A program made the translations under genes and the position numbers. The notes beneath the pieces are model-generated. The model was not told where the DNA came from. It was given only the letters and a program-made list of their open reading frames with translations, and did not search any database. Shown one piece after another: positions 1 through 64,000 of a stretch of 64,000 nt of DNA. The DNA is from Lentibacter algarum (GTDB lineage: Bacteria; Pseudomonadota; Alphaproteobacteria; Rhodobacterales; Rhodobacteraceae), in assembly GCF_018860975.1 (NCBI RefSeq), contig NZ_JAHKQI010000008.1, positions 497,746-561,745 on the forward strand. The letters are read 5' to 3'. Position 1 is the first letter of the stretch, and each line of letters begins with the position of its first letter.

Positions 1-931
1 TTAGAACAGTGTCCACTGGCCCCGTGCTTTCGTGTCGTTCATAGAGAAACTCCGACAGGTCACGCAGAACCCCCAGCCGCCCCTGCGGGCGGAAAAAGCT
101 CATCTCACCAGCTTCTAAATGATGTTCAAAACCCGGCTTTCCGGAGTTCATCAAAAACCAGTTACACATCAGATATTCATGGTAATCATCTTGCGTTGTG
201 GCGGACTTGGTGACCACAAATCTGCCCGCGTGCAGAGACAACCAAGACTGCCAAACCTCAGGAACCGATTGCTCTGCATAGGCAAGCGCGATGCAAACTT
301 CGGCCAAAAGATCTGCGTTTTCATCAATGAAAGCCAGAGTGCCTGTGAACATCAGGCTTTGGACTGCTTCGGCGGGAAGCGATAGGCTTTCTTGCCCATA
401 AGCGCTAAGATAGAAAATGATATGGGTCAGCTCATATGCCGCCTTTTTGTTCGGCAAGCTGAAGGTTTCCTTGCGGCAGATAAACTTGTTAAGTCTTCCC
501 AATAACTCGTTGTTATTGCATATCTTATCTGGAATACGACGCAGCAACAACCGCTGTGCTTCAGCTCGCTGCAGATCAGACAGCTCCGCCTCAACCAACC
601 CTTGATTGTGCACCCACTCGCAGAGTTCTGCACCCCTGTTCCCAGGCATACCAATATCCTCAAGATCAAGGGTTATGGAGAGTAAGAAGCGGTAATACTG
701 CGGGAAAAATTTGAGCTGGTTTTCGACGGTTTCATAAAAGCTATCGTATTGGGCCAGCGCCTCGGCAGACAGGCTTGCACCTGTGCTTTGATGAATGTTG
801 AGAAACTCGGCGTTTTCTTTGAGCCAGAAGACGTCATTCTTTCCGCGCCTATGTGCGGCAAAGCTGGCCGCGAGTGCCTCGGATGAGGACACCGGTTTCG
901 GGCGAAACTGTAGTTGAACAACATTTGTCAT
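1..931 (-). CDS. Hypothetical helical protein, partial (C-terminus off the left edge)
   Basis: An uninterrupted reading frame of 310 codons runs from an ATG at 931 to the left edge with no stop, so the gene is partial. The start is chosen because AGGAG lies about 6 nt upstream. The protein is acidic-to-neutral and reads as alpha-helical, with no signal peptide or membrane segment. Around residues 165-182 is a run reading AYELTHIIFYLSAYG. I have a weak memory of THxxFYL-type motifs in helical DUF proteins near natural-product genes, but cannot verify it, so no function is assigned. It lies 54 bp downstream of the FISGS repeat peptide on the same strand, with a hairpin between, so the two are probably co-transcribed. 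Codon use is less GC-rich than in most neighbours, suggesting an accessory gene. Confidence 0.8.
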   Translation of the reverse strand, partial: MTNVVQLQFRPKPVSSSEALAASFAAHRRGKNDVFWLKENAEFLNIHQSTGASLSAEALAQYDSFYETVENQLKFFPQYYRFLLSITLDLEDIGMPGNRGAELCEWVHNQGLVEAELSDLQRAEAQRLLLRRIPDKICNNNELLGRLNKFICRKETFSLPNKKAAYELTHIIFYLSAYGQESLSLPAEAVQSLMFTGTLAFIDENADLLAEVCIALAYAEQSVPEVWQSWLSLHAGRFVVTKSATTQDDYHEYLMCNWFLMNSGKPGFEHHLEAGEMSFFRPQGRLGVLRDLSEFLYERHESTGPVDTVL

Positions 932-953
932 CACGGCTCCTTTCAGAGAGAGA

Positions 954-977
954 ACGGGCGGAGCAAAGCCCGCCCGT
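954..977 (-). terminator. Intercistronic hairpin between repeat peptide and downstream gene
   Basis: A perfect 8-bp stem (ACGGGCGG / CCGCCCGT) with an 8-nt loop lies just after the stop of the repeat peptide and before the ribosome binding site of the next gene. No clean T-run follows on the minus strand (only a TTCTCTCT stretch), so it may be a leaky terminator or an mRNA-stabilising stem that gives much more of the peptide than of the downstream protein. The role is inferred; the stem is seen. Confidence 0.55.
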
Positions 978-985
978 GATCTGAG

Positions 986-1327
986 TTACGAGCCTGAAAT
1001 AAAGGCTTCTACCGCATCGCCATCTTCTGAGGCGCTGGCGTTGGATGGTGCTGAACCAGAGATAAACAGCTCGGCTCCCGAGCCTGTTTGCATGTCCGAG
1101 CCAGAGGGGGCCGAGCCGGAAATGAACAGGTCGGTGCCGGAGCCTGTGCTCATTTCGGCATCGCTGGGAGACGATCCCGAAATGAACAGATCAGTGCCTG
1201 CACCCGCTGTCATGTCACTGTCTGAAGGGGCTGAACCGGAGATGAAAAGCTCTGTTCCCGCGCCGTCAAAAAGCGTTGTTTCGTGAGTTTCGGTGGTTTG
1301 GATTTGGGTTTTACGAAGTGCAGACAT
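986..1327 (-). CDS. FISGS tandem-repeat peptide (possible multi-core precursor)
   Basis: A 113-residue protein with a strong AGGAGG ribosome binding site 6-8 nt upstream of its ATG. Residues 1-20 form a non-repetitive leader rich in T, K and Q. From residue 21 four copies of a 20-residue unit follow, each containing (D/E)LFISGS then a (A/S)PS linker; FISGS begins at residues 28, 48, 68 and 88. A final shorter copy ends the protein exactly on FISGS at 109-113. There is no cysteine, no hydrophobic signal peptide and no membrane segment. The layout of leader, equal-length repeats separated by a polar linker, and C-terminus at the repeat end resembles multi-core precursors of ribosomally made, modified peptides. 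A secreted or structural repeat peptide is the alternative. It may belong to an existing Rhodobacteraceae-restricted DUF family; I cannot confirm. Confidence 0.8.
   Translation of the reverse strand: MSALRKTQIQTTETHETTLFDGAGTELFISGSAPSDSDMTAGAGTDLFISGSSPSDAEMSTGSGTDLFISGSAPSGSDMQTGSGAELFISGSAPSNASASEDGDAVEAFISGS
989..1267 (-). repeat. 60-bp in-frame tandem repeat, four copies plus a partial
   Basis: The DNA coding for the FISGS units repeats every 60 bp on the minus strand. Copies differ mostly at third codon positions and in the linker (SDSDM, SDAEM, SGSDM, SNASAS), so the protein core is conserved more tightly than the DNA. That pattern suggests selection on the FISGS core rather than a very recent duplication. 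Confidence 0.75.
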
Positions 1328-1416
1328 TGTTACCTCCTAAGTTGTCTGCCTCTTATCGTTATCTACTTGAAGTTGAATGGCAAGAATTATCACACACCTT
1401 TAGGTTGTATTGCCGG

Positions 1417-1433
1417 GTTCAAAAACTTTGAAC
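1417..1433. promoter_or_regulatory. Palindrome upstream of the repeat-peptide gene
   Basis: A perfect inverted repeat, GTTCAAA-AAC-TTTGAAC (7-bp arms, 3-nt spacer), sits about 90 bp upstream of the repeat-peptide start in an AT-rich gap of 292 bp shared with the divergent xth gene. It has the size of a dimeric repressor or activator site. No confident -35/-10 pair could be placed. The rest of the gap (1328-1619) is AT-rich and holds no gene I can support. Confidence 0.4.
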
Positions 1434-1619
1434 TGGTCCTAACTGTTTGAAATTATGAAACTTCGAAAGATCAGAAAATCTAAAACTTTGTTAACAATAA
1501 AGGCAAATAATGAAGATAAATGCAGTGGAGCGCGCGGGCTGGGCTGGCGACAAGCTCTTCTGGAATTGTGCTGATTCTTACGCTAGAGCTTAGAGGTCTC
1601 AACAAAGGTAGGCCCGCTC

Positions 1620-2399
1620 ATGAAGATCGCGACATTTAACATTAACGGAGTTAAGGCGCGGTTCGAAACCCTTGTGCAATGGCTCCAAGACAGCGCGCCG
1701 GACGTGGCACTTTTGCAAGAGATCAAATCAGTCGATGAGGCCTTTCCGCGAGACGAAATCGAGGCGCTTGGTTATCAGGTTGAAACCCACGGGCAAAAGT
1801 CGTTCAACGGGGTTGCTATCCTTTCCAAACTGCCGCTCGAAGACGTGGTTCGGGGCCTGCCGGGCGATGACGACGACGAGCAAGCGCGCTGGATTGAGGC
1901 GACCGTTATCGGCAAGACGGCTCTGCGGATATGTGGGTTATACTTGCCCAACGGCAACCCTGCTCCGGGGCCGAAATACCTTTATAAACTTGCTTGGATG
2001 GAACGTTTGCACGCGCGCGCTATCGAGCTGCTGGCAGCGGAAGAACCCTTTCTCATGGCGGGAGATTACAACGTGATCCCGCAAGACGAAGACGCCGCAA
2101 CGCCGGAAGTTTGGCACAGCGATGCGTTGGCGATGCCGCAAACACGGCAGGCATTCCGTCAGTTGCTCAACCTTGGTTTTACCGAGGCATTTCGGGCGCA
2201 AACCCAAGGGCCGGAGCACTATAGTTTCTGGGACTATCAAGCAGGTGCTTGGCAACGCAACAACGGCATCCGGATCGACCACTTTTTGCTGAGTCCCGAA
2301 TGCGCAGACCTAATGACCAAATGCGAAATTCAGGCCGAGATGCGCGGGCGCGAAAAGCCCTCTGATCATGTGCCTGTCTGGCTTGAGCTTGACAACTGA
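1620..2399 (+). CDS. xth: Exodeoxyribonuclease III (AP endonuclease)
   Basis: A 259-residue protein of normal length for the Xth branch of the exonuclease III/AP endonuclease family. It cuts DNA 5' to abasic sites and trims 3' ends in base-excision repair in the cytoplasm. Family landmarks are all visible: an N-terminal FNINGVKAR stretch (residues 6-14), LQEIK with the metal-ligand glutamate E34, GDYNV near residue 147, and SDHVPVWLE near the C-terminus with the catalytic histidine H250. AAAGGTAGG lies upstream of the ATG. It stands alone, divergent from the repeat peptide and convergent with pgi. Confidence 0.95.
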   Translation: MKIATFNINGVKARFETLVQWLQDSAPDVALLQEIKSVDEAFPRDEIEALGYQVETHGQKSFNGVAILSKLPLEDVVRGLPGDDDDEQARWIEATVIGKTALRICGLYLPNGNPAPGPKYLYKLAWMERLHARAIELLAAEEPFLMAGDYNVIPQDEDAATPEVWHSDALAMPQTRQAFRQLLNLGFTEAFRAQTQGPEHYSFWDYQAGAWQRNNGIRIDHFLLSPECADLMTKCEIQAEMRGREKPSDHVPVWLELDN

Positions 2400-2495
2400 A
2401 CCGCGCTTCACAGCATAAATAGGTTAAGAATGCCTTACCCCTTCGCACAGATCAGTTAACTTAACCACGTTGCGAGGCGCTCGCATGTGACTTGC

Positions 2496-2531
2496 GTGCA
2501 TACTGCAGTGCATACCACAGTGCATAATGCG
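2496..2531. repeat. Three 12-bp direct repeats containing GTGCATA
   Basis: GTGCATA occurs at 2496, 2508 and 2520, giving an exact 12-bp period over three units, in the convergent gap between xth and pgi. Being downstream of both genes, it is unlikely to be a promoter operator for them. It may be a small slippage-prone satellite. Confidence 0.6.
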
Positions 2532-2557
2532 TGCCGACAGTTTTGGGCTTTGCTAAG

Positions 2558-2603
2558 GTTAACAAAGCCGCTGCTGGCTTACTGCATGTCAGGCTTTGTT
2601 AAC
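2558..2603 (-). terminator. Long inverted repeat overlapping the pgi stop
   Basis: GTTAACAAAGCC, the last coding bases of pgi, is repeated in perfect inverted orientation about 22 nt downstream (12-bp arms at 2592-2603 and 2558-2569). A further CAAAGCC lies just beyond, giving a second, mutually exclusive 7-bp hairpin. On the minus strand no strong T-run follows, so this is a candidate transcript end or mRNA-stabilising structure for the zwf-pgl-pgi operon rather than a textbook intrinsic terminator. Confidence 0.5.
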
Positions 2604-4193
2604 TTTACGAAAGCGAGCGGCGAGCGTGGCGGTTGAGCTATCAAGCCCACCATCTGATGCGCCTTCAAGCACGGGGAGCAGCGCTGTGGCTTTCTCTTTG
2701 CCAAGTTCGACACCGAACTGGTCAAAGGAGTTGATGCCAAGGATCACCCCCTCAACAAACACCCGATGCTCATAGAGCGCGATGATCTTGCCGAGCATCG
2801 CGGGTGTGAGCTGCTCATAGGCCAGCGTTGTTGACGGGCGATTGCCTGCAAAGGTGCGTTGCGCGGCCTGGGCTTCAAGTTCGGCGCCTTCAAACCCCAG
2901 CTTAGCGGCAATCTCGCGGGCATCATCAAGGCTGCGGCCAAGCATCAGTGCCTGACTCTGGGCCAGACAATTTGCGACCAGAAGCGCGTGGTGATGCGTG
3001 AGATCGGGCTCATGGCCGCGCATGGCGACGAGGAACTCAGCCGGCACGATTTCGGTGCCTTGGTGCAGGAGTTGAAAATAGGCGTGCTGGCCGTTCGTGC
3101 CTGGCGTGCCCCAGACAACAGGGCCGGACCCAAGCGGCAAAGGCGATCCGTCTTTTGCGACAGGCTTGCCGTTGCTCTCCATTTCAAGTTGTTGGAGATA
3201 TGCTGGCAACTTTTCCAAGCGCTGATCATAGGGCAACACGGCGCGGCTGGCATAGCCACAGGCTTTCTGGTTCCAGAGACCGACGAGTGCGAGCAAGATC
3301 GGCAGGTTCTGCGCTGGTTTGGCTGTCTGGAAGTGTTCATCGAGCTCGGCGGCACCCGCGAGGAACGCATCAAAATTGTCAGGGCCGATTGCCAGCATCA
3401 GCGAGAGGCCGATCGGCCCCCAGACGGAATACCGCCCACCGACCCAGTCTTCAAATCCGAACACCCGCTCGGAGGCGATGCCCATAGCAGCGGCTTTTTC
3501 CTCGGAGGTCGAGATTGCTGCAAATTGCGCGCCAGTGTCTGTGACGGTTTTGGCCATCCAAGCCCGCGCGGTTTCGGCGTTGGTCATTGTCTCGATGGTG
3601 GTGAAGGTTTTGGAGGCTACGAGCACCAGAGTTGTTGTCGCGTCGAGGGTTTTTAAGGTGTCAGCGATATGCGCGCCATCGACGTTTGAGACAAAATGCG
3701 TGCGCGGGCCGTCGTGAAAGGGCGCCAGCGCGGCACTGGCCATAGCCGGGCCAAGATCAGACCCGCCGATGCCGATGTTAACCACATCGGTGATCGGGCC
3801 GCCCTGCCCTTTGATCCGCCCTGTGCGGATGTCATTGGCGAAGGTTTGCATGCGGGCGCGTGTGGCGCGCAGCTCGGGCATGACGTCGGCCCCGTCGCTC
3901 ATGATGACGGCATTATCAGGGGCGCGCAGAGCCGTGTGCAGAACGGCGCGGCCTTCGGTTGTGTTGATTTTTTCGCCTGCGAACATGGCTTTGCGCGCGG
4001 CCGGCACATTAACAGCCAAGGCGAGCAACCCGTTCAGGGTTTCGCTGGTGATCGCTGTTTTGGAATAGTCGAAATACAAACCACAGGCCTCGGCAGAGAA
4101 ATCTCTGACGCGCGTGCTATTCTGATCAAACAGTTCAGAGATTTGCGGCCGCGTTTCGGCTTGCTTTAGCAGCGTATTCCAGACGGGTAACAT
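2589..4193 (-). CDS. pgi: Glucose-6-phosphate isomerase
   Basis: A 534-residue cytoplasmic enzyme interconverting glucose 6-phosphate and fructose 6-phosphate. The length fits the bacterial Pgi family. Visible motifs are GIGGSDLGP at residues 141-149, the DWVGGRYSVWGPIG signature in the middle, and the second signature ending GTNGQHAYFQLLHQG. The ATG at 4193 follows GAAGGA about 8 nt upstream. It is the third gene of zwf-pgl-pgi; 48 bp separate it from pgl. In many Rhodobacteraceae glucose is degraded by the Entner-Doudoroff route, so here Pgi probably feeds fructose 6-phosphate back toward Zwf as well as serving gluconeogenesis (inference). Confidence 0.97.
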   Translation of the reverse strand: MLPVWNTLLKQAETRPQISELFDQNSTRVRDFSAEACGLYFDYSKTAITSETLNGLLALAVNVPAARKAMFAGEKINTTEGRAVLHTALRAPDNAVIMSDGADVMPELRATRARMQTFANDIRTGRIKGQGGPITDVVNIGIGGSDLGPAMASAALAPFHDGPRTHFVSNVDGAHIADTLKTLDATTTLVLVASKTFTTIETMTNAETARAWMAKTVTDTGAQFAAISTSEEKAAAMGIASERVFGFEDWVGGRYSVWGPIGLSLMLAIGPDNFDAFLAGAAELDEHFQTAKPAQNLPILLALVGLWNQKACGYASRAVLPYDQRLEKLPAYLQQLEMESNGKPVAKDGSPLPLGSGPVVWGTPGTNGQHAYFQLLHQGTEIVPAEFLVAMRGHEPDLTHHHALLVANCLAQSQALMLGRSLDDAREIAAKLGFEGAELEAQAAQRTFAGNRPSTTLAYEQLTPAMLGKIIALYEHRVFVEGVILGINSFDQFGVELGKEKATALLPVLEGASDGGLDSSTATLAARFRKVNKA

Positions 4194-4241
4194 TGCAGAT
4201 CCTTCATTTGATATTATGACCTGTGGCGACCTGTGGCTGCC

Positions 4242-4916
4242 CTATGGCGCCCAATGCACTGTCATGCCCTCAAGCACGGCATTTACGGGGGCCTTTTCCT
4301 TGGGCAAGGTGGCGGCACGCTCAAGTGCGGTGAGCTTGGCTTGACCGATGATCACCAAGTGTTTTGACAGCGCACCGTTCAGGGTATTTGCTGTCATGCT
4401 GACACGAGCCTCGCGCTGATCGGGGGCGCTTATCGGCGCGAGAATTGCCGATGTTTCGCTGTTAAGCGCAGCCTCTAGCCCTCCGGCACGCGGAAACAGC
4501 GAGGCCGTGTGCATGTCCTCGCCCATCCCGAGCAGGAGAACCGAGATCGGCAGGCTGGGAAGGATGTTTGCCTCAATGTCTGCCAAGGCGCCGTCAGGGG
4601 TTGCAGCGCCTGTGTAATAAGGATGAAACACAGCGTTTGTGGCGCGGCTTTGCAGCAGGCGCTCGCGGATGAGCCGTGCGTTCGAGCGCACATGCGCCTC
4701 GGGCAACCAGCGTTCGTCAGAGAGCATCACATCGACACGAGACCAGTCAAGATCGGCGGCGCAAAGGCTGTCAAAGATCGGCCCTGGAGTGGTTCCGCCC
4801 GGAACAACGAGGCTGGCGCGTTCTTCATGAACAAGCACGTTTTTGAGCTCGCCTGCCAACATGTTTGCAAGGTCCATCGCGAGGATCTCGTCATCGGCGT
4901 ATTTGATTAGTTTCAT
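4242..4916 (-). CDS. pgl: 6-phosphogluconolactonase
   Basis: A 224-residue protein of the DevB/Pgl type of the glucosamine-6-phosphate isomerase-like fold, hydrolysing 6-phosphogluconolactone to 6-phosphogluconate. The N-terminal PGGTTPGPIFD stretch (about residues 39-49) and the DVMLSDERW block (about residues 63-71) are typical of the family, as is VLLLGMGEDMHTASLFP. Its ATG overlaps the zwf stop as ATGA, indicating translational coupling, and it acts directly on the Zwf product. The length is close to the family norm of about 230. Confidence 0.95.
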   Translation of the reverse strand: MKLIKYADDEILAMDLANMLAGELKNVLVHEERASLVVPGGTTPGPIFDSLCAADLDWSRVDVMLSDERWLPEAHVRSNARLIRERLLQSRATNAVFHPYYTGAATPDGALADIEANILPSLPISVLLLGMGEDMHTASLFPRAGGLEAALNSETSAILAPISAPDQREARVSMTANTLNGALSKHLVIIGQAKLTALERAATLPKEKAPVNAVLEGMTVHWAP

Positions 4917-6367
4917 TTGCGTATCTCCCGCCAGCGGCGTCCGTCTTGGTGCATAAGCATGAGGGCGTCAGACGGCCCTGCACTGCCGCTATCATAGGGC
5001 AAAGGGGTGTCGCCTGCATCAACGAAAGCATTGATAATCGGATCGGCCCAGGCCCATGCGGCCTCGACTTCATCATCGCGCATAAACAGGGTTTGGTTGC
5101 CGCGGATCACGTCCATGATCAGGCGCTCGTAAGCGTCGACAACGTCAGTTGCTCCGTCGCCGAGGGCGTCTGCAAAACTCATGTCGAGCGGCACGTCGAT
5201 GAGGCGCATACCGCCCGGCCCCGGCTCTTTGATGGTCACGCCAAGTTCGATGCCTTCGTTGGGCTGAAGGCGGATTGTCAGGATATTGCGGTGACGGCCT
5301 GCTTCCTCGCCGAAGATCGAGTGTGGAGTGTCTTTGAACACCACGGCAATTTCAGAGGCACGATGCTTGAGGCGTTTGCCGGTGCGCAGATAAAACGGAG
5401 TACCCGCCCAACGCCAGTTGCTGATATGGGCTTTGATGGCCACGAAGCTCTCGGTTTTGGAGGATTTGTCGCCGGCGTGCTCTACATAACTTGGTTGCGT
5501 GTCGGTGCCTTCATATTGTCCACGCACGATCTCGTCGGGGGCAACAGGCTCGAGCGCGCGGATGACTTTGAGCTTCTCGTCGCGCACCGCGTCGGGCTCG
5601 AATTTGGCGGGCGGTTCCATCGCGATCAGACAGAGGAGCTGCATAAGATGGTTTTGCACCATGTCGCGCATGGCTCCGGCGCGGTCATAGTATTCGCCCC
5701 GCCCTGCGACACCGACGGTTTCGGCAACGGTGATTTGAATGTGATCAATGTATTGGCTGTTCCAAAGCGGCTCAAACAGCATGTTACCAAAGCGCACAGC
5801 CATAAGGTTTTGCACGGTTTCTTTGCCGAGGTAGTGATCAATCCGGTAGATCTGCTTTTCGTCAAAATGCAACGCCAGCGCGCGGTTTAGTTCACGCGCT
5901 GAGGCGAGGTCACGGCCAAAGGGCTTTTCAACCACAATGCGGGTTTGTTCCCCTGCCATGCCATATTTGTGCAGACGCTCGGCGAGGCCTTCAAACAGGC
6001 TCGGGCCGACGGAAAAGTAGAAGGCTTGTATAACGCCACGCCCAAGCTTGCTGGCAAGTGTTTCCCAGCCGTCTTCGCCGAGCGCGTCGATTTTGACGTA
6101 GTCCAACTGATCGAGAAACGCTTTGAGATCGGCCTTGTCTGCTTTCTCGGCGTCGCCAAACTCGTGCAGGGCTTCGCTGATGTTTTTGCGGTAGTCATCG
6201 GCATCAAAATCGGAGCGGGCCGCGCCGATGATGCGCGCGCCTTCCGGCATTTGGCCAGCGCAGAAACGGTGAAACAGGCTCGGCAGGATCTTGCGGCGTG
6301 CCAGATCACCTGTGCCACCAAAAATGACCAGATCAAATGCGTCAACGGGGATGGTGCGAGAGACCAT
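4913..6367 (-). CDS. zwf: Glucose-6-phosphate 1-dehydrogenase
   Basis: A 484-residue NAD(P)-dependent enzyme oxidising glucose 6-phosphate to 6-phosphogluconolactone, the first step of the oxidative pentose-phosphate and Entner-Doudoroff routes. The nucleotide-binding GGTGDLARRK occupies residues 17-26, and the active-site signature RIDHYLGKE, with the substrate-binding lysine, lies near residue 180. It is first in a zwf-pgl-pgi operon and overlaps pgl by 4 bp. A purine-rich AGAGGAAGAG element precedes the ATG. It is divergent from the radical SAM gene across 137 bp that must hold both promoters. Confidence 0.97.
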   Translation of the reverse strand: MVSRTIPVDAFDLVIFGGTGDLARRKILPSLFHRFCAGQMPEGARIIGAARSDFDADDYRKNISEALHEFGDAEKADKADLKAFLDQLDYVKIDALGEDGWETLASKLGRGVIQAFYFSVGPSLFEGLAERLHKYGMAGEQTRIVVEKPFGRDLASARELNRALALHFDEKQIYRIDHYLGKETVQNLMAVRFGNMLFEPLWNSQYIDHIQITVAETVGVAGRGEYYDRAGAMRDMVQNHLMQLLCLIAMEPPAKFEPDAVRDEKLKVIRALEPVAPDEIVRGQYEGTDTQPSYVEHAGDKSSKTESFVAIKAHISNWRWAGTPFYLRTGKRLKHRASEIAVVFKDTPHSIFGEEAGRHRNILTIRLQPNEGIELGVTIKEPGPGGMRLIDVPLDMSFADALGDGATDVVDAYERLIMDVIRGNQTLFMRDDEVEAAWAWADPIINAFVDAGDTPLPYDSGSAGPSDALMLMHQDGRRWREIRK

Positions 6368-6504
6368 GAGCTAACTCTTCCTCTGTTTGTTGCCGCATTG
6401 ATAGCAGCCTTGGGAAACTTCACAAAGGCGTCAACACAAACCTCGCCTCTTTTTGCCCGCTACTTTTTCGGGTAGCGCTAGAGCACCGACAGCAAGAGGC
6501 CCGC

Positions 6505-7467
6505 ATGGACGACTACATCAACAACCTTCCTGTTACCGCTAACATAGGCAAGTTTCAAGACCCATTGACCACTGCTACCGGCGAATTGCGCGCGCATGTG
6601 CCTCTGAGCAATCCGGAGACGATCTGGTTTAACACGGGAACGCTGTGTAACATTACCTGTGCCAATTGTTACATCGAAAGCTCGCCCACAAACGATGCGC
6701 TGGTTTACATGAGCCGTGCAGAAGTAGAACCCTACCTGGATGAAATTTCCGAGCTTGGCTGGGCTGTTCGCGAGATCGCTTTTACTGGCGGTGAGCCGTT
6801 TATGAACCCCGAGATGATCGGGATGATGGAAGCCGCCCTTGAACGCGGCTTTGAGGTGTTGGTGCTCACCAACGCGATGCGCCCGATGATGCGCAAGTCA
6901 ATGCAGGCGGGCTTGCTCGACTTGCATGAGCGCTTTGGCGACAAAATCACCCTGCGCATTTCTGTTGATCACTACTCCGAAGAGCTGCACGACGCCGAGC
7001 GCGGTAAAGGCAGCCTTGCGCGCACGCTGGAAGGCATGGGCTGGCTGCGTGACAACGGCTTTAACATGGCCGTCGCAGGGCGGATCGCCTTTCATGAAAA
7101 CGAAGCCCAAGCGCGGGCAGGCTATGCTCATCTTTATGCCGAAAACAACTTTAAGATTGATGCGCAAAATGCTGGTATAACTGTTCTTTTCCCCGAGATG
7201 GACATGAGTGCCGAAGTGCCCGAGATAACGACAGAGTGCTGGGGGATTTTGAACAAATCACCAGATGATGTGATGTGCTCTTCCTCGCGCATGGTGGTCA
7301 AACGCAAGGGCGCCGAGCGCCCTGCCGTGCTGGCTTGCACCCTGCTGGCCTACGAGCCGGAGTTCGAGCTTGGGGCGACGCTGCGCGAGGCCAGCAAACT
7401 TGTGCAACTGAACCACCCCCATTGCGCCAAGTTCTGCGTTTTGGGCGGGGCGAGCTGCTCTGCCTAA
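6505..7467 (+). CDS. Orphan radical SAM protein with cysteine-rich C-terminus
   Basis: A 320-residue radical S-adenosylmethionine enzyme of unknown substrate. The cluster-binding motif reads CNITCANC, the canonical CxxxCxxC, near residues 48-55. [11 protein letters not shown] near residue 95 is the SAM-binding GGE motif. The last 80 residues hold at least six more cysteines, the final ones arranged [14 protein letters not shown], suggesting a second, auxiliary iron-sulfur cluster of the SPASM/twitch kind. RBS AAGAGGC lies 5 nt before the ATG. Neighbours are zwf (divergent) and anmK (convergent, overlapping ends), which give no clue to the substrate. No precursor peptide was found next to it. 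Domain assignment is firm; function is not. Confidence 0.85.
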
Positions 7468-8555
7468 GGCTTACTGAGTGTGCCTCCGCCAACGGAGGCG
7501 CGCACGCCTGTTGTGCTGGGGCAGGACGTTGGCAGCCCGCGCGCAACCCTTACGGCGAGATAGGCAAAGGCCTGCGCTTCCAGCATATCTCCGTTGAGGC
7601 CGGTGTCGTCGATATTGCGAACTGGCACATCAAGTGCCGCTTGCAGCATTTGCATCATCACAGGGTTGAGCCGCCCGCCGCCTGTGACCAGCACTTCTTT
7701 TGGCGGCACGGGGGCGTGGTCCATTGCCTGTAAAACAGAGGCCGCGGCCATGCCTGTGAGCGTTGCGGCAGCGTCGGCATCAGAGAGCTCGAACACCAGT
7801 TCGCGCATTTCGCAAAAAGCGTCTCTGTCCAATGACTTGGGCGGAATTTTGTAAAAATACGGATCAGCAAGGAAGAGTTCGAGTGCGCCGGTTTCGACCG
7901 TGCCTTTGCGGGCCAATGCGCCGTCTTTGTCATAGGGCTGGCCGAGACGCTCTTGCAGCAAATCGTTGATTGGCGCATTCGCCGGGCCTGTGTCAAAGGC
8001 CAGCACTGCGCCCTCGGTTTCGGGGGCCTCGATGCGTGGATCGGTGAAGGTTATGTTGCCAACCCCGCCGAGATTGAGGAAGGCGACAGGCTCTTTGTAA
8101 CCCAGATAGCGCGCGCAGGCATGGTGAAAGAACGGCGCTAAAGGTGCGCCCTCGCCACCCATTTCAATGTCGGCTGTGCGAAAATCCCACACAACTGGCG
8201 TGTTGAGTTCCCTGGCCAGCACCGCCCCGTCACCCATTTGATGCGTTCCGCGATTGTGCGGGTCGTGCGCGAGGGTTTGACCGTGAAAACCGATGAGCTC
8301 GGCAGCGTAAGGTTTAAGCGCTTCAATATGCGTTTGTTGAGTGATTTCAAAGGCCTGCTCCAAGCTTTCGTCGCCCTGCCACTTGCCCAATGCGGCGCGT
8401 AAAACCTGTTGCTCGGCAGACGTGTAGCCACGATAGCCTGTGTCGCCAAAGCTGAAGATATCGCGACCATCGGTGACCACGACGGCCACGTCGACGCCAT
8501 CAAGCGAGGTGCCGCTCATCGCGCCCAAGGCCGTGACTTTCGCGCTCTTCAACAT
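7464..8555 (-). CDS. anmK: Anhydro-N-acetylmuramic acid kinase
   Basis: A 363-residue AnmK-family kinase that hydrolyses and phosphorylates 1,6-anhydro-MurNAc to MurNAc 6-phosphate during recycling of cell-wall peptidoglycan. Seen: [16 protein letters not shown] at the N-terminus (the ATPase-fold phosphate loop with the conserved DG), the [10 protein letters not shown] motif, and [14 protein letters not shown] near the C-terminus. The length matches the family (about 370). It ends 4 bp inside the 3' end of the convergent radical SAM gene and is divergent from tyrS by 72 bp. Confidence 0.95.
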
Positions 8556-8627
8556 GGCTTCAACATGGCCTTTTCCTTATCTGTTTGTCGATCTATACAA
8601 GCGCGGCAAGTAGCAAGGAATATTAAA

Positions 8628-9878
8628 ATGACATACACACCCAAATCGGAGTTCATGCGCGTCATGATGGAGCGCGGCTTTCTCGCCGACTGCACCGATT
8701 ATCAGGCGCTTGACGATGCACTGATCGAGGGGGTTGTTCCTGCTTATATCGGCTATGACGCGACGGCGAAGTCGCTTCACGTGGGCCACCTGATGAACAT
8801 TATGGTGCTTAGATGGCTGCAAAAATGCGGCCATAAGCCGATCACATTGATGGGCGGCGGCACGACAAAAGTGGGCGATCCTTCGTTCCGCTCCGATGAG
8901 CGCCCCCTGCTCGACAATGCGGCGATCGACGCCAACATCGACGGGATGAAGCAAGTATTCGCCAAGTACCTCTCTTATGGTGAGGGCAAGTCAGATGCGA
9001 TTATGCTCAACAATGCCGAGTGGCTTGATGAGCTGAACTACCTTTCGTTCCTGCGCGACATTGGCCGCCACTTCTCGGTGAACCGGATGCTGAGCTTTGA
9101 GAGCGTCAAATCGCGGTTGGACCGCGAGCAGAGCCTGAGCTTTCTTGAGTTCAACTACATGATCTTGCAGGCTTATGACTTCCTTGAGATCAACCGCCGC
9201 TATGGCTGCCTGCTTCAGATGGGCGGCTCGGACCAGTGGGGCAACATTGTGAACGGGATCGACCTGACGCGCCGTGTGCTCGACAACCAGATCTTTGGCC
9301 TGACCACGCCGCTGCTGACCACATCAGACGGGCGCAAGATGGGCAAGTCACAGGGCGGCGCGATCTGGCTGAACGCGGATATGCTGAGCCCTTATGAGTT
9401 CTGGCAGTTCTGGCGCAACACGACAGATGCGGACACGGGCAAGTTTCTCAAAATCTTCACCGAGCTTTCTGTTGAAGAATGCGACAGGCTCGGTTCGCTT
9501 GAAGGACAAGCGATCAACGACGCCAAGATCATCCTCGCCAATGAAGTCACCACACTTTGCCACGGGGCTGAGGCGGCTGCGGCGGCTGAGGCGACGGCGC
9601 GTGAAGTGTTTGAGAAGGGCGGCGTTGGGGAAGATTTGCCGACAGTCACCCTGCCCGCTTCTGAGGTTGGCGAGGCGATTTCGGCGGCGCAACTGTTTGT
9701 CAAATCCGGCCTTGTTGGCTCTGGCAAGGAAGCCAAGCGGCTGATTTCCGAAGGCGGCGCGAAGGTGAACGACGAAGCCGTCACCGACGCGGGCCAGATG
9801 TTTGGCGCAGAAGCGCTCAAAGCCACGGTGAAGCTGTCAGCGGGCAAGAAACGTCACGCCCTGGTGAACCTCGCATAA
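8628..9878 (+). CDS. tyrS: Tyrosyl-tRNA synthetase
   Basis: A 416-residue class I aminoacyl-tRNA synthetase charging tRNA-Tyr. The HIGH-type motif is HVGH at residues 51-54 and the KMSKS-type loop reads KMGKS in the middle. The C-terminal 60-70 residues form an S4 RNA-binding domain ([23 protein letters not shown]). The frame is open further upstream, but the ATG at 8628 is chosen because it gives the family-typical N-terminus and because earlier starts would lie inside the divergent anmK. It ends 2 bp before the convergent CorC-like gene. Confidence 0.96.
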
Positions 9879-9880
9879 CC

Positions 9881-11191
9881 TTAGCTGAGAGGACGTATCT
9901 TGAGGCGTGTGAGGCGGTTGTCTTCGCGCGCCTCAACGGTAAAGCGGAAGCCGTGGAACGAGAACACCTGCCCTGCTTGCGGGATCATTTGCGCTTCGTG
10001 GATCACCAGACCGGCAACCGTATTGGCGTGCTCGTCGGGCAAGTTCCAGTCGGTTTCGCGGTTGAGGTCACGAATGGTCATTGCACCTTCGACAATCACA
10101 TGTCCGTCAGCGCCGCGCTCGACAGCCTGCTCAAGTGCAGGATCGTGCTCATCGGTGATCTCGCCGACGATCTCTTCCAAGATGTCCTCAAGCGTGATCA
10201 GCCCTTGCAGCACGCCGTATTCATCAACCACCAGAGCAAAGTGTGTGCGGCGGCGCAAGAACTCGCGCATCTGGTCGTCAAGCGTTGTGGTTTCGGGCAC
10301 GAAGTATGGCTCCATCGCCACGCTGCGGATTTCAAAACTCTCGAACGCTGCAGCAAAAGTGCCGCCGTTGACCATGTGCTTGTGCATAGAGCGCAGCAAG
10401 TCTTTGGCATGCACGACGCCGATGATGTTGTCGGGGTCATCTTTATAAACAGGCAGACGCGTGTGATTTGACTGCAAGCATTGCTCAAGAATTGCGTCTG
10501 GTTCTAGGTCAGCGTCGATCATCTCGATGCCGGAACGGTGAAGCATGATCTCTTCAACTGTGCGCTCTGACAGGTCTAGTGCGCCAAGAATACGGTCGCG
10601 ATCTTCCTTTTCGACGATGCCCTCGGAGTGACCAAGCGAAATGGCGCCGGCGATCTCTTCACGCACAGCCAGGATGTGGCTGTCGGGATCGGTTTGCACA
10701 CCAAACAGGCGCAGGATCAGGCGCACGAGCCAACGCACAGCGCTGACCATCGGCGCAAACACCAGCACAACGATTCGAATGGGCGCCGAGACTTTGGCAG
10801 CGGCAGATTCAGCGTTGGTTATGGCATATGTTTTGGGCAGAACCTCTGCGAAGACCAGCACAAGGACCGTCATCACCAATGTTGCCAGAGCCACACCGCT
10901 TTCGCCAAATATCTGCGTGAACAGAGATGTCGCCAAAGCCGCGGCAAGAATGTTGACGAGGTTGTTGCCAAGCAGCACCGAACCAATGAGGCGTTCGTTG
11001 TCTTCAGTGATATCGAGCGCACGTTGCGCCCCACGCGAGCCTTTGTCGGCCTGCGTGCGCAGCTTGCCGCGCGAGGCAGCGGTCAGCGCAGTTTCACTGC
11101 CCGAGAAAAAGCCGGACAAAACCAGCAGAAAGAAGATCGCCCCCGCGACAAGCCAATAGGCGTTGTCGGGCTGCGCTATGTCATTGCTCAT
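9881..11191 (-). CDS. CNNM/CorC-type hemolysin-family membrane protein
   Basis: A 436-residue inner-membrane protein. The N-terminal DUF21/CNNM domain has about four hydrophobic segments and the conserved FFSGSETALTAAS motif near residue 30. A CBS-domain pair follows (about residues 210-335, including FALVVDEYGVLQGLITLEDILEEIVGEI), then a C-terminal CorC/HlyC transporter-associated domain. Members are linked to magnesium or cobalt efflux and metal homeostasis; the substrate here is not determined. The ATG at 11191 is preferred over an upstream TTG (11203) because GGAGCC lies 6 nt before it. It follows xerD on the same strand after a hairpin. Confidence 0.9.
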   Translation of the reverse strand: MSNDIAQPDNAYWLVAGAIFFLLVLSGFFSGSETALTAASRGKLRTQADKGSRGAQRALDITEDNERLIGSVLLGNNLVNILAAALATSLFTQIFGESGVALATLVMTVLVLVFAEVLPKTYAITNAESAAAKVSAPIRIVVLVFAPMVSAVRWLVRLILRLFGVQTDPDSHILAVREEIAGAISLGHSEGIVEKEDRDRILGALDLSERTVEEIMLHRSGIEMIDADLEPDAILEQCLQSNHTRLPVYKDDPDNIIGVVHAKDLLRSMHKHMVNGGTFAAAFESFEIRSVAMEPYFVPETTTLDDQMREFLRRRTHFALVVDEYGVLQGLITLEDILEEIVGEITDEHDPALEQAVERGADGHVIVEGAMTIRDLNRETDWNLPDEHANTVAGLVIHEAQMIPQAGQVFSFHGFRFTVEAREDNRLTRLKIRPLS

Positions 11192-11229
11192 TGAAGGCTC
11201 CAAAACTCATACTGGCTTATGAAGGGGTT

Positions 11230-11252
11230 GGAGGGCTGTTTTCAAGCCCTCC
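11230..11252 (-). terminator. Hairpin between xerD and the CorC-like gene
   Basis: A perfect 8-bp stem (GGAGGGCT / AGCCCTCC) with a 7-nt loop lies just after the xerD stop and before the CorC-like start. No T-run follows on the minus strand, so it may be a weak terminator or RNA-processing site. Confidence 0.45.
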
Positions 11253-11256
11253 TGCT

Positions 11257-12174
11257 CTATTTTGCAAGCGGGTGATGCTTATGAACCAACTCTGACAGCC
11301 GCTCTTCCAGCACATGTGTGTATATCTCGGTTGTTGAGAGATCAGCATGGCCGAGCAGCACTTGGATAGCCCGCAGGTCGGCTCCGTTGGCCAGCAAGTG
11401 TGTCGCGAAGGCATGGCGCAGCTTATGCGGGCTGACTTTGGCCGGAGAAACACCGGCCGTAACGGCGATCTCTTTGATCAGCAGATAAAAGCGGTGCCGC
11501 GTCATGTGGCCTTCGGCACTGCGGGAAGCAAAAAGGAACTTTGACGGTGGCTTGCCTTTCTTGCGGCCCTGCTCTTCGAGCGCGTCGCGCAGCTTGAGCC
11601 AGCCTTGCAGCAGAGCACGTGCATCCGGCGACAACGGCACGATGCGTTCTTTGCCGCCTTTGCCCATGATCATCAGCATCTTGGGGTTGCCGCGTGCCGC
11701 AGCGACGGGCAGCGAGACAAGCTCGGTAACGCGCATGCCTGTGGCGTAGAGCAACTCCATGAGGGTTGCGTTGCGCAAGCGGTCGGCCTCGGTGCGGCCC
11801 GTTATTCTGGCGGCTTCAAGCAAACGCGACACTTCCTCCTGACCGAGCACTTGTGGCAGGGCTTTGCTGCGGCCCGGGCCAGAAATGTCGATAGCCGGAT
11901 TGTCGCTGCGCAGGCGCTCCTCATAGGCGAAGCGGTAGAACTGTTTGACCGCAGAGAGGCGCCGTGCGCGCGTTGATTTTGCAAGCCCCTGCGCGTCGCA
12001 TGACACAAGGTAAGCCTCGATGTCGGGCTTCATCAGCTTCGACGGGTCGTATTTGCGAGAGCTGCAAAAACTCAAGAAGTCATTGAGATCACGCGCGTAG
12101 GCCAAGAGCGTATTTTTGGCGGCACCATCTTCGGCGGCCTTGGCTTCAAGAAACATGCCGAGCCAGTTTGACAT
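11257..12174 (-). CDS. xerD: Tyrosine recombinase XerD
   Basis: A 305-residue tyrosine recombinase that with XerC resolves chromosome dimers at dif sites. The N-terminal SAM-like core-binding domain spans roughly residues 1-90 and the catalytic domain follows. Catalytic landmarks visible are the arginine in ATGMRVTELVSLP, HKLRHAFATHLL (His-x-x-Arg), LLGHADLSTTEIY with the second histidine, and the nucleophilic tyrosine just after it. The frame is open 28 codons further upstream, but the ATG at 12174 lies one base after the stop of the preceding gene, implying coupling, and gives the usual length of about 300. Confidence 0.93.
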   Translation of the reverse strand: MSNWLGMFLEAKAAEDGAAKNTLLAYARDLNDFLSFCSSRKYDPSKLMKPDIEAYLVSCDAQGLAKSTRARRLSAVKQFYRFAYEERLRSDNPAIDISGPGRSKALPQVLGQEEVSRLLEAARITGRTEADRLRNATLMELLYATGMRVTELVSLPVAAARGNPKMLMIMGKGGKERIVPLSPDARALLQGWLKLRDALEEQGRKKGKPPSKFLFASRSAEGHMTRHRFYLLIKEIAVTAGVSPAKVSPHKLRHAFATHLLANGADLRAIQVLLGHADLSTTEIYTHVLEERLSELVHKHHPLAK

Positions 12175-12175
12175 G

Positions 12176-13732
12176 CTAAGTGCCCCGCTTAAGCAACAAC
12201 ATTTGCAAGGCCGCGCGGCGGGAAACATCTTCAAGCCCCATCTGGCGCAGGCTGGCAAAGGCCCGTGTAAGAGCTGTATAGTCGCCGGATTGACCGTGAA
12301 CGAGGCCGCTCATTGCGATCAGGATCGCCTCTCCAAGCTGACCATCGGCGAGCATCGCCGTTAGCCGATTGGTGCTTTCCGGTGTCTGGGGCTGTGGCGT
12401 CAGTGGTGCCGAGAAGCCGGCTTCTATTGCGAGGGCCATAGCCGAGTTGAGCGCCGCTGCACCTTTCGGCTCGCCTTTGGCCAAACTAACCAGAAAGGCG
12501 TTGCGTGGCGTGTTTTGCGGCGCCTTGGCCTCTTCATAGGCCGGTGTCAGAAGTTTCAGTTCAAAACCGGCTTGAGCGGCGGCACCGGTGAGCGGCATGC
12601 CTTCAAGCTCTGGAACGTAAAGCTCGGCCAGCACAGTCTCAAGCCCGACTTCGGACAGCGCCTTGCGAGCCGCAAGCAATGCGTCATTCAACGACGGGTT
12701 GCCGTTGCCTGCGAGGGCTGCATCAAGTTTTTGCACCGCGCGGGCACGCTCCCAGACGCCACCGGAGGCCGAGGGCTTACGGCTTGTATAAAGCCCGAGC
12801 AACACATTCGGCGAGACAGCTTCAACCCGCGCGAGGCGTTCGGCGGCTTCAAGCTGTGATTTCCAACCCGAAAGCTCGCGCAAGTCGGAGACAGCGAAGG
12901 CTAGCGAAAGGCCAGCTGTCGGCAGCGCATGCCCCGTGGCCTCGTATAGGCGGAACTCAAGCGGGGTGATATTGCGTGGCGGCGCAAGGTTCGGGGCTTG
13001 TTCGGCAAACTCCGGGTCAAGAAACGCTTTGAGCAGGCGTTTCTCGGTGGGCTCCAGAAGATTGAGCGCCGTCGCCGTTTCAAAGAGCAGGCTTGCCTGT
13101 TCCCAGTCGCCTCCGCGCATGGCGCAGAAGGTGTAAGCGCCGTAGTCATTTGTAAGCGAGCGTGACGCATTGAGCGTTTCACAGGCTTTGTCCTCAAGCC
13201 CGGCATAGAGTGTCAGATCAAAGTAGAGATCAAACTGGCGGGCGCTGGAAAGTGGCAGTTGAGACAGCAACTCCGCGGCAGGCTCTATCACTCCGAAGGA
13301 GGCGAGCCGTTCAGCACGCAGGGACAAAAACGCTTCCGGATCAGTGCCATTCGGCGGCTCGCTTTCAGCCAGCAAGAGCGTGTAGAGCAGCTCCTGCACG
13401 ACAGGGATGTCATGCGCATCAAGTTGCTCGAACTGATGTTTGATACGAGAAACTTCGCTTTTTTCCCAGAGCGTTTCTGGCAGGCCTGTCACCCGTGAGG
13501 GCAACAATCCGATAGAACTCGGGCCTTGCTCGGTGCCGATCGGCTGAACGGCGACTTGCGGCGCTGTCGCGTTTTGTGACACCGGCGCTTCCGCAGTTCC
13601 AGGCACAACAGCCTGAACTGCGGGGGCAATTACGGGGCTCGGATCATCCAACCAGTCGATAGCGGATAACGGCGATTGAGCGACAGCTGGCGCGGCAAGT
13701 GCGCTTGCGATCAGAAGCGCCCTAATTCGCAT
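12176..13732 (-). CDS. Secreted hypothetical protein, helical-repeat type
   Basis: A 518-residue protein starting MRIRALLIASALA with a clear signal peptide and a probable AxA cleavage site after about residue 19, so it should be periplasmic. The mature part is rich in Ala, Leu and Glu and reads as stacked amphipathic helices (TPR- or Sel1-like in feel), with no catalytic motif I recognise. The ATG at 13732 overlaps the stop of the upstream small membrane protein by 11 bp and its own stop is one base from the xerD ATG, so all three genes form a tight unit. The same arrangement next to aroKB is, from memory, common in Rhodobacteraceae. Function unknown. Confidence 0.8.
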   Translation of the reverse strand: MRIRALLIASALAAPAVAQSPLSAIDWLDDPSPVIAPAVQAVVPGTAEAPVSQNATAPQVAVQPIGTEQGPSSIGLLPSRVTGLPETLWEKSEVSRIKHQFEQLDAHDIPVVQELLYTLLLAESEPPNGTDPEAFLSLRAERLASFGVIEPAAELLSQLPLSSARQFDLYFDLTLYAGLEDKACETLNASRSLTNDYGAYTFCAMRGGDWEQASLLFETATALNLLEPTEKRLLKAFLDPEFAEQAPNLAPPRNITPLEFRLYEATGHALPTAGLSLAFAVSDLRELSGWKSQLEAAERLARVEAVSPNVLLGLYTSRKPSASGGVWERARAVQKLDAALAGNGNPSLNDALLAARKALSEVGLETVLAELYVPELEGMPLTGAAAQAGFELKLLTPAYEEAKAPQNTPRNAFLVSLAKGEPKGAAALNSAMALAIEAGFSAPLTPQPQTPESTNRLTAMLADGQLGEAILIAMSGLVHGQSGDYTALTRAFASLRQMGLEDVSRRAALQMLLLKRGT

Positions 13733-13871
13733 CAAGCTCCACCGGGATACGAATCTCTTCAGATTTTGGCGCGAAGGACGGATCAAACAACGGGCCGACA
13801 TAGGCATAGCCCACAAGCCCAATAGCCCCAAGTATAACGAGGTAGAACAGCCATTTGATCAGTCGTCCCAT
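13722..13871 (-). CDS. Small single-pass membrane protein
   Basis: A 49-residue protein beginning MGRLIKWLFYLVILG. Residues 5-28 form one transmembrane helix, followed by a short acidic-to-neutral tail (residues 29-49) likely exposed outside. The start at 13871 is preferred over open-frame extensions upstream because it places the helix at the N-terminus in the usual way. It ends overlapping the start codon of the secreted protein downstream, implying co-translation. It has no known function; its position between aroK (divergent) and xerD is, from memory, conserved in the family. Confidence 0.7.
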   Translation of the reverse strand: MGRLIKWLFYLVILGAIGLVGYAYVGPLFDPSFAPKSEEIRIPVELDAN

Positions 13872-14005
13872 TTGCTCTGCCCTATGCTTTTCTTGCAGAT
13901 GTTCTGCGTGTTTTTTGCACTTATAACTGGCCTTTTTCAAAATATCACGCCATTCAGGCATAGGACACAGAAAACTGCAAAGAAATGCCGATAGCGCGGG
14001 GTTGC

Positions 14006-14554
14006 ATGGCACATAAGCTCAAGAAAACGATTGTTCTTGTTGGCATGATGGGCGCTGGCAAAACGGCTGTGGGCAAGGCTCTGGCCTTAAAAATAGGTGT
14101 TCCGTTTCGTGATTCTGATGCGGAGATAGAGCAAGCCGCGAACATGAGCATACCCGAGATTTTCGAGCGTGATGGCGAGGCGTTCTTTCGAGCCCGCGAG
14201 AGCGAAGTGTTGCAAAGACTGCTGGCTGAAAAGCAAAAATGCGTGCTGTCGACAGGTGGCGGCGCGTTTTTGGCTGAACCCAATCGTGAGGTGATCAGTG
14301 CCAAGGGCGTTGCTGTTATGCTTGACGCCGACCTTCCGTTGCTTTGGAACCGCGTGCGCCACAAAGACAGCCGCCCCTTGCTACGCACCCGAGACCCGCG
14401 CAAAACCCTGGCGGAACTCTACGCCAAACGTGCACCCATCTACGCCCTCGCAGATTTGTCGGTGCGTGGATGCGCTGAATATTCCATCGAAGAAATGGCG
14501 AATAAAGTGCTCGAAGTGCTGGCCACACGACACGATGTCTTGGAGGTACTCTGA
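14006..14554 (+). CDS. aroK: Shikimate kinase
   Basis: An approximately 182-residue P-loop kinase phosphorylating shikimate at the 3-hydroxyl in aromatic amino-acid synthesis. The Walker A motif GMMGAGKT is at residues 13-20, followed by the FRDSDAEIE substrate-binding stretch, and STGGGAF (residues 80-87 or so) holds the shikimate-binding glycines. An alternative ATG seven codons upstream (13985) is in frame; neither has a strong ribosome binding site, so the exact start is unsure. The stop overlaps the aroB ATG as TGATG, marking a coupled aroK-aroB operon. Confidence 0.93.
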   Translation: MAHKLKKTIVLVGMMGAGKTAVGKALALKIGVPFRDSDAEIEQAANMSIPEIFERDGEAFFRARESEVLQRLLAEKQKCVLSTGGGAFLAEPNREVISAKGVAVMLDADLPLLWNRVRHKDSRPLLRTRDPRKTLAELYAKRAPIYALADLSVRGCAEYSIEEMANKVLEVLATRHDVLEVL

Positions 14555-15669
14555 TGCAGGAACTTGTTCGGGTCGAGCTTGGAGAACGGGCTTATGACAT
14601 ATGCATTGGCGGTGGGGTGCTAAACAAGGCCGGCGCGCTGATAGCCCCTCTTCTCAAGCGTCCGCGTGTCGCGATTGTAAGTGATTCACATGTTGCCAGC
14701 TTGCATCTGAAAACCCTCACCAGCGCCCTGGACGCGGAGGGGATCACACATTCAAACCTCTCACTGCCACAAGGCGAGGCCACCAAAAGCTGGCCCTTTG
14801 TGCAACAGGTCACGGAGTGGTTGCTCGCGGAGAAGATCGAACGCAACGACATTGTCGTCGCTTTTGGCGGTGGCGTAATCGGCGATCTGGTCGGATTTGC
14901 CAGTTCCATCCTGCGGCGCGGCGTACGCTTTGTGCAAATACCAACATCCCTGCTTGCGCAGGTCGACAGCTCGGTTGGTGGCAAAACCGGCATCAACACC
15001 CCGTTTGGCAAAAACCTCATTGGCGCATTTCACCAGCCGAGTCTGGTTCTGGCTGATATCAATGTTCTAGGAACACTCACGGAGCGTGATTTTCTTGCCG
15101 GCTACGGCGAAGTGGCAAAGTACGGCCTCCTTGGTGATCTAGGCTTTTTCGAGTGGCTCGAAGAAAACGGCCCCAAGTTGGCAGCTGGCGACGCAGCCGC
15201 GCGCCTTGAAGCCGTGCGCCGCTCAGTGCAGATGAAAGCCGATATCGTCGCGCGCGACGAAACCGAGAAAGGCGAACGCGCACTCCTCAACCTCGGACAT
15301 ACCTTCTGCCATGCACTGGAAGCCGCGACGGGCTACTCCGACAGGTTGCTGCACGGTGAGGGCGTCGCCATAGGCTGCGCGCTGGCATTCGAAACATCCG
15401 CCCGCCTAGGCCTTTGCTCTCAAGAAGCGCCCAGTCGCGTGCGCGCGCACCTCAAAGACATGAAGATGAAATCGGATATATCTGATATTTCAGGCGAACT
15501 TCCAGATGCCGCCGAGCTGATGAAGCTCATGATGCAAGACAAGAAAGTCAGTGCAGGAACGCTTAACTTCATCATGGCTCGCGACATTGGTCAGGCCTTT
15601 GTGACCTCGGACATCGATCATTTCACGGTAAAATCAGTCCTCACCGACGCCCTAACCAAGCACCCCTAG
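14554..15669 (+). CDS. aroB: 3-dehydroquinate synthase
   Basis: A 371-residue NAD- and metal-dependent enzyme converting DAHP to 3-dehydroquinate, the second step of the shikimate pathway. It shows the family block FGGGVIGDLVGFASS near residue 106, then IPTSLLAQVDSSVGGKTGIN with the catalytic lysine, and LNLGHTFCHALE with a zinc-ligand histidine. GGAGGTACTC precedes the ATG inside the end of aroK. Length and motifs are typical. It ends before the double-palindrome element. Confidence 0.97.
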   Translation: MQELVRVELGERAYDICIGGGVLNKAGALIAPLLKRPRVAIVSDSHVASLHLKTLTSALDAEGITHSNLSLPQGEATKSWPFVQQVTEWLLAEKIERNDIVVAFGGGVIGDLVGFASSILRRGVRFVQIPTSLLAQVDSSVGGKTGINTPFGKNLIGAFHQPSLVLADINVLGTLTERDFLAGYGEVAKYGLLGDLGFFEWLEENGPKLAAGDAAARLEAVRRSVQMKADIVARDETEKGERALLNLGHTFCHALEAATGYSDRLLHGEGVAIGCALAFETSARLGLCSQEAPSRVRAHLKDMKMKSDISDISGELPDAAELMKLMMQDKKVSAGTLNFIMARDIGQAFVTSDIDHFTVKSVLTDALTKHP

Positions 15670-15672
15670 CTT

Positions 15673-15750
15673 TTTCTTGGAGAAAGTATCCTAGGGGGTT
15701 TGGGGGACTAGTCCCCCATCTGGACTGCGGTATGGGGGACTAGTCCCCCA
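15673..15750. repeat. Twin GGGGGACTAGTCCCCC palindromes, REP-like element
   Basis: Two identical perfect 16-bp palindromes lie at 15702-15717 and 15734-15749, 32 bp apart, each flanked by short AT, in the convergent gap between aroB and the dehydrogenase. Just upstream is TTTTTCTTGGAGAAAGTATC, which I recall as a common lead-in to repetitive 3'-end elements in roseobacters. The arrangement suggests a bidirectional transcription end or a REP-type mobile palindrome. Confidence 0.6.
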
Positions 15751-15786
15751 TTTACTCTTCCTGCGCACCGAAGGTGCTCTATTTGG

Positions 15787-18204
15787 TCAAGCCCGCAGTC
15801 TTTCGCCCTTCGGGTCAAACGGAGGCTCAAAAAGTATTCGTGCTTTATGGGCACGTCCAAGCACCATCACGTCAACTTCGTCACCAGCGGCGGCTCCCTT
15901 CACATAACCAAGTGCAAGGCTCATGCCGACGGTGTAGCCATAAGCCCCCGAGGTCACGCGCCCGATGCCGATGCCGTCTTTGAAGATCGGCTCACCTCCG
16001 GTTGCATCTGCGTTGGATGCCGTGACAGCGGCTTCATCCAGAGCCAACAGCACCAGTGTTTCACGCGCAGGTTTGGCCATCACTTCGGCGCAGGCGGCTT
16101 TGTTCAAAAACGCCTTGTCCATTTTGCAAAGCCGTTCCAGCCCGACCTCCTGTGGCCAGTATTCAGGGCTGTATTCGCGGCTCCATGAGCCATACCCTTT
16201 CTCGACCCGCAGGCTCATGAGAGCGCGCCCCCCAACAGGGCCTGCGCCAAATTCGCGGCCAGCGTCTAGCAAGGCTTCAAACATGCGTTTCTGGTCTTTC
16301 GTCTTGCAGTGCAACTCCCAGCCCAAATCACCCGTGAAGCTCACGCGCAGTGCAATGCACTCAACACCGGCGATCTCGACACGTTTGGAGCGCATGAAGG
16401 CGAAGTCTTCGGTTTCAAAGCTGGTGTTTGACATCCGCTGCAACAACGCGCGCGACTTTGGCCCCGCGACGTTAAAGCCGCACATCTCTTCGGTCATGCT
16501 TTCAAATGTGGTGCCTTCGGGCAGCTCAACCGCGTCGTAAAAGCGCTTTTGGTAGCGCTCGGCCATGCCGGAGGAGATGATCCAGAACTCGTCATCGGCC
16601 AGTTTGGTAACGGTTGCATCTCCCGCAATTCCGCCACGCACACCGATCAGAGGCGTGAGGCAAGAGCGGCCCACGACCGAAGGCATTTTATTGGCGAACA
16701 CAGAGTTCAGCCAGTCTTCAGCCCCTGCCCCTTTGCAGCGGTATTTTGCGAAGTTTGAAATATCGATGATGCCTGCCTTTTCGCGCAGCATTTTACATTC
16801 TTCGCCGACAGGCCCCCACCAGTTTTGCCGCGTGAAGCCGTCGGTATCGGAAGCGCCCTTGTCACCGTACCATAGCGGGTGTTCCCAGCCGTAGTTAAGG
16901 CCAAAGACTGCCCCCAGGTCTTTTTGCACCTCATAAGCAGGTCGCGTGCGGGCCGGTCTACCTGCCGAGCGTTCTTCATTGGGGAAGTGGATTTTGAAGC
17001 GGTTGGCGTAGCTGTCTTGCACCCGCGCTTTGGTAAACGCCTTGGTCGCCCAGCTTCCAAACCGCGCCATGTCCCATGCGAACATGTCATATTCCATCTC
17101 GCCCGTTGTGAGCCACTGCGCAACCATAAGGCCCATGCCAGCAGACTGCGAAAAGCCCGGGATGATGCCGTTACAGCAGAAATAGCCTTTGAGTTCCGGC
17201 ACAGGGCCAAGGATCACATTGCTGTCGGGCGACCAGATCATCGGGCCGTTGATGACCCGTTTGATGCCTGCGGTGCCGACAACTGGCACGCGGTCAATCG
17301 CACGCATCATGTTGTCTTCAATGCGCTCAAGATCGTCAGGGAAAAGGTCATGCGCGAAATCAAGCGGCGTGCCTTCTTCGGCCCAAAAGCGCATGTCTTT
17401 TTCGTAGGCGCCGATCAGCAGGCCCTGCCCTTCCTGGCGCAGATAATACTCGCCGTCACGGTCGGCGACCGAGGGCAAGCGTTTGCTCATGCCTTCAATT
17501 TCGGCAATGCTCTCGGTGACAAAATACTGGTGTTCGGTTGGTTGCAGTGGCAACTCGATGCCCGCCAGCGCCGCAACTTCACGGCCCCAGAGGCCAGCCG
17601 CGTTGATCACCCAAGGTGTTGCAATGTCGCCCTTGGGCGTGCGCACGATCCATGAGCCGTCGGGCTGCGGCTCGGTCCCTGTGACGGGCGTAAAGCGCAT
17701 GATCTCGGCGCCGTTCTGGCGCGCGCCAGCGGCGTAGGCGTTGGTGACACCGGAGGGGTCAACATTGCCGCCGTCTGGCTCCCACATGATACAACGGATG
17801 CCATCAAAGTTGACCAGCGGGTGCAGCTTTTCGGCCTCGGCGCGCGTGACCTCGTGAAAGTTCATTCCGTAGAGCTTGGCTTTCGCTGCTTGCAGGCGCA
17901 GTTGGTGCTCGCGCTCTTCGGTTTGTGCCAAGTAAAGCGATCCGGGCTGGAAGACGCCGCAACTTTGGCCTGTTTCTTCTTCCAGCGCATTGTAGAGGTT
18001 CATCGTGTAGTGTTGAAGGCGGCTGATATTGGCGCTGTCGTGCAGCCCGTGGATATTGGCCGCTGCGTGCCATGTGCTGCCGGACGTCAGCTCGTCACGT
18101 TCAAGGAGCACAACGTCTGTCCACCCCAGTTTGGTCAGGTGATACAGAATGGAGCAGCCGATTACACCGCCTCCGATAACGACGGCTTGAGCCTGTGTGC
18201 GCAT
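15787..18204 (-). CDS. FAD-dependent dimethylglycine/sarcosine-type dehydrogenase (GcvT fusion)
   Basis: An 805-residue fusion. Residues 1-370 are a DAO-type FAD domain with GGGVIGCS (dinucleotide fold) and GSTWHAA, whose histidine corresponds to the covalent FAD site in mammalian dimethylglycine dehydrogenase. An FAO_M central region (about 371-430) follows, then GcvT and GcvT_C tetrahydrofolate-binding domains to the end. Such enzymes demethylate N-methylated glycines and pass the one-carbon unit to tetrahydrofolate; the exact substrate is open. It is divergent from a paralogue of identical length across 152 bp. Where the paralogue has WHAAGG it has WHAAAN, a hint of different substrate or flavin environment. 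Confidence 0.88.
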   Translation of the reverse strand: MRTQAQAVVIGGGVIGCSILYHLTKLGWTDVVLLERDELTSGSTWHAAANIHGLHDSANISRLQHYTMNLYNALEEETGQSCGVFQPGSLYLAQTEEREHQLRLQAAKAKLYGMNFHEVTRAEAEKLHPLVNFDGIRCIMWEPDGGNVDPSGVTNAYAAGARQNGAEIMRFTPVTGTEPQPDGSWIVRTPKGDIATPWVINAAGLWGREVAALAGIELPLQPTEHQYFVTESIAEIEGMSKRLPSVADRDGEYYLRQEGQGLLIGAYEKDMRFWAEEGTPLDFAHDLFPDDLERIEDNMMRAIDRVPVVGTAGIKRVINGPMIWSPDSNVILGPVPELKGYFCCNGIIPGFSQSAGMGLMVAQWLTTGEMEYDMFAWDMARFGSWATKAFTKARVQDSYANRFKIHFPNEERSAGRPARTRPAYEVQKDLGAVFGLNYGWEHPLWYGDKGASDTDGFTRQNWWGPVGEECKMLREKAGIIDISNFAKYRCKGAGAEDWLNSVFANKMPSVVGRSCLTPLIGVRGGIAGDATVTKLADDEFWIISSGMAERYQKRFYDAVELPEGTTFESMTEEMCGFNVAGPKSRALLQRMSNTSFETEDFAFMRSKRVEIAGVECIALRVSFTGDLGWELHCKTKDQKRMFEALLDAGREFGAGPVGGRALMSLRVEKGYGSWSREYSPEYWPQEVGLERLCKMDKAFLNKAACAEVMAKPARETLVLLALDEAAVTASNADATGGEPIFKDGIGIGRVTSGAYGYTVGMSLALGYVKGAAAGDEVDVMVLGRAHKARILFEPPFDPKGERLRA

Positions 18205-18356
18205 GGGTTGTGCCTTTGCATTTGCGAGATGTTGTCTCCAGCATGGCGCAGGCGGAGGCGATTCTTTTGTCTCAAGGCGACATGTTTTGTCGCCCTTGGC
18301 ATAGTGAGTGTGCCCGCGCTAAGACTAGCTTAGGCCAACACAAAAAGGAGAGAGTA

Positions 18357-20774
18357 ATGAAAACCACCACAAGAGTGGCCGTCATTGGCGGCGGAGTTGT
18401 TGGCGTGAGTGTTCTGTATCACCTGACCAAACTGGGCTGGTCAGATGTAATGTTGATCGAGCGCTCCGAGTTGACGTCTGGCTCGACATGGCATGCGGCT
18501 GGTGGGTTTCATACACTGAATGGCGACACCAACATGGCGGCACTTCAGGGCTATACCATCAAGCTTTACAAGGAGTTGGAAGAACTCACCGGCATGTCGT
18601 GTGGCTTGCACCATGTTGGCGGTGTGACGCTGGCCGACAACCAGGAGCGCTTTGACATGCTGCTGGCGGAGCGCGCCAAGCACCGGTTTATGGGGCTTGA
18701 GACAGAAATAGTCTCGCCCGAGGAGATCAAAAAGATCGCGCCGGTGACCAATGTTGAGGGCATCCTTGGCGGGTTGTATGATCCGCTCGACGGGCACCTT
18801 GACCCCTCCGGCACCACACATGCCTACGCCAAGGCGGCGCGCATGGGCGGGGCCACCATTGAAACGCATTGCAAGGTGATCGAGACCAACCAGCGCGCTG
18901 ATGGCACTTGGGATGTTGTGACCGAGAAAGGCACTGTGCACGCCGAGCATGTGGTTAACGCAGGCGGGCTTTGGGCGCGGGAAGTTGGCGCAATGGCGGG
19001 TGCTTACCTGCCGCTGCACCCGATGGAGCACCAGTATATCGTTACCGACGAAGTGCCGTTGATCAAAGAGATGATGGCCAGCGGAACCGAGCACCCGCAC
19101 GTTATGGACCCTGCTGGCGAGAGCTACTTGCGCCAAGAAGGTATGGGGCTTTGCATCGGGTTTTATGAGCAGCCTTGCCGTGCCTGGGCGATTGACGGCA
19201 CCAAGTGGGACTTTGGCCATGAGCTGCTGCCTGATGACTTTGACAAGATCGAAGACAGCATCGAGTTCGCATACAAGCGCTTTCCTGATCTGGAAAAATC
19301 CGGTGTGAAGTCGGTCATTCACGGGCCGTTCACCTTTGCGCCTGATGGCAACCCGCTGGTTGGCCCCGTGCCGGGGCTGCGCAATTACTGGAGCGCCTGC
19401 GGTGTTATGGCAGGCTTTAGCCAAGGCGGCGGTGTTGGGCTGATGCTAGCGCAGTGGATGGTTGAGGGCGAGTGCGAGCGTGACACCATGGCGATGGATG
19501 TGGCGCGATTTGGCGACTGGATTACACCGGGATACACACTGCCGAAGGTGATCGAGAACTACCAAAAGCGCTTTAGTGTCGCCTACCCTAACGAGGAACT
19601 GCCAGCGGCGCGGCCTTTCCGCCAAACACCGATGTATGATGTGTTCGACGGGCTTGGCGCTGTTTGGGGTGCACAGTTCGGACTTGAAGTGCCGAACTAC
19701 TTCGCGACGGGCGATGAGCCGCGCTATGAAACGCCGTCATTCAGGCGTAGCAATGCGTTCGAGGCGACAGCACGGGAAGTGAAAGCCGTGCGCGAGGCCG
19801 TTGGCATCAACGAAACCCACAACTTTGGTAAATACCTTGTCACGGGGCCAAATGCGCGTGCCTGGCTTGACCGCATTATGGCAGGGCGTGTGCCTAAGGC
19901 GGGGCGCTTGTCGCTGACTCCTATGCTCTCGCCAAAAGGACGCCTGATTGGTGATTTCACCATTTCCTGCCTCTCGGAGGGCGCGTTTCAGCTGACGGCG
20001 AGTTATGGCTCTCAGGCCTATCACATGCGCTGGTTCGAGCAAAACGAGATGGACGGTGTGCGGGTTGAAAACGTCTCTGACAAGCTCAACGGTTTTCAGA
20101 TCGCGGGGCCGAACGCGCTTAAGGTGCTGACGGCTTGCACACGCGCCGATGCGGCGGCGATGAAGTTCATGGACGTGCGGCACATGACAGTCGGCATGGT
20201 TGATTGCGTTGTGCAGCGAGTGAGCTATTCGGGCGATCTGGGCTATGAGATCTACTGTGACCCGATGGCACAGCGGGCTTTGTGGGATGTGCTTTGGAGC
20301 GCTGGCAAAGAGCACGGTATGCGCCCCTTCGGGATGCGCGCGATGATGTCGCTCAGGCTCGACAAGTTCTTTGGCTCGTGGCTCTCTGAGTTCTCGCCGG
20401 ATTATACTGCGGCCGAGACAGGGCTTGACCGGTTTATCAGCTTCAAGAAAGAGGTTGATTTCATTGGTCGCGCGGCGGCAGAGGCGGAACGTGAAAAAGG
20501 CCCTGCCCGCAAGCTATGTGCTTTTGTTGTGGAGGCTGACGATGCCGATGTGAACGCCTATGAGCCGATCTGGCTTGACGGTAAGGTCGTCGGGTTCTGC
20601 ACTTCGGGCGGCTATTCGCATCATGCAGGCAAGTCTGTGGCGCTCGGGTTTGTGCCGGTGGAGCGCGCCGAGGCTGGCTTGAAAGTCGAGATCGAGATCT
20701 TGGGGCAAATGCGCAGCGCAACCCTGATCACCGAACCACTGTTTGATGCCGATGGAGCAAGGATGCGCGGGTGA
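18357..20774 (+). CDS. FAD-dependent dimethylglycine/sarcosine-type dehydrogenase (GcvT fusion), paralogue
   Basis: An 805-residue protein with the same architecture as its divergent neighbour: GGGVVGVS nucleotide fold at residues 10-17, GSTWHAAGG with the likely flavinylated histidine, FAO_M region, then GcvT and GcvT_C domains. It should oxidise a methylated glycine and form methylene-tetrahydrofolate. The ATG at 18357 is chosen over an upstream in-frame start because AAGGAGAGAG lies 4-11 nt before it and the N-terminus then matches the paralogue residue for residue. The stop overlaps the GTG of the nucleotidyltransferase by 4 bp, implying coupling. Which methylamine-type compound each paralogue uses is not decided by the sequence. 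Confidence 0.9.
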   Translation: MKTTTRVAVIGGGVVGVSVLYHLTKLGWSDVMLIERSELTSGSTWHAAGGFHTLNGDTNMAALQGYTIKLYKELEELTGMSCGLHHVGGVTLADNQERFDMLLAERAKHRFMGLETEIVSPEEIKKIAPVTNVEGILGGLYDPLDGHLDPSGTTHAYAKAARMGGATIETHCKVIETNQRADGTWDVVTEKGTVHAEHVVNAGGLWAREVGAMAGAYLPLHPMEHQYIVTDEVPLIKEMMASGTEHPHVMDPAGESYLRQEGMGLCIGFYEQPCRAWAIDGTKWDFGHELLPDDFDKIEDSIEFAYKRFPDLEKSGVKSVIHGPFTFAPDGNPLVGPVPGLRNYWSACGVMAGFSQGGGVGLMLAQWMVEGECERDTMAMDVARFGDWITPGYTLPKVIENYQKRFSVAYPNEELPAARPFRQTPMYDVFDGLGAVWGAQFGLEVPNYFATGDEPRYETPSFRRSNAFEATAREVKAVREAVGINETHNFGKYLVTGPNARAWLDRIMAGRVPKAGRLSLTPMLSPKGRLIGDFTISCLSEGAFQLTASYGSQAYHMRWFEQNEMDGVRVENVSDKLNGFQIAGPNALKVLTACTRADAAAMKFMDVRHMTVGMVDCVVQRVSYSGDLGYEIYCDPMAQRALWDVLWSAGKEHGMRPFGMRAMMSLRLDKFFGSWLSEFSPDYTAAETGLDRFISFKKEVDFIGRAAAEAEREKGPARKLCAFVVEADDADVNAYEPIWLDGKVVGFCTSGGYSHHAGKSVALGFVPVERAEAGLKVEIEILGQMRSATLITEPLFDADGARMRG

Positions 20775-21376
20775 AACAACGCGCGATATTACTTCCGGCG
20801 GCTGGCGCGTCCTCGCGAATGCGCGGGCGCGACAAGCTGCTGGAGGACGTATTTGGCGCGCCTTGTTTGCGGGTTATGGCCGAGCGATCTTTGGAGAGTG
20901 GTGCCGAGGTGATCGTCACTGTTCCGAGTTTGGAGCATGCGCGGGTCACGGTTCTGGACGGGCTTGATGTGACGCTTGTTGCTGTGCCTGACGCCAGCGA
21001 AGGCATGGCCGCGTCTTTACGCAGGGGTGCTAAAGCAGCAGAAGGATGTTCTGCGCTGATGGTGCTACCACCCGACATGCCCAGTCTTTTGGTTAGCGAT
21101 ATCAAAGAGATGTGGCGCATATTTGATGTGATAAAAGGACCCATCATATTAAGGGCGACCACAGGGTGCGGCGAGCATGGGCACCCTGTGATCTTCGATG
21201 CGGCATTTCTGCCAGCATTTCAGGCCTTAAGCGGAGACAGCGGTGCGGCCCCTATTCTGCGGGCACAGCCGGATGCTGTAAGATTGCACCCTCTGCCAGA
21301 CGAACGCGCACGGGCTGACCTTGACCGTCCGGAGGACTGGGCAGCGTGGCACCGTGCGCAGGACGCGGAAGAATGA
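20771..21376 (+). CDS. MobA/MocA-like nucleotidyltransferase
   Basis: A 201-residue NTP_transf_3 protein resembling molybdenum-cofactor cytidylyl- or guanylyltransferases. The N-terminal LLPAAGASSRMRGRDKLLE (residues 7-25) is the nucleotide-binding signature, and LPPDMPSL near residue 98 matches the metal-binding DMP motif. The start is a GTG that overlaps the upstream dehydrogenase stop as GTGA. No molybdoenzyme or xdh gene lies nearby, so its substrate is unclear; a role unrelated to molybdenum, coupled to the methylglycine dehydrogenase, is possible. Its last 125 bp overlap the convergent hypothetical gene. Confidence 0.8.
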   Translation: MKQRAILLPAAGASSRMRGRDKLLEDVFGAPCLRVMAERSLESGAEVIVTVPSLEHARVTVLDGLDVTLVAVPDASEGMAASLRRGAKAAEGCSALMVLPPDMPSLLVSDIKEMWRIFDVIKGPIILRATTGCGEHGHPVIFDAAFLPAFQALSGDSGAAPILRAQPDAVRLHPLPDERARADLDRPEDWAAWHRAQDAEE

Positions 21377-21671
21377 TTTCGTCGATGTCCTGAAAGATGA
21401 TGCTGTCAATGCCGTCAGTGATACTGCCTGCGTTCGGTGAAACGAACTCTACTGAAAGCGCGAGTTCGATGGCCGACAGGTCAATTATGCGAATGCCGTG
21501 CCCGCCGCCTGTGCCGCCAATCAACGCATCGGCTCCGAGGCCGCCTTGCCGCGGCAAAGGCTTGAAAACCCTGGTAGAATTTGGTTCTTTCTCCGTTTTT
21601 CCCGCACCCCTTGCATAAGTGGGATAATGACTCTCAAAGTATCCTGATGAAACTGCCACGATGTCGCTCAT
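21252..21671 (-). CDS. Hypothetical protein with RTX-like glycine stretch
   Basis: A possible 139-residue protein starting MSDIVAVSSGYFES. Residues 44-60 read GGLGADALIGGTGGGHG, which resembles a degenerate RTX nonapeptide, followed by an Ile/Leu-rich acidic part (GIDSIIFQDIDEIILPR). The ribosome binding site is weak. Codon use looks coding up to about the middle, but the last 41 codons lie antisense within the 3' end of the nucleotidyltransferase, so the true gene may have been truncated and its frame continued by chance. It follows the big RTX gene on the same strand after two hairpins. Treat as tentative. Confidence 0.45.
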   Translation of the reverse strand: MSDIVAVSSGYFESHYPTYARGAGKTEKEPNSTRVFKPLPRQGGLGADALIGGTGGGHGIRIIDLSAIELALSVEFVSPNAGSITDGIDSIIFQDIDEIILPRPAHGATLPSPPDGQGQPVRVRLAEGAILQHPAVPAE

Positions 21672-21821
21672 TTTTCTCGTTTTGTTGACATCTAATTTGC
21701 TGAAGTTTGATGGCGTTAATTGGGCGCGGCGGTGTTGAATCGCTCCTTTTGCTCTTGGAAATTGCCTCATTACCGTGCGGAGGGTTAGCCGCCATTTTGG
21801 CGTTCTCCCTAAACGTGCAAA

Positions 21822-21849
21822 GGGGAAGGCACGCGAACGCGCCTTCCCC
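21822..21849 (-). terminator. Second hairpin downstream of the RTX-Hint gene
   Basis: A 9-bp stem (GGGGAAGGC / GCCTTCCCC) that can extend through an inner CGCG/CGCG pair, followed on the minus strand by TTTGC. It is a good candidate intrinsic terminator for the RTX gene. Confidence 0.6.
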
Positions 21850-21902
21850 ACACGTTCACCATAAGGCAAACGTCGCTGCATATTCCGAAATGTGTGGAAG
21901 TT

Positions 21903-21929
21903 CGGGCCTCGCCATAGTGGCGAAGCCCG
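21903..21929 (-). terminator. First hairpin downstream of the RTX-Hint gene
   Basis: A stem of two 5-bp helices (CGGGC/GCCCG and CGCCA/TGGCG) around a 2-nt internal loop and a 3-nt loop, 17 nt after the RTX stop. There is no T-run. It works probably with the second hairpin to end or stabilise the transcript. Confidence 0.5.
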
Positions 21930-21947
21930 AGAGTTGATTTGGTCGAT

Positions 21948-24900
21948 CTAGCCGATCAGAAGCTTGGCTTCGTGCTTCTTGAGCGAGCGGCGCGCGGCGG
22001 TGTAATCGTCGACACCTTCCTTGCTTGTCAGCTCAGGGAAGAGCTGCAAGATTTCGTCGCGTTGCTCGGTGCCGAGACCGTCGAGAACCGACTGACCAGG
22101 CTGGAAGCTTTCAGTCCAAGCACCGTTCGACAGCACAACCTCGTGGTTGTCGAACATGAAGTGAACATATGTCACCCCGAGTGTGCCCACTTCATCAATC
22201 CCTTTGAGGCCGGTGAGGTGTTTGGCGGCTGCGAGCACTTCTGTCTCTTCAAAGTAGAGAGAGGTGCGCTCGTTGTTCAGCAGAACCCGGTGTTGCGGGC
22301 TGACGAGGATGTCATGCTCTGGCAGGTTGTTGCCAAGCGAGCCCTTCTGGATGAGGATCGGGCGCAGGTTTGGTGATCTTGCAAGATCGAAGCCTGAGAG
22401 TGCCTTCGTGCCCATCCAGCGGATTTCCTGAATGCCGTTGTCGCGGGTGATGATCTTGTCACCGACTTTGAGCTCTTCAACGAGACGCTCTCCACGCGGT
22501 GTGGCGATCGCTGTGCCCGGCGTAAAGCACGGCACGACGTTTTCGATCTCTTCGAATTCCATCGTTGAGGTGATGTTTCCATCCTCATCGCGGAACTCGA
22601 CATAGCCGTCTTCACGGTCATCCGATGTGTAGACCACGTTGAGCGAGCCACCCGGGTTAACCGCTTCTGCGGCGCCTGTGAGGTCGAGCGTGTCGTAGTC
22701 GTTTGGCGAGCCGTCAGGGCGTACACCGTCCGGGCCCGAACCACCGTCAACAACGTCACCGGCTGTGATGTCGATGAACAGGTCTTGACCCTGCCCGCCG
22801 CTCATGGTGTCGGCACCGCCGCCACCTGAGAGCACATCATCACCAACCACACCGTCGAGGACATCGTCGCCTTCGCCGCCTTCCAGCGTATCATTGCCCA
22901 GTGCGCCGACCATTGTGTCGTCGCCTTGACCACCGATCAGGCTGTCGTTGCCTGTGCCGCCTTCAACGCTATCGTCGTCAATGCCTGCGTCGATTGTGTC
23001 GTCGCCTGCGCCGCCGAAGATGGTGTCGTCGTCGTCGCCTGTGGTGATGAAGTCGTCACCAGCGCCGCCTGTGACAAGGTCACGGTCGTCTTCAGGATCA
23101 GGATCAACATCGTCGGTCAGCGGTGTGCCGCCTGAAGTGTCGATCACGTCATCGCCTGTGCCGCCGTCAACTGTGTCGGCACCGTCGCCGCCTGTGACAG
23201 TGTCGTTGCCGTCGCCAGCAAGGATGCTGTCGTCGCCTGCGCCACCATCAACCAAGTCATTGTCGATACCGGCGTCGATCACATCGTTGCCTGCGCCGCC
23301 GTCGATCGTGTCGCGGTCGTCGCCTGTGGTGATGGTGTCGTCGCCTGCACCAGCAACCACGCTGTCGCGGTCATTGTCAGGGTCTAGGTCTTCGCTGTCA
23401 GGTGCGTCGTCGTAGTCATAGCCTTCGGTGTTGATAACATCGTTGCCCTGACCGCCGATGACAGTGTCTGAACCTGTGCCGGTTGTGACCACATCGTCGT
23501 CGATGCCAGCGTCGACATAGTCGTCGCCTTGGCCCGAAGTGATGGTGTCATCGTCGTCGCCGGTAAAGATCGTGTCGTTACCTGCGCCGCCAATCACGCT
23601 GTCGCGATCATCTTCCGGGTCTGGGTCAACATCATCAGTCAGTGGTGTGCCGCCTGAGGCGTCGATGAAGTCATCGCCTTCGCCGCCGTCGATGGTATCT
23701 GAACCGTCGCCACCGAACACACTGTCTTCGTCGATGCCAGCGTCGATGCTGTCATTGCCTGCGCCGCCGAAGATTGTGTCGTCGTCGTCGCCTGTGATGA
23801 TCGTATCGTCGCCTGCGCCGCCTTCAGCGTAGTCGAGGTCATTGGTTGGGTCGAAGTCTGTATCGTCTGGCTCAGGCAGGAAGCCTGAAAGGTCGATATA
23901 GTCGTCGCCCTGACCGCCGAGGCCGGTGTCGGAACCGTTGCCACCGATGAGGCTGTCTTCGTCGATGCCGCCGTCGAGAACGTCGTCGCCGTCGCCGCCG
24001 ATGAGTGTGTCATCGTCGTCTTCGCCAAGGATCGTGTCGTTGCCAGCGCCGCCGTCTACATAGTCGGTGTCGTTGTTTGGCAGTATGTCGGTCGCATCAA
24101 CTTCATTGCCGCCGTAGGTGCTGCCACCTGCGTTGATGAAGTCATCGCCTTCGTTGCCGAAGATGCTGTCTGCACCGTGGAAACCGATGATGCTGTCGTC
24201 GCCTTCGCCGCCGTAGACAGTGTCGTCGTCGATACCGGCATCGATCGTGTCGTTACCAGTGCCGCCGTCGATCTCGTCAGCGTCGTCACCTGTAAAGATG
24301 ATATCGTTGCCAGCGCCGCCAAAGACAGTGTCGAGACCGTCAGTGGTGTTCGGGTCTGTAACGATGCCCGGGTAGCCAGCGATTGGAAGGTTGGGATCGT
24401 CGCCGATATAGTCGGAGAAGGTGTTTGTGCCGGCGTAGATCGTATCGTCGCCGTCGCCAGCGATAATGTAGTCGGAGCCTTGCAGATCTTCGACGATATC
24501 GTTGCCTGCACCTGCGTCGACCACGTCGTCGTCGATGCCGCTGTCGATGCTATCGTCGCCGTCGCCGCCTGTGATGGTATCAGCGTCATCGCCTGTAATG
24601 ATCGTGTCGTTACCTGCGCCGCCATCGACAGTGTCGTGGTCATTGTCTGGCTCTGCATCAACGGGCAGACCTGGGAAGACTTCGACGTCGATCAGCGGAT
24701 CAGAACCCGATACGTCGATAAAGTCGTCGCCATCGTCACCGCCAGCTGCATCGTTGCCGTCGCCGCCAATGATGCTGTCGTTGCCGTCTCCACCTGCGAT
24801 GATGTCGTTACCGTCGCCGCCGTCGAGCGTGTCGTCGCCCTCTTCGCCGCTCAGGTCGTCATCGCCGGTGCTGCCGTCAACATCGTCATTGCCGAGACCC

Positions 24901-26822
24901 GCGAGAACCGTATCGTCACCGTCGCCGGCTTCTACGATATCATCCTGGATGGTGTCGTTGGGCAGAATGGCGTCGTTGTGGTCGATCAGGTCGCCATCAG
25001 GGTCACCAACATAGTCGAAGTCGATAAGATCGTCATTATCCGTGCCAGAAACGATGCCATCCGGCTCGACCGGATCTTGCACAGTTACCGTCACGGTCGC
25101 TGTCGTCGCGTTGCCGGCTGGATCGGTGACTGTGTAGTCAAACGTGTCGGTGCCGGTGAAACCGTCGGCTGGCGTGTAAGTGATTGTGCCATTGGCGTTT
25201 ACAACTGCCGAGCCGTTGGCCGGTTCGGTTGTGCCTGTGACGGTCAGTGCTTCACCCTCAGGGTCACTGTCGTTGCCAAGAACGTCGATCACAACAGGCA
25301 TTTCAAGATCGGTTGTGTCGCTGTCGTCGCCCGCTATTGGCGCTTGGTTTGGATCGCTCACCACAACAGTTACAGTCGCCGTGCTTTCGTTGCCTGACGG
25401 ATCGGTGATTGTATAGTCAAACGTATCAGTGCCGGTGAAGCCGGTGTTTGGCGTGTAAGTCACGGTGCCGTCGCCGTTTGCGACTGCTGTGCCGTTGGCC
25501 GGTGTGGTTGTGCCGATAACGGTGAGGTCTTCGCCTTCAGGGTCACTGTCGTTGCCGAGAACCGAGATCACAACGGCTTCGTCGAGATCAGTTGTCTCGT
25601 TGTCGTCGGTCGCAGTTGGAGCTTCGTTGCCCGGGTTAACCGTGACCACGATGTCAGCAGTGTCGTAGCCGCCCTGCCCGTCTTCAATCACATAAGTGAT
25701 TGTTTCGGTGCCGGTGAAGCCCGCGTCAGGCGTGTAAGTGATTGTTCCATCTGCATTAGCAACGGCTGTGCCATTGTCAGGTTCGCCGACTTGAGTGATT
25801 GTCAGCGGGTCGCCGTCCGGGTCACTGTCGTTCTCGAGAACGGTGACAATAACCGCTTCGCCCTCGTCGGTGACGGCTGTATCATCGCCTGCAACGGGGA
25901 AGGTGTTTGGATCAGAGGCTTCTGTGACGTTGACTGTAACAGTCGCAGTGCTTTCATTGCCTGACGGATCAGTGACTGTGTAGTCAAATGTGTCTGTTCC
26001 AACAAAGCCAGCATTCGGCGTGTAAGTCACTGTGCCGTCGCCGTTTTCGACTGCTGTGCCGTTGGCCGGTTCGGTTGTGCCGGTCACTGTGAGGTCGTCG
26101 CCGTCAGGGTCACTGTCGTTGTCGAGAACGTCAACCACTACAGCGGTGTCTTCACTTGTTTCATCTGTGTCGTCACGGGCGTCTGGTGCTGTGTTCGGGT
26201 CGGCGTCCATTGTAGAGAAGTGAACGTCTGAAACCATCACGGCTTGCTCGCCCGTGCCGGCATTGTCATATTCGATTTCGATGTAGGAGACTGGGCCGTC
26301 GATGCAAACGAGAGTCGAGGCGTCGCCATCGGTGTAGCCATAGTTAACCGAACCGCCAGTGAGGACGTTTCCGTCTTCATCTACTGCTGAACCGCTTGAG
26401 AAGGTTACAGGAACTTCTTCACCATCGGGGCCGTAGGCGCGGATGGTAACGATGTCTTGGTGGTTGGGTGTGCCCGGGTCAACGTCGCCGCCGCCGCCGT
26501 CAATATCGTTGAGGCGGAACTTAACGTTCTGAACGTCGTTCGAGTAAAGAGGGTTTGTCGAGGAAAAGTCGATCGTGGTGATCGAAGTATCGTCAATGCC
26601 GCCTTCGCCGCCCTGGCCGTCGAGCTTCAAGAAGGACTGTGAATTGATGCCTTCGTCAGCATCGACATATCCCGGAGCGTTAAAGGTTACCGCATTGGCT
26701 TCCTCGTCTTGCACTTGAAATCCTAGTGAAACTTCAACACCGCCAGTGTCTACAGTTTCGCCGCCTTCAACCGAGGTGCCATATGCACCAAGATCGCCCC
26801 AGTTTAAAAACAGATCAGCCAT
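21948..26822 (-). CDS. Large RTX-type calcium-binding protein with cadherin-like repeats and Hint domain
   Basis: A 1624-residue, very acidic, probably secreted protein without a classical signal peptide, as expected for type I export. Order: N-terminal domain of unknown fold (1-205); four cadherin-like/tandem-95 repeats of about 95 residues, each with DNDSDP(D/E)G and a GTDTFDY-type core (206-585); a long block of GGxGxDxxxGG-like RTX nonapeptides rich in DDDT (590-1400); and a Hint_2 domain from about 1430. The last begins CFTPGTAIATP, with the nucleophile-position cysteine, and later has VSPQHRVLL. RTX turns bind calcium; Hint domains can self-cleave. Likely role: adhesin or surface-layer protein. 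No transporter genes lie alongside. The DNA is internally repetitive, so assembly or recombination could change its length. Confidence 0.88.
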   Translation of the reverse strand: MADLFLNWGDLGAYGTSVEGGETVDTGGVEVSLGFQVQDEEANAVTFNAPGYVDADEGINSQSFLKLDGQGGEGGIDDTSITTIDFSSTNPLYSNDVQNVKFRLNDIDGGGGDVDPGTPNHQDIVTIRAYGPDGEEVPVTFSSGSAVDEDGNVLTGGSVNYGYTDGDASTLVCIDGPVSYIEIEYDNAGTGEQAVMVSDVHFSTMDADPNTAPDARDDTDETSEDTAVVVDVLDNDSDPDGDDLTVTGTTEPANGTAVENGDGTVTYTPNAGFVGTDTFDYTVTDPSGNESTATVTVNVTEASDPNTFPVAGDDTAVTDEGEAVIVTVLENDSDPDGDPLTITQVGEPDNGTAVANADGTITYTPDAGFTGTETITYVIEDGQGGYDTADIVVTVNPGNEAPTATDDNETTDLDEAVVISVLGNDSDPEGEDLTVIGTTTPANGTAVANGDGTVTYTPNTGFTGTDTFDYTITDPSGNESTATVTVVVSDPNQAPIAGDDSDTTDLEMPVVIDVLGNDSDPEGEALTVTGTTEPANGSAVVNANGTITYTPADGFTGTDTFDYTVTDPAGNATTATVTVTVQDPVEPDGIVSGTDNDDLIDFDYVGDPDGDLIDHNDAILPNDTIQDDIVEAGDGDDTVLAGLGNDDVDGSTGDDDLSGEEGDDTLDGGDGNDIIAGGDGNDSIIGGDGNDAAGGDDGDDFIDVSGSDPLIDVEVFPGLPVDAEPDNDHDTVDGGAGNDTIITGDDADTITGGDGDDSIDSGIDDDVVDAGAGNDIVEDLQGSDYIIAGDGDDTIYAGTNTFSDYIGDDPNLPIAGYPGIVTDPNTTDGLDTVFGGAGNDIIFTGDDADEIDGGTGNDTIDAGIDDDTVYGGEGDDSIIGFHGADSIFGNEGDDFINAGGSTYGGNEVDATDILPNNDTDYVDGGAGNDTILGEDDDDTLIGGDGDDVLDGGIDEDSLIGGNGSDTGLGGQGDDYIDLSGFLPEPDDTDFDPTNDLDYAEGGAGDDTIITGDDDDTIFGGAGNDSIDAGIDEDSVFGGDGSDTIDGGEGDDFIDASGGTPLTDDVDPDPEDDRDSVIGGAGNDTIFTGDDDDTITSGQGDDYVDAGIDDDVVTTGTGSDTVIGGQGNDVINTEGYDYDDAPDSEDLDPDNDRDSVVAGAGDDTITTGDDRDTIDGGAGNDVIDAGIDNDLVDGGAGDDSILAGDGNDTVTGGDGADTVDGGTGDDVIDTSGGTPLTDDVDPDPEDDRDLVTGGAGDDFITTGDDDDTIFGGAGDDTIDAGIDDDSVEGGTGNDSLIGGQGDDTMVGALGNDTLEGGEGDDVLDGVVGDDVLSGGGGADTMSGGQGQDLFIDITAGDVVDGGSGPDGVRPDGSPNDYDTLDLTGAAEAVNPGGSLNVVYTSDDREDGYVEFRDEDGNITSTMEFEEIENVVPCFTPGTAIATPRGERLVEELKVGDKIITRDNGIQEIRWMGTKALSGFDLARSPNLRPILIQKGSLGNNLPEHDILVSPQHRVLLNNERTSLYFEETEVLAAAKHLTGLKGIDEVGTLGVTYVHFMFDNHEVVLSNGAWTESFQPGQSVLDGLGTEQRDEILQLFPELTSKEGVDDYTAARRSLKKHEAKLLIG
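22840..25020 (-). repeat. Internal RTX repeat block
   Basis: About 2.2 kb of degenerate 27-bp units encoding glycine-aspartate nonapeptides. At a higher level, runs of several nonapeptides plus a DPxxDTDY-type spacer recur with a period of roughly 95-115 codons (for example GGAGNDTI-TGDDDDTI-GGAGNDSI-DAGID). That indicates tandem duplication of a larger cassette. Confidence 0.75.
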
Positions 26823-27556
26823 TTTCGACCCTTCTCTCTACATCACGTCGGGGAAACCCCGGCCGCCGATTGAGAGCCCCTGCTTACGCTTGAGCTCTCG
26901 TTTCATCTTTACGAGAACGTCTGATAAGAACGAAAAGGATTGCAGCATATGTAAGCCGTGCTTGTGCACAGACTTCCTCGGCAGCAAATGCCACGACCCG
27001 AGCAAAAGGTATCGCAGCGCTTTTCGCATCATGCAGATGCTTCGCAGTTTAGCGGTCGCCCCCGTGACCTACTTACTACGCCCCCCAGATGGGCATCCTC
27101 ATTCATAGGAGGTTTGCTTGCGCCTCAAAAGATAAATTTGTCGGGAAAATGGCGGTATTTCTCCCCGTCACCACATTCTCGCCTCAAAGTTGCATGCCTT
27201 ATTTGAAGGCTTGGCCAGGTGGGGTCTGCTACAATTTGTGAATGAAAGGTTAACAATAACCTTATTTAATTGAATTTTACCGAAGTTTGACCGGTGTCCA
27301 ATCCTGCAAGCAAATGCTCATTGTTGAGCAACTGGAAACAACAGATTGTCGCTTGCGATTGTCGAAAGTCATTCACATCCACCAGAGGTAGTAGATTCAA
27401 TTGATCACAAAAGCGTAATAAAACTACTCAGTCGCCGTTGATTGGACACGAATCTCAAGAATTGCCACATTTCAACTGCCGAATCGCGGCTGGAACATGC
27501 GCACAAAAAGTCTGGTCATGACCATTTGCGGAGAATCACCGAATATTTAGACGATT
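26823..27556. other. Long intergenic region upstream of the RTX-Hint gene
   Basis: The 734 bp between the RTX start and tRNA-Leu hold no gene I can support. The strip at 27246-27263 is a perfect 7-bp inverted repeat (AAGGTTA-acaa-TAACCTT) followed by AT-rich sequence, a possible operator. The part beyond 27240 is clearly more AT-rich than the flanks, so the RTX promoter and its control sites are probably here. Confidence 0.5.
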
Positions 27557-27642
27557 TGGTGCCCAAGGTGGGACTTGAACCCACACTCCCGTTAAGGAAT
27601 CGGATTTTGAATCCGACGCGTCTACCATTCCACCACTTGGGC
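27557..27642 (-). tRNA. tRNA-Leu (anticodon CAA)
   Basis: The minus strand folds as a class II tRNA: acceptor stem GCCCAAG / CTTGGGC, an anticodon stem TCGGA/TCCGA around loop TTCAAAA (anticodon CAA, reading UUG), a long variable arm, the T-loop GTTCAAGTC, and an encoded 3' CCA. It is 86 nt including CCA. Confidence 0.95.
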
Positions 27643-27688
27643 CTTATCAGCCGTTTAGCGTTTTGAAGCGCGCTCGAAAAGCCCAAAA

Positions 27689-28942
27689 TCACACTTCAAT
27701 GATAGAACTGCGTGTATTGAGGGTTTCAACATCCATTCCGGCGAGTTTTTTATAGCCAGCGGCCGCCCCTTCCAGCTCGCTGAGGCTCATAACCTCGGAA
27801 ATGTCGGCAAACCCCTCTGGTGCACGTTCGGCGACGACATCAAGCACTTTGTCGGGCCCATCACCACGGTTTGCCAGCACCAGAGCGTTTACCTTTTCGC
27901 GGCGCTCGGCCTCGTAGGCCTCAAGTGCATCTGCGGTTTGCCCCTTGTCGCGCAGCTCGCGGGCGAGCACACGGGCATCGAGAATGGCTTGGCTCGCGCC
28001 GTTGGAGCCGATTGGATACATTGCATGTGCGGCATCCCCCAGTAGGGTCATGCGCGAATGGCTCCAGCGGGGCAACGGGTTTCTGTCAACCATCGGGTAC
28101 TCAAAGATATCGCCCGAAGCACGGATGGTCGCGGGCACATCCAACCAGTCGAATGACCAGTCCTTGAAGGCTGGCAGAAAGTCGTCAAGCACGCCCTCGC
28201 GGTTCCAGTCTTGCTCGCGCCAGCTGTAGTCTTCGGGCATTGAACGGTCGGCGATCCAGTTGATCAGGCAGGTTCCATCCCCGTAGTCGTGGATCGGGTA
28301 GCAGACGAACTTACAGTCTTTGCGCCCTGCCATGGCCATGCTGCGTCCGGTGAGAAACTTGGGGCCACGCGTCGTGCCGCGCCACATCATGATGCCGCCC
28401 CAGTGGGCTGCGCCTTCGTCAGGGTAAAGACCTGCTCGCGAGATAGAGTTGATCCCGTCGGCTGCAACAAAGACCGAACCTTCTGCCTCGCCAATCTTGT
28501 CACCGGTTGCGCGGTTGGTCAGCGTCGCGGTGATCCCCGCTTCGGTTTCGTTTGCAACGCTGGCGGCGGCGCCCATAGTGATGCACGCCTCACCTGCCCG
28601 CTCTGTGAGTGCGCGCAGCAACAACATTTGCATCTCGCCACGGTGAATAGAGTATTGGGGCCAGTTGTATCCTGCCAACGCGCCACGCGGCTCGCGCCAG
28701 ATCTCTCCGCCTTGAGCCGAGAAGTAGCCGACTTCTTCAGTGCGCAGACCGACGGCGTCAAGTTCCGCTTCCAAGCCCAACTCAAAAAGTTCGCGGATCG
28801 CATGTGGTTGCACATTGATGCCAACCCCCAATGGACGCATCTCGGATACCGCTTCAAATATCTGGAACTTGATACCAAGTTGATGCAGTGAAAGACCAAG
28901 GCTGAGCCCACCGATCCCTGCCCCTGCGATTAACACTGTCAT
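27689..28942 (-). CDS. FAD-dependent monooxygenase (PhzS-like flavin oxidoreductase)
   Basis: A 417-residue class A flavoprotein monooxygenase. The FAD-binding GAGIGGLSLGLSL (residues 6-18), the central DG motif in VFVAADGINSISR, and the second FAD motif TLLGDAAHAMYPIGSNGASQAI are all present. The family hydroxylates aromatic or heterocyclic compounds with NAD(P)H and oxygen. The best resemblance I recognise is to PhzS-like 'flavin-dependent oxidoreductases', but no phenazine genes are near, so the substrate is unknown. GGGAGGCTGAT precedes the ATG. It lies downstream of nothing on its strand and 46 bp before tRNA-Leu. Confidence 0.85.
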   Translation of the reverse strand: MTVLIAGAGIGGLSLGLSLHQLGIKFQIFEAVSEMRPLGVGINVQPHAIRELFELGLEAELDAVGLRTEEVGYFSAQGGEIWREPRGALAGYNWPQYSIHRGEMQMLLLRALTERAGEACITMGAAASVANETEAGITATLTNRATGDKIGEAEGSVFVAADGINSISRAGLYPDEGAAHWGGIMMWRGTTRGPKFLTGRSMAMAGRKDCKFVCYPIHDYGDGTCLINWIADRSMPEDYSWREQDWNREGVLDDFLPAFKDWSFDWLDVPATIRASGDIFEYPMVDRNPLPRWSHSRMTLLGDAAHAMYPIGSNGASQAILDARVLARELRDKGQTADALEAYEAERREKVNALVLANRGDGPDKVLDVVAERAPEGFADISEVMSLSELEGAAAGYKKLAGMDVETLNTRSSIIEV

Positions 28943-29041
28943 ATCAGCCTCCCAAGCCTAGTTTACTGGAGTTTAGGTCGCAGCAAGCCTTGACGCCAGC
29001 GCAAAACCACTGCCCTATATGGAAAACAAAAAGAGCAGTTT

Positions 29042-29620
29042 ATGTTACGCAGACTATACGGCTGGACGATGGGCCTTGCCGAGCACCCGAGAGCAATGTG
29101 GTGGCTCGCGTTGGTGGCTTTTGCAGAATCTTCGTTCTTTCCCATCCCGCCTGACATCCTGATGATCCCGATGATCCTTGCGCGACCTTCCAAGGCATTT
29201 GTAATTGCCGGAGTGGCTTTGCTGGCTTCGGTTATCGGCGGTTTGGCGGGCTATGCTATCGGCGCTTTGGCGTTTGAGCAGCTCGGGCAACCGATACTGG
29301 AAAGCCTGGGCAAGAGTGACGCCGCCGCCGCATTCAGCACACGCTTTAATGATATGGGCTTTTGGGCCGTGCTTGCTGCGGGGATAACCCCCTTCCCTTT
29401 CAAGGTTATCACCATCATGTCGGGCTGGACCGGCATGCCGCTCTATACATTCATTGTCACCTCGATCCTTGCACGCGGTTTGCGCTTTTTCGTTGTCGCA
29501 ACGCTGTTATGGAAGTTTGGCGCACCAATTCGTGATTTCATTGAAAAGCGACTCGGGCTTATGTTCACACTGTTTCTAGCGCTGCTCGCGGGCGGCTTTT
29601 ATGTAGTGAAATTCCTATGA
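29042..29620 (+). CDS. YqaA/DedA-like inner-membrane protein
   Basis: A 192-residue polytopic membrane protein of the YqaA branch of the SNARE-associated/DedA superfamily. Three to five hydrophobic segments are visible, with FAESSFFPIPPDILMIPM (about residues 28-45) being the hallmark region and GITPFPFKVITIMSG the second conserved loop. DedA relatives act in membrane lipid translocation; YqaA itself is uncharacterised. The stop overlaps the dsbB start as ATGA, so the two are coupled. Confidence 0.88.
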   Translation: MLRRLYGWTMGLAEHPRAMWWLALVAFAESSFFPIPPDILMIPMILARPSKAFVIAGVALLASVIGGLAGYAIGALAFEQLGQPILESLGKSDAAAAFSTRFNDMGFWAVLAAGITPFPFKVITIMSGWTGMPLYTFIVTSILARGLRFFVVATLLWKFGAPIRDFIEKRLGLMFTLFLALLAGGFYVVKFL

Positions 29621-30084
29621 GACTATCACGTCCTCACTTAATACTCCTTGCGGCTGGCGGCTCAGCCGCGACGTTGCTTGGAGCTTTGGCCTTTCAGTAT
29701 GTTGGCGGAATGCCGCCCTGCAAGATGTGCTACTGGCAACGCTACCCGCACCTTGCCGCCGTTGCGATCGGACTGATCGCGCTGATGGTTCCCGGGCGAT
29801 TCTGGCCAATGTTGGGCGCTTTGGCTGCGTTGGTCACGGCAGGGATTGGTGTGTTTCACGCCGGTGTCGAGCGCAAGTTATGGGCCGGCCCGTCCAGTTG
29901 CACATCGGGTGATATCGGCAGTTTGAGCTCTGCAGAGCTGATGGAGCAGATCATGACGGCTCCCTTGGTGCGTTGCGATGTCATTCCTTGGGAGTTGTTC
30001 GGCTTGTCTATGGCGGGTTGGAACGCAGCGGTGTCGGGCTTGTTGGTGCTGGTCTGGTTGATGGCGGCACAGAGCCGCGTTTGA
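29617..30084 (+). CDS. dsbB: Disulfide bond formation protein B
   Basis: A 155-residue four-helix inner-membrane quinone reductase that re-oxidises DsbA. The first periplasmic loop holds the redox pair C35/C38 in PPCKMCYWQRYPH, and a second cysteine pair lies in the next loop (SSCTSGD and RCDVIPW). Both pairs are needed for the DsbB reaction. The protein is slightly shorter than E. coli DsbB (176) but typical for alphaproteobacteria. No dsbA is adjacent. It ends directly against the convergent Lrp-type gene. Confidence 0.92.
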   Translation: MRLSRPHLILLAAGGSAATLLGALAFQYVGGMPPCKMCYWQRYPHLAAVAIGLIALMVPGRFWPMLGALAALVTAGIGVFHAGVERKLWAGPSSCTSGDIGSLSSAELMEQIMTAPLVRCDVIPWELFGLSMAGWNAAVSGLLVLVWLMAAQSRV

Positions 30085-30504
30085 TCACTTTTTGGCGCTG
30101 AGCAAGAGAGATGTCTCGCTGGTGCTGACGCCATCAAAGCGGCGGATTTGCGTGAGAGCTTCGTCAAAGGCTTCCAGGCTGTCGGTGCCGATTTCTGCGA
30201 TCACGTCCCAGCGTCCGTTGGTGCTATAGACGCTGCGCACTGTGTTCAGGCCTTTGAGCTGTCGCATAATCCGCTCGGTTCCGCGGCCCTCGATACCGAT
30301 CATCATCAAACCCCGGACAGGCTCGGTTGCTGTGTCGCCTTTCATCACCACAGAATAGCCAAGAATTTCACCCGCCTGCTCCAATCTGTCGATGCGGTTG
30401 CGCACAGTTGCACGGGTAACACCCAGCTCTTGGGCAAGGTCGGACAGAGCCGCACGCGCGTTGTGGCGCAGAGCGGAAAGAAGCTTTCGATCAAGATTAT
30501 CCAT
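30085..30504 (-). CDS. Lrp/AsnC-family transcriptional regulator
   Basis: A 139-residue regulator with an N-terminal winged helix-turn-helix (MDNLDRKLLSALRHNARAAL, then LAQELGVTRATVRNRIDRLE) and a C-terminal RAM ligand-binding domain. The frame is open 32 codons upstream, but MDNLDRK is the family-typical start. It is divergent from the arginase operon across 121 bp and therefore most likely senses arginine, ornithine or a related amino acid and controls that operon (inference from context and family). Lrp-type proteins often also control their own gene. Confidence 0.9.
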   Translation of the reverse strand: MDNLDRKLLSALRHNARAALSDLAQELGVTRATVRNRIDRLEQAGEILGYSVVMKGDTATEPVRGLMMIGIEGRGTERIMRQLKGLNTVRSVYSTNGRWDVIAEIGTDSLEAFDEALTQIRRFDGVSTSETSLLLSAKK

Positions 30505-30625
30505 ATGGTCAAAACCACCAGTCAGTTTGATACATTCGCATGCATATTGATCAATTTGCTGTCTGATAGCAACTCGAAGAGATTGATATTTACGAACCAA
30601 CGCAGCTTAAGAGGGTTACATTCGC

Positions 30626-31546
30626 ATGCAAGAAATCATTCTCATAGGAGCGCCTGTCGACTCTGGAAAGCGGCGCGCGGGCTGCCTAATGGGCCCTGAT
30701 GCTTACCGCACGGCGGGGCTTGGACAAGCACTGGGTGATCTTGGCTACCGAGTTCGCGATTGGGGGAATTTGACACCCGCCGAGCACCCCGTTGACGACC
30801 CAGAGGCGCGATTGTTCAGGCAACACGAGACCATCGGTTGGACAAACCGCCTGAAGCGTGCGGGAGCCGACGCGATGGCCAAAGGCGTGCCTATTTTTCT
30901 GGGTGGCGATCATGCGCTTTCGCTTGGCTCGGTGGCCGGTGTTGCAGCCCATGCTGCCGAGCAAGGCCGCCCGCAGTTTGTGCTTTGGCTAGATGCGCAT
31001 ACTGACTATCACACGCCCGAAACCACCGATAGCGGCAACCTTCACGGCACACCGTTGGGCTATGTCACGGGGCGCGGAGGTTTTGGCGGTTTTCCCAAGC
31101 TGGCAAAGCCCATTCCGCAGGAAAACATCTGCATCATCGGTTTGCGCTCGGTTGACAAGCCCGAGCGTGAAGCAATGCAAGACACCGAAATCATGGCCTG
31201 TGACATGCGCATGATTGACGAAGGCGGTATTGCCACGCCCCTTGCCGGTTTTCTAAGCAAGGTGAAAGCCGCCAATGGTGCGCTGCATGTGAGCCTTGAT
31301 GTGGACTTTCTCGACCCTACGATTGCTCCGGCGGTCGGCACCACTGTTCCTGGTGGGGCAACCATGCGCGAGGGGCATCTGGTGATGGAGATGATCAGCG
31401 ACAGCGGGCTGCTCACATCCCTTGATCTGGTTGAGCTTAACCCCTTCCTTGACGAACGAGGCCGCACGGCACAGGTGATGGTTGATCTGGCCGCAAGTGC
31501 CTTTGGTCGCCGCGTGTTTGACCGCCCGACACGAGCTTTTTCATGA
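30626..31546 (+). CDS. rocF: Arginase
   Basis: A 306-residue manganese enzyme of the ureohydrolase family, cleaving arginine to ornithine and urea. Metal-ligand motifs are complete: GGDHALSLGS (near residue 92), DAHTDYHTPE (near 122) and SLDVDFLDP (near 222). It starts an operon with a CtlX-type hydrolase (ATGA overlap) and ornithine cyclodeaminase, so the ornithine made here can go on to proline. GAGGG lies somewhat far (about 12 nt) from the ATG. Agmatinase is a related alternative, but length and neighbours favour arginase. Confidence 0.92.
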   Translation: MQEIILIGAPVDSGKRRAGCLMGPDAYRTAGLGQALGDLGYRVRDWGNLTPAEHPVDDPEARLFRQHETIGWTNRLKRAGADAMAKGVPIFLGGDHALSLGSVAGVAAHAAEQGRPQFVLWLDAHTDYHTPETTDSGNLHGTPLGYVTGRGGFGGFPKLAKPIPQENICIIGLRSVDKPEREAMQDTEIMACDMRMIDEGGIATPLAGFLSKVKAANGALHVSLDVDFLDPTIAPAVGTTVPGGATMREGHLVMEMISDSGLLTSLDLVELNPFLDERGRTAQVMVDLAASAFGRRVFDRPTRAFS

Positions 31547-32475
31547 GTGTTCAAGCTCCTGCATCCGTTGTGATGATCCGCCCCAACAACTTTCGGCCAA
31601 ACCCGGAAACCGCTGCTGACAACAGCTTTCAAAGCATCCCGCAGATGACTGCAAGTAAGGTTGCGGCGAGCGCTCTGGCCGAATTTGACGCCGCCGTCCG
31701 GAAGCTGGGAGACCATGGTGTTCAGGTTCATGTTTTTCAGGATGAAGCCACAGATACACCGGACTCTGTGTTTCCCAACAACTGGTTTTCAACCCACCAT
31801 GGCGGGCATGTCGCGATCTATCCGATGTATGCTGAAAGCCGCCGTCGCGAACGCAGATCTGACATTATAGAAATGCTCAAACAGGATTACCGTGTTGCCG
31901 AAGTCACCGACTATTCAGGGCTGGAGCATGATGGCTTGGCGCTCGAAGGCACCGGTGCAATGGTCTTAGATCATATCGGGAGGCTTGCATTTGTTGCCCG
32001 CTCACACAGGGCCGACCCGATATTGCTTGAGCGTTTTTGCACTGGTTTTGGCTATGAACCGATCGTGTTTGATGCAGCGGATGCAGATGGTGCGCCAGTG
32101 TATCACACCAATGTTTTGATGTGCATCGGTTCGCAGATTGCGATGGTCGGTCTCGACATGGTTCAAGACCAAGAGCGACGTCAAGTGATCTGCGAGCGGC
32201 TGGAGGAGACCGGCCGCGAGGTGATCGCCTTGAGTGAACACCAGATCAGCGAATTTGCCGGAAACGCAATTGAACTAAAGGGGCGTGACGGGCTTGCTCT
32301 GGCGCTTTCATCGCGGGCTCTGTCGGCCCTCACACCTGTCCAAAGAAAAACACTGGAAAGCAAGTTTGATCTTATCGCGCTTGATTTGCCAACAATTGAA
32401 AGCGCTGGCGGTTCAGCGCGCTGCATGATCGCAGGCATTCATCTGTCGCCACGCACGGCGCCTAAAGGAGCATAA
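31543..32475 (+). CDS. ctlX: CtlX-type citrulline/arginine amidinohydrolase
   Basis: A 310-residue guanidino-group-modifying enzyme of the arginine deiminase/amidinotransferase superfamily. Recognised as the CtlX family by MIRPNNFRPNPETA near the N-terminus, FPNNWFSTHHGG, the LEGTGAMVLDH strand, YHTNVLMCIG and a C-terminal GSARCMIAG with the probable catalytic cysteine. The family name comes from citrulline utilisation; the true substrate here is inferred from the operon (arginase upstream with ATGA overlap, ornithine cyclodeaminase 2 bp downstream). It may salvage citrulline or a methylated arginine to feed ornithine. Confidence 0.8.
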   Translation: MSVQAPASVVMIRPNNFRPNPETAADNSFQSIPQMTASKVAASALAEFDAAVRKLGDHGVQVHVFQDEATDTPDSVFPNNWFSTHHGGHVAIYPMYAESRRRERRSDIIEMLKQDYRVAEVTDYSGLEHDGLALEGTGAMVLDHIGRLAFVARSHRADPILLERFCTGFGYEPIVFDAADADGAPVYHTNVLMCIGSQIAMVGLDMVQDQERRQVICERLEETGREVIALSEHQISEFAGNAIELKGRDGLALALSSRALSALTPVQRKTLESKFDLIALDLPTIESAGGSARCMIAGIHLSPRTAPKGA

Positions 32476-32477
32476 AT

Positions 32478-33527
32478 ATGACGAACCCGAACCCATCAGA
32501 CAAGGCGCTGGTGCCTTTTGTGTCAGTCGACAACATGATGCGGCTTGTGCATCACATCGGCGTCGAAGATATGCTGCGCGGGCTGGCGAGCGAGATAGAG
32601 AGTGATTTCAAACGCTGGGAGCAGTTTGATAAAACGCCACGCGTTGCTTCACATTCGGATGTGGGGGTGATCGAACTGATGCCGACGTCTGATGGCGAAG
32701 CCTACGGCTTCAAGTATGTGAACGGGCACCCCAAGAACACCTCTGAGGGCCTGCAAACCGTCACGGCCTTTGGCCTTTTGGCGGATGTTTACACAGGTTA
32801 TCCTACCCTACTCACCGAGATGACGCTGCTTACCGCCCTGCGCACGGCGGCGACTTCTGCTATGGTTGCCAAGCACTTAGCCCCCAAGGGGGCCAAGACG
32901 ATGGCGATGATCGGCAATGGTGCACAATCCGAGTTTCAGACGCTGGCGATGAAAGCGATCCTCGGGCTGCAGAACGTGCGCCTCTATGACATTGACCCTG
33001 CCGCCACGGCCAAGGCCGCGCGCAACCTTGAGGGGTTGGGGGTGAATGTGATTATGTGCAAGAGCGCTGAGGAAAGCATGGAGGGTGCAGAGATCATCAC
33101 CACCTGTACCGCCGACAAGCAATGCGCCACCATCCTGAGTGACAATATGATCGGTGCTGGTGTGCATATCAATGCCATTGGCGGCGACTGTCCGGGCAAG
33201 ACAGAGCTTGCTGAAGCGATCTTGCACCGTGCGGATATTTTTGTGGAGTTCCCACCACAAACGCGAGTTGAAGGTGAGATACAGCAGCTTGCCGAGGATC
33301 ACCCTGTCACCGAGCTCTGGCAAGTGATCAGTGGCACTGCCAAAGGCCGCGTGAGCGACAAGCAGATTACGCTGTTTGACAGCGTCGGCTTCGCGATCGA
33401 GGATTTCTCGGCGCTGCGTTACGTGCAGGCACAGGTCAAAGACACGCCCTTCTTTCAGGAGCTCGACATGCTGGCCGACCCTGATGACCCGCGTGATCTG
33501 TTCGGAATGCTTAAACGAGCAACCTAG
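32478..33527 (+). CDS. Ornithine cyclodeaminase
   Basis: A 349-residue NAD-dependent enzyme of the OCD/mu-crystallin family converting ornithine to proline and ammonia. The Rossmann motif MAMIGNGAQSEFQ lies near residue 138 and LLTALRTAATSAM just before it holds a substrate-binding arginine. AAGGAG stands 6 nt before the ATG. Last gene of rocF-ctlX-ocd, giving arginine to ornithine to proline. It is a little longer than the 320-330 typical, in line with the larger OCD subgroup of alphaproteobacteria. A weak hairpin follows. Confidence 0.92.
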   Translation: MTNPNPSDKALVPFVSVDNMMRLVHHIGVEDMLRGLASEIESDFKRWEQFDKTPRVASHSDVGVIELMPTSDGEAYGFKYVNGHPKNTSEGLQTVTAFGLLADVYTGYPTLLTEMTLLTALRTAATSAMVAKHLAPKGAKTMAMIGNGAQSEFQTLAMKAILGLQNVRLYDIDPAATAKAARNLEGLGVNVIMCKSAEESMEGAEIITTCTADKQCATILSDNMIGAGVHINAIGGDCPGKTELAEAILHRADIFVEFPPQTRVEGEIQQLAEDHPVTELWQVISGTAKGRVSDKQITLFDSVGFAIEDFSALRYVQAQVKDTPFFQELDMLADPDDPRDLFGMLKRAT

Positions 33528-33533
33528 AAAAGC

Positions 33534-33556
33534 CCCCGAAACCATAGGCTTCGGGG
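33534..33556 (+). terminator. Hairpin after the arginine operon
   Basis: A 7-bp stem (CCCCGAA / TTCGGGG) with a 9-nt loop 7 nt after the ornithine cyclodeaminase stop. The T-run is poor (ACTTCC), so efficiency is uncertain. Confidence 0.5.
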
Positions 33557-33629
33557 ACTTCCTTCAGGTGGATCGACTATTGTATGTTGAGGCATAGAAC
33601 CAGCCGAACCGCCTGAGCCTGCCACGCGG

Positions 33630-33878
33630 TTAGCCGTCGGTTGTCAGCATACCTGCTTCTTCAGCGGCTTTGATTTCGGCGTCGTCAAGCGCGCCGTCTG
33701 CGTTCGCATCCATCGCTGCGAAGCTTTCAGGTGTAACGGAGGGATAAACCGCCTGCACTTCTTCGATGGTCAAGAGGCCGTCACCGTTTGCATCAACTTC
33801 AACCGCGCTTTCGCCCATGGCGAGAGCAGGTGTCATAACGGTTGCGAGGGCGGCGAATGTGAGTGTCAGTTTTTTCAT
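33630..33878 (-). CDS. Small secreted EF-hand protein
   Basis: An 82-residue protein with a signal peptide of about 20 residues (MKKLTLTFAALATVM...ALA) and two EF-hand loops: DANGDGLLTIEE near residue 29 and DANADGALDDAE near residue 59, both with the calcium ligands at positions 1, 3, 5 and 12. It should bind calcium in the periplasm or outside. AAGGACT precedes the ATG. It stands alone between convergent and divergent neighbours. Confidence 0.85.
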   Translation of the reverse strand: MKKLTLTFAALATVMTPALAMGESAVEVDANGDGLLTIEEVQAVYPSVTPESFAAMDANADGALDDAEIKAAEEAGMLTTDG

Positions 33879-34167
33879 TTGCTTAGTCCTTGTGTTACGA
33901 GCGGTGTTGCTCGAGGCCTAAACAGCCACAAGACGAAAGCACCCGACAGAGGTTGTGCACCGATCTCGAAATTCGCGCTAAAGGCCGCTTAAATCCAGGT
34001 TTTGCCAAGCGTCAGATAGCCGAGCACAAACTTGCCGACTTGTTTGCGCGGGTTCGCGCCATGAAAACCGGAGAAAAGGGGCCGAAAATCGCCCATGACA
34101 AGGCTTCAGTTGCCGAACACCCGCCGCGGCGGTAGTTTGGAGCATACAGTATACATAGGCGCCTAGA

Positions 34168-34767
34168 ATGTTCTTACGTTACATTCCTCTGATTCTGTCG
34201 CTGGCTCTGCCATTGAAAGCCATTGCCCAAGAGGCTGAATGGGGCGCACAGCTGGTTGCGAATGCGCGCCAGCAAGTGGGAATCACCACGATCTATGACC
34301 CCGCCTATGTCGTGCTTGAGTATCCGATGGGGGATTTGCCGCGTGAACGTGGTGTTTGCAGTGACGTGGTGATCAGGGCCCTACGCGACAGCGGCGGTAT
34401 CGACCTTCAAAAGCTCGTGCATGAAGATATGAAAGCGCACTTCAAGAGCTATCCGACGATCTGGGCGCTCAAGCGCACCGACAAAAACATTGATCACCGG
34501 CGCGTGCCCAACCTTGAACGATTTTTCGAGCGCAAAGGCATGTCACTGCCGATCGAAGGTGATTTGCACGAGTTTGTTGCCGGTGACATTGTCAGCTGGC
34601 GGTTGCCGCGAAACCTGCCGCACATAGGGATTGTCAGCGACAGGACGGCTGCAGACGGCACACCGCTGGTCATCCACAATATCGGGGCTGGTACGCGCGA
34701 AACGAACATTCTGTTCACCTACCAAATGACGGGGCACTACCGCCCTGTCCCTGCCAAGCTGGAGTAA
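34168..34767 (+). CDS. DUF1287-family secreted protein
   Basis: A 199-residue protein with a signal peptide (MFLRYIPLILSLALPLKAIAQ, cut near residue 20). The mature part fits DUF1287, an NlpC/P60-like cysteine-peptidase-type fold: RGVCSDVVIRALRDSG (near residue 57) holds the likely catalytic cysteine, and RNLPHIGIVSDR the histidine. A role in cell-wall or peptide hydrolysis is inferred only from the fold. It ends at a strong bidirectional terminator. Confidence 0.8.
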   Translation: MFLRYIPLILSLALPLKAIAQEAEWGAQLVANARQQVGITTIYDPAYVVLEYPMGDLPRERGVCSDVVIRALRDSGGIDLQKLVHEDMKAHFKSYPTIWALKRTDKNIDHRRVPNLERFFERKGMSLPIEGDLHEFVAGDIVSWRLPRNLPHIGIVSDRTAADGTPLVIHNIGAGTRETNILFTYQMTGHYRPVPAKLE

Positions 34768-34770
34768 GGC

Positions 34771-34798
34771 AAAAAAGGGGGAGCCGCAGTGGCTCCCC
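34771..34798. terminator. Bidirectional terminator between DUF1287 gene and nrdJ
   Basis: A perfect 8-bp stem (GGGGAGCC / GGCTCCCC) with a 5-nt loop. On the minus strand it is followed by six Ts (AAAAAA at 34771-34776), a textbook terminator for nrdJ; on the plus strand it is followed by TAAAAGTTTT and probably serves the DUF1287 gene. Confidence 0.8.
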
Positions 34799-34906
34799 TA
34801 AAAGTTTTGCCGTTCAGGCTCACTTATGTTTTACCGCTCGTAGTTTTATGCCTGCGGCCTGAACTGCTTCATGGGGCGAGCGCACCCGCCCCGTGACTGG
34901 TAAAAC

Positions 34907-37900
34907 TTAGCTACAACCGCTTGTCGCGCCGCATGTGTTGCACTTCATGCAGGTGCCGTTGCGCACCAGCGTGTAGTTGCCGCAATCGCCACAGGCTTCG
35001 CCTTCGTAGCCTTGCATCTTGGCTTTGGTGCGCTCGTCCATGCTCATCATTCCCGAGCTGACGGCCGCTGTGCTGGTTGTTGTGGCGAGGGTGTCGCCGC
35101 CAGTTACCACTGCTGCCGATGTTTCGGGCACCAAGGTGTTCAGCGCGCTGACAGGATCACCGGAAAGTGCTGTTGCTCCGGCATACTGACCGCCCTGAAG
35201 CACCACGAGTTCTTGTGGCATGCGCTTGCGCAGGTAGCCTGTCGAGCTGATTTGCTTGAGCACTTCAAGCGAACGGGAGGCTGCAGTGTCGCTCATCTCT
35301 TGAATGTTGCTCACGCCTTCTTCTTCGCCGCGGCCGATGTCATCAAAGCTTGCGCCCTGCGGTTTGACATGGGCGAGATCGGTGCGATCAAGGTAGGACA
35401 CGGCCAATTCGCGGAAGATATAGTCAAGGATCGACGTGGCGTTCTTGATGCTATCGTTGCCTTGAACCATGCCTGCCGGCTCGAACTTGGTGAAGGTGAA
35501 GGCGTCGACGAACTCTTCCAGAGGCACGCCATACTGAAGGCCAACCGACACGGCGATGGCGAAGTTGTTCATCATCGCGCGGAAGCCAGCGCCCTCTTTG
35601 TGCATGTCGATGAAGATTTCACCGAGGTTGCCGTCTTCATATTCACCTGTGCGCAGGTAGACTTTGTGACCACCAACAACCGCTTTTTGCGTGTAGCCCT
35701 TGCGGCGCTCGGGCATTTTCTCGCGGTGTGACTTTACAACTTCCTTGACGATGACCTTCTCGACGATCTTCTCAGCCAACACGGCAGCTTTTTCCTGTGG
35801 AGAGCCGCTTTCAAGCACTTCCATCGCCTCGTCGTCGTCCTCAACCAAGGCAGAAGCCAGCGGTTGTGACAGCTTTGAGCCGTCACGGTAGATCGCGTTG
35901 GCTTTGACGCCGAGTGACCATGAGAGCTCATAGGCTTTCTGGCAGTCTTCAATCGTTGCGTCGTTTGGCATGTTGACGGTTTTTGAGATCGCACCAGAAA
36001 TAAAGCTCTGCGCCGCCGCCATCATCAGGATGTGGCTGTCAGTTGACAGGTAGCGCTTGCCGATTTTGCCGCATGGGTTGGCACAGTCAAAGACGTTGTA
36101 GTGCTTTTCCTCAAGGTGTGGCGCGCCTTCGAGCGTCATTGAGCCACAGACATGGGCGTTTGCTGCGTCGATGTCGGCGCGGTCATACCCAAGGTGCTTG
36201 AGGAGATCAAAGGTCGGATCATTAAGCTTGGCGGCTGGAATGCCGAGTGACTTGGTGCAGAACTCTTCACCGAGCGTCCACTGGTTGAAGACAAAGCGGA
36301 TGTCAAAGGCTGTGCCAAGAGCTGCTTCGATCTTGTCGATCTCGGTTTGGCCGAAGCCGTGGCCGATGAGCGAGGTGTGGTTGATGCCCGGAGCATTGCC
36401 GAGTGTGGCGTGGCCGACAGCGTATGACACGATTTCTTCGATCTGCGCTGAGCCGTAGCCGAGCATTTCAAGCGCTGCTGGCACCGACTGGTTGATGATC
36501 TTGAAGTAACCACCGCCTGCGAGCTTTTTGAACTTCACCAAGGCAAAGTCTGGCTCGATGCCGGTTGTGTCGCAATCCATCACAAGGCCGATGGTGCCTG
36601 TCGGGGCGATCACGGAAACCTGCGCGTTGCGGTAGCCGTGCTCTTCGCCGAGCTTATAGGCCTCGTCCCAAACAGCCATTGAGAGGGCTGTCAGGTTTTC
36701 GTCGGGGCAGTTTACCAAGTCGAGTGGAACAGGCTTAACGGCGAGCTTTTCATAGCCCTCGGTCGCGCCATAGGCTGCGTTGCGGTGGTTGCGGATGACG
36801 CGGAGCATGTGCTCTTTGTTTTTCGCGTAGCCTGCGAATGGGCCAAGCTCGCCAGCCATTTCGGCAGATGTAGCATAGCTTACGCCTGTCATGATCGCTG
36901 TGAGTGCTGCACCGATGGCGCGACCTTCGTCGCTGTCATAACCAAGACCCATGTTCATCAACAAGCCGCCGATGTTGGCGTAGCCAAGGCCCAATGTGCG
37001 GAAATCATACGAGCGCTGGGCGATCTCTTGTGATGGGAATTGCGCCATTGTTACCGAGATTTCGAGTGTCACTGTCCAGAGGCGCGTGGCGTGCATGTAG
37101 TCTTCGGCGTTGAACTTACCGTCCTCAAAGAAGGTCAGCAGGTTCATCGAGGCGAGGTTACAGGCCGTGTCGTCAAGGAACATGTATTCCGAGCACGGGT
37201 TTGAGCCGCGGATTTCGCCGTCTTCTGGGCATGTGTGCCAGTCATTAACCGTGTCGTGGAACTGAATGCCCGGATCGGCGCAGGCCCAAGCGGCGTGGCC
37301 GACATCTTCCCAGAGGTCACGGGCTTTGATTGTTTTGGCAACCGAGCCGTCCGTGCGGCGGATCAGCTCCCAGTCAGCGTCGTCTTTGACGGCCTGCAAG
37401 AAAGCGTTTGTCACGCGGATCGAGTTGTTTGAGTTCTGGCCTGAAACCGATGCGTAGGCTTCACTGTCCCAGTCGGTGTCGTAGGTCGGGAACTCGATGC
37501 TGTCAAAACCCTGCTTTGCATAGTCCAGCACGCGCTTGACGTAAGTCTCGGGGATATGGACTTTCTTCGCGCCGCGGATAGCGGTTTTGAGCTGTTCGTT
37601 TTTCTTCGGGTCTACGGCGTCTTCTGTGCTGCCGTCCCATGCGCGGATGGCTGAGAAGATCTCGTTAAGGCGCTCTTCGTGCATCTTTGAGCCGGCCACA
37701 ATGGAAGCAACCTTCTGCTCTTCCTTGACCTTCCAGTTGATGTATTCTTCGATATCCGGGTGGTCAGCATCGACGATGACCATCTTGGCCGCGCGGCGTG
37801 TGGTGCCGCCTGACTTGATCGCGCCAGCAGCGCGGTCACCGATTTTCAGAAAGCCCATGAGACCCGACGACTTGCCGCCGCCTGACAGCGCTTCATCTGA

Positions 37901-38599
37901 GGCGCGCAGGTGCGAGAAGTTGGTGCCCGTGCCTGAGCCATATTTGAAGAGACGCGCTTCACGCACCCAAAGGTCCATGATGCCGCCGTCACCGACGAGA
38001 TCGTCTTTGACCGACTGAATAAAGCAAGCGTGTGGCTGCGGGTGCTCGTATGAGCTGGCTGATTTTGTAAGTTCGCCTGATTTGTAGTCAACATAGTAGT
38101 GGCCTTGGCCTGGCCCGTCGATGCCATAGGCCCAATGCAGACCGGTGTTGAACCACTGTGGCGAGTTTGGTGCAGCGCGTTGTGTGGCGAGCATGTAGCG
38201 CATTTCGTCATAGTAAGCTGAGGCGTCTTCTTCGGTTGTGAAGTAGCCCCCCTTCCAGCCCCAGTAAGCCCATGCGCCGGCGAGGCGGTCAAAAACTTGC
38301 TTGGCTGAAATTTCGCCGCCAATTTCTGTGTCTTTGGTTGAGGCTTCAGCACGCCACAAAAATTCGGGAACGTCTTTTTCTTTGATCTTCTTGAGAGCTG
38401 CGGGAACACCGGCTTTGCGGAAATACTTCTGCGCAATCACATCCGAGGCGACCTGACTCCAACTGGCGGGCACTTCCACGCCGTCGAGCTTGAAAACAAT
38501 CGTGCCATCAGGGTTGCGAATTTCGGACGACGTCTTGACGAACTCAATGCTCGCATATGCGTCTTTGCCTGCCTCGGTAAATTTTCTCTCGATCTTCAT
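34907..38599 (-). CDS. nrdJ: Adenosylcobalamin-dependent ribonucleotide reductase (class II)
   Basis: A 1230-residue B12-dependent reductase making deoxyribonucleotides with or without oxygen. The active-site stretch [16 protein letters not shown] in the middle carries the radical cysteine and glutamate, and [20 protein letters not shown] is the conserved phosphate-binding loop. The C-terminus is a cysteine-rich zinc-ribbon-like tail (CGDCGNYTL...CMKCNTCGA), typical of alphaproteobacterial NrdJ, with redox cysteines at the very end. GCGAGGCAG precedes the ATG. No class I nrdAB is seen in the window. The upstream 5' region holds two inverted repeats. Confidence 0.96.
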
Positions 38600-38621
38600 G
38601 TCACTGCCTCGCCTGAGTGTT

Positions 38622-38641
38622 AACGTTTCTTTTCAAACGTT
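38622..38641 (-). promoter_or_regulatory. Inverted repeat in the nrdJ leader
   Basis: AACGTTT-cttttc-AAACGTT, perfect 7-bp arms with a 6-nt spacer, ends 23 bp before the nrdJ ATG. A second one (CGCGT-gtaatt-ACGCG, 38655-38670) lies just beyond. They do not match the NrdR box I know (ACACTATATATAGTGT-like), so the regulator is unknown. Confidence 0.4.
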
Positions 38642-39270
38642 CGTAAAATATAATCGCGTGTAATTACGCGCCGTGATCGGGCAGACTTCAGCTACAGGAA
38701 AAGCGATACCGTGCGGAAAAATACCTTTCCGTGGCATATTGCGCCAAATGCGCTCGCAATTTGCTATGTGACCTAAACCTGTCCCAGCCCGTCGCTGACC
38801 CCTATATGTTGTGGTCTTGCTTCCGGTCTCCACAACTTGACGTATTCACCCATAGTTGGTCAACTTAAACTTTCCTAAATTTTCGTGAATTTTTGGTTGA
38901 CCGAGTGTTAAACCCGTCAGCGATTTGCCGCGTATGTGATTCACCCACATGGTTCTCCACAAGCTGCGCCGCGAGACGGAAAAAACGGGAGGCGAAGAAA
39001 GTCAAAGTTTTAGCACCTTTAGAGAAACCATATTGCGGTTCACACGTTTTAGCTGCATGCCTGTTAACCTTTTCGGAGGCCACTTCGGGACTTCAGAAAA
39101 AAACTTCTCTCCTTGATCATATCGGGGCTGAAGGGAGACTTTGAGAGGCCGCAGACTCATCCGAAAAAAGAATCGGGGGTGAAAATGACGCAGAACCAGC
39201 AGACGGAGCTTGCCAACCTTACTCTTATCGGAAAACACAATATCTTGTGGTTAATCTCGGTCAAACACAC

Positions 39271-39295
39271 CAAAAGCCCGCCGCCGAAGCGGCGG
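39271..39295 (-). terminator. UUCG-loop terminator after tRNA-Pro
   Basis: On the minus strand CCGCCGC-TTCG-GCGGCGG is followed by GCTTTTG, a stable tetraloop hairpin with a short T-run, 25 nt after the tRNA-Pro 3' end. Confidence 0.8.
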
Positions 39296-39319
39296 ATGGC
39301 TTAAGAGTATGTGTGGAAA

Positions 39320-39396
39320 TGGTCGGGACGGTAAGATTCGAACTTACGACCCCCTGTACCCAAAACAGGTGCGCTACCAGACTGCGCTACGCCCCG
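39320..39396 (-). tRNA. tRNA-Pro (anticodon UGG)
   Basis: The minus strand folds as a 77-nt tRNA including an encoded CCA: acceptor CGGGGCG / CGTCCCG (one G-U pair), anticodon stem CCTGT/ACAGG around TTTGGGT (anticodon TGG), and the T-loop GTTCGAATC. Confidence 0.95.
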
Positions 39397-39413
39397 GACC
39401 GTGCGGCTCTTTA

Positions 39414-39430
39414 GCCCCGTTCACCGGGGC
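39414..39430 (-). terminator. Hairpin between zapA and tRNA-Pro
   Basis: A 6-bp stem (GCCCCG / CGGGGC) with a 5-nt loop, followed on the minus strand by TAAAG. It may end the zapA transcript or separate it from the tRNA. Confidence 0.4.
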
Positions 39431-39492
39431 ATTGCAACATCAAAAATCACCGCAAGCGCATTCAGTTGAAATTATCCTCATCAGGCAGCGGC

Positions 39493-39894
39493 TCAGGCTC
39501 CCGATCCGAGCCGCTCTTCAAGATCACCGGCGACAGATTCAGCGCGGGCCGCCAGTTCGGCCAGACTGTCTTGCAACCCTGCCGGAACAACCGGAACTTC
39601 GACGCGTTCGGCAGCCGGCGCTGGCATGGCGCTAAGGCGCGCGATCTCGTTTTCGAGCTCGGTTATGCGCCCGTCACGTGAGTTGAGCTTGTCTTCAAGG
39701 CCAGCCGTTTTGTCAGCCAACATAAGCCCAGCCATCAGCAACATGCGTGGCTCGGGCAAGCGACCTATCTGTTCGGTCAACGTACTGGCTTCAATATCAA
39801 GCATTGCAGCAGCGCTTTGCAGGTAGTGCTCTTCGCCCTCCTGGCAGGCAACTTCAAAGCTGCGGCCGCCGATTTTGATTTCGATCTCAGGCAT
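39493..39894 (-). CDS. zapA: Cell division protein ZapA
   Basis: A 133-residue ZapA-family protein that bundles FtsZ filaments at the division site. The N-terminal globular part (MPEIEIKIGGRSFEVACQEGEE) and the helix with RMLLMAGLMLADK fit the family, and a coiled coil follows (about residues 62-90). Its ATG overlaps the stop of the upstream coiled-coil gene by one base (TGATG), so the two are made together. The C-terminal extension rich in A, P and V beyond residue 95 is longer than in E. coli ZapA (109). Confidence 0.92.
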   Translation of the reverse strand: MPEIEIKIGGRSFEVACQEGEEHYLQSAAAMLDIEASTLTEQIGRLPEPRMLLMAGLMLADKTAGLEDKLNSRDGRITELENEIARLSAMPAPAAERVEVPVVPAGLQDSLAELAARAESVAGDLEERLGSGA

Positions 39895-40385
39895 CAGGCA
39901 CTCTCCTCGGCTTGGGCCGCTTGTGTCAGCAAGGTGTTGATGGTTTCAACGACAGCGCCCGCTTCGGCCTGATCAACGGCCCGCGCAGCGCGCAGCCCTT
40001 CAAGCTCTGCCAGCATGGCTTTGTTAATGAGGTGCGGTTCACCTACCCCACGTTCATTGGCTTCGCGCAGGGCCGCGTTCGAGGTGCGCAACTGCTCGTT
40101 GGCGGCGCGCATGCGTTGCATTTCCATGTCGAGTTTGGCGGTCGCCATACGCTGGGTTTCGAGCTCCCCTGCAAGCTCTGCTGTCTGCACCTCAAGCTTG
40201 GCGTGGAGCTTCTTGTTGCGCTCTTCAAGTTGCCCGCTCACAAGCTTTTCATCCTCCAGTGCAGCCTTCAAAGCATCCAGTTCAGCCGTATCGACGGCAG
40301 CTCCACTTTCGTATGTTTCGACGCTCTTACCGATCCGTTCAAGCGCGGAGGTTATGCGCCGCTCCAGTTCGTTGATGTCACTCAT
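39894..40385 (-). CDS. Coiled-coil protein coupled to zapA
   Basis: A 163-residue protein of nearly continuous heptad-type sequence (residues 30-115), starting MSDINELERRITSALERIG. It has no signal peptide or membrane segment. Overlap with zapA suggests a partner in FtsZ-ring organisation, perhaps functionally like ZapB, but without sequence evidence of homology. A similar coiled-coil protein precedes zapA in other Rhodobacteraceae as I recall. Divergent from tkt. Confidence 0.8.
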   Translation of the reverse strand: MSDINELERRITSALERIGKSVETYESGAAVDTAELDALKAALEDEKLVSGQLEERNKKLHAKLEVQTAELAGELETQRMATAKLDMEMQRMRAANEQLRTSNAALREANERGVGEPHLINKAMLAELEGLRAARAVDQAEAGAVVETINTLLTQAAQAEESA

Positions 40386-40599
40386 AAGTCATGCCCCGCT
40401 CTGCATTAAGCCTGTTTTGCACTCTTACAGACGAATCATTCTGGTGCAAGTTCGGCCTCCAATCACCTGAGTTTAGGCGATCTTTCAGGTTTTGTGCACC
40501 CTACAGGCAGAAAGCGCAGTTGCCTTCTTATCTAGGGCTGGTATTCAGCCTGTGCGTTTTACTGCCAAATCTAACACCTGCAAACATGAGGACGACCCC

Positions 40600-42618
40600 T
40601 TGGACATTGCTGCTCTTCGCCAATCTCACCCTGATCACTGGATGCGCGCTGCCGCCATTCGCACGCTGACTCTTGACGCGGTTGCCGCCGCCAATTCGGG
40701 ACACTCCGGCATGCCGATGGGCATGGCCGACGTCGCGACTGTCCTGTTTGAGAAGCACCTCAAGTTTGATGCCAAAGCACCCGACTGGCCTGATCGTGAC
40801 CGCTTTATCCTGTCGGCTGGTCACGGCTCGATGTTGCTGTATTCGCTTCTGCACCTCACCGGTTACGAAGACATGACGCTTGAGCAAATCAAAAACTTCC
40901 GCCAATGGGGCGCGATTACGGCCGGGCACCCTGAGTACGGCCATGCAAAGGGCATTGAAACGACAACCGGCCCGCTTGGGCAAGGCATTGCGAATGCGGT
41001 TGGTTTCGCGATGGCCGAAGAGATCCAGCGTGCGCATTATGGCAAGAAGGTTGTTGACCACCACACTTATGTGATCGCTGGCGATGGCTGCCTTATGGAA
41101 GGCATAAGCCATGAGGCCATTGGCCTTGCCGGACGTCACCAACTGAGCAAGTTGATCGTGTTCTGGGACAACAACGACATCACTATTGATGGTAGGGTTT
41201 CGCTTTCTGACCGCACCGATCAGGTGCAACGCTTCAAAGCTGCCGGCTGGCAAGTGATCGAGATCGACGGACACGACCCTGAGGCCATTGATGCCGCGAT
41301 TGTTAAGGCCAAAAGTGCCGGCGGCAAGCCGAGCATGATTGCGTGCAAAACACACATCGCCCTTGGCCACGCGGCGCAGGACACTTCAAAAGGCCACGGC
41401 GCTTTGACGGATGCCGACCAGATGGCCGCCGCCAAGAAGGCCTATGGCTGGACAACAGGGCCGTTTGATATCCCCAAGGCAATCAAGGCCGAATGGGAAG
41501 CCATTGGCGCGCGCGGTGCTGAAGAGCGGGCTGCATGGGAGGCGCGTTTTGAAGGTATCTCGGGCCGAAAGCAGGCCGACTTCACCCGCGCTTACGCCTT
41601 GGAAGTGCCTAAGAAGCTGTCAGCAACCATTAAGGCGCTGAAAAAGCAGATTTCAGAAGGCGCACCGAAGATGGCGACGCGCAAATCATCTGAAACAGTG
41701 CTTGAAGTCGTGAACCCGATCATGCCGGAGACTGTTGGCGGTTCGGCTGACCTGACAGGCTCCAACAACACCAAAACCGGCGATCTTGGCATTTTTGATG
41801 TCGACAACCGCGGTGGGCGCTATGTTTACTATGGTATTCGCGAGCACGGCATGGCCGCGGCGATGAACGGCATGGTGCTGCACGGTGGTATCCGCCCTTA
41901 TGGCGGCACATTCTTTACGTTCACCGACTATGCACGCCCGTCGATGCGCCTCGCCGCCTTGATGGGTATTCCGACTGTGTTTGTGATGACCCACGATAGC
42001 ATTGGTGTGGGCGAAGATGGGCCAACACACCAGCCTGTCGAGCACCTCGCGATTTGCCGCGCCACCCCCAACAGCTACACCTTCCGCCCCGCTGACACGG
42101 TGGAAACTGCGGAAGCTTGGGAAATTGCCTTGAGCAGCAAAGATGTGCCTTCAGTTCTGTCTCTGACACGCCAAGGGCTGCCGACCGTGCGCCTTGAGCA
42201 CAAGAACAAGAACATGACAGCGCAAGGCGCCTATGTTTTGGCTGATGCTGACGGCAAGCGGCAGGCGATCATCATGGCGACGGGCTCGGAAGTGTCTATT
42301 GCACTGGCGGCGCGCGATTTGTTGCAGGAAAGCGGAATTGGCACGCGGGTCGTTTCAATGCCCTGCTGGGAGCTGTTTGAGCAACAAGAAGAAGCTGTGC
42401 GCAAACGTGTTCTGCCGGGAGGGCCAGTTCGGGTCGCAGTTGAGGCCGGTTGCCAATCTGGCTGGGACAAATGGCTCACCGGTGAGCGCGGTAAGTCCAA
42501 CAAGGCTGCGTTTGTCGGTATGGAAGGCTTTGGCGCTTCGGCTCCGGCCGAGGTGCTTTACGAGAAGTTCGGGATCACTGCTGCGGCAGTTGCCGAAAAA
42601 GTCCGCAGCCTGCTGTAA
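40600..42618 (+). CDS. tkt: Transketolase (TTG start)
   Basis: A 672-residue thiamine-diphosphate enzyme shuttling two-carbon units in the pentose-phosphate pathway. Landmarks: the N-terminal [38 protein letters not shown], the ThDP-binding [13 protein letters not shown]...DNNDITIDG region, and the transketolase signature in [14 protein letters not shown]. The start is inferred as TTG at 40600: GAGGA lies 7 nt upstream, and it gives the family N-terminus (L/M)DIAALRQ; no ATG fits in this frame. A longer frame from 40492 would add residues unlike the family. A strong stem-loop follows. Confidence 0.95.
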
Positions 42619-42634
42619 GGGCGTAAAACCACGT

Positions 42635-42656
42635 GCGAGGGGCTACGGCCCCTCGC
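42635..42656. terminator. Hairpin between tkt and DUF808 gene
   Basis: A 9-bp perfect GC stem (GCGAGGGGC / GCCCCTCGC) with loop TACG in the 41-bp convergent gap. No T-run on either strand, so it may act as an RNA 3'-end stabiliser for both genes. Confidence 0.55.
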
Positions 42657-42659
42657 CTA

Positions 42660-43616
42660 TCACCCTGCGACTCTGCGCCAAAGCGGGGTGATCAACTTGA
42701 GGCCGACAGGCACAAGCAAAAGGCCGAGCGCGAGGCCAAACACGCCATCCATAGCCGCCGTAAACACCCATTTGATGGCGTCAACCGGCCCACCGATCAG
42801 CGTGGCAAGTGTCTTGGCTTGTTGCGCTATCCACTCATACGGTAGATGCCAGCCCAGTTCATGCGCCCCATGAATGATGATCGAGCCCCCCACCCAGAGC
42901 ATTGCGGCGGTTCCGATGATCGTGAGCGCATGCAACAGGCCGGGCATCGCCTTCACAACGCCCTCCCCGAAACCACGAGTGACGCGAAGGCGTCCGCGTT
43001 GTGCCATGTGCAGCCCGACATCATCGGCTTTGACGATCAGAGCAACTGCCCCGTAGACGACGACTGTTATCAGCACGGCTACAGCGGCGAGTGTTGCGGC
43101 TTCCATCCAGAATGTGCTCGGCGGTATGGCGGCAAGCGAGATTGTCATGATTTCAGCCGAGAGAATGAAATCTGTCTTGATGGCTCCGGCGGCCTTTTGT
43201 TCTTCAAGGTGAGCGGGATCATCAATTTCGGTTTCGGGTTCGGTGGTGTGATGTGCATCAACAAGGCCAATTGCCTGCGCGATCTTCTCGGCGCCTTCAA
43301 AACAGAGATAGGCGCCACCAAGCATAAGCAAAGGTGAAATGAGCCAGGGAGCGAAGGCATTGAGCGCGAGGCCGGCGGGCAACAGGAACACCAGTTTGTT
43401 GACCATCGAGCCTTTGGCGATCTTCCAGATGATCGGCAACTCGCGGTTCGCTTCAAAACCCTGCACATACTTCGGGGCAACAGCGGCATCGTCTATCACC
43501 GCGCCCGCGGCTTTGGACCCTGCTTTGAGCGCTTGTGCGGCAACGTCATCAACTGACGCAGCAGCAACTTTGGCCAAGGCCGCGACGTCGTCTAGCAGGG
43601 CAATCAATCCGCTCAT
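42660..43616 (-). CDS. DUF808 (YedI-like) inner-membrane protein
   Basis: A 318-residue membrane protein of the DUF808/YedI family, function unknown. It starts MSGLIALLDDVAALAKVAAAS, the family's conserved N-terminus, and has the DDAAVAPKYVQGFEANRELPIIWKIAKGS block (about 41-70), followed by five or six hydrophobic segments. The ATG at 43616 is preferred to upstream in-frame starts for these reasons. Convergent with tkt. Confidence 0.88.
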   Translation of the reverse strand: MSGLIALLDDVAALAKVAAASVDDVAAQALKAGSKAAGAVIDDAAVAPKYVQGFEANRELPIIWKIAKGSMVNKLVFLLPAGLALNAFAPWLISPLLMLGGAYLCFEGAEKIAQAIGLVDAHHTTEPETEIDDPAHLEEQKAAGAIKTDFILSAEIMTISLAAIPPSTFWMEAATLAAVAVLITVVVYGAVALIVKADDVGLHMAQRGRLRVTRGFGEGVVKAMPGLLHALTIIGTAAMLWVGGSIIIHGAHELGWHLPYEWIAQQAKTLATLIGGPVDAIKWVFTAAMDGVFGLALGLLLVPVGLKLITPLWRRVAG

Positions 43617-43785
43617 GTATGGCCTTTCCGCACTGTTAGCGCCAACAAGATTTTCACAACTTAAAATCGGCGCAAGTTTATCGCTAACATGGACAAAAAC
43701 GGTGTTCAATTCAAGCCAGCCCCCTTCCAGAAAGACGATGTGAAGGATATGAGGCTGCAAAGACATTCGCATCAGGAGATCAGAC

Positions 43786-44784
43786 ATGGCCATCACAGTT
43801 GGCATTAACGGATTTGGCCGTATCGGCCGCTGCACCTTGTCACACATTGCCGCCTCGGGGCGTGATGATGTGAAGGTTGTGAAGGTAAACGCCACCGGCC
43901 CTCTCGAAACTGCGGCGCATCTGATCAAATACGATTCTGTGCATGGCCGCTTTCCGAACGAGGTGAAGACTGGTGATCGGATGATGGACCTTGGCGCCGG
44001 CGAGATGGAGATGTTCTCGACCTACAACATGGACGAGCTTGACTGGTCAGGCGTTGATGTTGTTTTGGAATGCACGGGCAAGTTTAACGACGGCGAAAAG
44101 GCCAAAGCGCACCTTGAGCGCGGTGCCAAGAAGGTTTTGCTGTCGGCGCCGGGTAAAAACGTGGACAAAACCATCGTCTATGGTGTGAACGACGCGGCGC
44201 TTTTGCCTGAACACAACATGATTTCCAACGGCTCATGCACAACCAATTGCCTCGCGCCTGTCGCCAAGGTTCTGAACGATGCCGTGGGCATCGAGAGCGG
44301 CATCATGACGACCATACACTCTTACACAGGCGATCAACCGACGCTAGACCGCCGTCACAAAGACCTATACCGCGCCCGTGCCGCTGCGATGAGCATGATC
44401 CCGACATCCACCGGAGCTGCTAAGGCACTGGGTGAGGTTCTGCCAGAGCTGGCGGGCAAGCTTGACGGCTCGGCCATTCGGGTTCCGACACCGAACGTAA
44501 GCGCAGTTGACCTGACGTTCACAGCGGGCAAAGACGTGACAGCAGAAGACATAAACGAGATCATGAAAGCGGCGGCGAGCGGGCCGATGAAAGGTGTTCT
44601 CGGCTACGAAGAAGCACCCTTGGTGTCTGTTGATTTCAACAAGTCGGAAGAAAGCTCGATATTTGCCCCGGCTCAGACGCGAGTTGTTGGTGGCCGCTTG
44701 GTGCGGGTGCTGGCTTGGTATGACAACGAGTGGGGCTTTAGCTGCCGCATGGCCGATGTTGCCGTGATGATGGGCCGCCTGTAG
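43786..44784 (+). CDS. gap: Glyceraldehyde-3-phosphate dehydrogenase, type I
   Basis: A 332-residue NAD(P)-dependent glycolytic enzyme. GINGFGRIGR (residues 6-15) is the nucleotide fold and SCTTNCLAP (near 150) the active site with the thiol nucleophile. AGGAGATCAGAC precedes the ATG. Whether it works mainly in glycolysis or gluconeogenesis cannot be told. It ends at a good intrinsic terminator, beyond which a small membrane peptide starts. Confidence 0.97.
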   Translation: MAITVGINGFGRIGRCTLSHIAASGRDDVKVVKVNATGPLETAAHLIKYDSVHGRFPNEVKTGDRMMDLGAGEMEMFSTYNMDELDWSGVDVVLECTGKFNDGEKAKAHLERGAKKVLLSAPGKNVDKTIVYGVNDAALLPEHNMISNGSCTTNCLAPVAKVLNDAVGIESGIMTTIHSYTGDQPTLDRRHKDLYRARAAAMSMIPTSTGAAKALGEVLPELAGKLDGSAIRVPTPNVSAVDLTFTAGKDVTAEDINEIMKAAASGPMKGVLGYEEAPLVSVDFNKSEESSIFAPAQTRVVGGRLVRVLAWYDNEWGFSCRMADVAVMMGRL

Positions 44785-44814
44785 GGCCAAGCGCTATCAT
44801 TCTTGCGAAATTAA

Positions 44815-44851
44815 CTCCCGTGAGTCATATCTCACGGGAGCATTTCTTTTT
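44815..44851 (+). terminator. Intrinsic terminator after gap
   Basis: A perfect 10-bp stem (CTCCCGTGAG / CTCACGGGAG) with a 6-nt loop followed by CATTTCTTTTTG. A classic Rho-independent terminator. Confidence 0.85.
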
Positions 44852-44863
44852 GAGGCTGCAGGC

Positions 44864-45007
44864 ATGAATACCCAAATCGCGATTGTCCTTGGATTGGTAA
44901 TCCTGTCTTTGCTCTGCCTTGACGGTTTTTTGAACCAATGGGACGCGTTGGTGTTTTTGCTGCGAAAGTTCGCAGCGTTAACCGAATGGCTGGCATTCTG
45001 GCGTTAG
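44864..45007 (+). CDS. 47-residue membrane peptide downstream of gap
   Basis: A short frame beginning MNTQIAIVLGLVILSLL. Residues 4-20 form one hydrophobic helix, a second amphipathic stretch follows (FLLRKFAALTEWLAFW), and the protein ends there. GAGG lies 8 nt before the ATG. I recall similar peptides after gap in roseobacters, which supports it as a real gene. Reading through or past the gap terminator would express it. Function unknown. Confidence 0.65.
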   Translation: MNTQIAIVLGLVILSLLCLDGFLNQWDALVFLLRKFAALTEWLAFWR

Positions 45008-45010
45008 GTT

Positions 45011-45508
45011 TCAGACCTTGCCGAGGCGTTCAAGCAATCGTTGTTTAACATGAGGCGTAACGAACTTGGTGATATCGCCATCGAGACGCGCAATCTCTTT
45101 CACCAAGCGTGAAGCGATCGCTTGGTGGTTGAGATCGGCCATCAGGAACACTGTTTCGATTTTGCTCTCCATGGCACGGTTCATACCAACCATCTGAAAT
45201 TCATACTCAAAATCGGTTAGAGCACGCAGGCCGCGCACGATTGTTTGCGCACCGACATCTCTTGCGCAGTGAATGAGCAGGTTTTCAAACGGGTGAACAA
45301 CGATCTCGGTGCCGGTTTCCTTCGTCAGGTTTACACATTCTTCTTCGAGCATTGCGACGCGTTCTTCGAGAGAGAACAACGGGCCTTTGTCACGGTTGAT
45401 AGCGACGCCGATCACCAGCCTGTCAACAAGCACAGCTGCACGTTTGAGGATACCAATGTGGCCCAAAGTGACGGGATCAAAAGTGCCGGGGTAAAGACCA
45501 ATGCGCAT
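45011..45508 (-). CDS. coaD: Phosphopantetheine adenylyltransferase
   Basis: A 165-residue nucleotidyltransferase making dephospho-CoA, the fourth step of coenzyme A synthesis. GTFDPVTLGH (residues 8-17) is the T/HxGH-type ATP site, and the ISS/TxxxR-like region follows lower down. The ATG at 45508 is favoured over one four codons upstream because GAGG lies 6-7 nt before it and MRIGLYPG is the usual start. It is convergent with the small peptide gene. Confidence 0.94.
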   Translation of the reverse strand: MRIGLYPGTFDPVTLGHIGILKRAAVLVDRLVIGVAINRDKGPLFSLEERVAMLEEECVNLTKETGTEIVVHPFENLLIHCARDVGAQTIVRGLRALTDFEYEFQMVGMNRAMESKIETVFLMADLNHQAIASRLVKEIARLDGDITKFVTPHVKQRLLERLGKV

Positions 45509-45610
45509 GTCGAGCCTCATGTGTTTGGGACGAAAGATTGTTACGTTGCAATGCTACATATTGATAGAAGACACAAGGTCGCTATCGTGACGAGGCCATC
45601 TGGAAGACAG

Positions 45611-46045
45611 TTAATGCCCCATAATCATGCCTTGGAGTGCATCTTTTTCCATCGCCAATTCTTCTAGCCGCGCTTTTACGACATCTCCGATTGTAACGAT
45701 TCCAACGAGAACGCCATCGTCGACCACGGGCATATGCCGGAAGCGCCCGGCTGTCATTTTTTGCAAAACACTGTCGGTCGTTTCATCAGTGGTGCAAGAC
45801 ACCGGATTGCGCGTCATCAAATCTGCTGCGGTTTCTTTCAGGCAGACGGCTCCGCGCAACGCCAAAGACCGCACGATGTCACGTTCCGAAAGAATGCCTT
45901 GAACCGCCTTACCGTCTTTAGAGACGATCAGACCACCGATCCGCCGCTCGGCCAACAGGTTTGCGGCTTCCGCTATCGGGACATCTTTCCTGATGGTGAT
46001 GACTGGCGCGTCGCCTTTTGACTTTAGAATTTGTTGAACGAGCAT
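45611..46045 (-). CDS. CBS-domain-pair protein
   Basis: A 144-residue protein consisting of two CBS domains (about residues 12-66 and 76-130), each with the G-(I/V)-(V/L) and D-(I/V)-(V/R) core (GILSERDIVRSL and GIVTIGDVVKAR). Such stand-alone pairs bind adenine nucleotides and tune partner proteins; the partner here is unknown. The strong GGAGGATC sets the start at 46045. Confidence 0.9.
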   Translation of the reverse strand: MLVQQILKSKGDAPVITIRKDVPIAEAANLLAERRIGGLIVSKDGKAVQGILSERDIVRSLALRGAVCLKETAADLMTRNPVSCTTDETTDSVLQKMTAGRFRHMPVVDDGVLVGIVTIGDVVKARLEELAMEKDALQGMIMGH

Positions 46046-46091
46046 TTTGATCCTCCGTTTGAGCCTAGGGTTGCGCGCCACTTGCCTTCTG

Positions 46092-47012
46092 TCAAGCAGA
46101 TGCGACTGTTTGGGCTTCCAAACGGGCAACTTCCTCACGCAGGCCTCTGGTGAGTAACTCGGCAAATCGTGTCAGACGGGCGACGCCTTGGTCGTCTTCG
46201 TGGCGGATAAGGTAAAAGCTGCGGGTGAGACTGAAGGCTTCGGTAAGCAGTTTGGACACCCCCTCAACGGCTGGCAAGGCGAAGTCGTGTACAACCCCGA
46301 CGCCTCCGCCCTGTCGTATGAATTGCAACTGCACAGACACCGAGTTTGACGCCAGAGCAGCACGCTCGAATGCCGAACCGCTAAGATAGTCGAGTTCTTT
46401 GTCAAAGATCATCTCGGGAATGTAGCCGATAATCCGGTGATCACGCAGGTCTTCCAGCGTTTCGATTTTCGGGCGCTGCGCAAGATAACTATCGGCTGCG
46501 GCGAGATGCAAATTGTAGTCGGTCACTTTCTGCACAACCAATCGACGCGCGTCGGGGCGACTGACGGAGAGTGCCATGTCGGCTTCGCGCTTGGAAAGAT
46601 TGAAGATACGCGGCAAAGCGACGATCTGGATTTCAAGACCCGGATTGTTGGCAGCGATATTCGCACAAACCTGCGGCAATAAGAAGTTAGCACTGCCATC
46701 AGGTGCGCCGAGGCGGATCTGGCCGGTTAGCTCATGGGCTTTGCCACGCAGGGCCTCGTCTGCTTCGCGCATTGTGAGCTCGAGTTTGGCGGCATGGGGC
46801 AAAAGTTGTTGGCCCTCGGCTGTAAGCACGTAGCCCTGCGGTGATTTGGTGAACAATACATAGCCGAGCGAACTCTCTAGCCGAGCGATACGGCGCCCGA
46901 CAGTGGCGGGATCAGCCCGTAACAAGGCCCCTGCCCCCGAGAGGGTTTCGACGCGGGCGACCGCGAGAAATGTCTTCATGTCGTTCCAGTTCGGCGCCAC
47001 GTCTTGCCTCAT
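46092..47012 (-). CDS. LysR-family regulator, divergent from mmsA
   Basis: A 306-residue LysR-type regulator. The winged helix-turn-helix is at residues 12-70 (MKTFLAVARVETLSGAGALL, then ATVGRRIARLES), followed by the periplasmic-binding-protein-like effector domain. The ATG at 47012 is chosen over a TTG ten codons upstream. It is divergent from mmsA by about 100 bp, so it is the likely regulator of valine/methylmalonate-semialdehyde catabolism, though self-regulation alone cannot be excluded. Confidence 0.88.
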   Translation of the reverse strand: MRQDVAPNWNDMKTFLAVARVETLSGAGALLRADPATVGRRIARLESSLGYVLFTKSPQGYVLTAEGQQLLPHAAKLELTMREADEALRGKAHELTGQIRLGAPDGSANFLLPQVCANIAANNPGLEIQIVALPRIFNLSKREADMALSVSRPDARRLVVQKVTDYNLHLAAADSYLAQRPKIETLEDLRDHRIIGYIPEMIFDKELDYLSGSAFERAALASNSVSVQLQFIRQGGGVGVVHDFALPAVEGVSKLLTEAFSLTRSFYLIRHEDDQGVARLTRFAELLTRGLREEVARLEAQTVASA

Positions 47013-47115
47013 ATTGCATTTTTGCAAAGCTTCCTTTGCCAACCTGCCTCTGTTCAGCGCATTAATGCAAGGCTATTGTGCCTGCAAGTGAACCAGAATC
47101 TAGTTGGAGGATAAG

Positions 47116-48615
47116 ATGCAAGAACTCACACATTACATTAATGGCGCGCATGTTAAGGGCACGTCAGGCCGATTTGCCGATGTTTACAACCCCGCAACCG
47201 GTGAAGTGCAGGCCAAAGCACCGCTCGCGTCAAAGGCCGAACTTGACGCCGCTGTTGAAATCGCTGCTGCGGCACAGCCTGCTTGGGCCGCGACCAACCC
47301 GCAGCGCCGCGGGCGCGTGATGATGAAGTTCGTCTCGCTCCTGAACCGCGACATGGACAAGCTCGCAGAAGCGCTGTCACGCGAGCACGGCAAAACCCTG
47401 CCTGACGCCGCCGGTGACGTGCAGCGCGGTCTTGAAGTTGTTGAGTATTGCGTTGGTGCACCTGAACTGCTTAAGGGCGACTACACCGACGGTGCTGGCC
47501 CGGGCATTGACATGTATTCAATGCGTCAGCCGCTCGGCGTTTCGGCAGGCATCACCCCGTTCAACTTCCCTGCGATGATCCCGATGTGGATGTTCGCCCC
47601 CGCGATTGCTTGCGGAAATGCGTTTATCCTCAAGCCAAGCGAGCGCGACCCCTCGGTGCCTTTGATGCTGGCTGAATTGATGGAAGAAGCCGGACTGCCA
47701 AAAGGCGTTTTGCAAGTGGTGAACGGTGACAAGGAAGCGGTTGATGCGATCTTGTATAATGACACGATCCAGTCGGTTGGCTTTGTTGGTTCAACCCCGA
47801 TCGCCGAGTATATCTACGGCACCGGGTGCTCACAGGGCAAGCGCGTGCAGTGCTTTGGCGGCGCGAAGAACCACATGATCATCATGCCGGATGCCGACCT
47901 TGACCTCGCCGCTGATGCGCTTATCGGCGCGGGTTATGGCGCGGCTGGCGAGCGCTGCATGGCGATCTCGGTTGCTGTGCCGGTTGGTGAAGAGACCGCC
48001 GACAAGCTCATCGAAAAGCTGGTGCCACGCATCGAAAAGCTCAAAGTCGGGCCATATACTTCGGGCAATGACGTTGATTACGGCCCTGTTGTGACATCAG
48101 CGGCGAAAGAAAACATCCTGCGCCTCGTGCAGACCGGTGTTGACCAGGGCGCCGAGCTGGTTGTTGACGGTCGTGACTTTAACTTGCAGGGCTATGAGGA
48201 CGGCTTCTTTGTTGGGCCACACCTGTTTGACCGTGTCACACCAGATATGGAGATTTACCAGAAAGAGATCTTCGGGCCGGTTCTGAGCACCGTGCGCGCG
48301 GCCTCCTATGAAGAAGCGCTCAAGTTGGCGATGGACCACGAGATGGGCAACGGCACCGCGATCTTTACGCGTGATGGCGACGCAGCTCGTGACTTTGCGG
48401 CGCGCGTTAACGTTGGCATGATCGGTATCAACGTGCCAATTCCTGTGCCGCTGGCTTACCACACGTTTGGCGGCTGGAAAAAGTCCGTCTTTGGTGACTT
48501 GAACCAGCACGGGCCTGACGCCTTCAAGTTCTACACACGCACAAAAACCGTTACTTCGCGCTGGCCGTCGGGCATCAAAGAAGGCGGAGAATTCAACTTC
48601 AAACCGATGGACTAG
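47116..48615 (+). CDS. mmsA: Methylmalonate-semialdehyde dehydrogenase (CoA-acylating)
   Basis: A 499-residue aldehyde dehydrogenase oxidising methylmalonate semialdehyde with CoA to propionyl-CoA at the end of valine degradation. GITPFNFPAMIPMWMFAPAI is the typical MmsA block, GYGAAGERCMAISVAVPVGE holds the catalytic cysteine, and the active-site general base glutamate of ordinary aldehyde dehydrogenases is absent from this region (NHMIIMPD), as in the CoA-acylating group. GGAGGATAAG sets the ATG at 47116. An intrinsic terminator follows, so it is separate from the rest of the valine genes. Confidence 0.95.
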   Translation: MQELTHYINGAHVKGTSGRFADVYNPATGEVQAKAPLASKAELDAAVEIAAAAQPAWAATNPQRRGRVMMKFVSLLNRDMDKLAEALSREHGKTLPDAAGDVQRGLEVVEYCVGAPELLKGDYTDGAGPGIDMYSMRQPLGVSAGITPFNFPAMIPMWMFAPAIACGNAFILKPSERDPSVPLMLAELMEEAGLPKGVLQVVNGDKEAVDAILYNDTIQSVGFVGSTPIAEYIYGTGCSQGKRVQCFGGAKNHMIIMPDADLDLAADALIGAGYGAAGERCMAISVAVPVGEETADKLIEKLVPRIEKLKVGPYTSGNDVDYGPVVTSAAKENILRLVQTGVDQGAELVVDGRDFNLQGYEDGFFVGPHLFDRVTPDMEIYQKEIFGPVLSTVRAASYEEALKLAMDHEMGNGTAIFTRDGDAARDFAARVNVGMIGINVPIPVPLAYHTFGGWKKSVFGDLNQHGPDAFKFYTRTKTVTSRWPSGIKEGGEFNFKPMD

Positions 48616-48626
48616 ATTGCCTTCTT

Positions 48627-48668
48627 GCTCCCGAACTTCGGCCAAGTGCTTGAGTTCGGGAGCTTTTT
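48627..48668 (+). terminator. Intrinsic terminator after mmsA
   Basis: An 11-bp perfect stem (GCTCCCGAACT / AGTTCGGGAGC), 15-nt loop, then TTTTT. Clear Rho-independent terminator. Confidence 0.88.
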
Positions 48669-48763
48669 GCCATAGGTTGATCAGGTTTACTTTTATTCGG
48701 TAAACCACCTTAGCTATTTCGCCTACACAGACTTGTTTCAATTGTCACAAGCAAAGAGCGAAT

Positions 48764-49207
48764 ATGACATTCGAGCTGTTTCAAAGTGCAACCTACGACT
48801 TGCTTATCGTGCGGTACCCGCATGACGCGACTTTGATGGACGGCACCGCCTCGCTGACGCAGTTTGCAGCCACCGCCAACAATGCCGGGCCAAAGTTCAT
48901 TGTTGTTGATTGCGGCGCGGCTGACGCTTCCGAACTCAGCTTTCGCAACGTTTTCGGTGTAGCCGCGAGAAAGGCTCTGGTTTTTCGCGAGTTGCCCAGA
49001 TGTCGCAAACTCGTGCTGCTTGTTCGAAACGAACTGCAATTTGGTTTTGCCCGCATGTATCAAACACTGCTGGACGAGCGTATCGATTTCGAGCTCGAAA
49101 TTGCTTGCGACGAAGGCACCGCCATCGAATCTGTCGGCCTCAAACACGACAGTCTGGAAACTCTTATCGCCGAGATATCGGTTGAAGATAGGCACCGGCT
49201 TGCCTGA
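48764..49207 (+). CDS. Hypothetical protein, STAS-like feel
   Basis: A 147-residue soluble protein starting MTFELFQSATYDLLIVRYP. A central FIVVDCGAADASELSF strand-helix pattern and alternating strands resemble STAS/SpoIIAA-type folds, but no diagnostic motif is certain. The ribosome binding site is weak (AAAGAGCG). An antisense frame of similar length exists; the plus strand is preferred for its start position and protein-like sequence. Function unknown; it lies between mmsA and the YbdK gene. Confidence 0.6.
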   Translation: MTFELFQSATYDLLIVRYPHDATLMDGTASLTQFAATANNAGPKFIVVDCGAADASELSFRNVFGVAARKALVFRELPRCRKLVLLVRNELQFGFARMYQTLLDERIDFELEIACDEGTAIESVGLKHDSLETLIAEISVEDRHRLA

Positions 49208-49249
49208 CCTCACATTTTTGTGCTGAATTAAGCACGATTGTGAGGTGCC

Positions 49250-50383
49250 ATGACACGCGATATCCCTGACTTCACCATTGGTATCGAAGAAGAATACCTG
49301 CTGGTAGATAAAGACAGCTTTGCATTGGCAGAAGCGCCTGAAGCGTTGATGAACAAATGCAGCGCCGCGCTAGAGGGGCAGTTCAGCCCGGAATTTCTTA
49401 ACTGTCAGGTCGAGATTGGCTCCAAGGTTTGCCGCACGATCGCCGAAGCGCGTGAGGATCTGCGAAATCTACGCAGCACTGTAGCGACAATTGCCGGTGA
49501 GTTTAACCTCGCGCCGATCGCTGCCTCCTGCCATCCGTTTTCTGACTGGCGAGACCAGCAACACACAGACAAAAGGCGCTACAACAGCCTCAAGGCTGAC
49601 TTAGCAGGCGTCGTGCGCAGGATGCTGATATGCGGCATGCACGTGCATGTCGGAATCGAAAAGAAAGACCAGCGCATCGACCTGATGAACCAGCTCAGCT
49701 ATTTTTTGCCACATCTTCTGGCGCTCAGCTGCTCCTCGCCGTTCTGGCAAGGAGAAGACACAGGCCTGTCAAGCTATCGCCTGACTGTTTTTGACAACCT
49801 GCCGCGCACAGGCCTGCCGCCCAAGCTTAACAGTTGGGGCAGCTTTGAGCGTTCGGTAGACGCGCTGGTTGATCTCGGAGTTATCGAGGACAGCTCCAAG
49901 GTCTGGTGGGATCTGCGGCCCTCCTCTCGTTACCCGACCATCGAGAGCCGAATTTGTGATGTCTCGCCCCGGCTTGAAACCACGCTGACCCTCGCCGCTT
50001 TGACGCAGGCTCTGACGAGGATGCTGTGGCGCCTGTCACAAAACAACCAACGCTGGCGGCTGTATGACAACTTTTTGCTCGCTGAAAACCGCTGGCGCGC
50101 GCAGCGATATGGCGGGCGCGAAGGGCTTATCGACTTCGGGGCAGGCAAAATAGTGCCCTTCACCGAGCTGATCGACGAACTCGTCACACTAATTGCCGAG
50201 GATGCCGAGGCGCTGAAATCGGTTCAGGAAGTTGAAAATTCTGCCGTTATTGCCAAGCGTGGCACCGCCGCTGACGAACAACGTGCCATCTATGAACTTG
50301 CGCTGTCTGACGGAAAATCAAAACAGGATGCTCTGCAAGACATGGTGAGACATCTGACCGAGGCGTTCCACTATGATCTTTAG
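49250..50383 (+). CDS. YbdK-type carboxylate-amine ligase
   Basis: A 377-residue protein of the GCS2/YbdK family (carboxylate-amine ligase, weak gamma-glutamylcysteine synthetase activity in E. coli). The N-terminal [13 protein letters not shown] with the metal-binding glutamates, the [10 protein letters not shown] block and the [12 protein letters not shown] stretch are family hallmarks. GAGGTGCC precedes the ATG. The physiological substrate is unknown; in roseobacters this gene is often annotated only by family. Confidence 0.9.
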
Positions 50384-50500
50384 GCAATACCTGCCAGTAT
50401 GGCGATGCTGACGGGCTTGCAGGCTTGCAAAACTCCTGTAAGATTTACGAATTAAACGGTTGTTCAATTCCACCCCTCGTTTCAACCTAAGGAGCCGCGC

Positions 50501-51646
50501 ATGGATTTCTCACTGAGTGAAGAACAAACCCTGATTTTTGACATGGCAAAAGGGTTTGCTGAAGAGCACATCGCCCCTTTTGCTCAGGAATGGGAGCGCG
50601 CTGAAACCATCCCTAAGGATTTGTGGCCAAAGCTGGCCGAGCTTGGGTTCGGCGGTCTTTATGTGTCCGAAGAAAGTGGTGGCTCTGGGCTTTCACGGCT
50701 TGATGCGACGCTTGTGTTCGAGGCCTTGGCGATGTCCTGCCCTGCAGTTGGGTCGTTTTTGTCGATCCACAACATGTGCGGGGGTATGATTGACAAGTTT
50801 GGCTCTGAGGAAACCAAAGCGAAGTGGCTCCCTGCCCTGTGTAGCATGGAAAAAGTGTTTTCCTACTGTCTAACAGAACCTGGCTCGGGTTCGGACGCTG
50901 CGGCATTGAAAACCCGCGCCAACAAGACCAATGAGGGCTATGTTCTCAACGGCACCAAGGCGTTTATCTCGGGCGGTGGTTATTCTGACGCCTACCTTAC
51001 AATGGTGCGCACGGGCGACGACGGGCCAAAAGGCATCTCGGCAATGGTGATCGAAGATGGCGCAGCCGGCCTCAGCTTTGGTGCGTTGGAGGACAAAATG
51101 GGCTGGCGTGCACAACCCACTGCCCAAGTACAGTTTGATGACTGTGTCGTGCCTCATGACAACCTGATCGGTGAAGAAGGCCGCGGCTTCACTTACGCGA
51201 TGGCGGGGCTTGATGGCGGCCGTCTCAACATTTCCGCTTCTGCCCTAGGTGGTGCGCAGAACGCGCTTGACCTGACGATGGCTTATATGAGTGAGCGCAA
51301 GGCCTTCGGCCAAACTATCAACCAGTTTCAAGCGCTGCAATTCAGACTCGCCGAGTATGAAACGAAGTTACAAGCTTCACGCACCTTCCTGCGGCAAGCG
51401 GCTTGGAAGCTGGACAACAAAGCACCCGATGCCAGCAAGTTCTGCGCTATGGCCAAGCTGATGGTCACAGATGCGGCGTTTGACGTGGCCAACGGCTGTT
51501 TGCAGTTGCATGGCGGCTACGGGTACCTGGCTGATTATGGTATCGAAAAAATCGTGCGTGATTTGCGTGTTCACCAGATACTGGAAGGCACAAACGAGAT
51601 CATGCGGATGATCATTTCGCGTCAAATGATCGCCGACGCTTCATGA
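50501..51646 (+). CDS. Isobutyryl-CoA dehydrogenase-like acyl-CoA dehydrogenase
   Basis: A 381-residue flavoenzyme of the acyl-CoA dehydrogenase family: YCLTEPGSGSDAAALKT (near residue 125) and the C-terminal EGTNEIMR with the catalytic glutamate position. Its operon places it in valine degradation (isobutyryl-CoA to methacrylyl-CoA), followed with an ATGA overlap by a 3-hydroxyisobutyryl-CoA hydrolase. AAGGAG stands before the ATG. Substrate inferred from context. Confidence 0.92.
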   Translation: MDFSLSEEQTLIFDMAKGFAEEHIAPFAQEWERAETIPKDLWPKLAELGFGGLYVSEESGGSGLSRLDATLVFEALAMSCPAVGSFLSIHNMCGGMIDKFGSEETKAKWLPALCSMEKVFSYCLTEPGSGSDAAALKTRANKTNEGYVLNGTKAFISGGGYSDAYLTMVRTGDDGPKGISAMVIEDGAAGLSFGALEDKMGWRAQPTAQVQFDDCVVPHDNLIGEEGRGFTYAMAGLDGGRLNISASALGGAQNALDLTMAYMSERKAFGQTINQFQALQFRLAEYETKLQASRTFLRQAAWKLDNKAPDASKFCAMAKLMVTDAAFDVANGCLQLHGGYGYLADYGIEKIVRDLRVHQILEGTNEIMRMIISRQMIADAS

Positions 51647-52671
51647 GTGAGGTTCTGGTTAGAACGCAGGGCCGAGCTGGTCGGATCACTTTGAACCGGC
51701 CCAAAGCGCTGAATGCGATCACTTATGGCATGGTAAAGGAAATCCATGCGGCACTTGAGCGATGGCGAAACGACACTGCAGTTGAGATCGTTCTCATCGA
51801 CGCAGTGGGTGACAAGGCTTTCTCGGCGGGTGGCGATATTGCTGACCTTTACAACAATGGCAAGCAAGGCGACTATGCCTTCGGGCATCAGTTCTGGCGC
51901 GATGAGTATCGCATGAACTTTGCGCTGCAAGCATATGATAAACCTATCATATCATTTCTTCAGGGTTTCACAATGGGCGGAGGTATGGGGGTCGGCTGCC
52001 ATGGTTCGCACAGGGTTGTTGGTGCGAGCAGCCAGATCGCCATGCCTGAGTGTGGCATCGGCTTGGTGCCTGATGTCGGTGGCTCTCTGATCCTTGCCAA
52101 CGCACCGAACGCACTTGGAGCTTACTTCGGCATCACTGGTGCCCGCATGAACGCGGCCAATGCTATCCTCGCAGGATTTGCCGATATGTATATTCCGGAA
52201 GACAAGTGGCCGGCGCTGATCAGTGCGCTTGAAGAGAATGCTGACTTGTCGCTGTTAACCGCCGCTGCGAAAGCCGCGCCTGACCGACTATCTGATGCGC
52301 AATTGCATGAAATTGACCATGTCTTCAACACTGCCGATCTCACCGAGATTTGCGCGCGGCTTGAAGCCTCGAGTGATGAACTTACCGCCAGCGCCTTGAA
52401 GGCCGTGCAGCGGAACTCCCCTTTGGCGATGGCTGTAACGCTTAGGATGATGCTATTGTTACACGGGGTTAACGACATTCGCGAAGCGCTTAAACTAGAG
52501 TATCGCTTTACAGCACGGGCGATGGAGCATGGCGACTTCCTTGAAGGCATTCGCGCCGCTATCATCGACAAAGACCGCAGACCAAAATGGAAACACAAAC
52601 TGGGCGAATTGCCTCAAGCCGACATCGACGCAATGATGGCCCCGCTTGGTGCACTCGAACTCACATTCTGA
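51643..52671 (+). CDS. 3-hydroxyisobutyryl-CoA hydrolase (HibCH-like)
   Basis: A 342-residue crotonase-superfamily protein of the hydrolase branch. FSAGGDIADLY and GFTMGGGMGVGCHGSHR form the oxyanion-hole regions and MPECGIGLVPDVGGS holds the acidic residues typical of HibCH rather than hydratases. It overlaps the acyl-CoA dehydrogenase by 4 bp. It would release 3-hydroxyisobutyrate for mmsB, next downstream. It is annotated elsewhere as enoyl-CoA hydratase/isomerase, which is the alternative. Confidence 0.88.
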   Translation: MSEVLVRTQGRAGRITLNRPKALNAITYGMVKEIHAALERWRNDTAVEIVLIDAVGDKAFSAGGDIADLYNNGKQGDYAFGHQFWRDEYRMNFALQAYDKPIISFLQGFTMGGGMGVGCHGSHRVVGASSQIAMPECGIGLVPDVGGSLILANAPNALGAYFGITGARMNAANAILAGFADMYIPEDKWPALISALEENADLSLLTAAAKAAPDRLSDAQLHEIDHVFNTADLTEICARLEASSDELTASALKAVQRNSPLAMAVTLRMMLLLHGVNDIREALKLEYRFTARAMEHGDFLEGIRAAIIDKDRRPKWKHKLGELPQADIDAMMAPLGALELTF

Positions 52672-52686
52672 ACAAAGGACGCAGCA

Positions 52687-53559
52687 ATGAAGATCGGATT
52701 TATCGGACTGGGCAATATGGGCGCACCTATGGCTGTCAACTTGGCGAAAGCCGGGCATGACGTCACAGGATATGACATGGCCGATGTGACGCTTGATGGT
52801 GTGAACATGTCCGCTTCTGCTGCTGAGGCTGTCAAAGGCCAAGACGTGGTGATTACCATGCTTCCAAACGGAGCCATCTTGCGCACTGTTGCGGCCGAAA
52901 TCTTACCCGGCATGCATGCTGGCGCAGTTTTGGTTGATTGCTCGACAGTTGATGTCGACAGCGCGCGCGCGGTTGCCGAAAATGCTGACAAGGCGGGCGT
53001 TCTTTTCGTTGATGCACCGGTCTCTGGCGGCACAGTTGGCGCCTCTGCCGGTACACTTACGTTTATGGCCGGTGGTGCCGAACCCGCCTTCGCTTTGGCT
53101 GCACCATTGTTTGACATCATGGGTCAAAAAGCCGTGCATTGTGGCGAGGCCGGAGCGGGCCAAGCGGCCAAAATCTGCAACAATATGATCCTCGGCATCA
53201 CCATGATCGGCACCTGCGAAGCCTTTGCTTTGGCTGACAAACTTGGCCTTGATCGGCAGAAAATGTTTGACGTGGTCAGCACCTCTTCAGGCTATAGCTG
53301 GACAATGAATGCTTACTGCCCAGCCCCCGGCGTTGGCCCACAAAGCCCTGCTGACAACGGCTACAAGCCCGGTTTTGCTGCCGAGCTGATGCTCAAAGAC
53401 CTGCGTTTGTCACAACAAGCAGCTGACAGCGCCGACGCTGACACGCCACTCGGACAAGCCGCAATGGCGCTTTATGAGCAGTTTGTCGAAAACGAAGACG
53501 GGCTTGGCCAGGATTTCTCGGCAATGCTGCCACGGTTTGAAAAACGCCGGCGCGCATGA
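52687..53559 (+). CDS. mmsB: 3-hydroxyisobutyrate dehydrogenase
   Basis: A 290-residue NAD-dependent dehydrogenase oxidising 3-hydroxyisobutyrate to methylmalonate semialdehyde, the substrate of MmsA. FIGLGNMGAPMA (residues 5-16) is the nucleotide motif, DAPVSGGTVGASAGTL the substrate site and AGQAAKICNNM carries the catalytic lysine. AAAGGAC precedes the ATG. Its stop overlaps the glycosyltransferase start (ATGA). Confidence 0.94.
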   Translation: MKIGFIGLGNMGAPMAVNLAKAGHDVTGYDMADVTLDGVNMSASAAEAVKGQDVVITMLPNGAILRTVAAEILPGMHAGAVLVDCSTVDVDSARAVAENADKAGVLFVDAPVSGGTVGASAGTLTFMAGGAEPAFALAAPLFDIMGQKAVHCGEAGAGQAAKICNNMILGITMIGTCEAFALADKLGLDRQKMFDVVSTSSGYSWTMNAYCPAPGVGPQSPADNGYKPGFAAELMLKDLRLSQQAADSADADTPLGQAAMALYEQFVENEDGLGQDFSAMLPRFEKRRRA

Positions 53560-55208
53560 GCGACCCGCGCCGCAACGCAGCTATCTGGTATGCCGTTGAC
53601 GGCTACGACCCCGAAACCAAGGGCGTAAACGGACGGCGCGTTGCGGGTGCTTCGTTTCTCAAAGGCTTTGCGCGCCATGCTGATGTCGACGAGTTTGTTT
53701 GCCTGAGCGAAAGCCCACGAGGCGGAAAACGCTTTACTGAGACCATGCGGGGCTTCGGAGCGCATCAGCCTATAAGACGCGCGTCGTTTCACAATGCTCG
53801 CAAGATTTCTCCTGTTGGAACAGTCTATTATCCCGCCCCCAATTTTGCTTCGGAGCTTTGGCGACGGCAAAGCTTAGGGCCCGCTGCCTATGCGGTTTGC
53901 GGCATTACACATACGACGGCAACAAACGCGGTCATGCAGGGTATGGTCGATCTGCGAAATGCCCCGCAGATGGAATGGGACGCGGTGATCTGCACATCGA
54001 ACGCCGTCAAGGCGAGCCAGAATGTCCAACTTGACATGATTGATGCATTTCAACGTGAGCGCTTTGGAAAGGTGCCGCCGCGTCCGCAAATGCCGGTGAT
54101 CCCGCTAGGGCTGAACTGCGATGATTTCGCCCATGTTGCCAGCGCCCGTAAGGCGTTGCGCGGCAAGAAAGGTTGGGGGCGCAATGATATCGTCGTGGCG
54201 ACACTGTCGCGCCTAACGCCTTACGGAAAGTTTGACCCCTTCCCGCTGTTCATGGCGCTCGAGGCAGCACAGGCCGAGCTTGGAACGACGCGCAAGCTAC
54301 ACTTCGTCGCTTGCGGCATCTATGTAGATAAGCACTCGCAAAAGGTGTTCGTTGATGGCGCAAGGGCGCTGATGCCCTCGGTCAGCTTCACGCTGCTTGA
54401 TGGCAAGGACGAAAACGCACGCAGGGCAACTCTTTCCGGCGCTGACATTTTCACCTTTCCCATTGATAACATTCAAGAAACCTTCGGTCTCGCGCCGATC
54501 GAGGCGATGGCTGCCGGCCTTCCGGTTGTTACGACAGACTGGGACGGGATGCGCGATACCGTGACAGATGATGTCGGCATCCGCGTCCCAACGCGCGGGC
54601 TTGGCCCTCGGCACACCGGAGGCGACGGTTGGTCTTATCTGTCAAAGCGCACGAGTTATGCGCAATATGGCAACAATCTTTCTGCGATGACTGAAGTTGA
54701 CTTGGCCGCAATGACGCAAGCCTTTGTGACACTGGCCCGCGACGCCGAACTTCGAAAGCGCATGGGAGCCGCAGGGCTAAAGCGCGCGTTGGACATTTAT
54801 GACTGGTCAAAAATTATTCCTCAGTATCAAGATCTCTGGGCGGAGCTTTCAGCGATCAGGCAGCGTTTGGGCACCGTTGCTCAGGGCCTGAAAGCCAACC
54901 CCGCAGCGCCCGCACCGACAAAGCTGTTTGGCCCCTATCCGAGTGAAACGATGCCCAAGGGTATCGGACGTTGCATTGCACAAGCCTGCACAGTCAGCAT
55001 CGCTGAAATGTTTGAACTGCGCCAGTATACCGCCCTGAAGAACCCGTTTGAAAAACCGCAAACCTTGCAAAAGGTGTTTGATGCAGTCGAAGAAATGCCA
55101 GACGGAGCCGATGCCGAGCAGATTGCCAAGCAGCTCAGGTTTAACTTGCTGACAGTTGAGCGTTGCTACGCTTGGTTGCTCAAATACGGCTATCTTAAGC
55201 GCGCTTAA
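53556..55208 (+). CDS. Glycosyltransferase family 4 protein with C-terminal helical extension
   Basis: A 550-residue protein. Residues 1-200 form an N-terminal Rossmann-type half (AIWYAVDGYDP...); around 300-345 is a GT4 signature: DNIQETFGLAPIEAMAAGLPVVTT holds the paired glutamates of the EX7E motif. About 110 further residues (440-550) form an extension not usual for GT4, ending QLRFNLLTVERCYAWLLKYGYLK, which looks like a winged-helix or small helical domain. It is the last gene of the valine operon by ATGA overlap with mmsB, an unexpected place for a sugar transferase. Substrate unknown. Confidence 0.82.
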   Translation: MSDPRRNAAIWYAVDGYDPETKGVNGRRVAGASFLKGFARHADVDEFVCLSESPRGGKRFTETMRGFGAHQPIRRASFHNARKISPVGTVYYPAPNFASELWRRQSLGPAAYAVCGITHTTATNAVMQGMVDLRNAPQMEWDAVICTSNAVKASQNVQLDMIDAFQRERFGKVPPRPQMPVIPLGLNCDDFAHVASARKALRGKKGWGRNDIVVATLSRLTPYGKFDPFPLFMALEAAQAELGTTRKLHFVACGIYVDKHSQKVFVDGARALMPSVSFTLLDGKDENARRATLSGADIFTFPIDNIQETFGLAPIEAMAAGLPVVTTDWDGMRDTVTDDVGIRVPTRGLGPRHTGGDGWSYLSKRTSYAQYGNNLSAMTEVDLAAMTQAFVTLARDAELRKRMGAAGLKRALDIYDWSKIIPQYQDLWAELSAIRQRLGTVAQGLKANPAAPAPTKLFGPYPSETMPKGIGRCIAQACTVSIAEMFELRQYTALKNPFEKPQTLQKVFDAVEEMPDGADAEQIAKQLRFNLLTVERCYAWLLKYGYLKRA

Positions 55209-55214
55209 GATTCG

Positions 55215-58073
55215 CTATTCTGCCGCTGCGCGCTTCGGGTTGAGCATGTCTTTCAAGTAGTGGCCCGTATAGCTGCCCTCTACGTCCGCGACTTTCTCTG
55301 GTGTTCCTGCTGCCACGATCTTGCCACCGCCATCGCCGCCTTCAGGGCCAATGTCGATGATCCAATCGGCAGTTTTGACCACATCAAGATTGTGCTCGAT
55401 CACCACAACAGTGTTGCCGCCATCGACCAACTCGTGCAGCACTTCCAGCAGCTTGCGCACATCCTCAAAATGCAGGCCGGTTGTCGGCTCATCAAGGATG
55501 TATAGCGTGCGCCCCGTCGAGCGTTTTGCCAGCTCCTTTGACAATTTCACGCGCTGTGCTTCGCCGCCAGAAAGCGTCGTCGCTTGCTGCCCAACTTTGA
55601 TGTAGCCGAGGCCAACCCGCATGAGGGCATCCATCTTGTCGCGGATGCTTGGCACCGCCTTGAAAAAGGCTTGAGCTTCCTCAACTGTCATATCAAGAAC
55701 GTCGGCTATGCTCTTGCCTTTAAACTTTATTTCCAAAGTTTCGCGGTTGTAACGCGCCCCTTTGCATGTCTCGCATTCCACATAAACATCGGGCAGAAAG
55801 TGCATCTCGATCTTGATCACACCGTCCCCCTGACAGGCCTCGCAACGCCCGCCTTTGACGTTAAAGCTAAACCGCCCGGGCTTGTAGCCGCGGGTCTTGG
55901 CCTCTGGCAAACCAGCAAACCAGTCGCGGATCGGGGTGAAGGCCCCTGTGTATGTCGCAGGGTTAGAACGTGGCGTGCGGCCGATGGGGCGTTGATCGAT
56001 GTCGATGACCTTGTCGAGACTCTCAAGGCCTTTGATGGTTTCGCATGGCGCCGGTGTTTGCCGTGCTCCATTGAGGCGCATCGAGGCGGTTTTGAACAGG
56101 GTTTCAATCGTCAGTGTCGACTTGCCGCCGCCGGAAACGCCCGTCACGCAAACAAATTTGCCCAGCGGGAACTCGGCTGTAACGCTCTGTAAGTTGTTGC
56201 CGCTGGCTTTGACCACTTTGATTTTCTTGCCATTGCCCTTGCGGCGTTTGTCTGGCACCGCGATCTCACGTTTTCCAGAAAGATACTGCCCTGTCAGTGA
56301 TTTAGGGTCGGCCATAACCTGTGCTGGCGTGCCCTCGGAAACGACTTCACCGCCGTGAATGCCCGCGCCGGGGCCGATGTCAAAGACATAGTCCGCCTCC
56401 CGAATGGCCTCTTCGTCATGCTCGACTACGATCACAGTATTGCCGGCATCACGAAGGTTTTTGAGCGTGGTCAGTAAGCGGCCATTGTCGCGCTGGTGAA
56501 GCCCGATACTTGGTTCGTCGAGCACGTAAAGCACACCCTGCAAGCCTGAACCGATCTGCGAGGCAAGGCGAATACGTTGGCTCTCACCGCCGCTTAGCGT
56601 GCCCGAATTACGGCTCAACGACAGATACTCAAGCCCGACATTGTTCAAGAAACCAAGCCGCTCGCCGATCTCTTTCAAAATGGCCCGCGCGATCTCGTTT
56701 TTTTGCTTTGTAAGCTGCTCTGGCACCGCGGCAACCCAGTCAAGCGCCTCGCGGATCGACATTTGCACGACTTCGCCCGCATGCAGGCCCGCGACTTTGA
56801 CAGCCAAGGCCTCGTCGCGCAGGCGAAAGCCGTTGCAAGCGCCACAAGGGCGGTTGTTTTGGTAGCGCTCAAACTCCTCACGAATCCAGTTGCTGTCTGT
56901 CTCGCGGTAGCGGCGTTCCATATTGGGAATGACCCCTTCAAACACGCGACTAACTTGGTAAACCCGCCCGCCTTCATCATAGCGGAATTCGATTTCCTCA
57001 TCGCCCGAGCCATACAAAAACACCTGCTGAACATGCGCCGGCAAGTCTTTCCACTTGGTGTTCTTGTCAAACTCGTAGTGCTTGGCAATCGCCTCGATTG
57101 TCTGGAGGAAATACGGTGATTTCCCCTTACGCCAAGGGGCCAAGGCACCATCGTAAATTTTCAATGTCGCGTCAGGCACAACGAGACGTTCGTCAAAGAA
57201 AAGCTCCATGCCGAGGCCGTCACACTCCGGACAGGCCCCGAAAGGTGCATTGAACGAGAACAAGCGCGGTTCAATCTCGGGGATCGTGAAGCCGCTGACA
57301 GGACAGGCAAATTTCTCGGAAAAGGTGATGCGCTCGGGATCGCCTTCTTTGGGCGCGGTCTCAAGCACAGCAATACCATCGGCCAGATCAAGCGCAGTGC
57401 GCAGGCTGTCTGCAAGCCGGGTTTCCATTCCTTCGCGAATAACGATCCGGTCAACCACAACGTCGATGTCATGGCGAAACTTCTTGTCCAACTTCGGCGG
57501 TTCATCAAGCTCGTAGAACTCCCCGTCAACTTTGACGCGTTGGAAGCCTTGCTTTCGTAGTTCCAAAAACTCCTTGCGGTATTCACCCTTGCGGTCACGC
57601 ACGATAGGCGCCAACAAATAGCCGCGCGTGCCCTCTTCGAGTTGCATGGCGCGGTCAACCATGTCTTGCACTTGCTGCGCCTCAATCGGCAGGCCTGTGG
57701 CGGGGCTAAAGGGCGTGCCAGCGCGGGCAAATAGCAAGCGCAGATAGTCGTAAATCTCGGTTACGGTGCCGACAGTCGAGCGCGGGTTTTTGCTGGTGGT
57801 TTTCTGCTCGATCGAGATCGCTGGAGACAGCCCGCTGATGTGGTCAACGTCCGGTTTCTCCATCATATCAAGGAACTGGCGGGCATACGCGCTGAGGCTT
57901 TCGACATAACGACGCTGGCCTTCGGCATAGATCGTATCAAAGGCGAGCGACGACTTGCCCGAACCCGACAGGCCGGTGATCACCACCAGCTGATCGCGCG
58001 GAATATTCACGTCAATCGATTTCAGGTTATGCTCGCGCGCACCACGCACTTCGATCGCTTTTAGCTCGGCCAT
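55215..58073 (-). CDS. uvrA: UvrABC system protein A
   Basis: A 952-residue damage-recognition ATPase of nucleotide-excision repair. Two ABC modules: [10 protein letters not shown] (near residue 34) and [10 protein letters not shown] (near 645) Walker A loops, [12 protein letters not shown] and [12 protein letters not shown] signatures, and two zinc-binding inserts ([11 protein letters not shown]...CPECDG and [12 protein letters not shown]...CETCKG). CGGAGGCGG precedes the ATG. Length is typical (940-950). Convergent with the glycosyltransferase. Confidence 0.97.
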
Positions 58074-58106
58074 ATCCGCCTCCGCAGTTTCCGAGGTTAG
58101 ATGTAG

Positions 58107-58307
58107 TTAACTTCTCGACAACTTCCAAGCTGAAAGTGAGAACATTTGGGGAACGCTCACGATTTTGGCTGGTCCAAAGCTCTCGTCGTCGGAGGTAAGC
58201 TCGGCCACGCCCGTCAGCCGGACAACGTATTTCGCGTTTTCGCTAGTGTCGGCGTCCTCATAGCTTAGCACGACATCTGTATAGCTGCCGTCCTGAGCGC
58301 TGATAAC
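58107..58307 (-). pseudogene. Possible gene remnant downstream of the MFS transporter
   Basis: After the MFS stop, a frame open for 66 codons with coding-like composition (VISAQDGSYTDVVLSYEDADTS..., then YVVRLTGVAELTSDD) is preceded by an in-frame TAA and has no start codon. It may be the decayed end of a gene, or chance. No homologue is recognised. Confidence 0.3.
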
Positions 58308-58326
58308 TTAATGTCCCGTCACAAGG

Positions 58327-59511
58327 TCAGTGACTGTGGCCATGAGCTGTGCTGCGCCCGCTTCTACGCCGTGCAGCCATGCCGACATGCACCAATGCGC
58401 CGAGGGCCAGCATGGTGCCAACCAACAGTGGCAACACTTGGTAGCCATAGCTTGCAAGCGCCAACGCCATGACAGGTGTGCCAAGCGTGTTACCTAAGTT
58501 GCCCATTTGCGCCATTGCGCCGTTGGCCTGCGCTTGCTCTGTGGCGGTGCCAGACAGTTGCGGCACGGCAGCAAAACTCGCGCCTTGAATGAGGCCAAGG
58601 CAGCCCGCCAACGCAAGGCAAGCCAGCGGCAGCCCAGGCGCGATCCACAGCCAGAGCATCGCGGCGGCGGCCGTGACAAAACCCAAGATGCACACCTGCA
58701 CCGCCGCGATATAGCGCATCAGCCAGACGCCCAATGTCATCGAACTGAGGATCGAGGCAAGTGGCATGCTCCCCATCACCCATGTTCTGTCCGCTTCAGC
58801 GATATATGGCGGGATGACCGTAAGCACAGCAACAAAGCAGAAGGTATAAAACAGCCAACCAAACGCTGGAGCGGGAATGCTCGCCGAGCGGTAGAGTGTC
58901 AGATGTTTGTCTAACAGTTGCCTGAGACTTGGCAGTTCTTCGGGTTCCGTGCGCGGTAGCGGGCGCACAACCACGGTCAGGATTGTGGCAAAAACCGCCA
59001 TGTAAGCAGCGTGTGCAGCAAACAACGCCGCGACGCCATGTCGGGCAACCAACGGCATTCCGAGGAAAGCCAGAAGCGCAAAGGCGACCCCGAAGAAGGT
59101 GCCCCAGAGCGTAAGCGTAAACCCGCGATGCCGCGGCGCGCTGACTTGAGCGATGAGTGTTGGCAACGCCACAACCAGCGCCAAATGCGAGATGCCCTCA
59201 AGCAAACGCAGGGCAAGAAAGGCGGAAAACGGCGGGATGAAGGTTTGCAGTGCAGAGATTGCCGCCCCACCCCAGAGCGCTGCCAGTAGCGCCCGTCTGT
59301 AGCCAATGCGAGACACCAGAACGCCTGCCACCACACCAAGGATAATGCCAACAAAGCCGACAAACGACACCGATAACCCAACCCAAGCACCAGCCAGCGG
59401 GTAGAGTTCGGGCAAGCGGTCAAACACCACGCTGACTTTGGCATATTGCGCAGCTGCGCCAAGGCCCGCCCCCCACAGAAGGAACACGAGCAAGAAGTTG
59501 GTATGTTTCAT
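58327..59511 (-). CDS. MFS transporter
   Basis: A 394-residue twelve-helix major facilitator with the MFS loop motif GVLVSRIGYRRALLAA between helices 2 and 3. The ATG at 59511 follows GAGGCCC; an ATG 7 codons upstream (59532) overlaps the lpd stop as TAATG and could be used instead. It ends in a His-rich tail (AHGHSH), which might bind metal. Transported compound unknown. Coupled to lpd upstream. Confidence 0.85.
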   Translation of the reverse strand: MKHTNFLLVFLLWGAGLGAAAQYAKVSVVFDRLPELYPLAGAWVGLSVSFVGFVGIILGVVAGVLVSRIGYRRALLAALWGGAAISALQTFIPPFSAFLALRLLEGISHLALVVALPTLIAQVSAPRHRGFTLTLWGTFFGVAFALLAFLGMPLVARHGVAALFAAHAAYMAVFATILTVVVRPLPRTEPEELPSLRQLLDKHLTLYRSASIPAPAFGWLFYTFCFVAVLTVIPPYIAEADRTWVMGSMPLASILSSMTLGVWLMRYIAAVQVCILGFVTAAAAMLWLWIAPGLPLACLALAGCLGLIQGASFAAVPQLSGTATEQAQANGAMAQMGNLGNTLGTPVMALALASYGYQVLPLLVGTMLALGALVHVGMAARRRSGRSTAHGHSH

Positions 59512-59531
59512 ATGGGCCTCGCAGAGAGACA

Positions 59532-60926
59532 TTACATGTGAATGACCTGCCCGTAAGCGTCAAGCACGCTTTCGTGCATCATTTCCGAGAGTGTCGGATG
59601 CGGGAAGACCGTTTGCATAAGGTCTTCTTCCGTTGTTTCAAGCTGGCGGCCAACCACATAGCCTTGAATCAGCTCGGTGACTTCTGCGCCGACCATATGC
59701 GCGCCCAAAAGCTCGCCGGTTTTGGCGTCAAACACAGTTTTTACCATGCCCTCTGGCTCGCCCAAGGCGATGGCTTTGCCGTTGCCTATAAAAGGAAAGC
59801 GCCCGACTTTGATCTCGTAACCAAGCTCTTTTGCTTTGGCCTCGGTGTAGCCCACGGACGCAACTTGCGGGTGGCAATATGTGCACCCTGCGATGCTCTC
59901 AGGGCGCACAGCATGCGGCTTTTTGCCAGCGATCAACTCAGCAACCATAACGCCCTCGTGGCTGGCCTTGTGGGCAAGCCAAGGGGCTCCGGCGATGTCG
60001 CCAATGGCAAACAGCCCGTCAACACCCGTGCGGCAGTATTCATCAACCGTCACGTGGGTTCGGTCAAGTTTCACGCCAAGCGCTTCAAGCCCGAGATTTT
60101 CAACATTGCCGACAATACCAACCGCAGAAATGACCGTGTCGAACTCCTGCTTCTCGACTTTGCCGTTCACTTCGATATGCGCAGTGACTTTACCTTTGGC
60201 GCGGTCGAGTTTCTTGACCATGGCTTTCTCCATGATCTTCATCCCCTGTTTGACAAACTGCTTCTTGGCAAAGCCGCTGATTTCAGCGTCTTCAACCGGC
60301 AAAACGCGGTCCATAACTTCGACCACAGTCGTGTCGGCGCCCAGCGTGTTGTAGAAACTGGCAAACTCGATGCCAATCGCGCCAGAGCCGATCACCAGCA
60401 GTTTCTTTGGCATATGCGGCGGGTTGAGGGCGTGTTTGTATGTCCAGACAAGCTTGCCATCGGCCTCAAGGCCCGGCAGTTCACGTGCCCGCGCACCTGT
60501 GGCCAGCACAATGTTCTTGGCGGTGAGCTCATCTGTGCCCTTCTCGCCCTTCACGCTTACCTTGCCCTTGGCTGGCAAGGTAGCTTCGCCCATGAACACT
60601 GCGATTTTGTTCTTTTTCATAAGATGGCTGATGCCGCCTGAAAGCTGGTTGGCAACACCGCGCGAGCGTTTGACAACCGCGTCGAGATCGTAGTCGATCT
60701 TGCTCGCGCTCAGGCCAAACTCTTTGGCGCGCTGCATAAGGTGGAAGACCTCCGAGGAGCGCAGCAGCGCCTTTGTCGGGATGCAACCCCAATTGAGGCA
60801 GATACCGCCCATGTGCTCGCGCTCAACAATAGCGACATTCAGACCAAGCTGTGCGCCCCGGATCGCGGCGACATATCCGCCTGGCCCTGCTCCCACTACA
60901 ATCAGATCAAAGGTTTTAGCTGTCAT
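59532..60926 (-). CDS. lpd: Dihydrolipoyl dehydrogenase
   Basis: A 464-residue FAD enzyme re-oxidising lipoamide in 2-oxoacid dehydrogenase complexes or the glycine cleavage system. GAGPGGYVAAIRG is the FAD motif, GGICLNWGCIPTKALL carries the redox disulfide, and HPTLSEMMHESVLDA near the C-terminus holds the active-site His-Glu. GGAG lies about 7 nt before the ATG at 60926; a longer frame upstream is not family-like. No E1/E2 genes are adjacent, so which complex it serves is not shown. Confidence 0.95.
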   Translation of the reverse strand: MTAKTFDLIVVGAGPGGYVAAIRGAQLGLNVAIVEREHMGGICLNWGCIPTKALLRSSEVFHLMQRAKEFGLSASKIDYDLDAVVKRSRGVANQLSGGISHLMKKNKIAVFMGEATLPAKGKVSVKGEKGTDELTAKNIVLATGARARELPGLEADGKLVWTYKHALNPPHMPKKLLVIGSGAIGIEFASFYNTLGADTTVVEVMDRVLPVEDAEISGFAKKQFVKQGMKIMEKAMVKKLDRAKGKVTAHIEVNGKVEKQEFDTVISAVGIVGNVENLGLEALGVKLDRTHVTVDEYCRTGVDGLFAIGDIAGAPWLAHKASHEGVMVAELIAGKKPHAVRPESIAGCTYCHPQVASVGYTEAKAKELGYEIKVGRFPFIGNGKAIALGEPEGMVKTVFDAKTGELLGAHMVGAEVTELIQGYVVGRQLETTEEDLMQTVFPHPTLSEMMHESVLDAYGQVIHM

Positions 60927-61068
60927 TTTTGTCTCCGCGTGCGCAAGAAGAATCGGCAAGCATCATCGGCCTCCGAAAAGTAGTTTGACGTTAAACTAAT
61001 TCTTGCAAAGCAGCAATGCAGAGTTCTCGCAAGGTCAACACAATGCTTAAGCCATTGAGATTGAACGC

Positions 61069-61656
61069 CTACCCCGCAGCCTGAAGCTGCTGAACGGTCT
61101 GTCCGTAGCCGCCTGCTGAAACATAGCTCTGCTCTGACGGCGTGTTTTTACGCTGCAGTGCTTCATTGCGATAGGGAAAGCGCCCAAACTGTCGGATCAC
61201 TTCGCGGTGCGCGCGTGCATGCAACAGGTTACCGGCCCCTGTTTGCGGTAAGCGCTCTTTCATCAGCCGGATGCAACGTTCCTGATCACACAGGTTCTCA
61301 GAGTGCATCAGCGGCATATAGAAGAATTGGCGCGCCGGTTCATGTACCTTCAAATCCCAGTCTTTGCTGATCGCTGTCTTTGCAGCACACAGTGCCATCC
61401 TGTCGGAGCGAAAGGCCTGCCCGTCATTGCGGAACATATTGCGCGGAAACTGATCTGTCAGAATGATATAGGCCAAGGCTCCGTTCGGATATGTCAGCCA
61501 CATGCCAAGCTCACTTTTCTGCGCTGCTTCCAAACTCGATGCAAAACGATTGCGAATTTCTTCATCAAGTCCGTCAGACGGGGTATACCACCCTTCTGGC
61601 CCTGTCTCGTCGAGCCAAAATTTCAGCACGTCTTCAGGCTGTATCGCTGCGCTCAT
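61069..61656 (-). CDS. DUF924-family protein
   Basis: A 195-residue soluble helical protein of DUF924 (TPR-like fold). DVLKFWLDETGPEGWYTPSDGLDEEI, then ILTDQFPRNMFR with the family's conserved QFPR, and FFYMPLMHSEN are typical. AGGAGG 6 nt upstream fixes the ATG at 61656. Function unknown. Confidence 0.9.
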   Translation of the reverse strand: MSAAIQPEDVLKFWLDETGPEGWYTPSDGLDEEIRNRFASSLEAAQKSELGMWLTYPNGALAYIILTDQFPRNMFRNDGQAFRSDRMALCAAKTAISKDWDLKVHEPARQFFYMPLMHSENLCDQERCIRLMKERLPQTGAGNLLHARAHREVIRQFGRFPYRNEALQRKNTPSEQSYVSAGGYGQTVQQLQAAG

Positions 61657-61757
61657 GGTTTGCCTCCTAAGCAATCTGAGTGCCCCTCAGGTGTCTCAAA
61701 ACCGTTACACAAAGCAGCCTGCAATAAAAGTAAAGTTTTGCAACAAATTTTATCTGT

Positions 61758-63011
61758 TTATGTCGTTTCCGTGCTTTCTGCGTCTTCTGCGCCTGTCTCA
61801 AGCGCATATTCTACTGACATTTGCGAAGAGGACATCCAGACCGGCGCATAATTGCTTGATTCCTCAACCGAACGTGCGGCGCGTTGTGTCATTCGGAAGC
61901 CAGCATAAGCGGCCATCGCCACCAAAAGCATTGCGAGGAACAGGAAGTAACCTGGCGCGCCAACAGCGCTCATCATCCAGCCAGCGATAATTGGCCCAGA
62001 GATCGCGCCCAAACCGTTGATGAACACCAAACCGCCAGACACCGCTGCCATATCTTCGAGCTCAATGAAGTCATTGGTGTAAGCCAACAGCAGGGAGTAA
62101 AGCGGGTTTGACGTGCCGCCGATCACAAACGCAGCCAAGAGCAATATGGTGAAGTTGCTGCCAGCGAACATACCTAGCACCGCACCGGTGGTGCCGAGGG
62201 CCGCGACAAGCATAATCAGCAGACGACGATCCATCCTGTCAGATATCCAACCCAGCGGATACTGCAATAGCGTCGCCCCAATGTAGAACGCTGATACAAA
62301 TAGCGAGATCTGCGATAGCGTCAGCTTTATCGACGCGCCGTAAACAGCGGACATACCAAACTGCGCCGAGAAAACACCGCCGAGCAGGAACATACCAACA
62401 CAGCCCAGAGGGGATATCTCCATGATCTCGCGCAGGGTTTTGGGCTTGGTGAACTCAAACGCTGGCGTCGGGCTGATCGACAGCAAGATTGGTGCAAAGC
62501 TGATTGAAACCAGCACCGAGATGATCACAAAGAGCACATACCCTGACGGGTCAGCCGCCAATAGCAGCGCCTGAGCCGCGACAATGCCAATCATCTGCAC
62601 CATCATATAGACAGAGAGTGTTTTGCCACGGTTCTCATTGTCAGAGGCGTTGTTGAGCCAGCTTTCTGCCGTCACATAAACGCCTGCAAAACAAAAGCCG
62701 ACGACGATGCGCAACACCATCCAGACAAGTGGATTTGCCCATGTTGCATAGAGCACCAAAACTGCCGAGATAAATGAAGCAAGTGCGGCGAAGACACGGA
62801 CATGGCCGACACGACGGATCATTTCCGGGGCCATACGTGAACCGCCCAGAAAGCCAACGAAATATGCTGACATCACCAGAGACATCTGAAAAGCCGAAAA
62901 GCCCTCGATATCGCCGCGCACCCCCAAGAGCGTGCCTTGCAGGCCGTTGCCGACCATTAGTAGGCCCATGCCCAACAATAGCGCCCATGATGAAGAGATA
63001 ACTTGCAGCAT
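61758..63011 (-). CDS. MFS transporter (YcaD-like)
   Basis: A 417-residue twelve-helix major facilitator. The start MLQVISSSWALLLGMGLLMVGNGLQGT and the GSRMAPEMIRRVGHVRVF loop resemble the YcaD/UMF-type MFS proteins of roseobacters; the second half has GWISDRMDRRLLIM. It ends with an acidic tail. Substrate unknown. AGGAGACC precedes the ATG. Confidence 0.88.
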   Translation of the reverse strand: MLQVISSSWALLLGMGLLMVGNGLQGTLLGVRGDIEGFSAFQMSLVMSAYFVGFLGGSRMAPEMIRRVGHVRVFAALASFISAVLVLYATWANPLVWMVLRIVVGFCFAGVYVTAESWLNNASDNENRGKTLSVYMMVQMIGIVAAQALLLAADPSGYVLFVIISVLVSISFAPILLSISPTPAFEFTKPKTLREIMEISPLGCVGMFLLGGVFSAQFGMSAVYGASIKLTLSQISLFVSAFYIGATLLQYPLGWISDRMDRRLLIMLVAALGTTGAVLGMFAGSNFTILLLAAFVIGGTSNPLYSLLLAYTNDFIELEDMAAVSGGLVFINGLGAISGPIIAGWMMSAVGAPGYFLFLAMLLVAMAAYAGFRMTQRAARSVEESSNYAPVWMSSSQMSVEYALETGAEDAESTETT

Positions 63012-63093
63012 ATTGGTCTCCTAAACCTATATCAGCCCAATGGCTGGCCTGAACACGACTGTCGAGACTAAATACGACACTCGGATGTCTGTT

Positions 63094-64000
63094 TTAGTCT
63101 TCCGTCTTTTCAGAGGGAAAAAGGAGTGAGGAATCACCGTAGGAAAAGAAGCGGTATTGCTCGTTTATTGCATGAGCATAAATCGCTTTGACGCGTTCAT
63201 AGCCCATCAAAGCAGAGACCAACATCATCAGCGTAGATTTGGGCAAATGAAAGTTGGTCATCAAGGCGTCGGCGACATGAAACGTGAAGCCAGGGTAGAT
63301 GAATATGTCGGTTTCGCCTTGCCACGGTTCAAGTTTGCCAGACCGCGCAGCACTTTCAATAAGCCTAAGTGCCGTAGTGCCAACAGGGATCACCCGCCCG
63401 CCAGCGGCTTTGGTTGCATTGATCTCATCTGCGGCCTGTTCGCTCACTTCGCCCCACTCGGCATGCATCTTATGTGTTGTTACGTCTTCGACCTTCACAG
63501 GAAGGAACGTCCCGGCTCCGACATGTAACGTAACTTGCGTAAACTCGACGCCCTGATCAGCAAGCTCGGCAAGCAATTCCTCATCAAAATGCAGCGAGGC
63601 CGTCGGGGCGGCGACTGCCCCTGTAGCTTTGGCAAATACGGTTTGGTAATCTTGCTTGTCTTGCGCATCAGCGGCACGCTTGGCAGCAATATACGGTGGC
63701 AACGGCATCGCGCCGGCCTCGTTGAGCGCCGCCTCGAAGGCTTCTCCTTCAAGGTTGAACACCAGATGTGCTTGCCCATTTGCCCGCCCGACACAACGTG
63801 CTTCAAGTCCGGCCTCAAACCGGATCACTTCCCCGTCACGTAGCTTCTTGAGAGGTTTCACCAAGGCGTTCCAGCCCTCTGAAGCATGCGCGCCAAGCAA
63901 GGTCACTTCCAGTGCTGCCTGCGTAAGTCCTTGCGCACTTGTGCGGCTACGGTGCCCGAACAGGCGTGCAGGAATTACCTTGGTGTTGTTGAGCACAAGC
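63094..64000 (-). CDS. queA: S-adenosylmethionine:tRNA ribosyltransferase-isomerase, partial
   Basis: The C-terminal 302 or so residues of QueA, which transfers the ribosyl part of SAM to preQ1-tRNA in queuosine synthesis. The visible N-side ([12 protein letters not shown]) is the family's conserved [14 protein letters not shown] block near residue 50-60 of the full protein, so the true start lies past the right edge. [21 protein letters not shown] and the [13 protein letters not shown]...FFSYGD end are diagnostic. Confidence 0.95.

Follow-up and report, generated by a model that had tools for sequence, protein, structure and literature searches.

A repeat-peptide gene and a linked DUF6902 gene in Rhodobacteraceae: a candidate multi-repeat RiPP-like system

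The repeat-peptide locus of Lentibacter algarum

The window (the whole 64,000-nucleotide stretch of a Lentibacter algarum contig that was analysed) begins with two genes on the reverse strand, a short peptide gene and, downstream of it, a DUF6902 gene that is cut by the window edge (Table 1). An earlier note, made from the sequence alone, had described a 113-residue peptide with a leader and a C-terminus ending on FISGS, and this is borne out by the open reading frame, in which the last motif copy ends the protein. The four exact 20-residue units of that description are indeed equal in length. However, their sequences differ, and the motif is present in five copies (spacing 20, 20, 20 and 21 residues), the fifth lying in a diverged unit. 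The five copies are encoded by five different codon sets, and the arrangement of peptide and enzyme recurs in 7/7 genomes of the same genus (the window's own counted). Moreover, a repeat peptide lies upstream of the enzyme gene in 80/80 named loci. These are the best-scoring 80 of 338 stretches in a genome contig collection that encode a DUF6902 relative, and hence resemble the window's enzyme more closely than the average locus does. The repeats of the window are therefore more than a product of chance.

Table 1. Features of the repeat-peptide locus, with positions counted along the window.
Feature	Position	Strand	Basis or remark
DUF6902 protein, cut by window edge	2..931	(-)	full gene is L002 17604-18677 (-)
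Intercistronic hairpin without T-run	954..977	(-)	intergenic fold -22.2 kcal/mol, z -2.58 in window
Repeat peptide gene, 113 aa, precursor candidate	986..1327	(-)	sequence; homologues found
Motif copy 5, FISGS, C-terminal end of peptide	989..1003	(-)	sequence
Motif copy 4, FISGS	1052..1066	(-)	sequence
Motif copy 3, FISGS	1112..1126	(-)	sequence
Motif copy 2, FISGS	1172..1186	(-)	sequence
Motif copy 1, FISGS	1232..1246	(-)	sequence
Leader-like N-terminal part, residues 1-21	1265..1327	(-)	start MSALRK common to FISGS relatives
Shine-Dalgarno AGGAGG of peptide gene	1333..1338	(-)	sequence
Exo_endo_phos gene, divergent, exonuclease III-like (xth)	1620..2399	(+)	conserved flank, outside system

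A comparison of N-termini showed that starts similar to MSALRK are common across the repeat-peptide family. Neither the window peptide nor two further peptides from the genus gave a Pfam or NCBIfam model over cut-off. Among nine other repeat peptides only that of L029 did so (Herpes_UL35, 39.6 vs 25 bits), a match that we take to be driven by the repeats.

The strong ribosome binding site reported for the peptide gene was found in place (Table 1). Across 79 regions upstream of peptide genes (loci L044-L123) a Shine-Dalgarno sequence was recognised in all but 23, so that some of the peptide starts may be wrong. The hairpin between the two genes is also present in the window, and possibly sets the ratio of peptide to enzyme. 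However, it is weak over the family, with a mean intergenic fold z of only -0.43 across 80 loci and values below -2 in 9/80. The palindrome with 7-bp arms upstream of the gene, GTTCAAAAACTTTGAAC, exists at 1417-1433, but its spaced pattern GTTC-N8-10-GAAC occurs in 1/79 upstream regions (0.82 expected from shuffles) and was not visible in the two closest relatives compared, L044 and L045. LexA-like control was rejected, with GTTC-N7-GTTC in just 1/79 of these regions. Other short sequences recur ahead of the peptide gene in the same set, namely TGTGGATA/GTGGATAA in 32-33/79 regions and TGCAAGCG in 24/79. The first two resemble an opposite-strand DnaA box.

The DUF6902 gene starts at ATG 931 or GTG 934; if the former is used, the protein lies on the same strand 54 bp downstream of the peptide gene, as had been noted. 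In the whole genome the full-length protein has 357-358 residues. Left of position 1 follow an ORF on the other strand and an HD-domain gene, presumably erpA-like and dgt-like respectively. Of the flanking genes, xth is retained in 77, erpA in 75 and dgt in 74 of the 80 loci, so that the pair sits at a fixed locus.

Distribution and coupling of the two genes

DUF6902 was found in 107/394 sampled Rhodobacteraceae genomes and in 4/299 genomes of a phylum sample, all four of which are Rhodobacteraceae. A repeat profile built from 30 segments matched 99/394 genomes, 98 of them with the enzyme (Fisher p 8e-81), leaving nine genomes with the enzyme only and one with a weak peptide match only. In seven of the nine a repeat peptide is nevertheless present that had escaped the profile (motifs MMCCS, MMSCS, LSPSC, CFSWS, SSTC, STSSF and AQSFS). 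In sum, the repeat peptide lies upstream in 105/107 DUF6902-positive genomes, counted as one genome per genus. The proposal of a precursor-like peptide with a linked partner is thereby upheld, and the two genes co-occur throughout, save in two enzyme-positive genomes, G045 and G294, where no peptide was found. The sole peptide-only genome (G074) looks like a chance match (E 0.008, genome 76% complete, no peptide at the xth-erpA locus) and was set aside. The gap from peptide to enzyme is usually 27-140 nt and once 343 nt in the 80 named loci; in 98 other arrays it is mostly below 150 nt, reaching about 490 nt in L233. Some species are repeated among the 193 enzyme rows and 150 arrays compiled, and L047 and L048 are the same contig twice.

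An EamA-family transporter gene follows DUF6902 in 66/80 loci. It is missing there in 14/80, including Lentibacter and one locus whose contig ends early, and the EamA proteins of the window genome are only distant (best 28%). The prediction of more partners left of position 1 thus applies to the relatives with EamA, but not to the window genome, which has the erpA-like and dgt-like genes there. Twelve DUF6902-negative genomes were searched and 11 read, G018 being excluded since the start of its contig is too close. In 11/11 the xth-erpA-dgt block is kept, and neither DUF6902 nor EamA has a match in the stretch. Since EamA follows DUF6902 in most loci and is absent along with it from the negative genomes, it is likely a third member in most genomes read, dispensable in some. 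The xth-erpA site of the negative loci (L240-L250) is short or holds other ORFs, forming a variable spot in a conserved block. On reading the locus, no processing protease or known RiPP enzyme class was recognised, and neither a Lan synthetase nor lasso B and C maturation proteins were noticed among the neighbours read.

Other origins were considered and rejected. Two scans of viral contigs and phage records contained no relative, and a search for a plasmid origin returned one weak Streptomyces match (E 0.3), to a protein that Pfam names DUF6895. No PADLOC match to a defence system was obtained for the window peptide or enzyme. We regard functional coupling of the peptide gene and the DUF6902 gene as highly probable. 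A short precursor-like gene lies beside, and co-occurs with, the gene of a candidate maturase, which is the arrangement of RiPP type.

The motif within and between genomes

The repeat unit has the form G-x5-F-x4, with positions counted from its glycine. Arrays hold 2 to 20 units and most genomes keep one motif throughout, while a few arrays hold two motifs (e.g. FSSGS with FSTSC) or a deviating copy. In L079, L110, L174 and L053 the peptide carries two motifs (FSSGS and FSTSC; FTSGS and FTTSA), the first of which ends it. The motif is the C-terminal end of the peptide in 75/80 named loci (exceptions L047, L048, L076, L091 and L113). In FTSWS-like arrays the chain extends 3-8 residues beyond the motif, mostly 5.

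Uniformity within arrays was assessed by a codon test that set no condition on the motif. It covered 1692 pairs of units from 80 arrays, with a DNA identity of 90% or less in each pair. Columns 0 and +6 serve as the anchor and are uninformative. At +7 to +10 the two units of a pair carry different residues in only 1.6-3.9% of cases, as against 38.7-80.2% for columns outside anchor and motif. Where the residues at these four positions are identical, however, their codons differ in 52.6-61.8% of pairs. With codons diverged and residues constant, it is selection on the protein, and not only recent duplication, that holds the motif uniform.

Between genomes the picture is different, with 46 four-residue motif versions in 105 genomes. 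FISGS itself, on whose fixity across species the earlier note had staked its reading, is not conserved, and repeat number does not vary around a fixed FISGS. What is conserved instead is a uniform motif within each array together with Ser, Thr or Cys at +8, seen in 103/105 genomes (Ser 88, Thr 11, Cys 4, Asn 1, Ala 1). Residue +6 is Phe in 97/105. Motifs were set by hand for L115, L181, L213 and L221, and read by eye for L196, L209, L218, L229 and the seven profile-missed peptides. Cysteine occurs in the motif in 20/105 genomes, and in 4/7 arrays of the same genus; its absence, earlier held against thioether types, is therefore true of the window species but not of the family. A Cys-dependent type as a general rule was likewise discarded, as 85/105 motifs contain no Cys.

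On an enzyme tree of 147 tips (FastTree, without near-duplicates and the truncated rows L105, L170, L234 and L239) the motif changes at least 68 times, against a mean of 111.6 in 20 label shuffles. No enzyme position covarying with the motif was found (three traits, positions up to residue 348), which speaks against a tight fit of the two. The enzyme may recognise the leader or what is invariant in the unit, and something else may keep the motif uniform.

Multi-core and multi-copy precursors include those of cyanobactins, dikaritins and yeast alpha-factor. The window peptide shares with multi-core RiPP and multi-copy pheromone precursors the layout of a leader followed by equal repeats, and repeated conserved cores lie within one precursor candidate. 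In contrast to such precursors, the motif here switches as a whole between species.

The DUF6902 protein and its candidate reactions

The window enzyme matches DUF6902 over the entire profile (PF21843, 1-351 of 351; 451 bits vs a gathering cut-off of 27, E 3.2e-135) and DUF6895 over positions 17-240 of 289 (PF21836; 61.8 bits vs 23.8, E 8.7e-17). No Pfam domain beyond these two was found. The earlier note had seen no modifying enzyme in the window, a view that no longer stands, as the partner itself is a candidate. According to a title in the reference list of a review (PMC13352647), the DUF6895 family includes an epimerase that modifies lasso peptides; a search of the open-access literature for both DUF names found this review only. 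Within the open-access literature, a scope that leaves most subscription journals outside, no description of a Rhodobacteraceae repeat-peptide/DUF6902 system was found.

Over eight DUF6902 and two DUF6895 proteins 14 columns are invariant, including Y170, L172, T173, H174, D211, E215, Y256 and H257 (numbering of L045). Among 193 enzyme rows only L163 and L168 have substitutions at H174 and D211, and another row has a gap at these sites. L163 and L168 are from G045 and G294, the two genomes that yielded no peptide. As there are two events only, and hence no statistic, the coincidence of substituted residues with peptide absence, a co-loss in two genomes, is suggestive. The H257 position differs in L163, L170 and L239, of which the latter two are cut near contig ends. 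In L105 (Roseovarius litorisediminis) a stop codon interrupts DUF6902, whereas the array remains open and has one deviating motif copy, FTFSM; this is possibly recent decay, or a sequencing error.

The fold model (pLDDT 89.9, pTM 0.90) predicts that DUF6902 is mostly helical, and its nearest fold may be the alpha/alpha toroid. Sequence searches for a solved relative gave none at E <= 10 with the single sequence; with a profile the best match had E 0.17.

DUF6895 shares two His, one Asp and one Glu with DUF6902. Two of its genes were inspected, at L131 8336-9962 (plasmid of Streptomyces sp. NBC_01243) and at L132 5721-7198 (alphaproteobacterial). Both have a small peptide ORF of 68 or 78 aa directly upstream, as does DUF6902, and the N-termini of the two are similar (single-comparison E 1e-4). 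However, neither has a repeat array, whereas the DUF6902 peptides form a tandem array and have a different N-terminus. The L131 and L132 loci are probable single-copy precursor-maturase pairs. By reading, no lasso genes were noted near either gene, and near that of L132 an ORF resembles by eye part of a 2-oxoglutarate oxygenase. A further comparison is the lasso-peptide epimerase MslH, for which PMC10406935 proposes two His/Asp pairs in acid/base chemistry. Two His/carboxylate pairs would, by inference, play the same role in DUF6902. In contrast, MslH is calcineurin-like and Ca-dependent by the same source, and unrelated to the mostly helical fold predicted here.

Taken together, we would give an even chance to an undescribed multi-repeat RiPP-like system in which DUF6902 acts on the Ser/Thr/Cys of the repeats, most likely by epimerisation. 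That DUF6902 is the maturase and the repeat peptide its substrate is the firmer part of this reading, and is probable; for epimerisation as the reaction the balance is level. The system would comprise two genes, and three in most relatives read. The peptide would be a multi-repeat substrate made of a short leader and G-x5-F-x4 units with a genome-uniform closing motif. DUF6902 would bind this precursor and, most likely, act as a two-base catalyst that inverts residue +8 (Ser/Thr/Cys) of every unit at its alpha-carbon, the alpha-proton being abstracted between two His/carboxylate pairs in analogy to the proposal for MslH in PMC10406935. The product would be either the modified chain in full or short peptides that carry the motif and are excised from it, and would be exported by the EamA transporter where one is present. 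Many identical, species-specific motif copies would fit either a dose-amplified peptide (e.g. a signal) or a homotypically assembling chain.

A maturase with another reaction is rather unlikely, but is the strongest of the alternatives. Beta-elimination, a different attack on the side chain of Ser/Thr/Cys or a cut next to that residue would account for the +8 rule, as a hydroxyl or thiol is needless for mere inversion of an alpha-carbon. It is at Ser, Thr and Cys that dehydrations and acyl shifts take place, and the alpha/alpha toroid is the fold of LanC too. Against such a reaction, DUF6902 contains no other Pfam domain and is related to DUF6895, for which the title listed in PMC13352647 names an epimerase.

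A structural or assembling role for the peptide (at the surface, in a matrix or in an intracellular filament), with DUF6902 as a modifying or folding helper, is improbable. In such a role repeats must match each other, so that they would be uniform within a genome and free to change between genomes. This is consistent with the uniform arrays of up to 20 units, with the number of motif changes on the tree and with the lack of enzyme covariation found; however, inspection of the N-termini by eye gave no sign of a signal peptide, and arrays of just 2-4 units exist. That the two genes are merely neighbours with no direct biochemical link, in a locus kept by vertical descent as its conserved flanks would allow, is very hard to reconcile with the 11 negative genomes that keep the block without enzyme and EamA, with the His/Asp-substituted enzymes of just the two genomes that yielded no peptide, and with a motif constrained despite codon divergence.

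Returning to the epimerase reading, the locus may, tentatively and with the odds somewhat against it, represent a new RiPP class, confined as sampled to Rhodobacteraceae, in which the Ser/Thr/Cys of each repeat in a tandem array, with a short species-specific motif that is replaced as a whole between species, would be inverted by a stand-alone alpha/alpha-toroid epimerase and a peptide or polymer with multiple D-residues, one per species, exported through EamA. If the proposed explanation is true, Rhodobacteraceae have a simple, family-wide ribosomal peptide system with 338 enzyme loci in one genome collection and one candidate enzyme. If DUF6902 is a peptide epimerase, its substrates, already varied by nature into 46 motifs, would form a natural substrate-scope library for D-residues in ribosomal peptides. 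A motif that is uniform within genomes and variable between them moreover poses a testable question, namely what recognises it.
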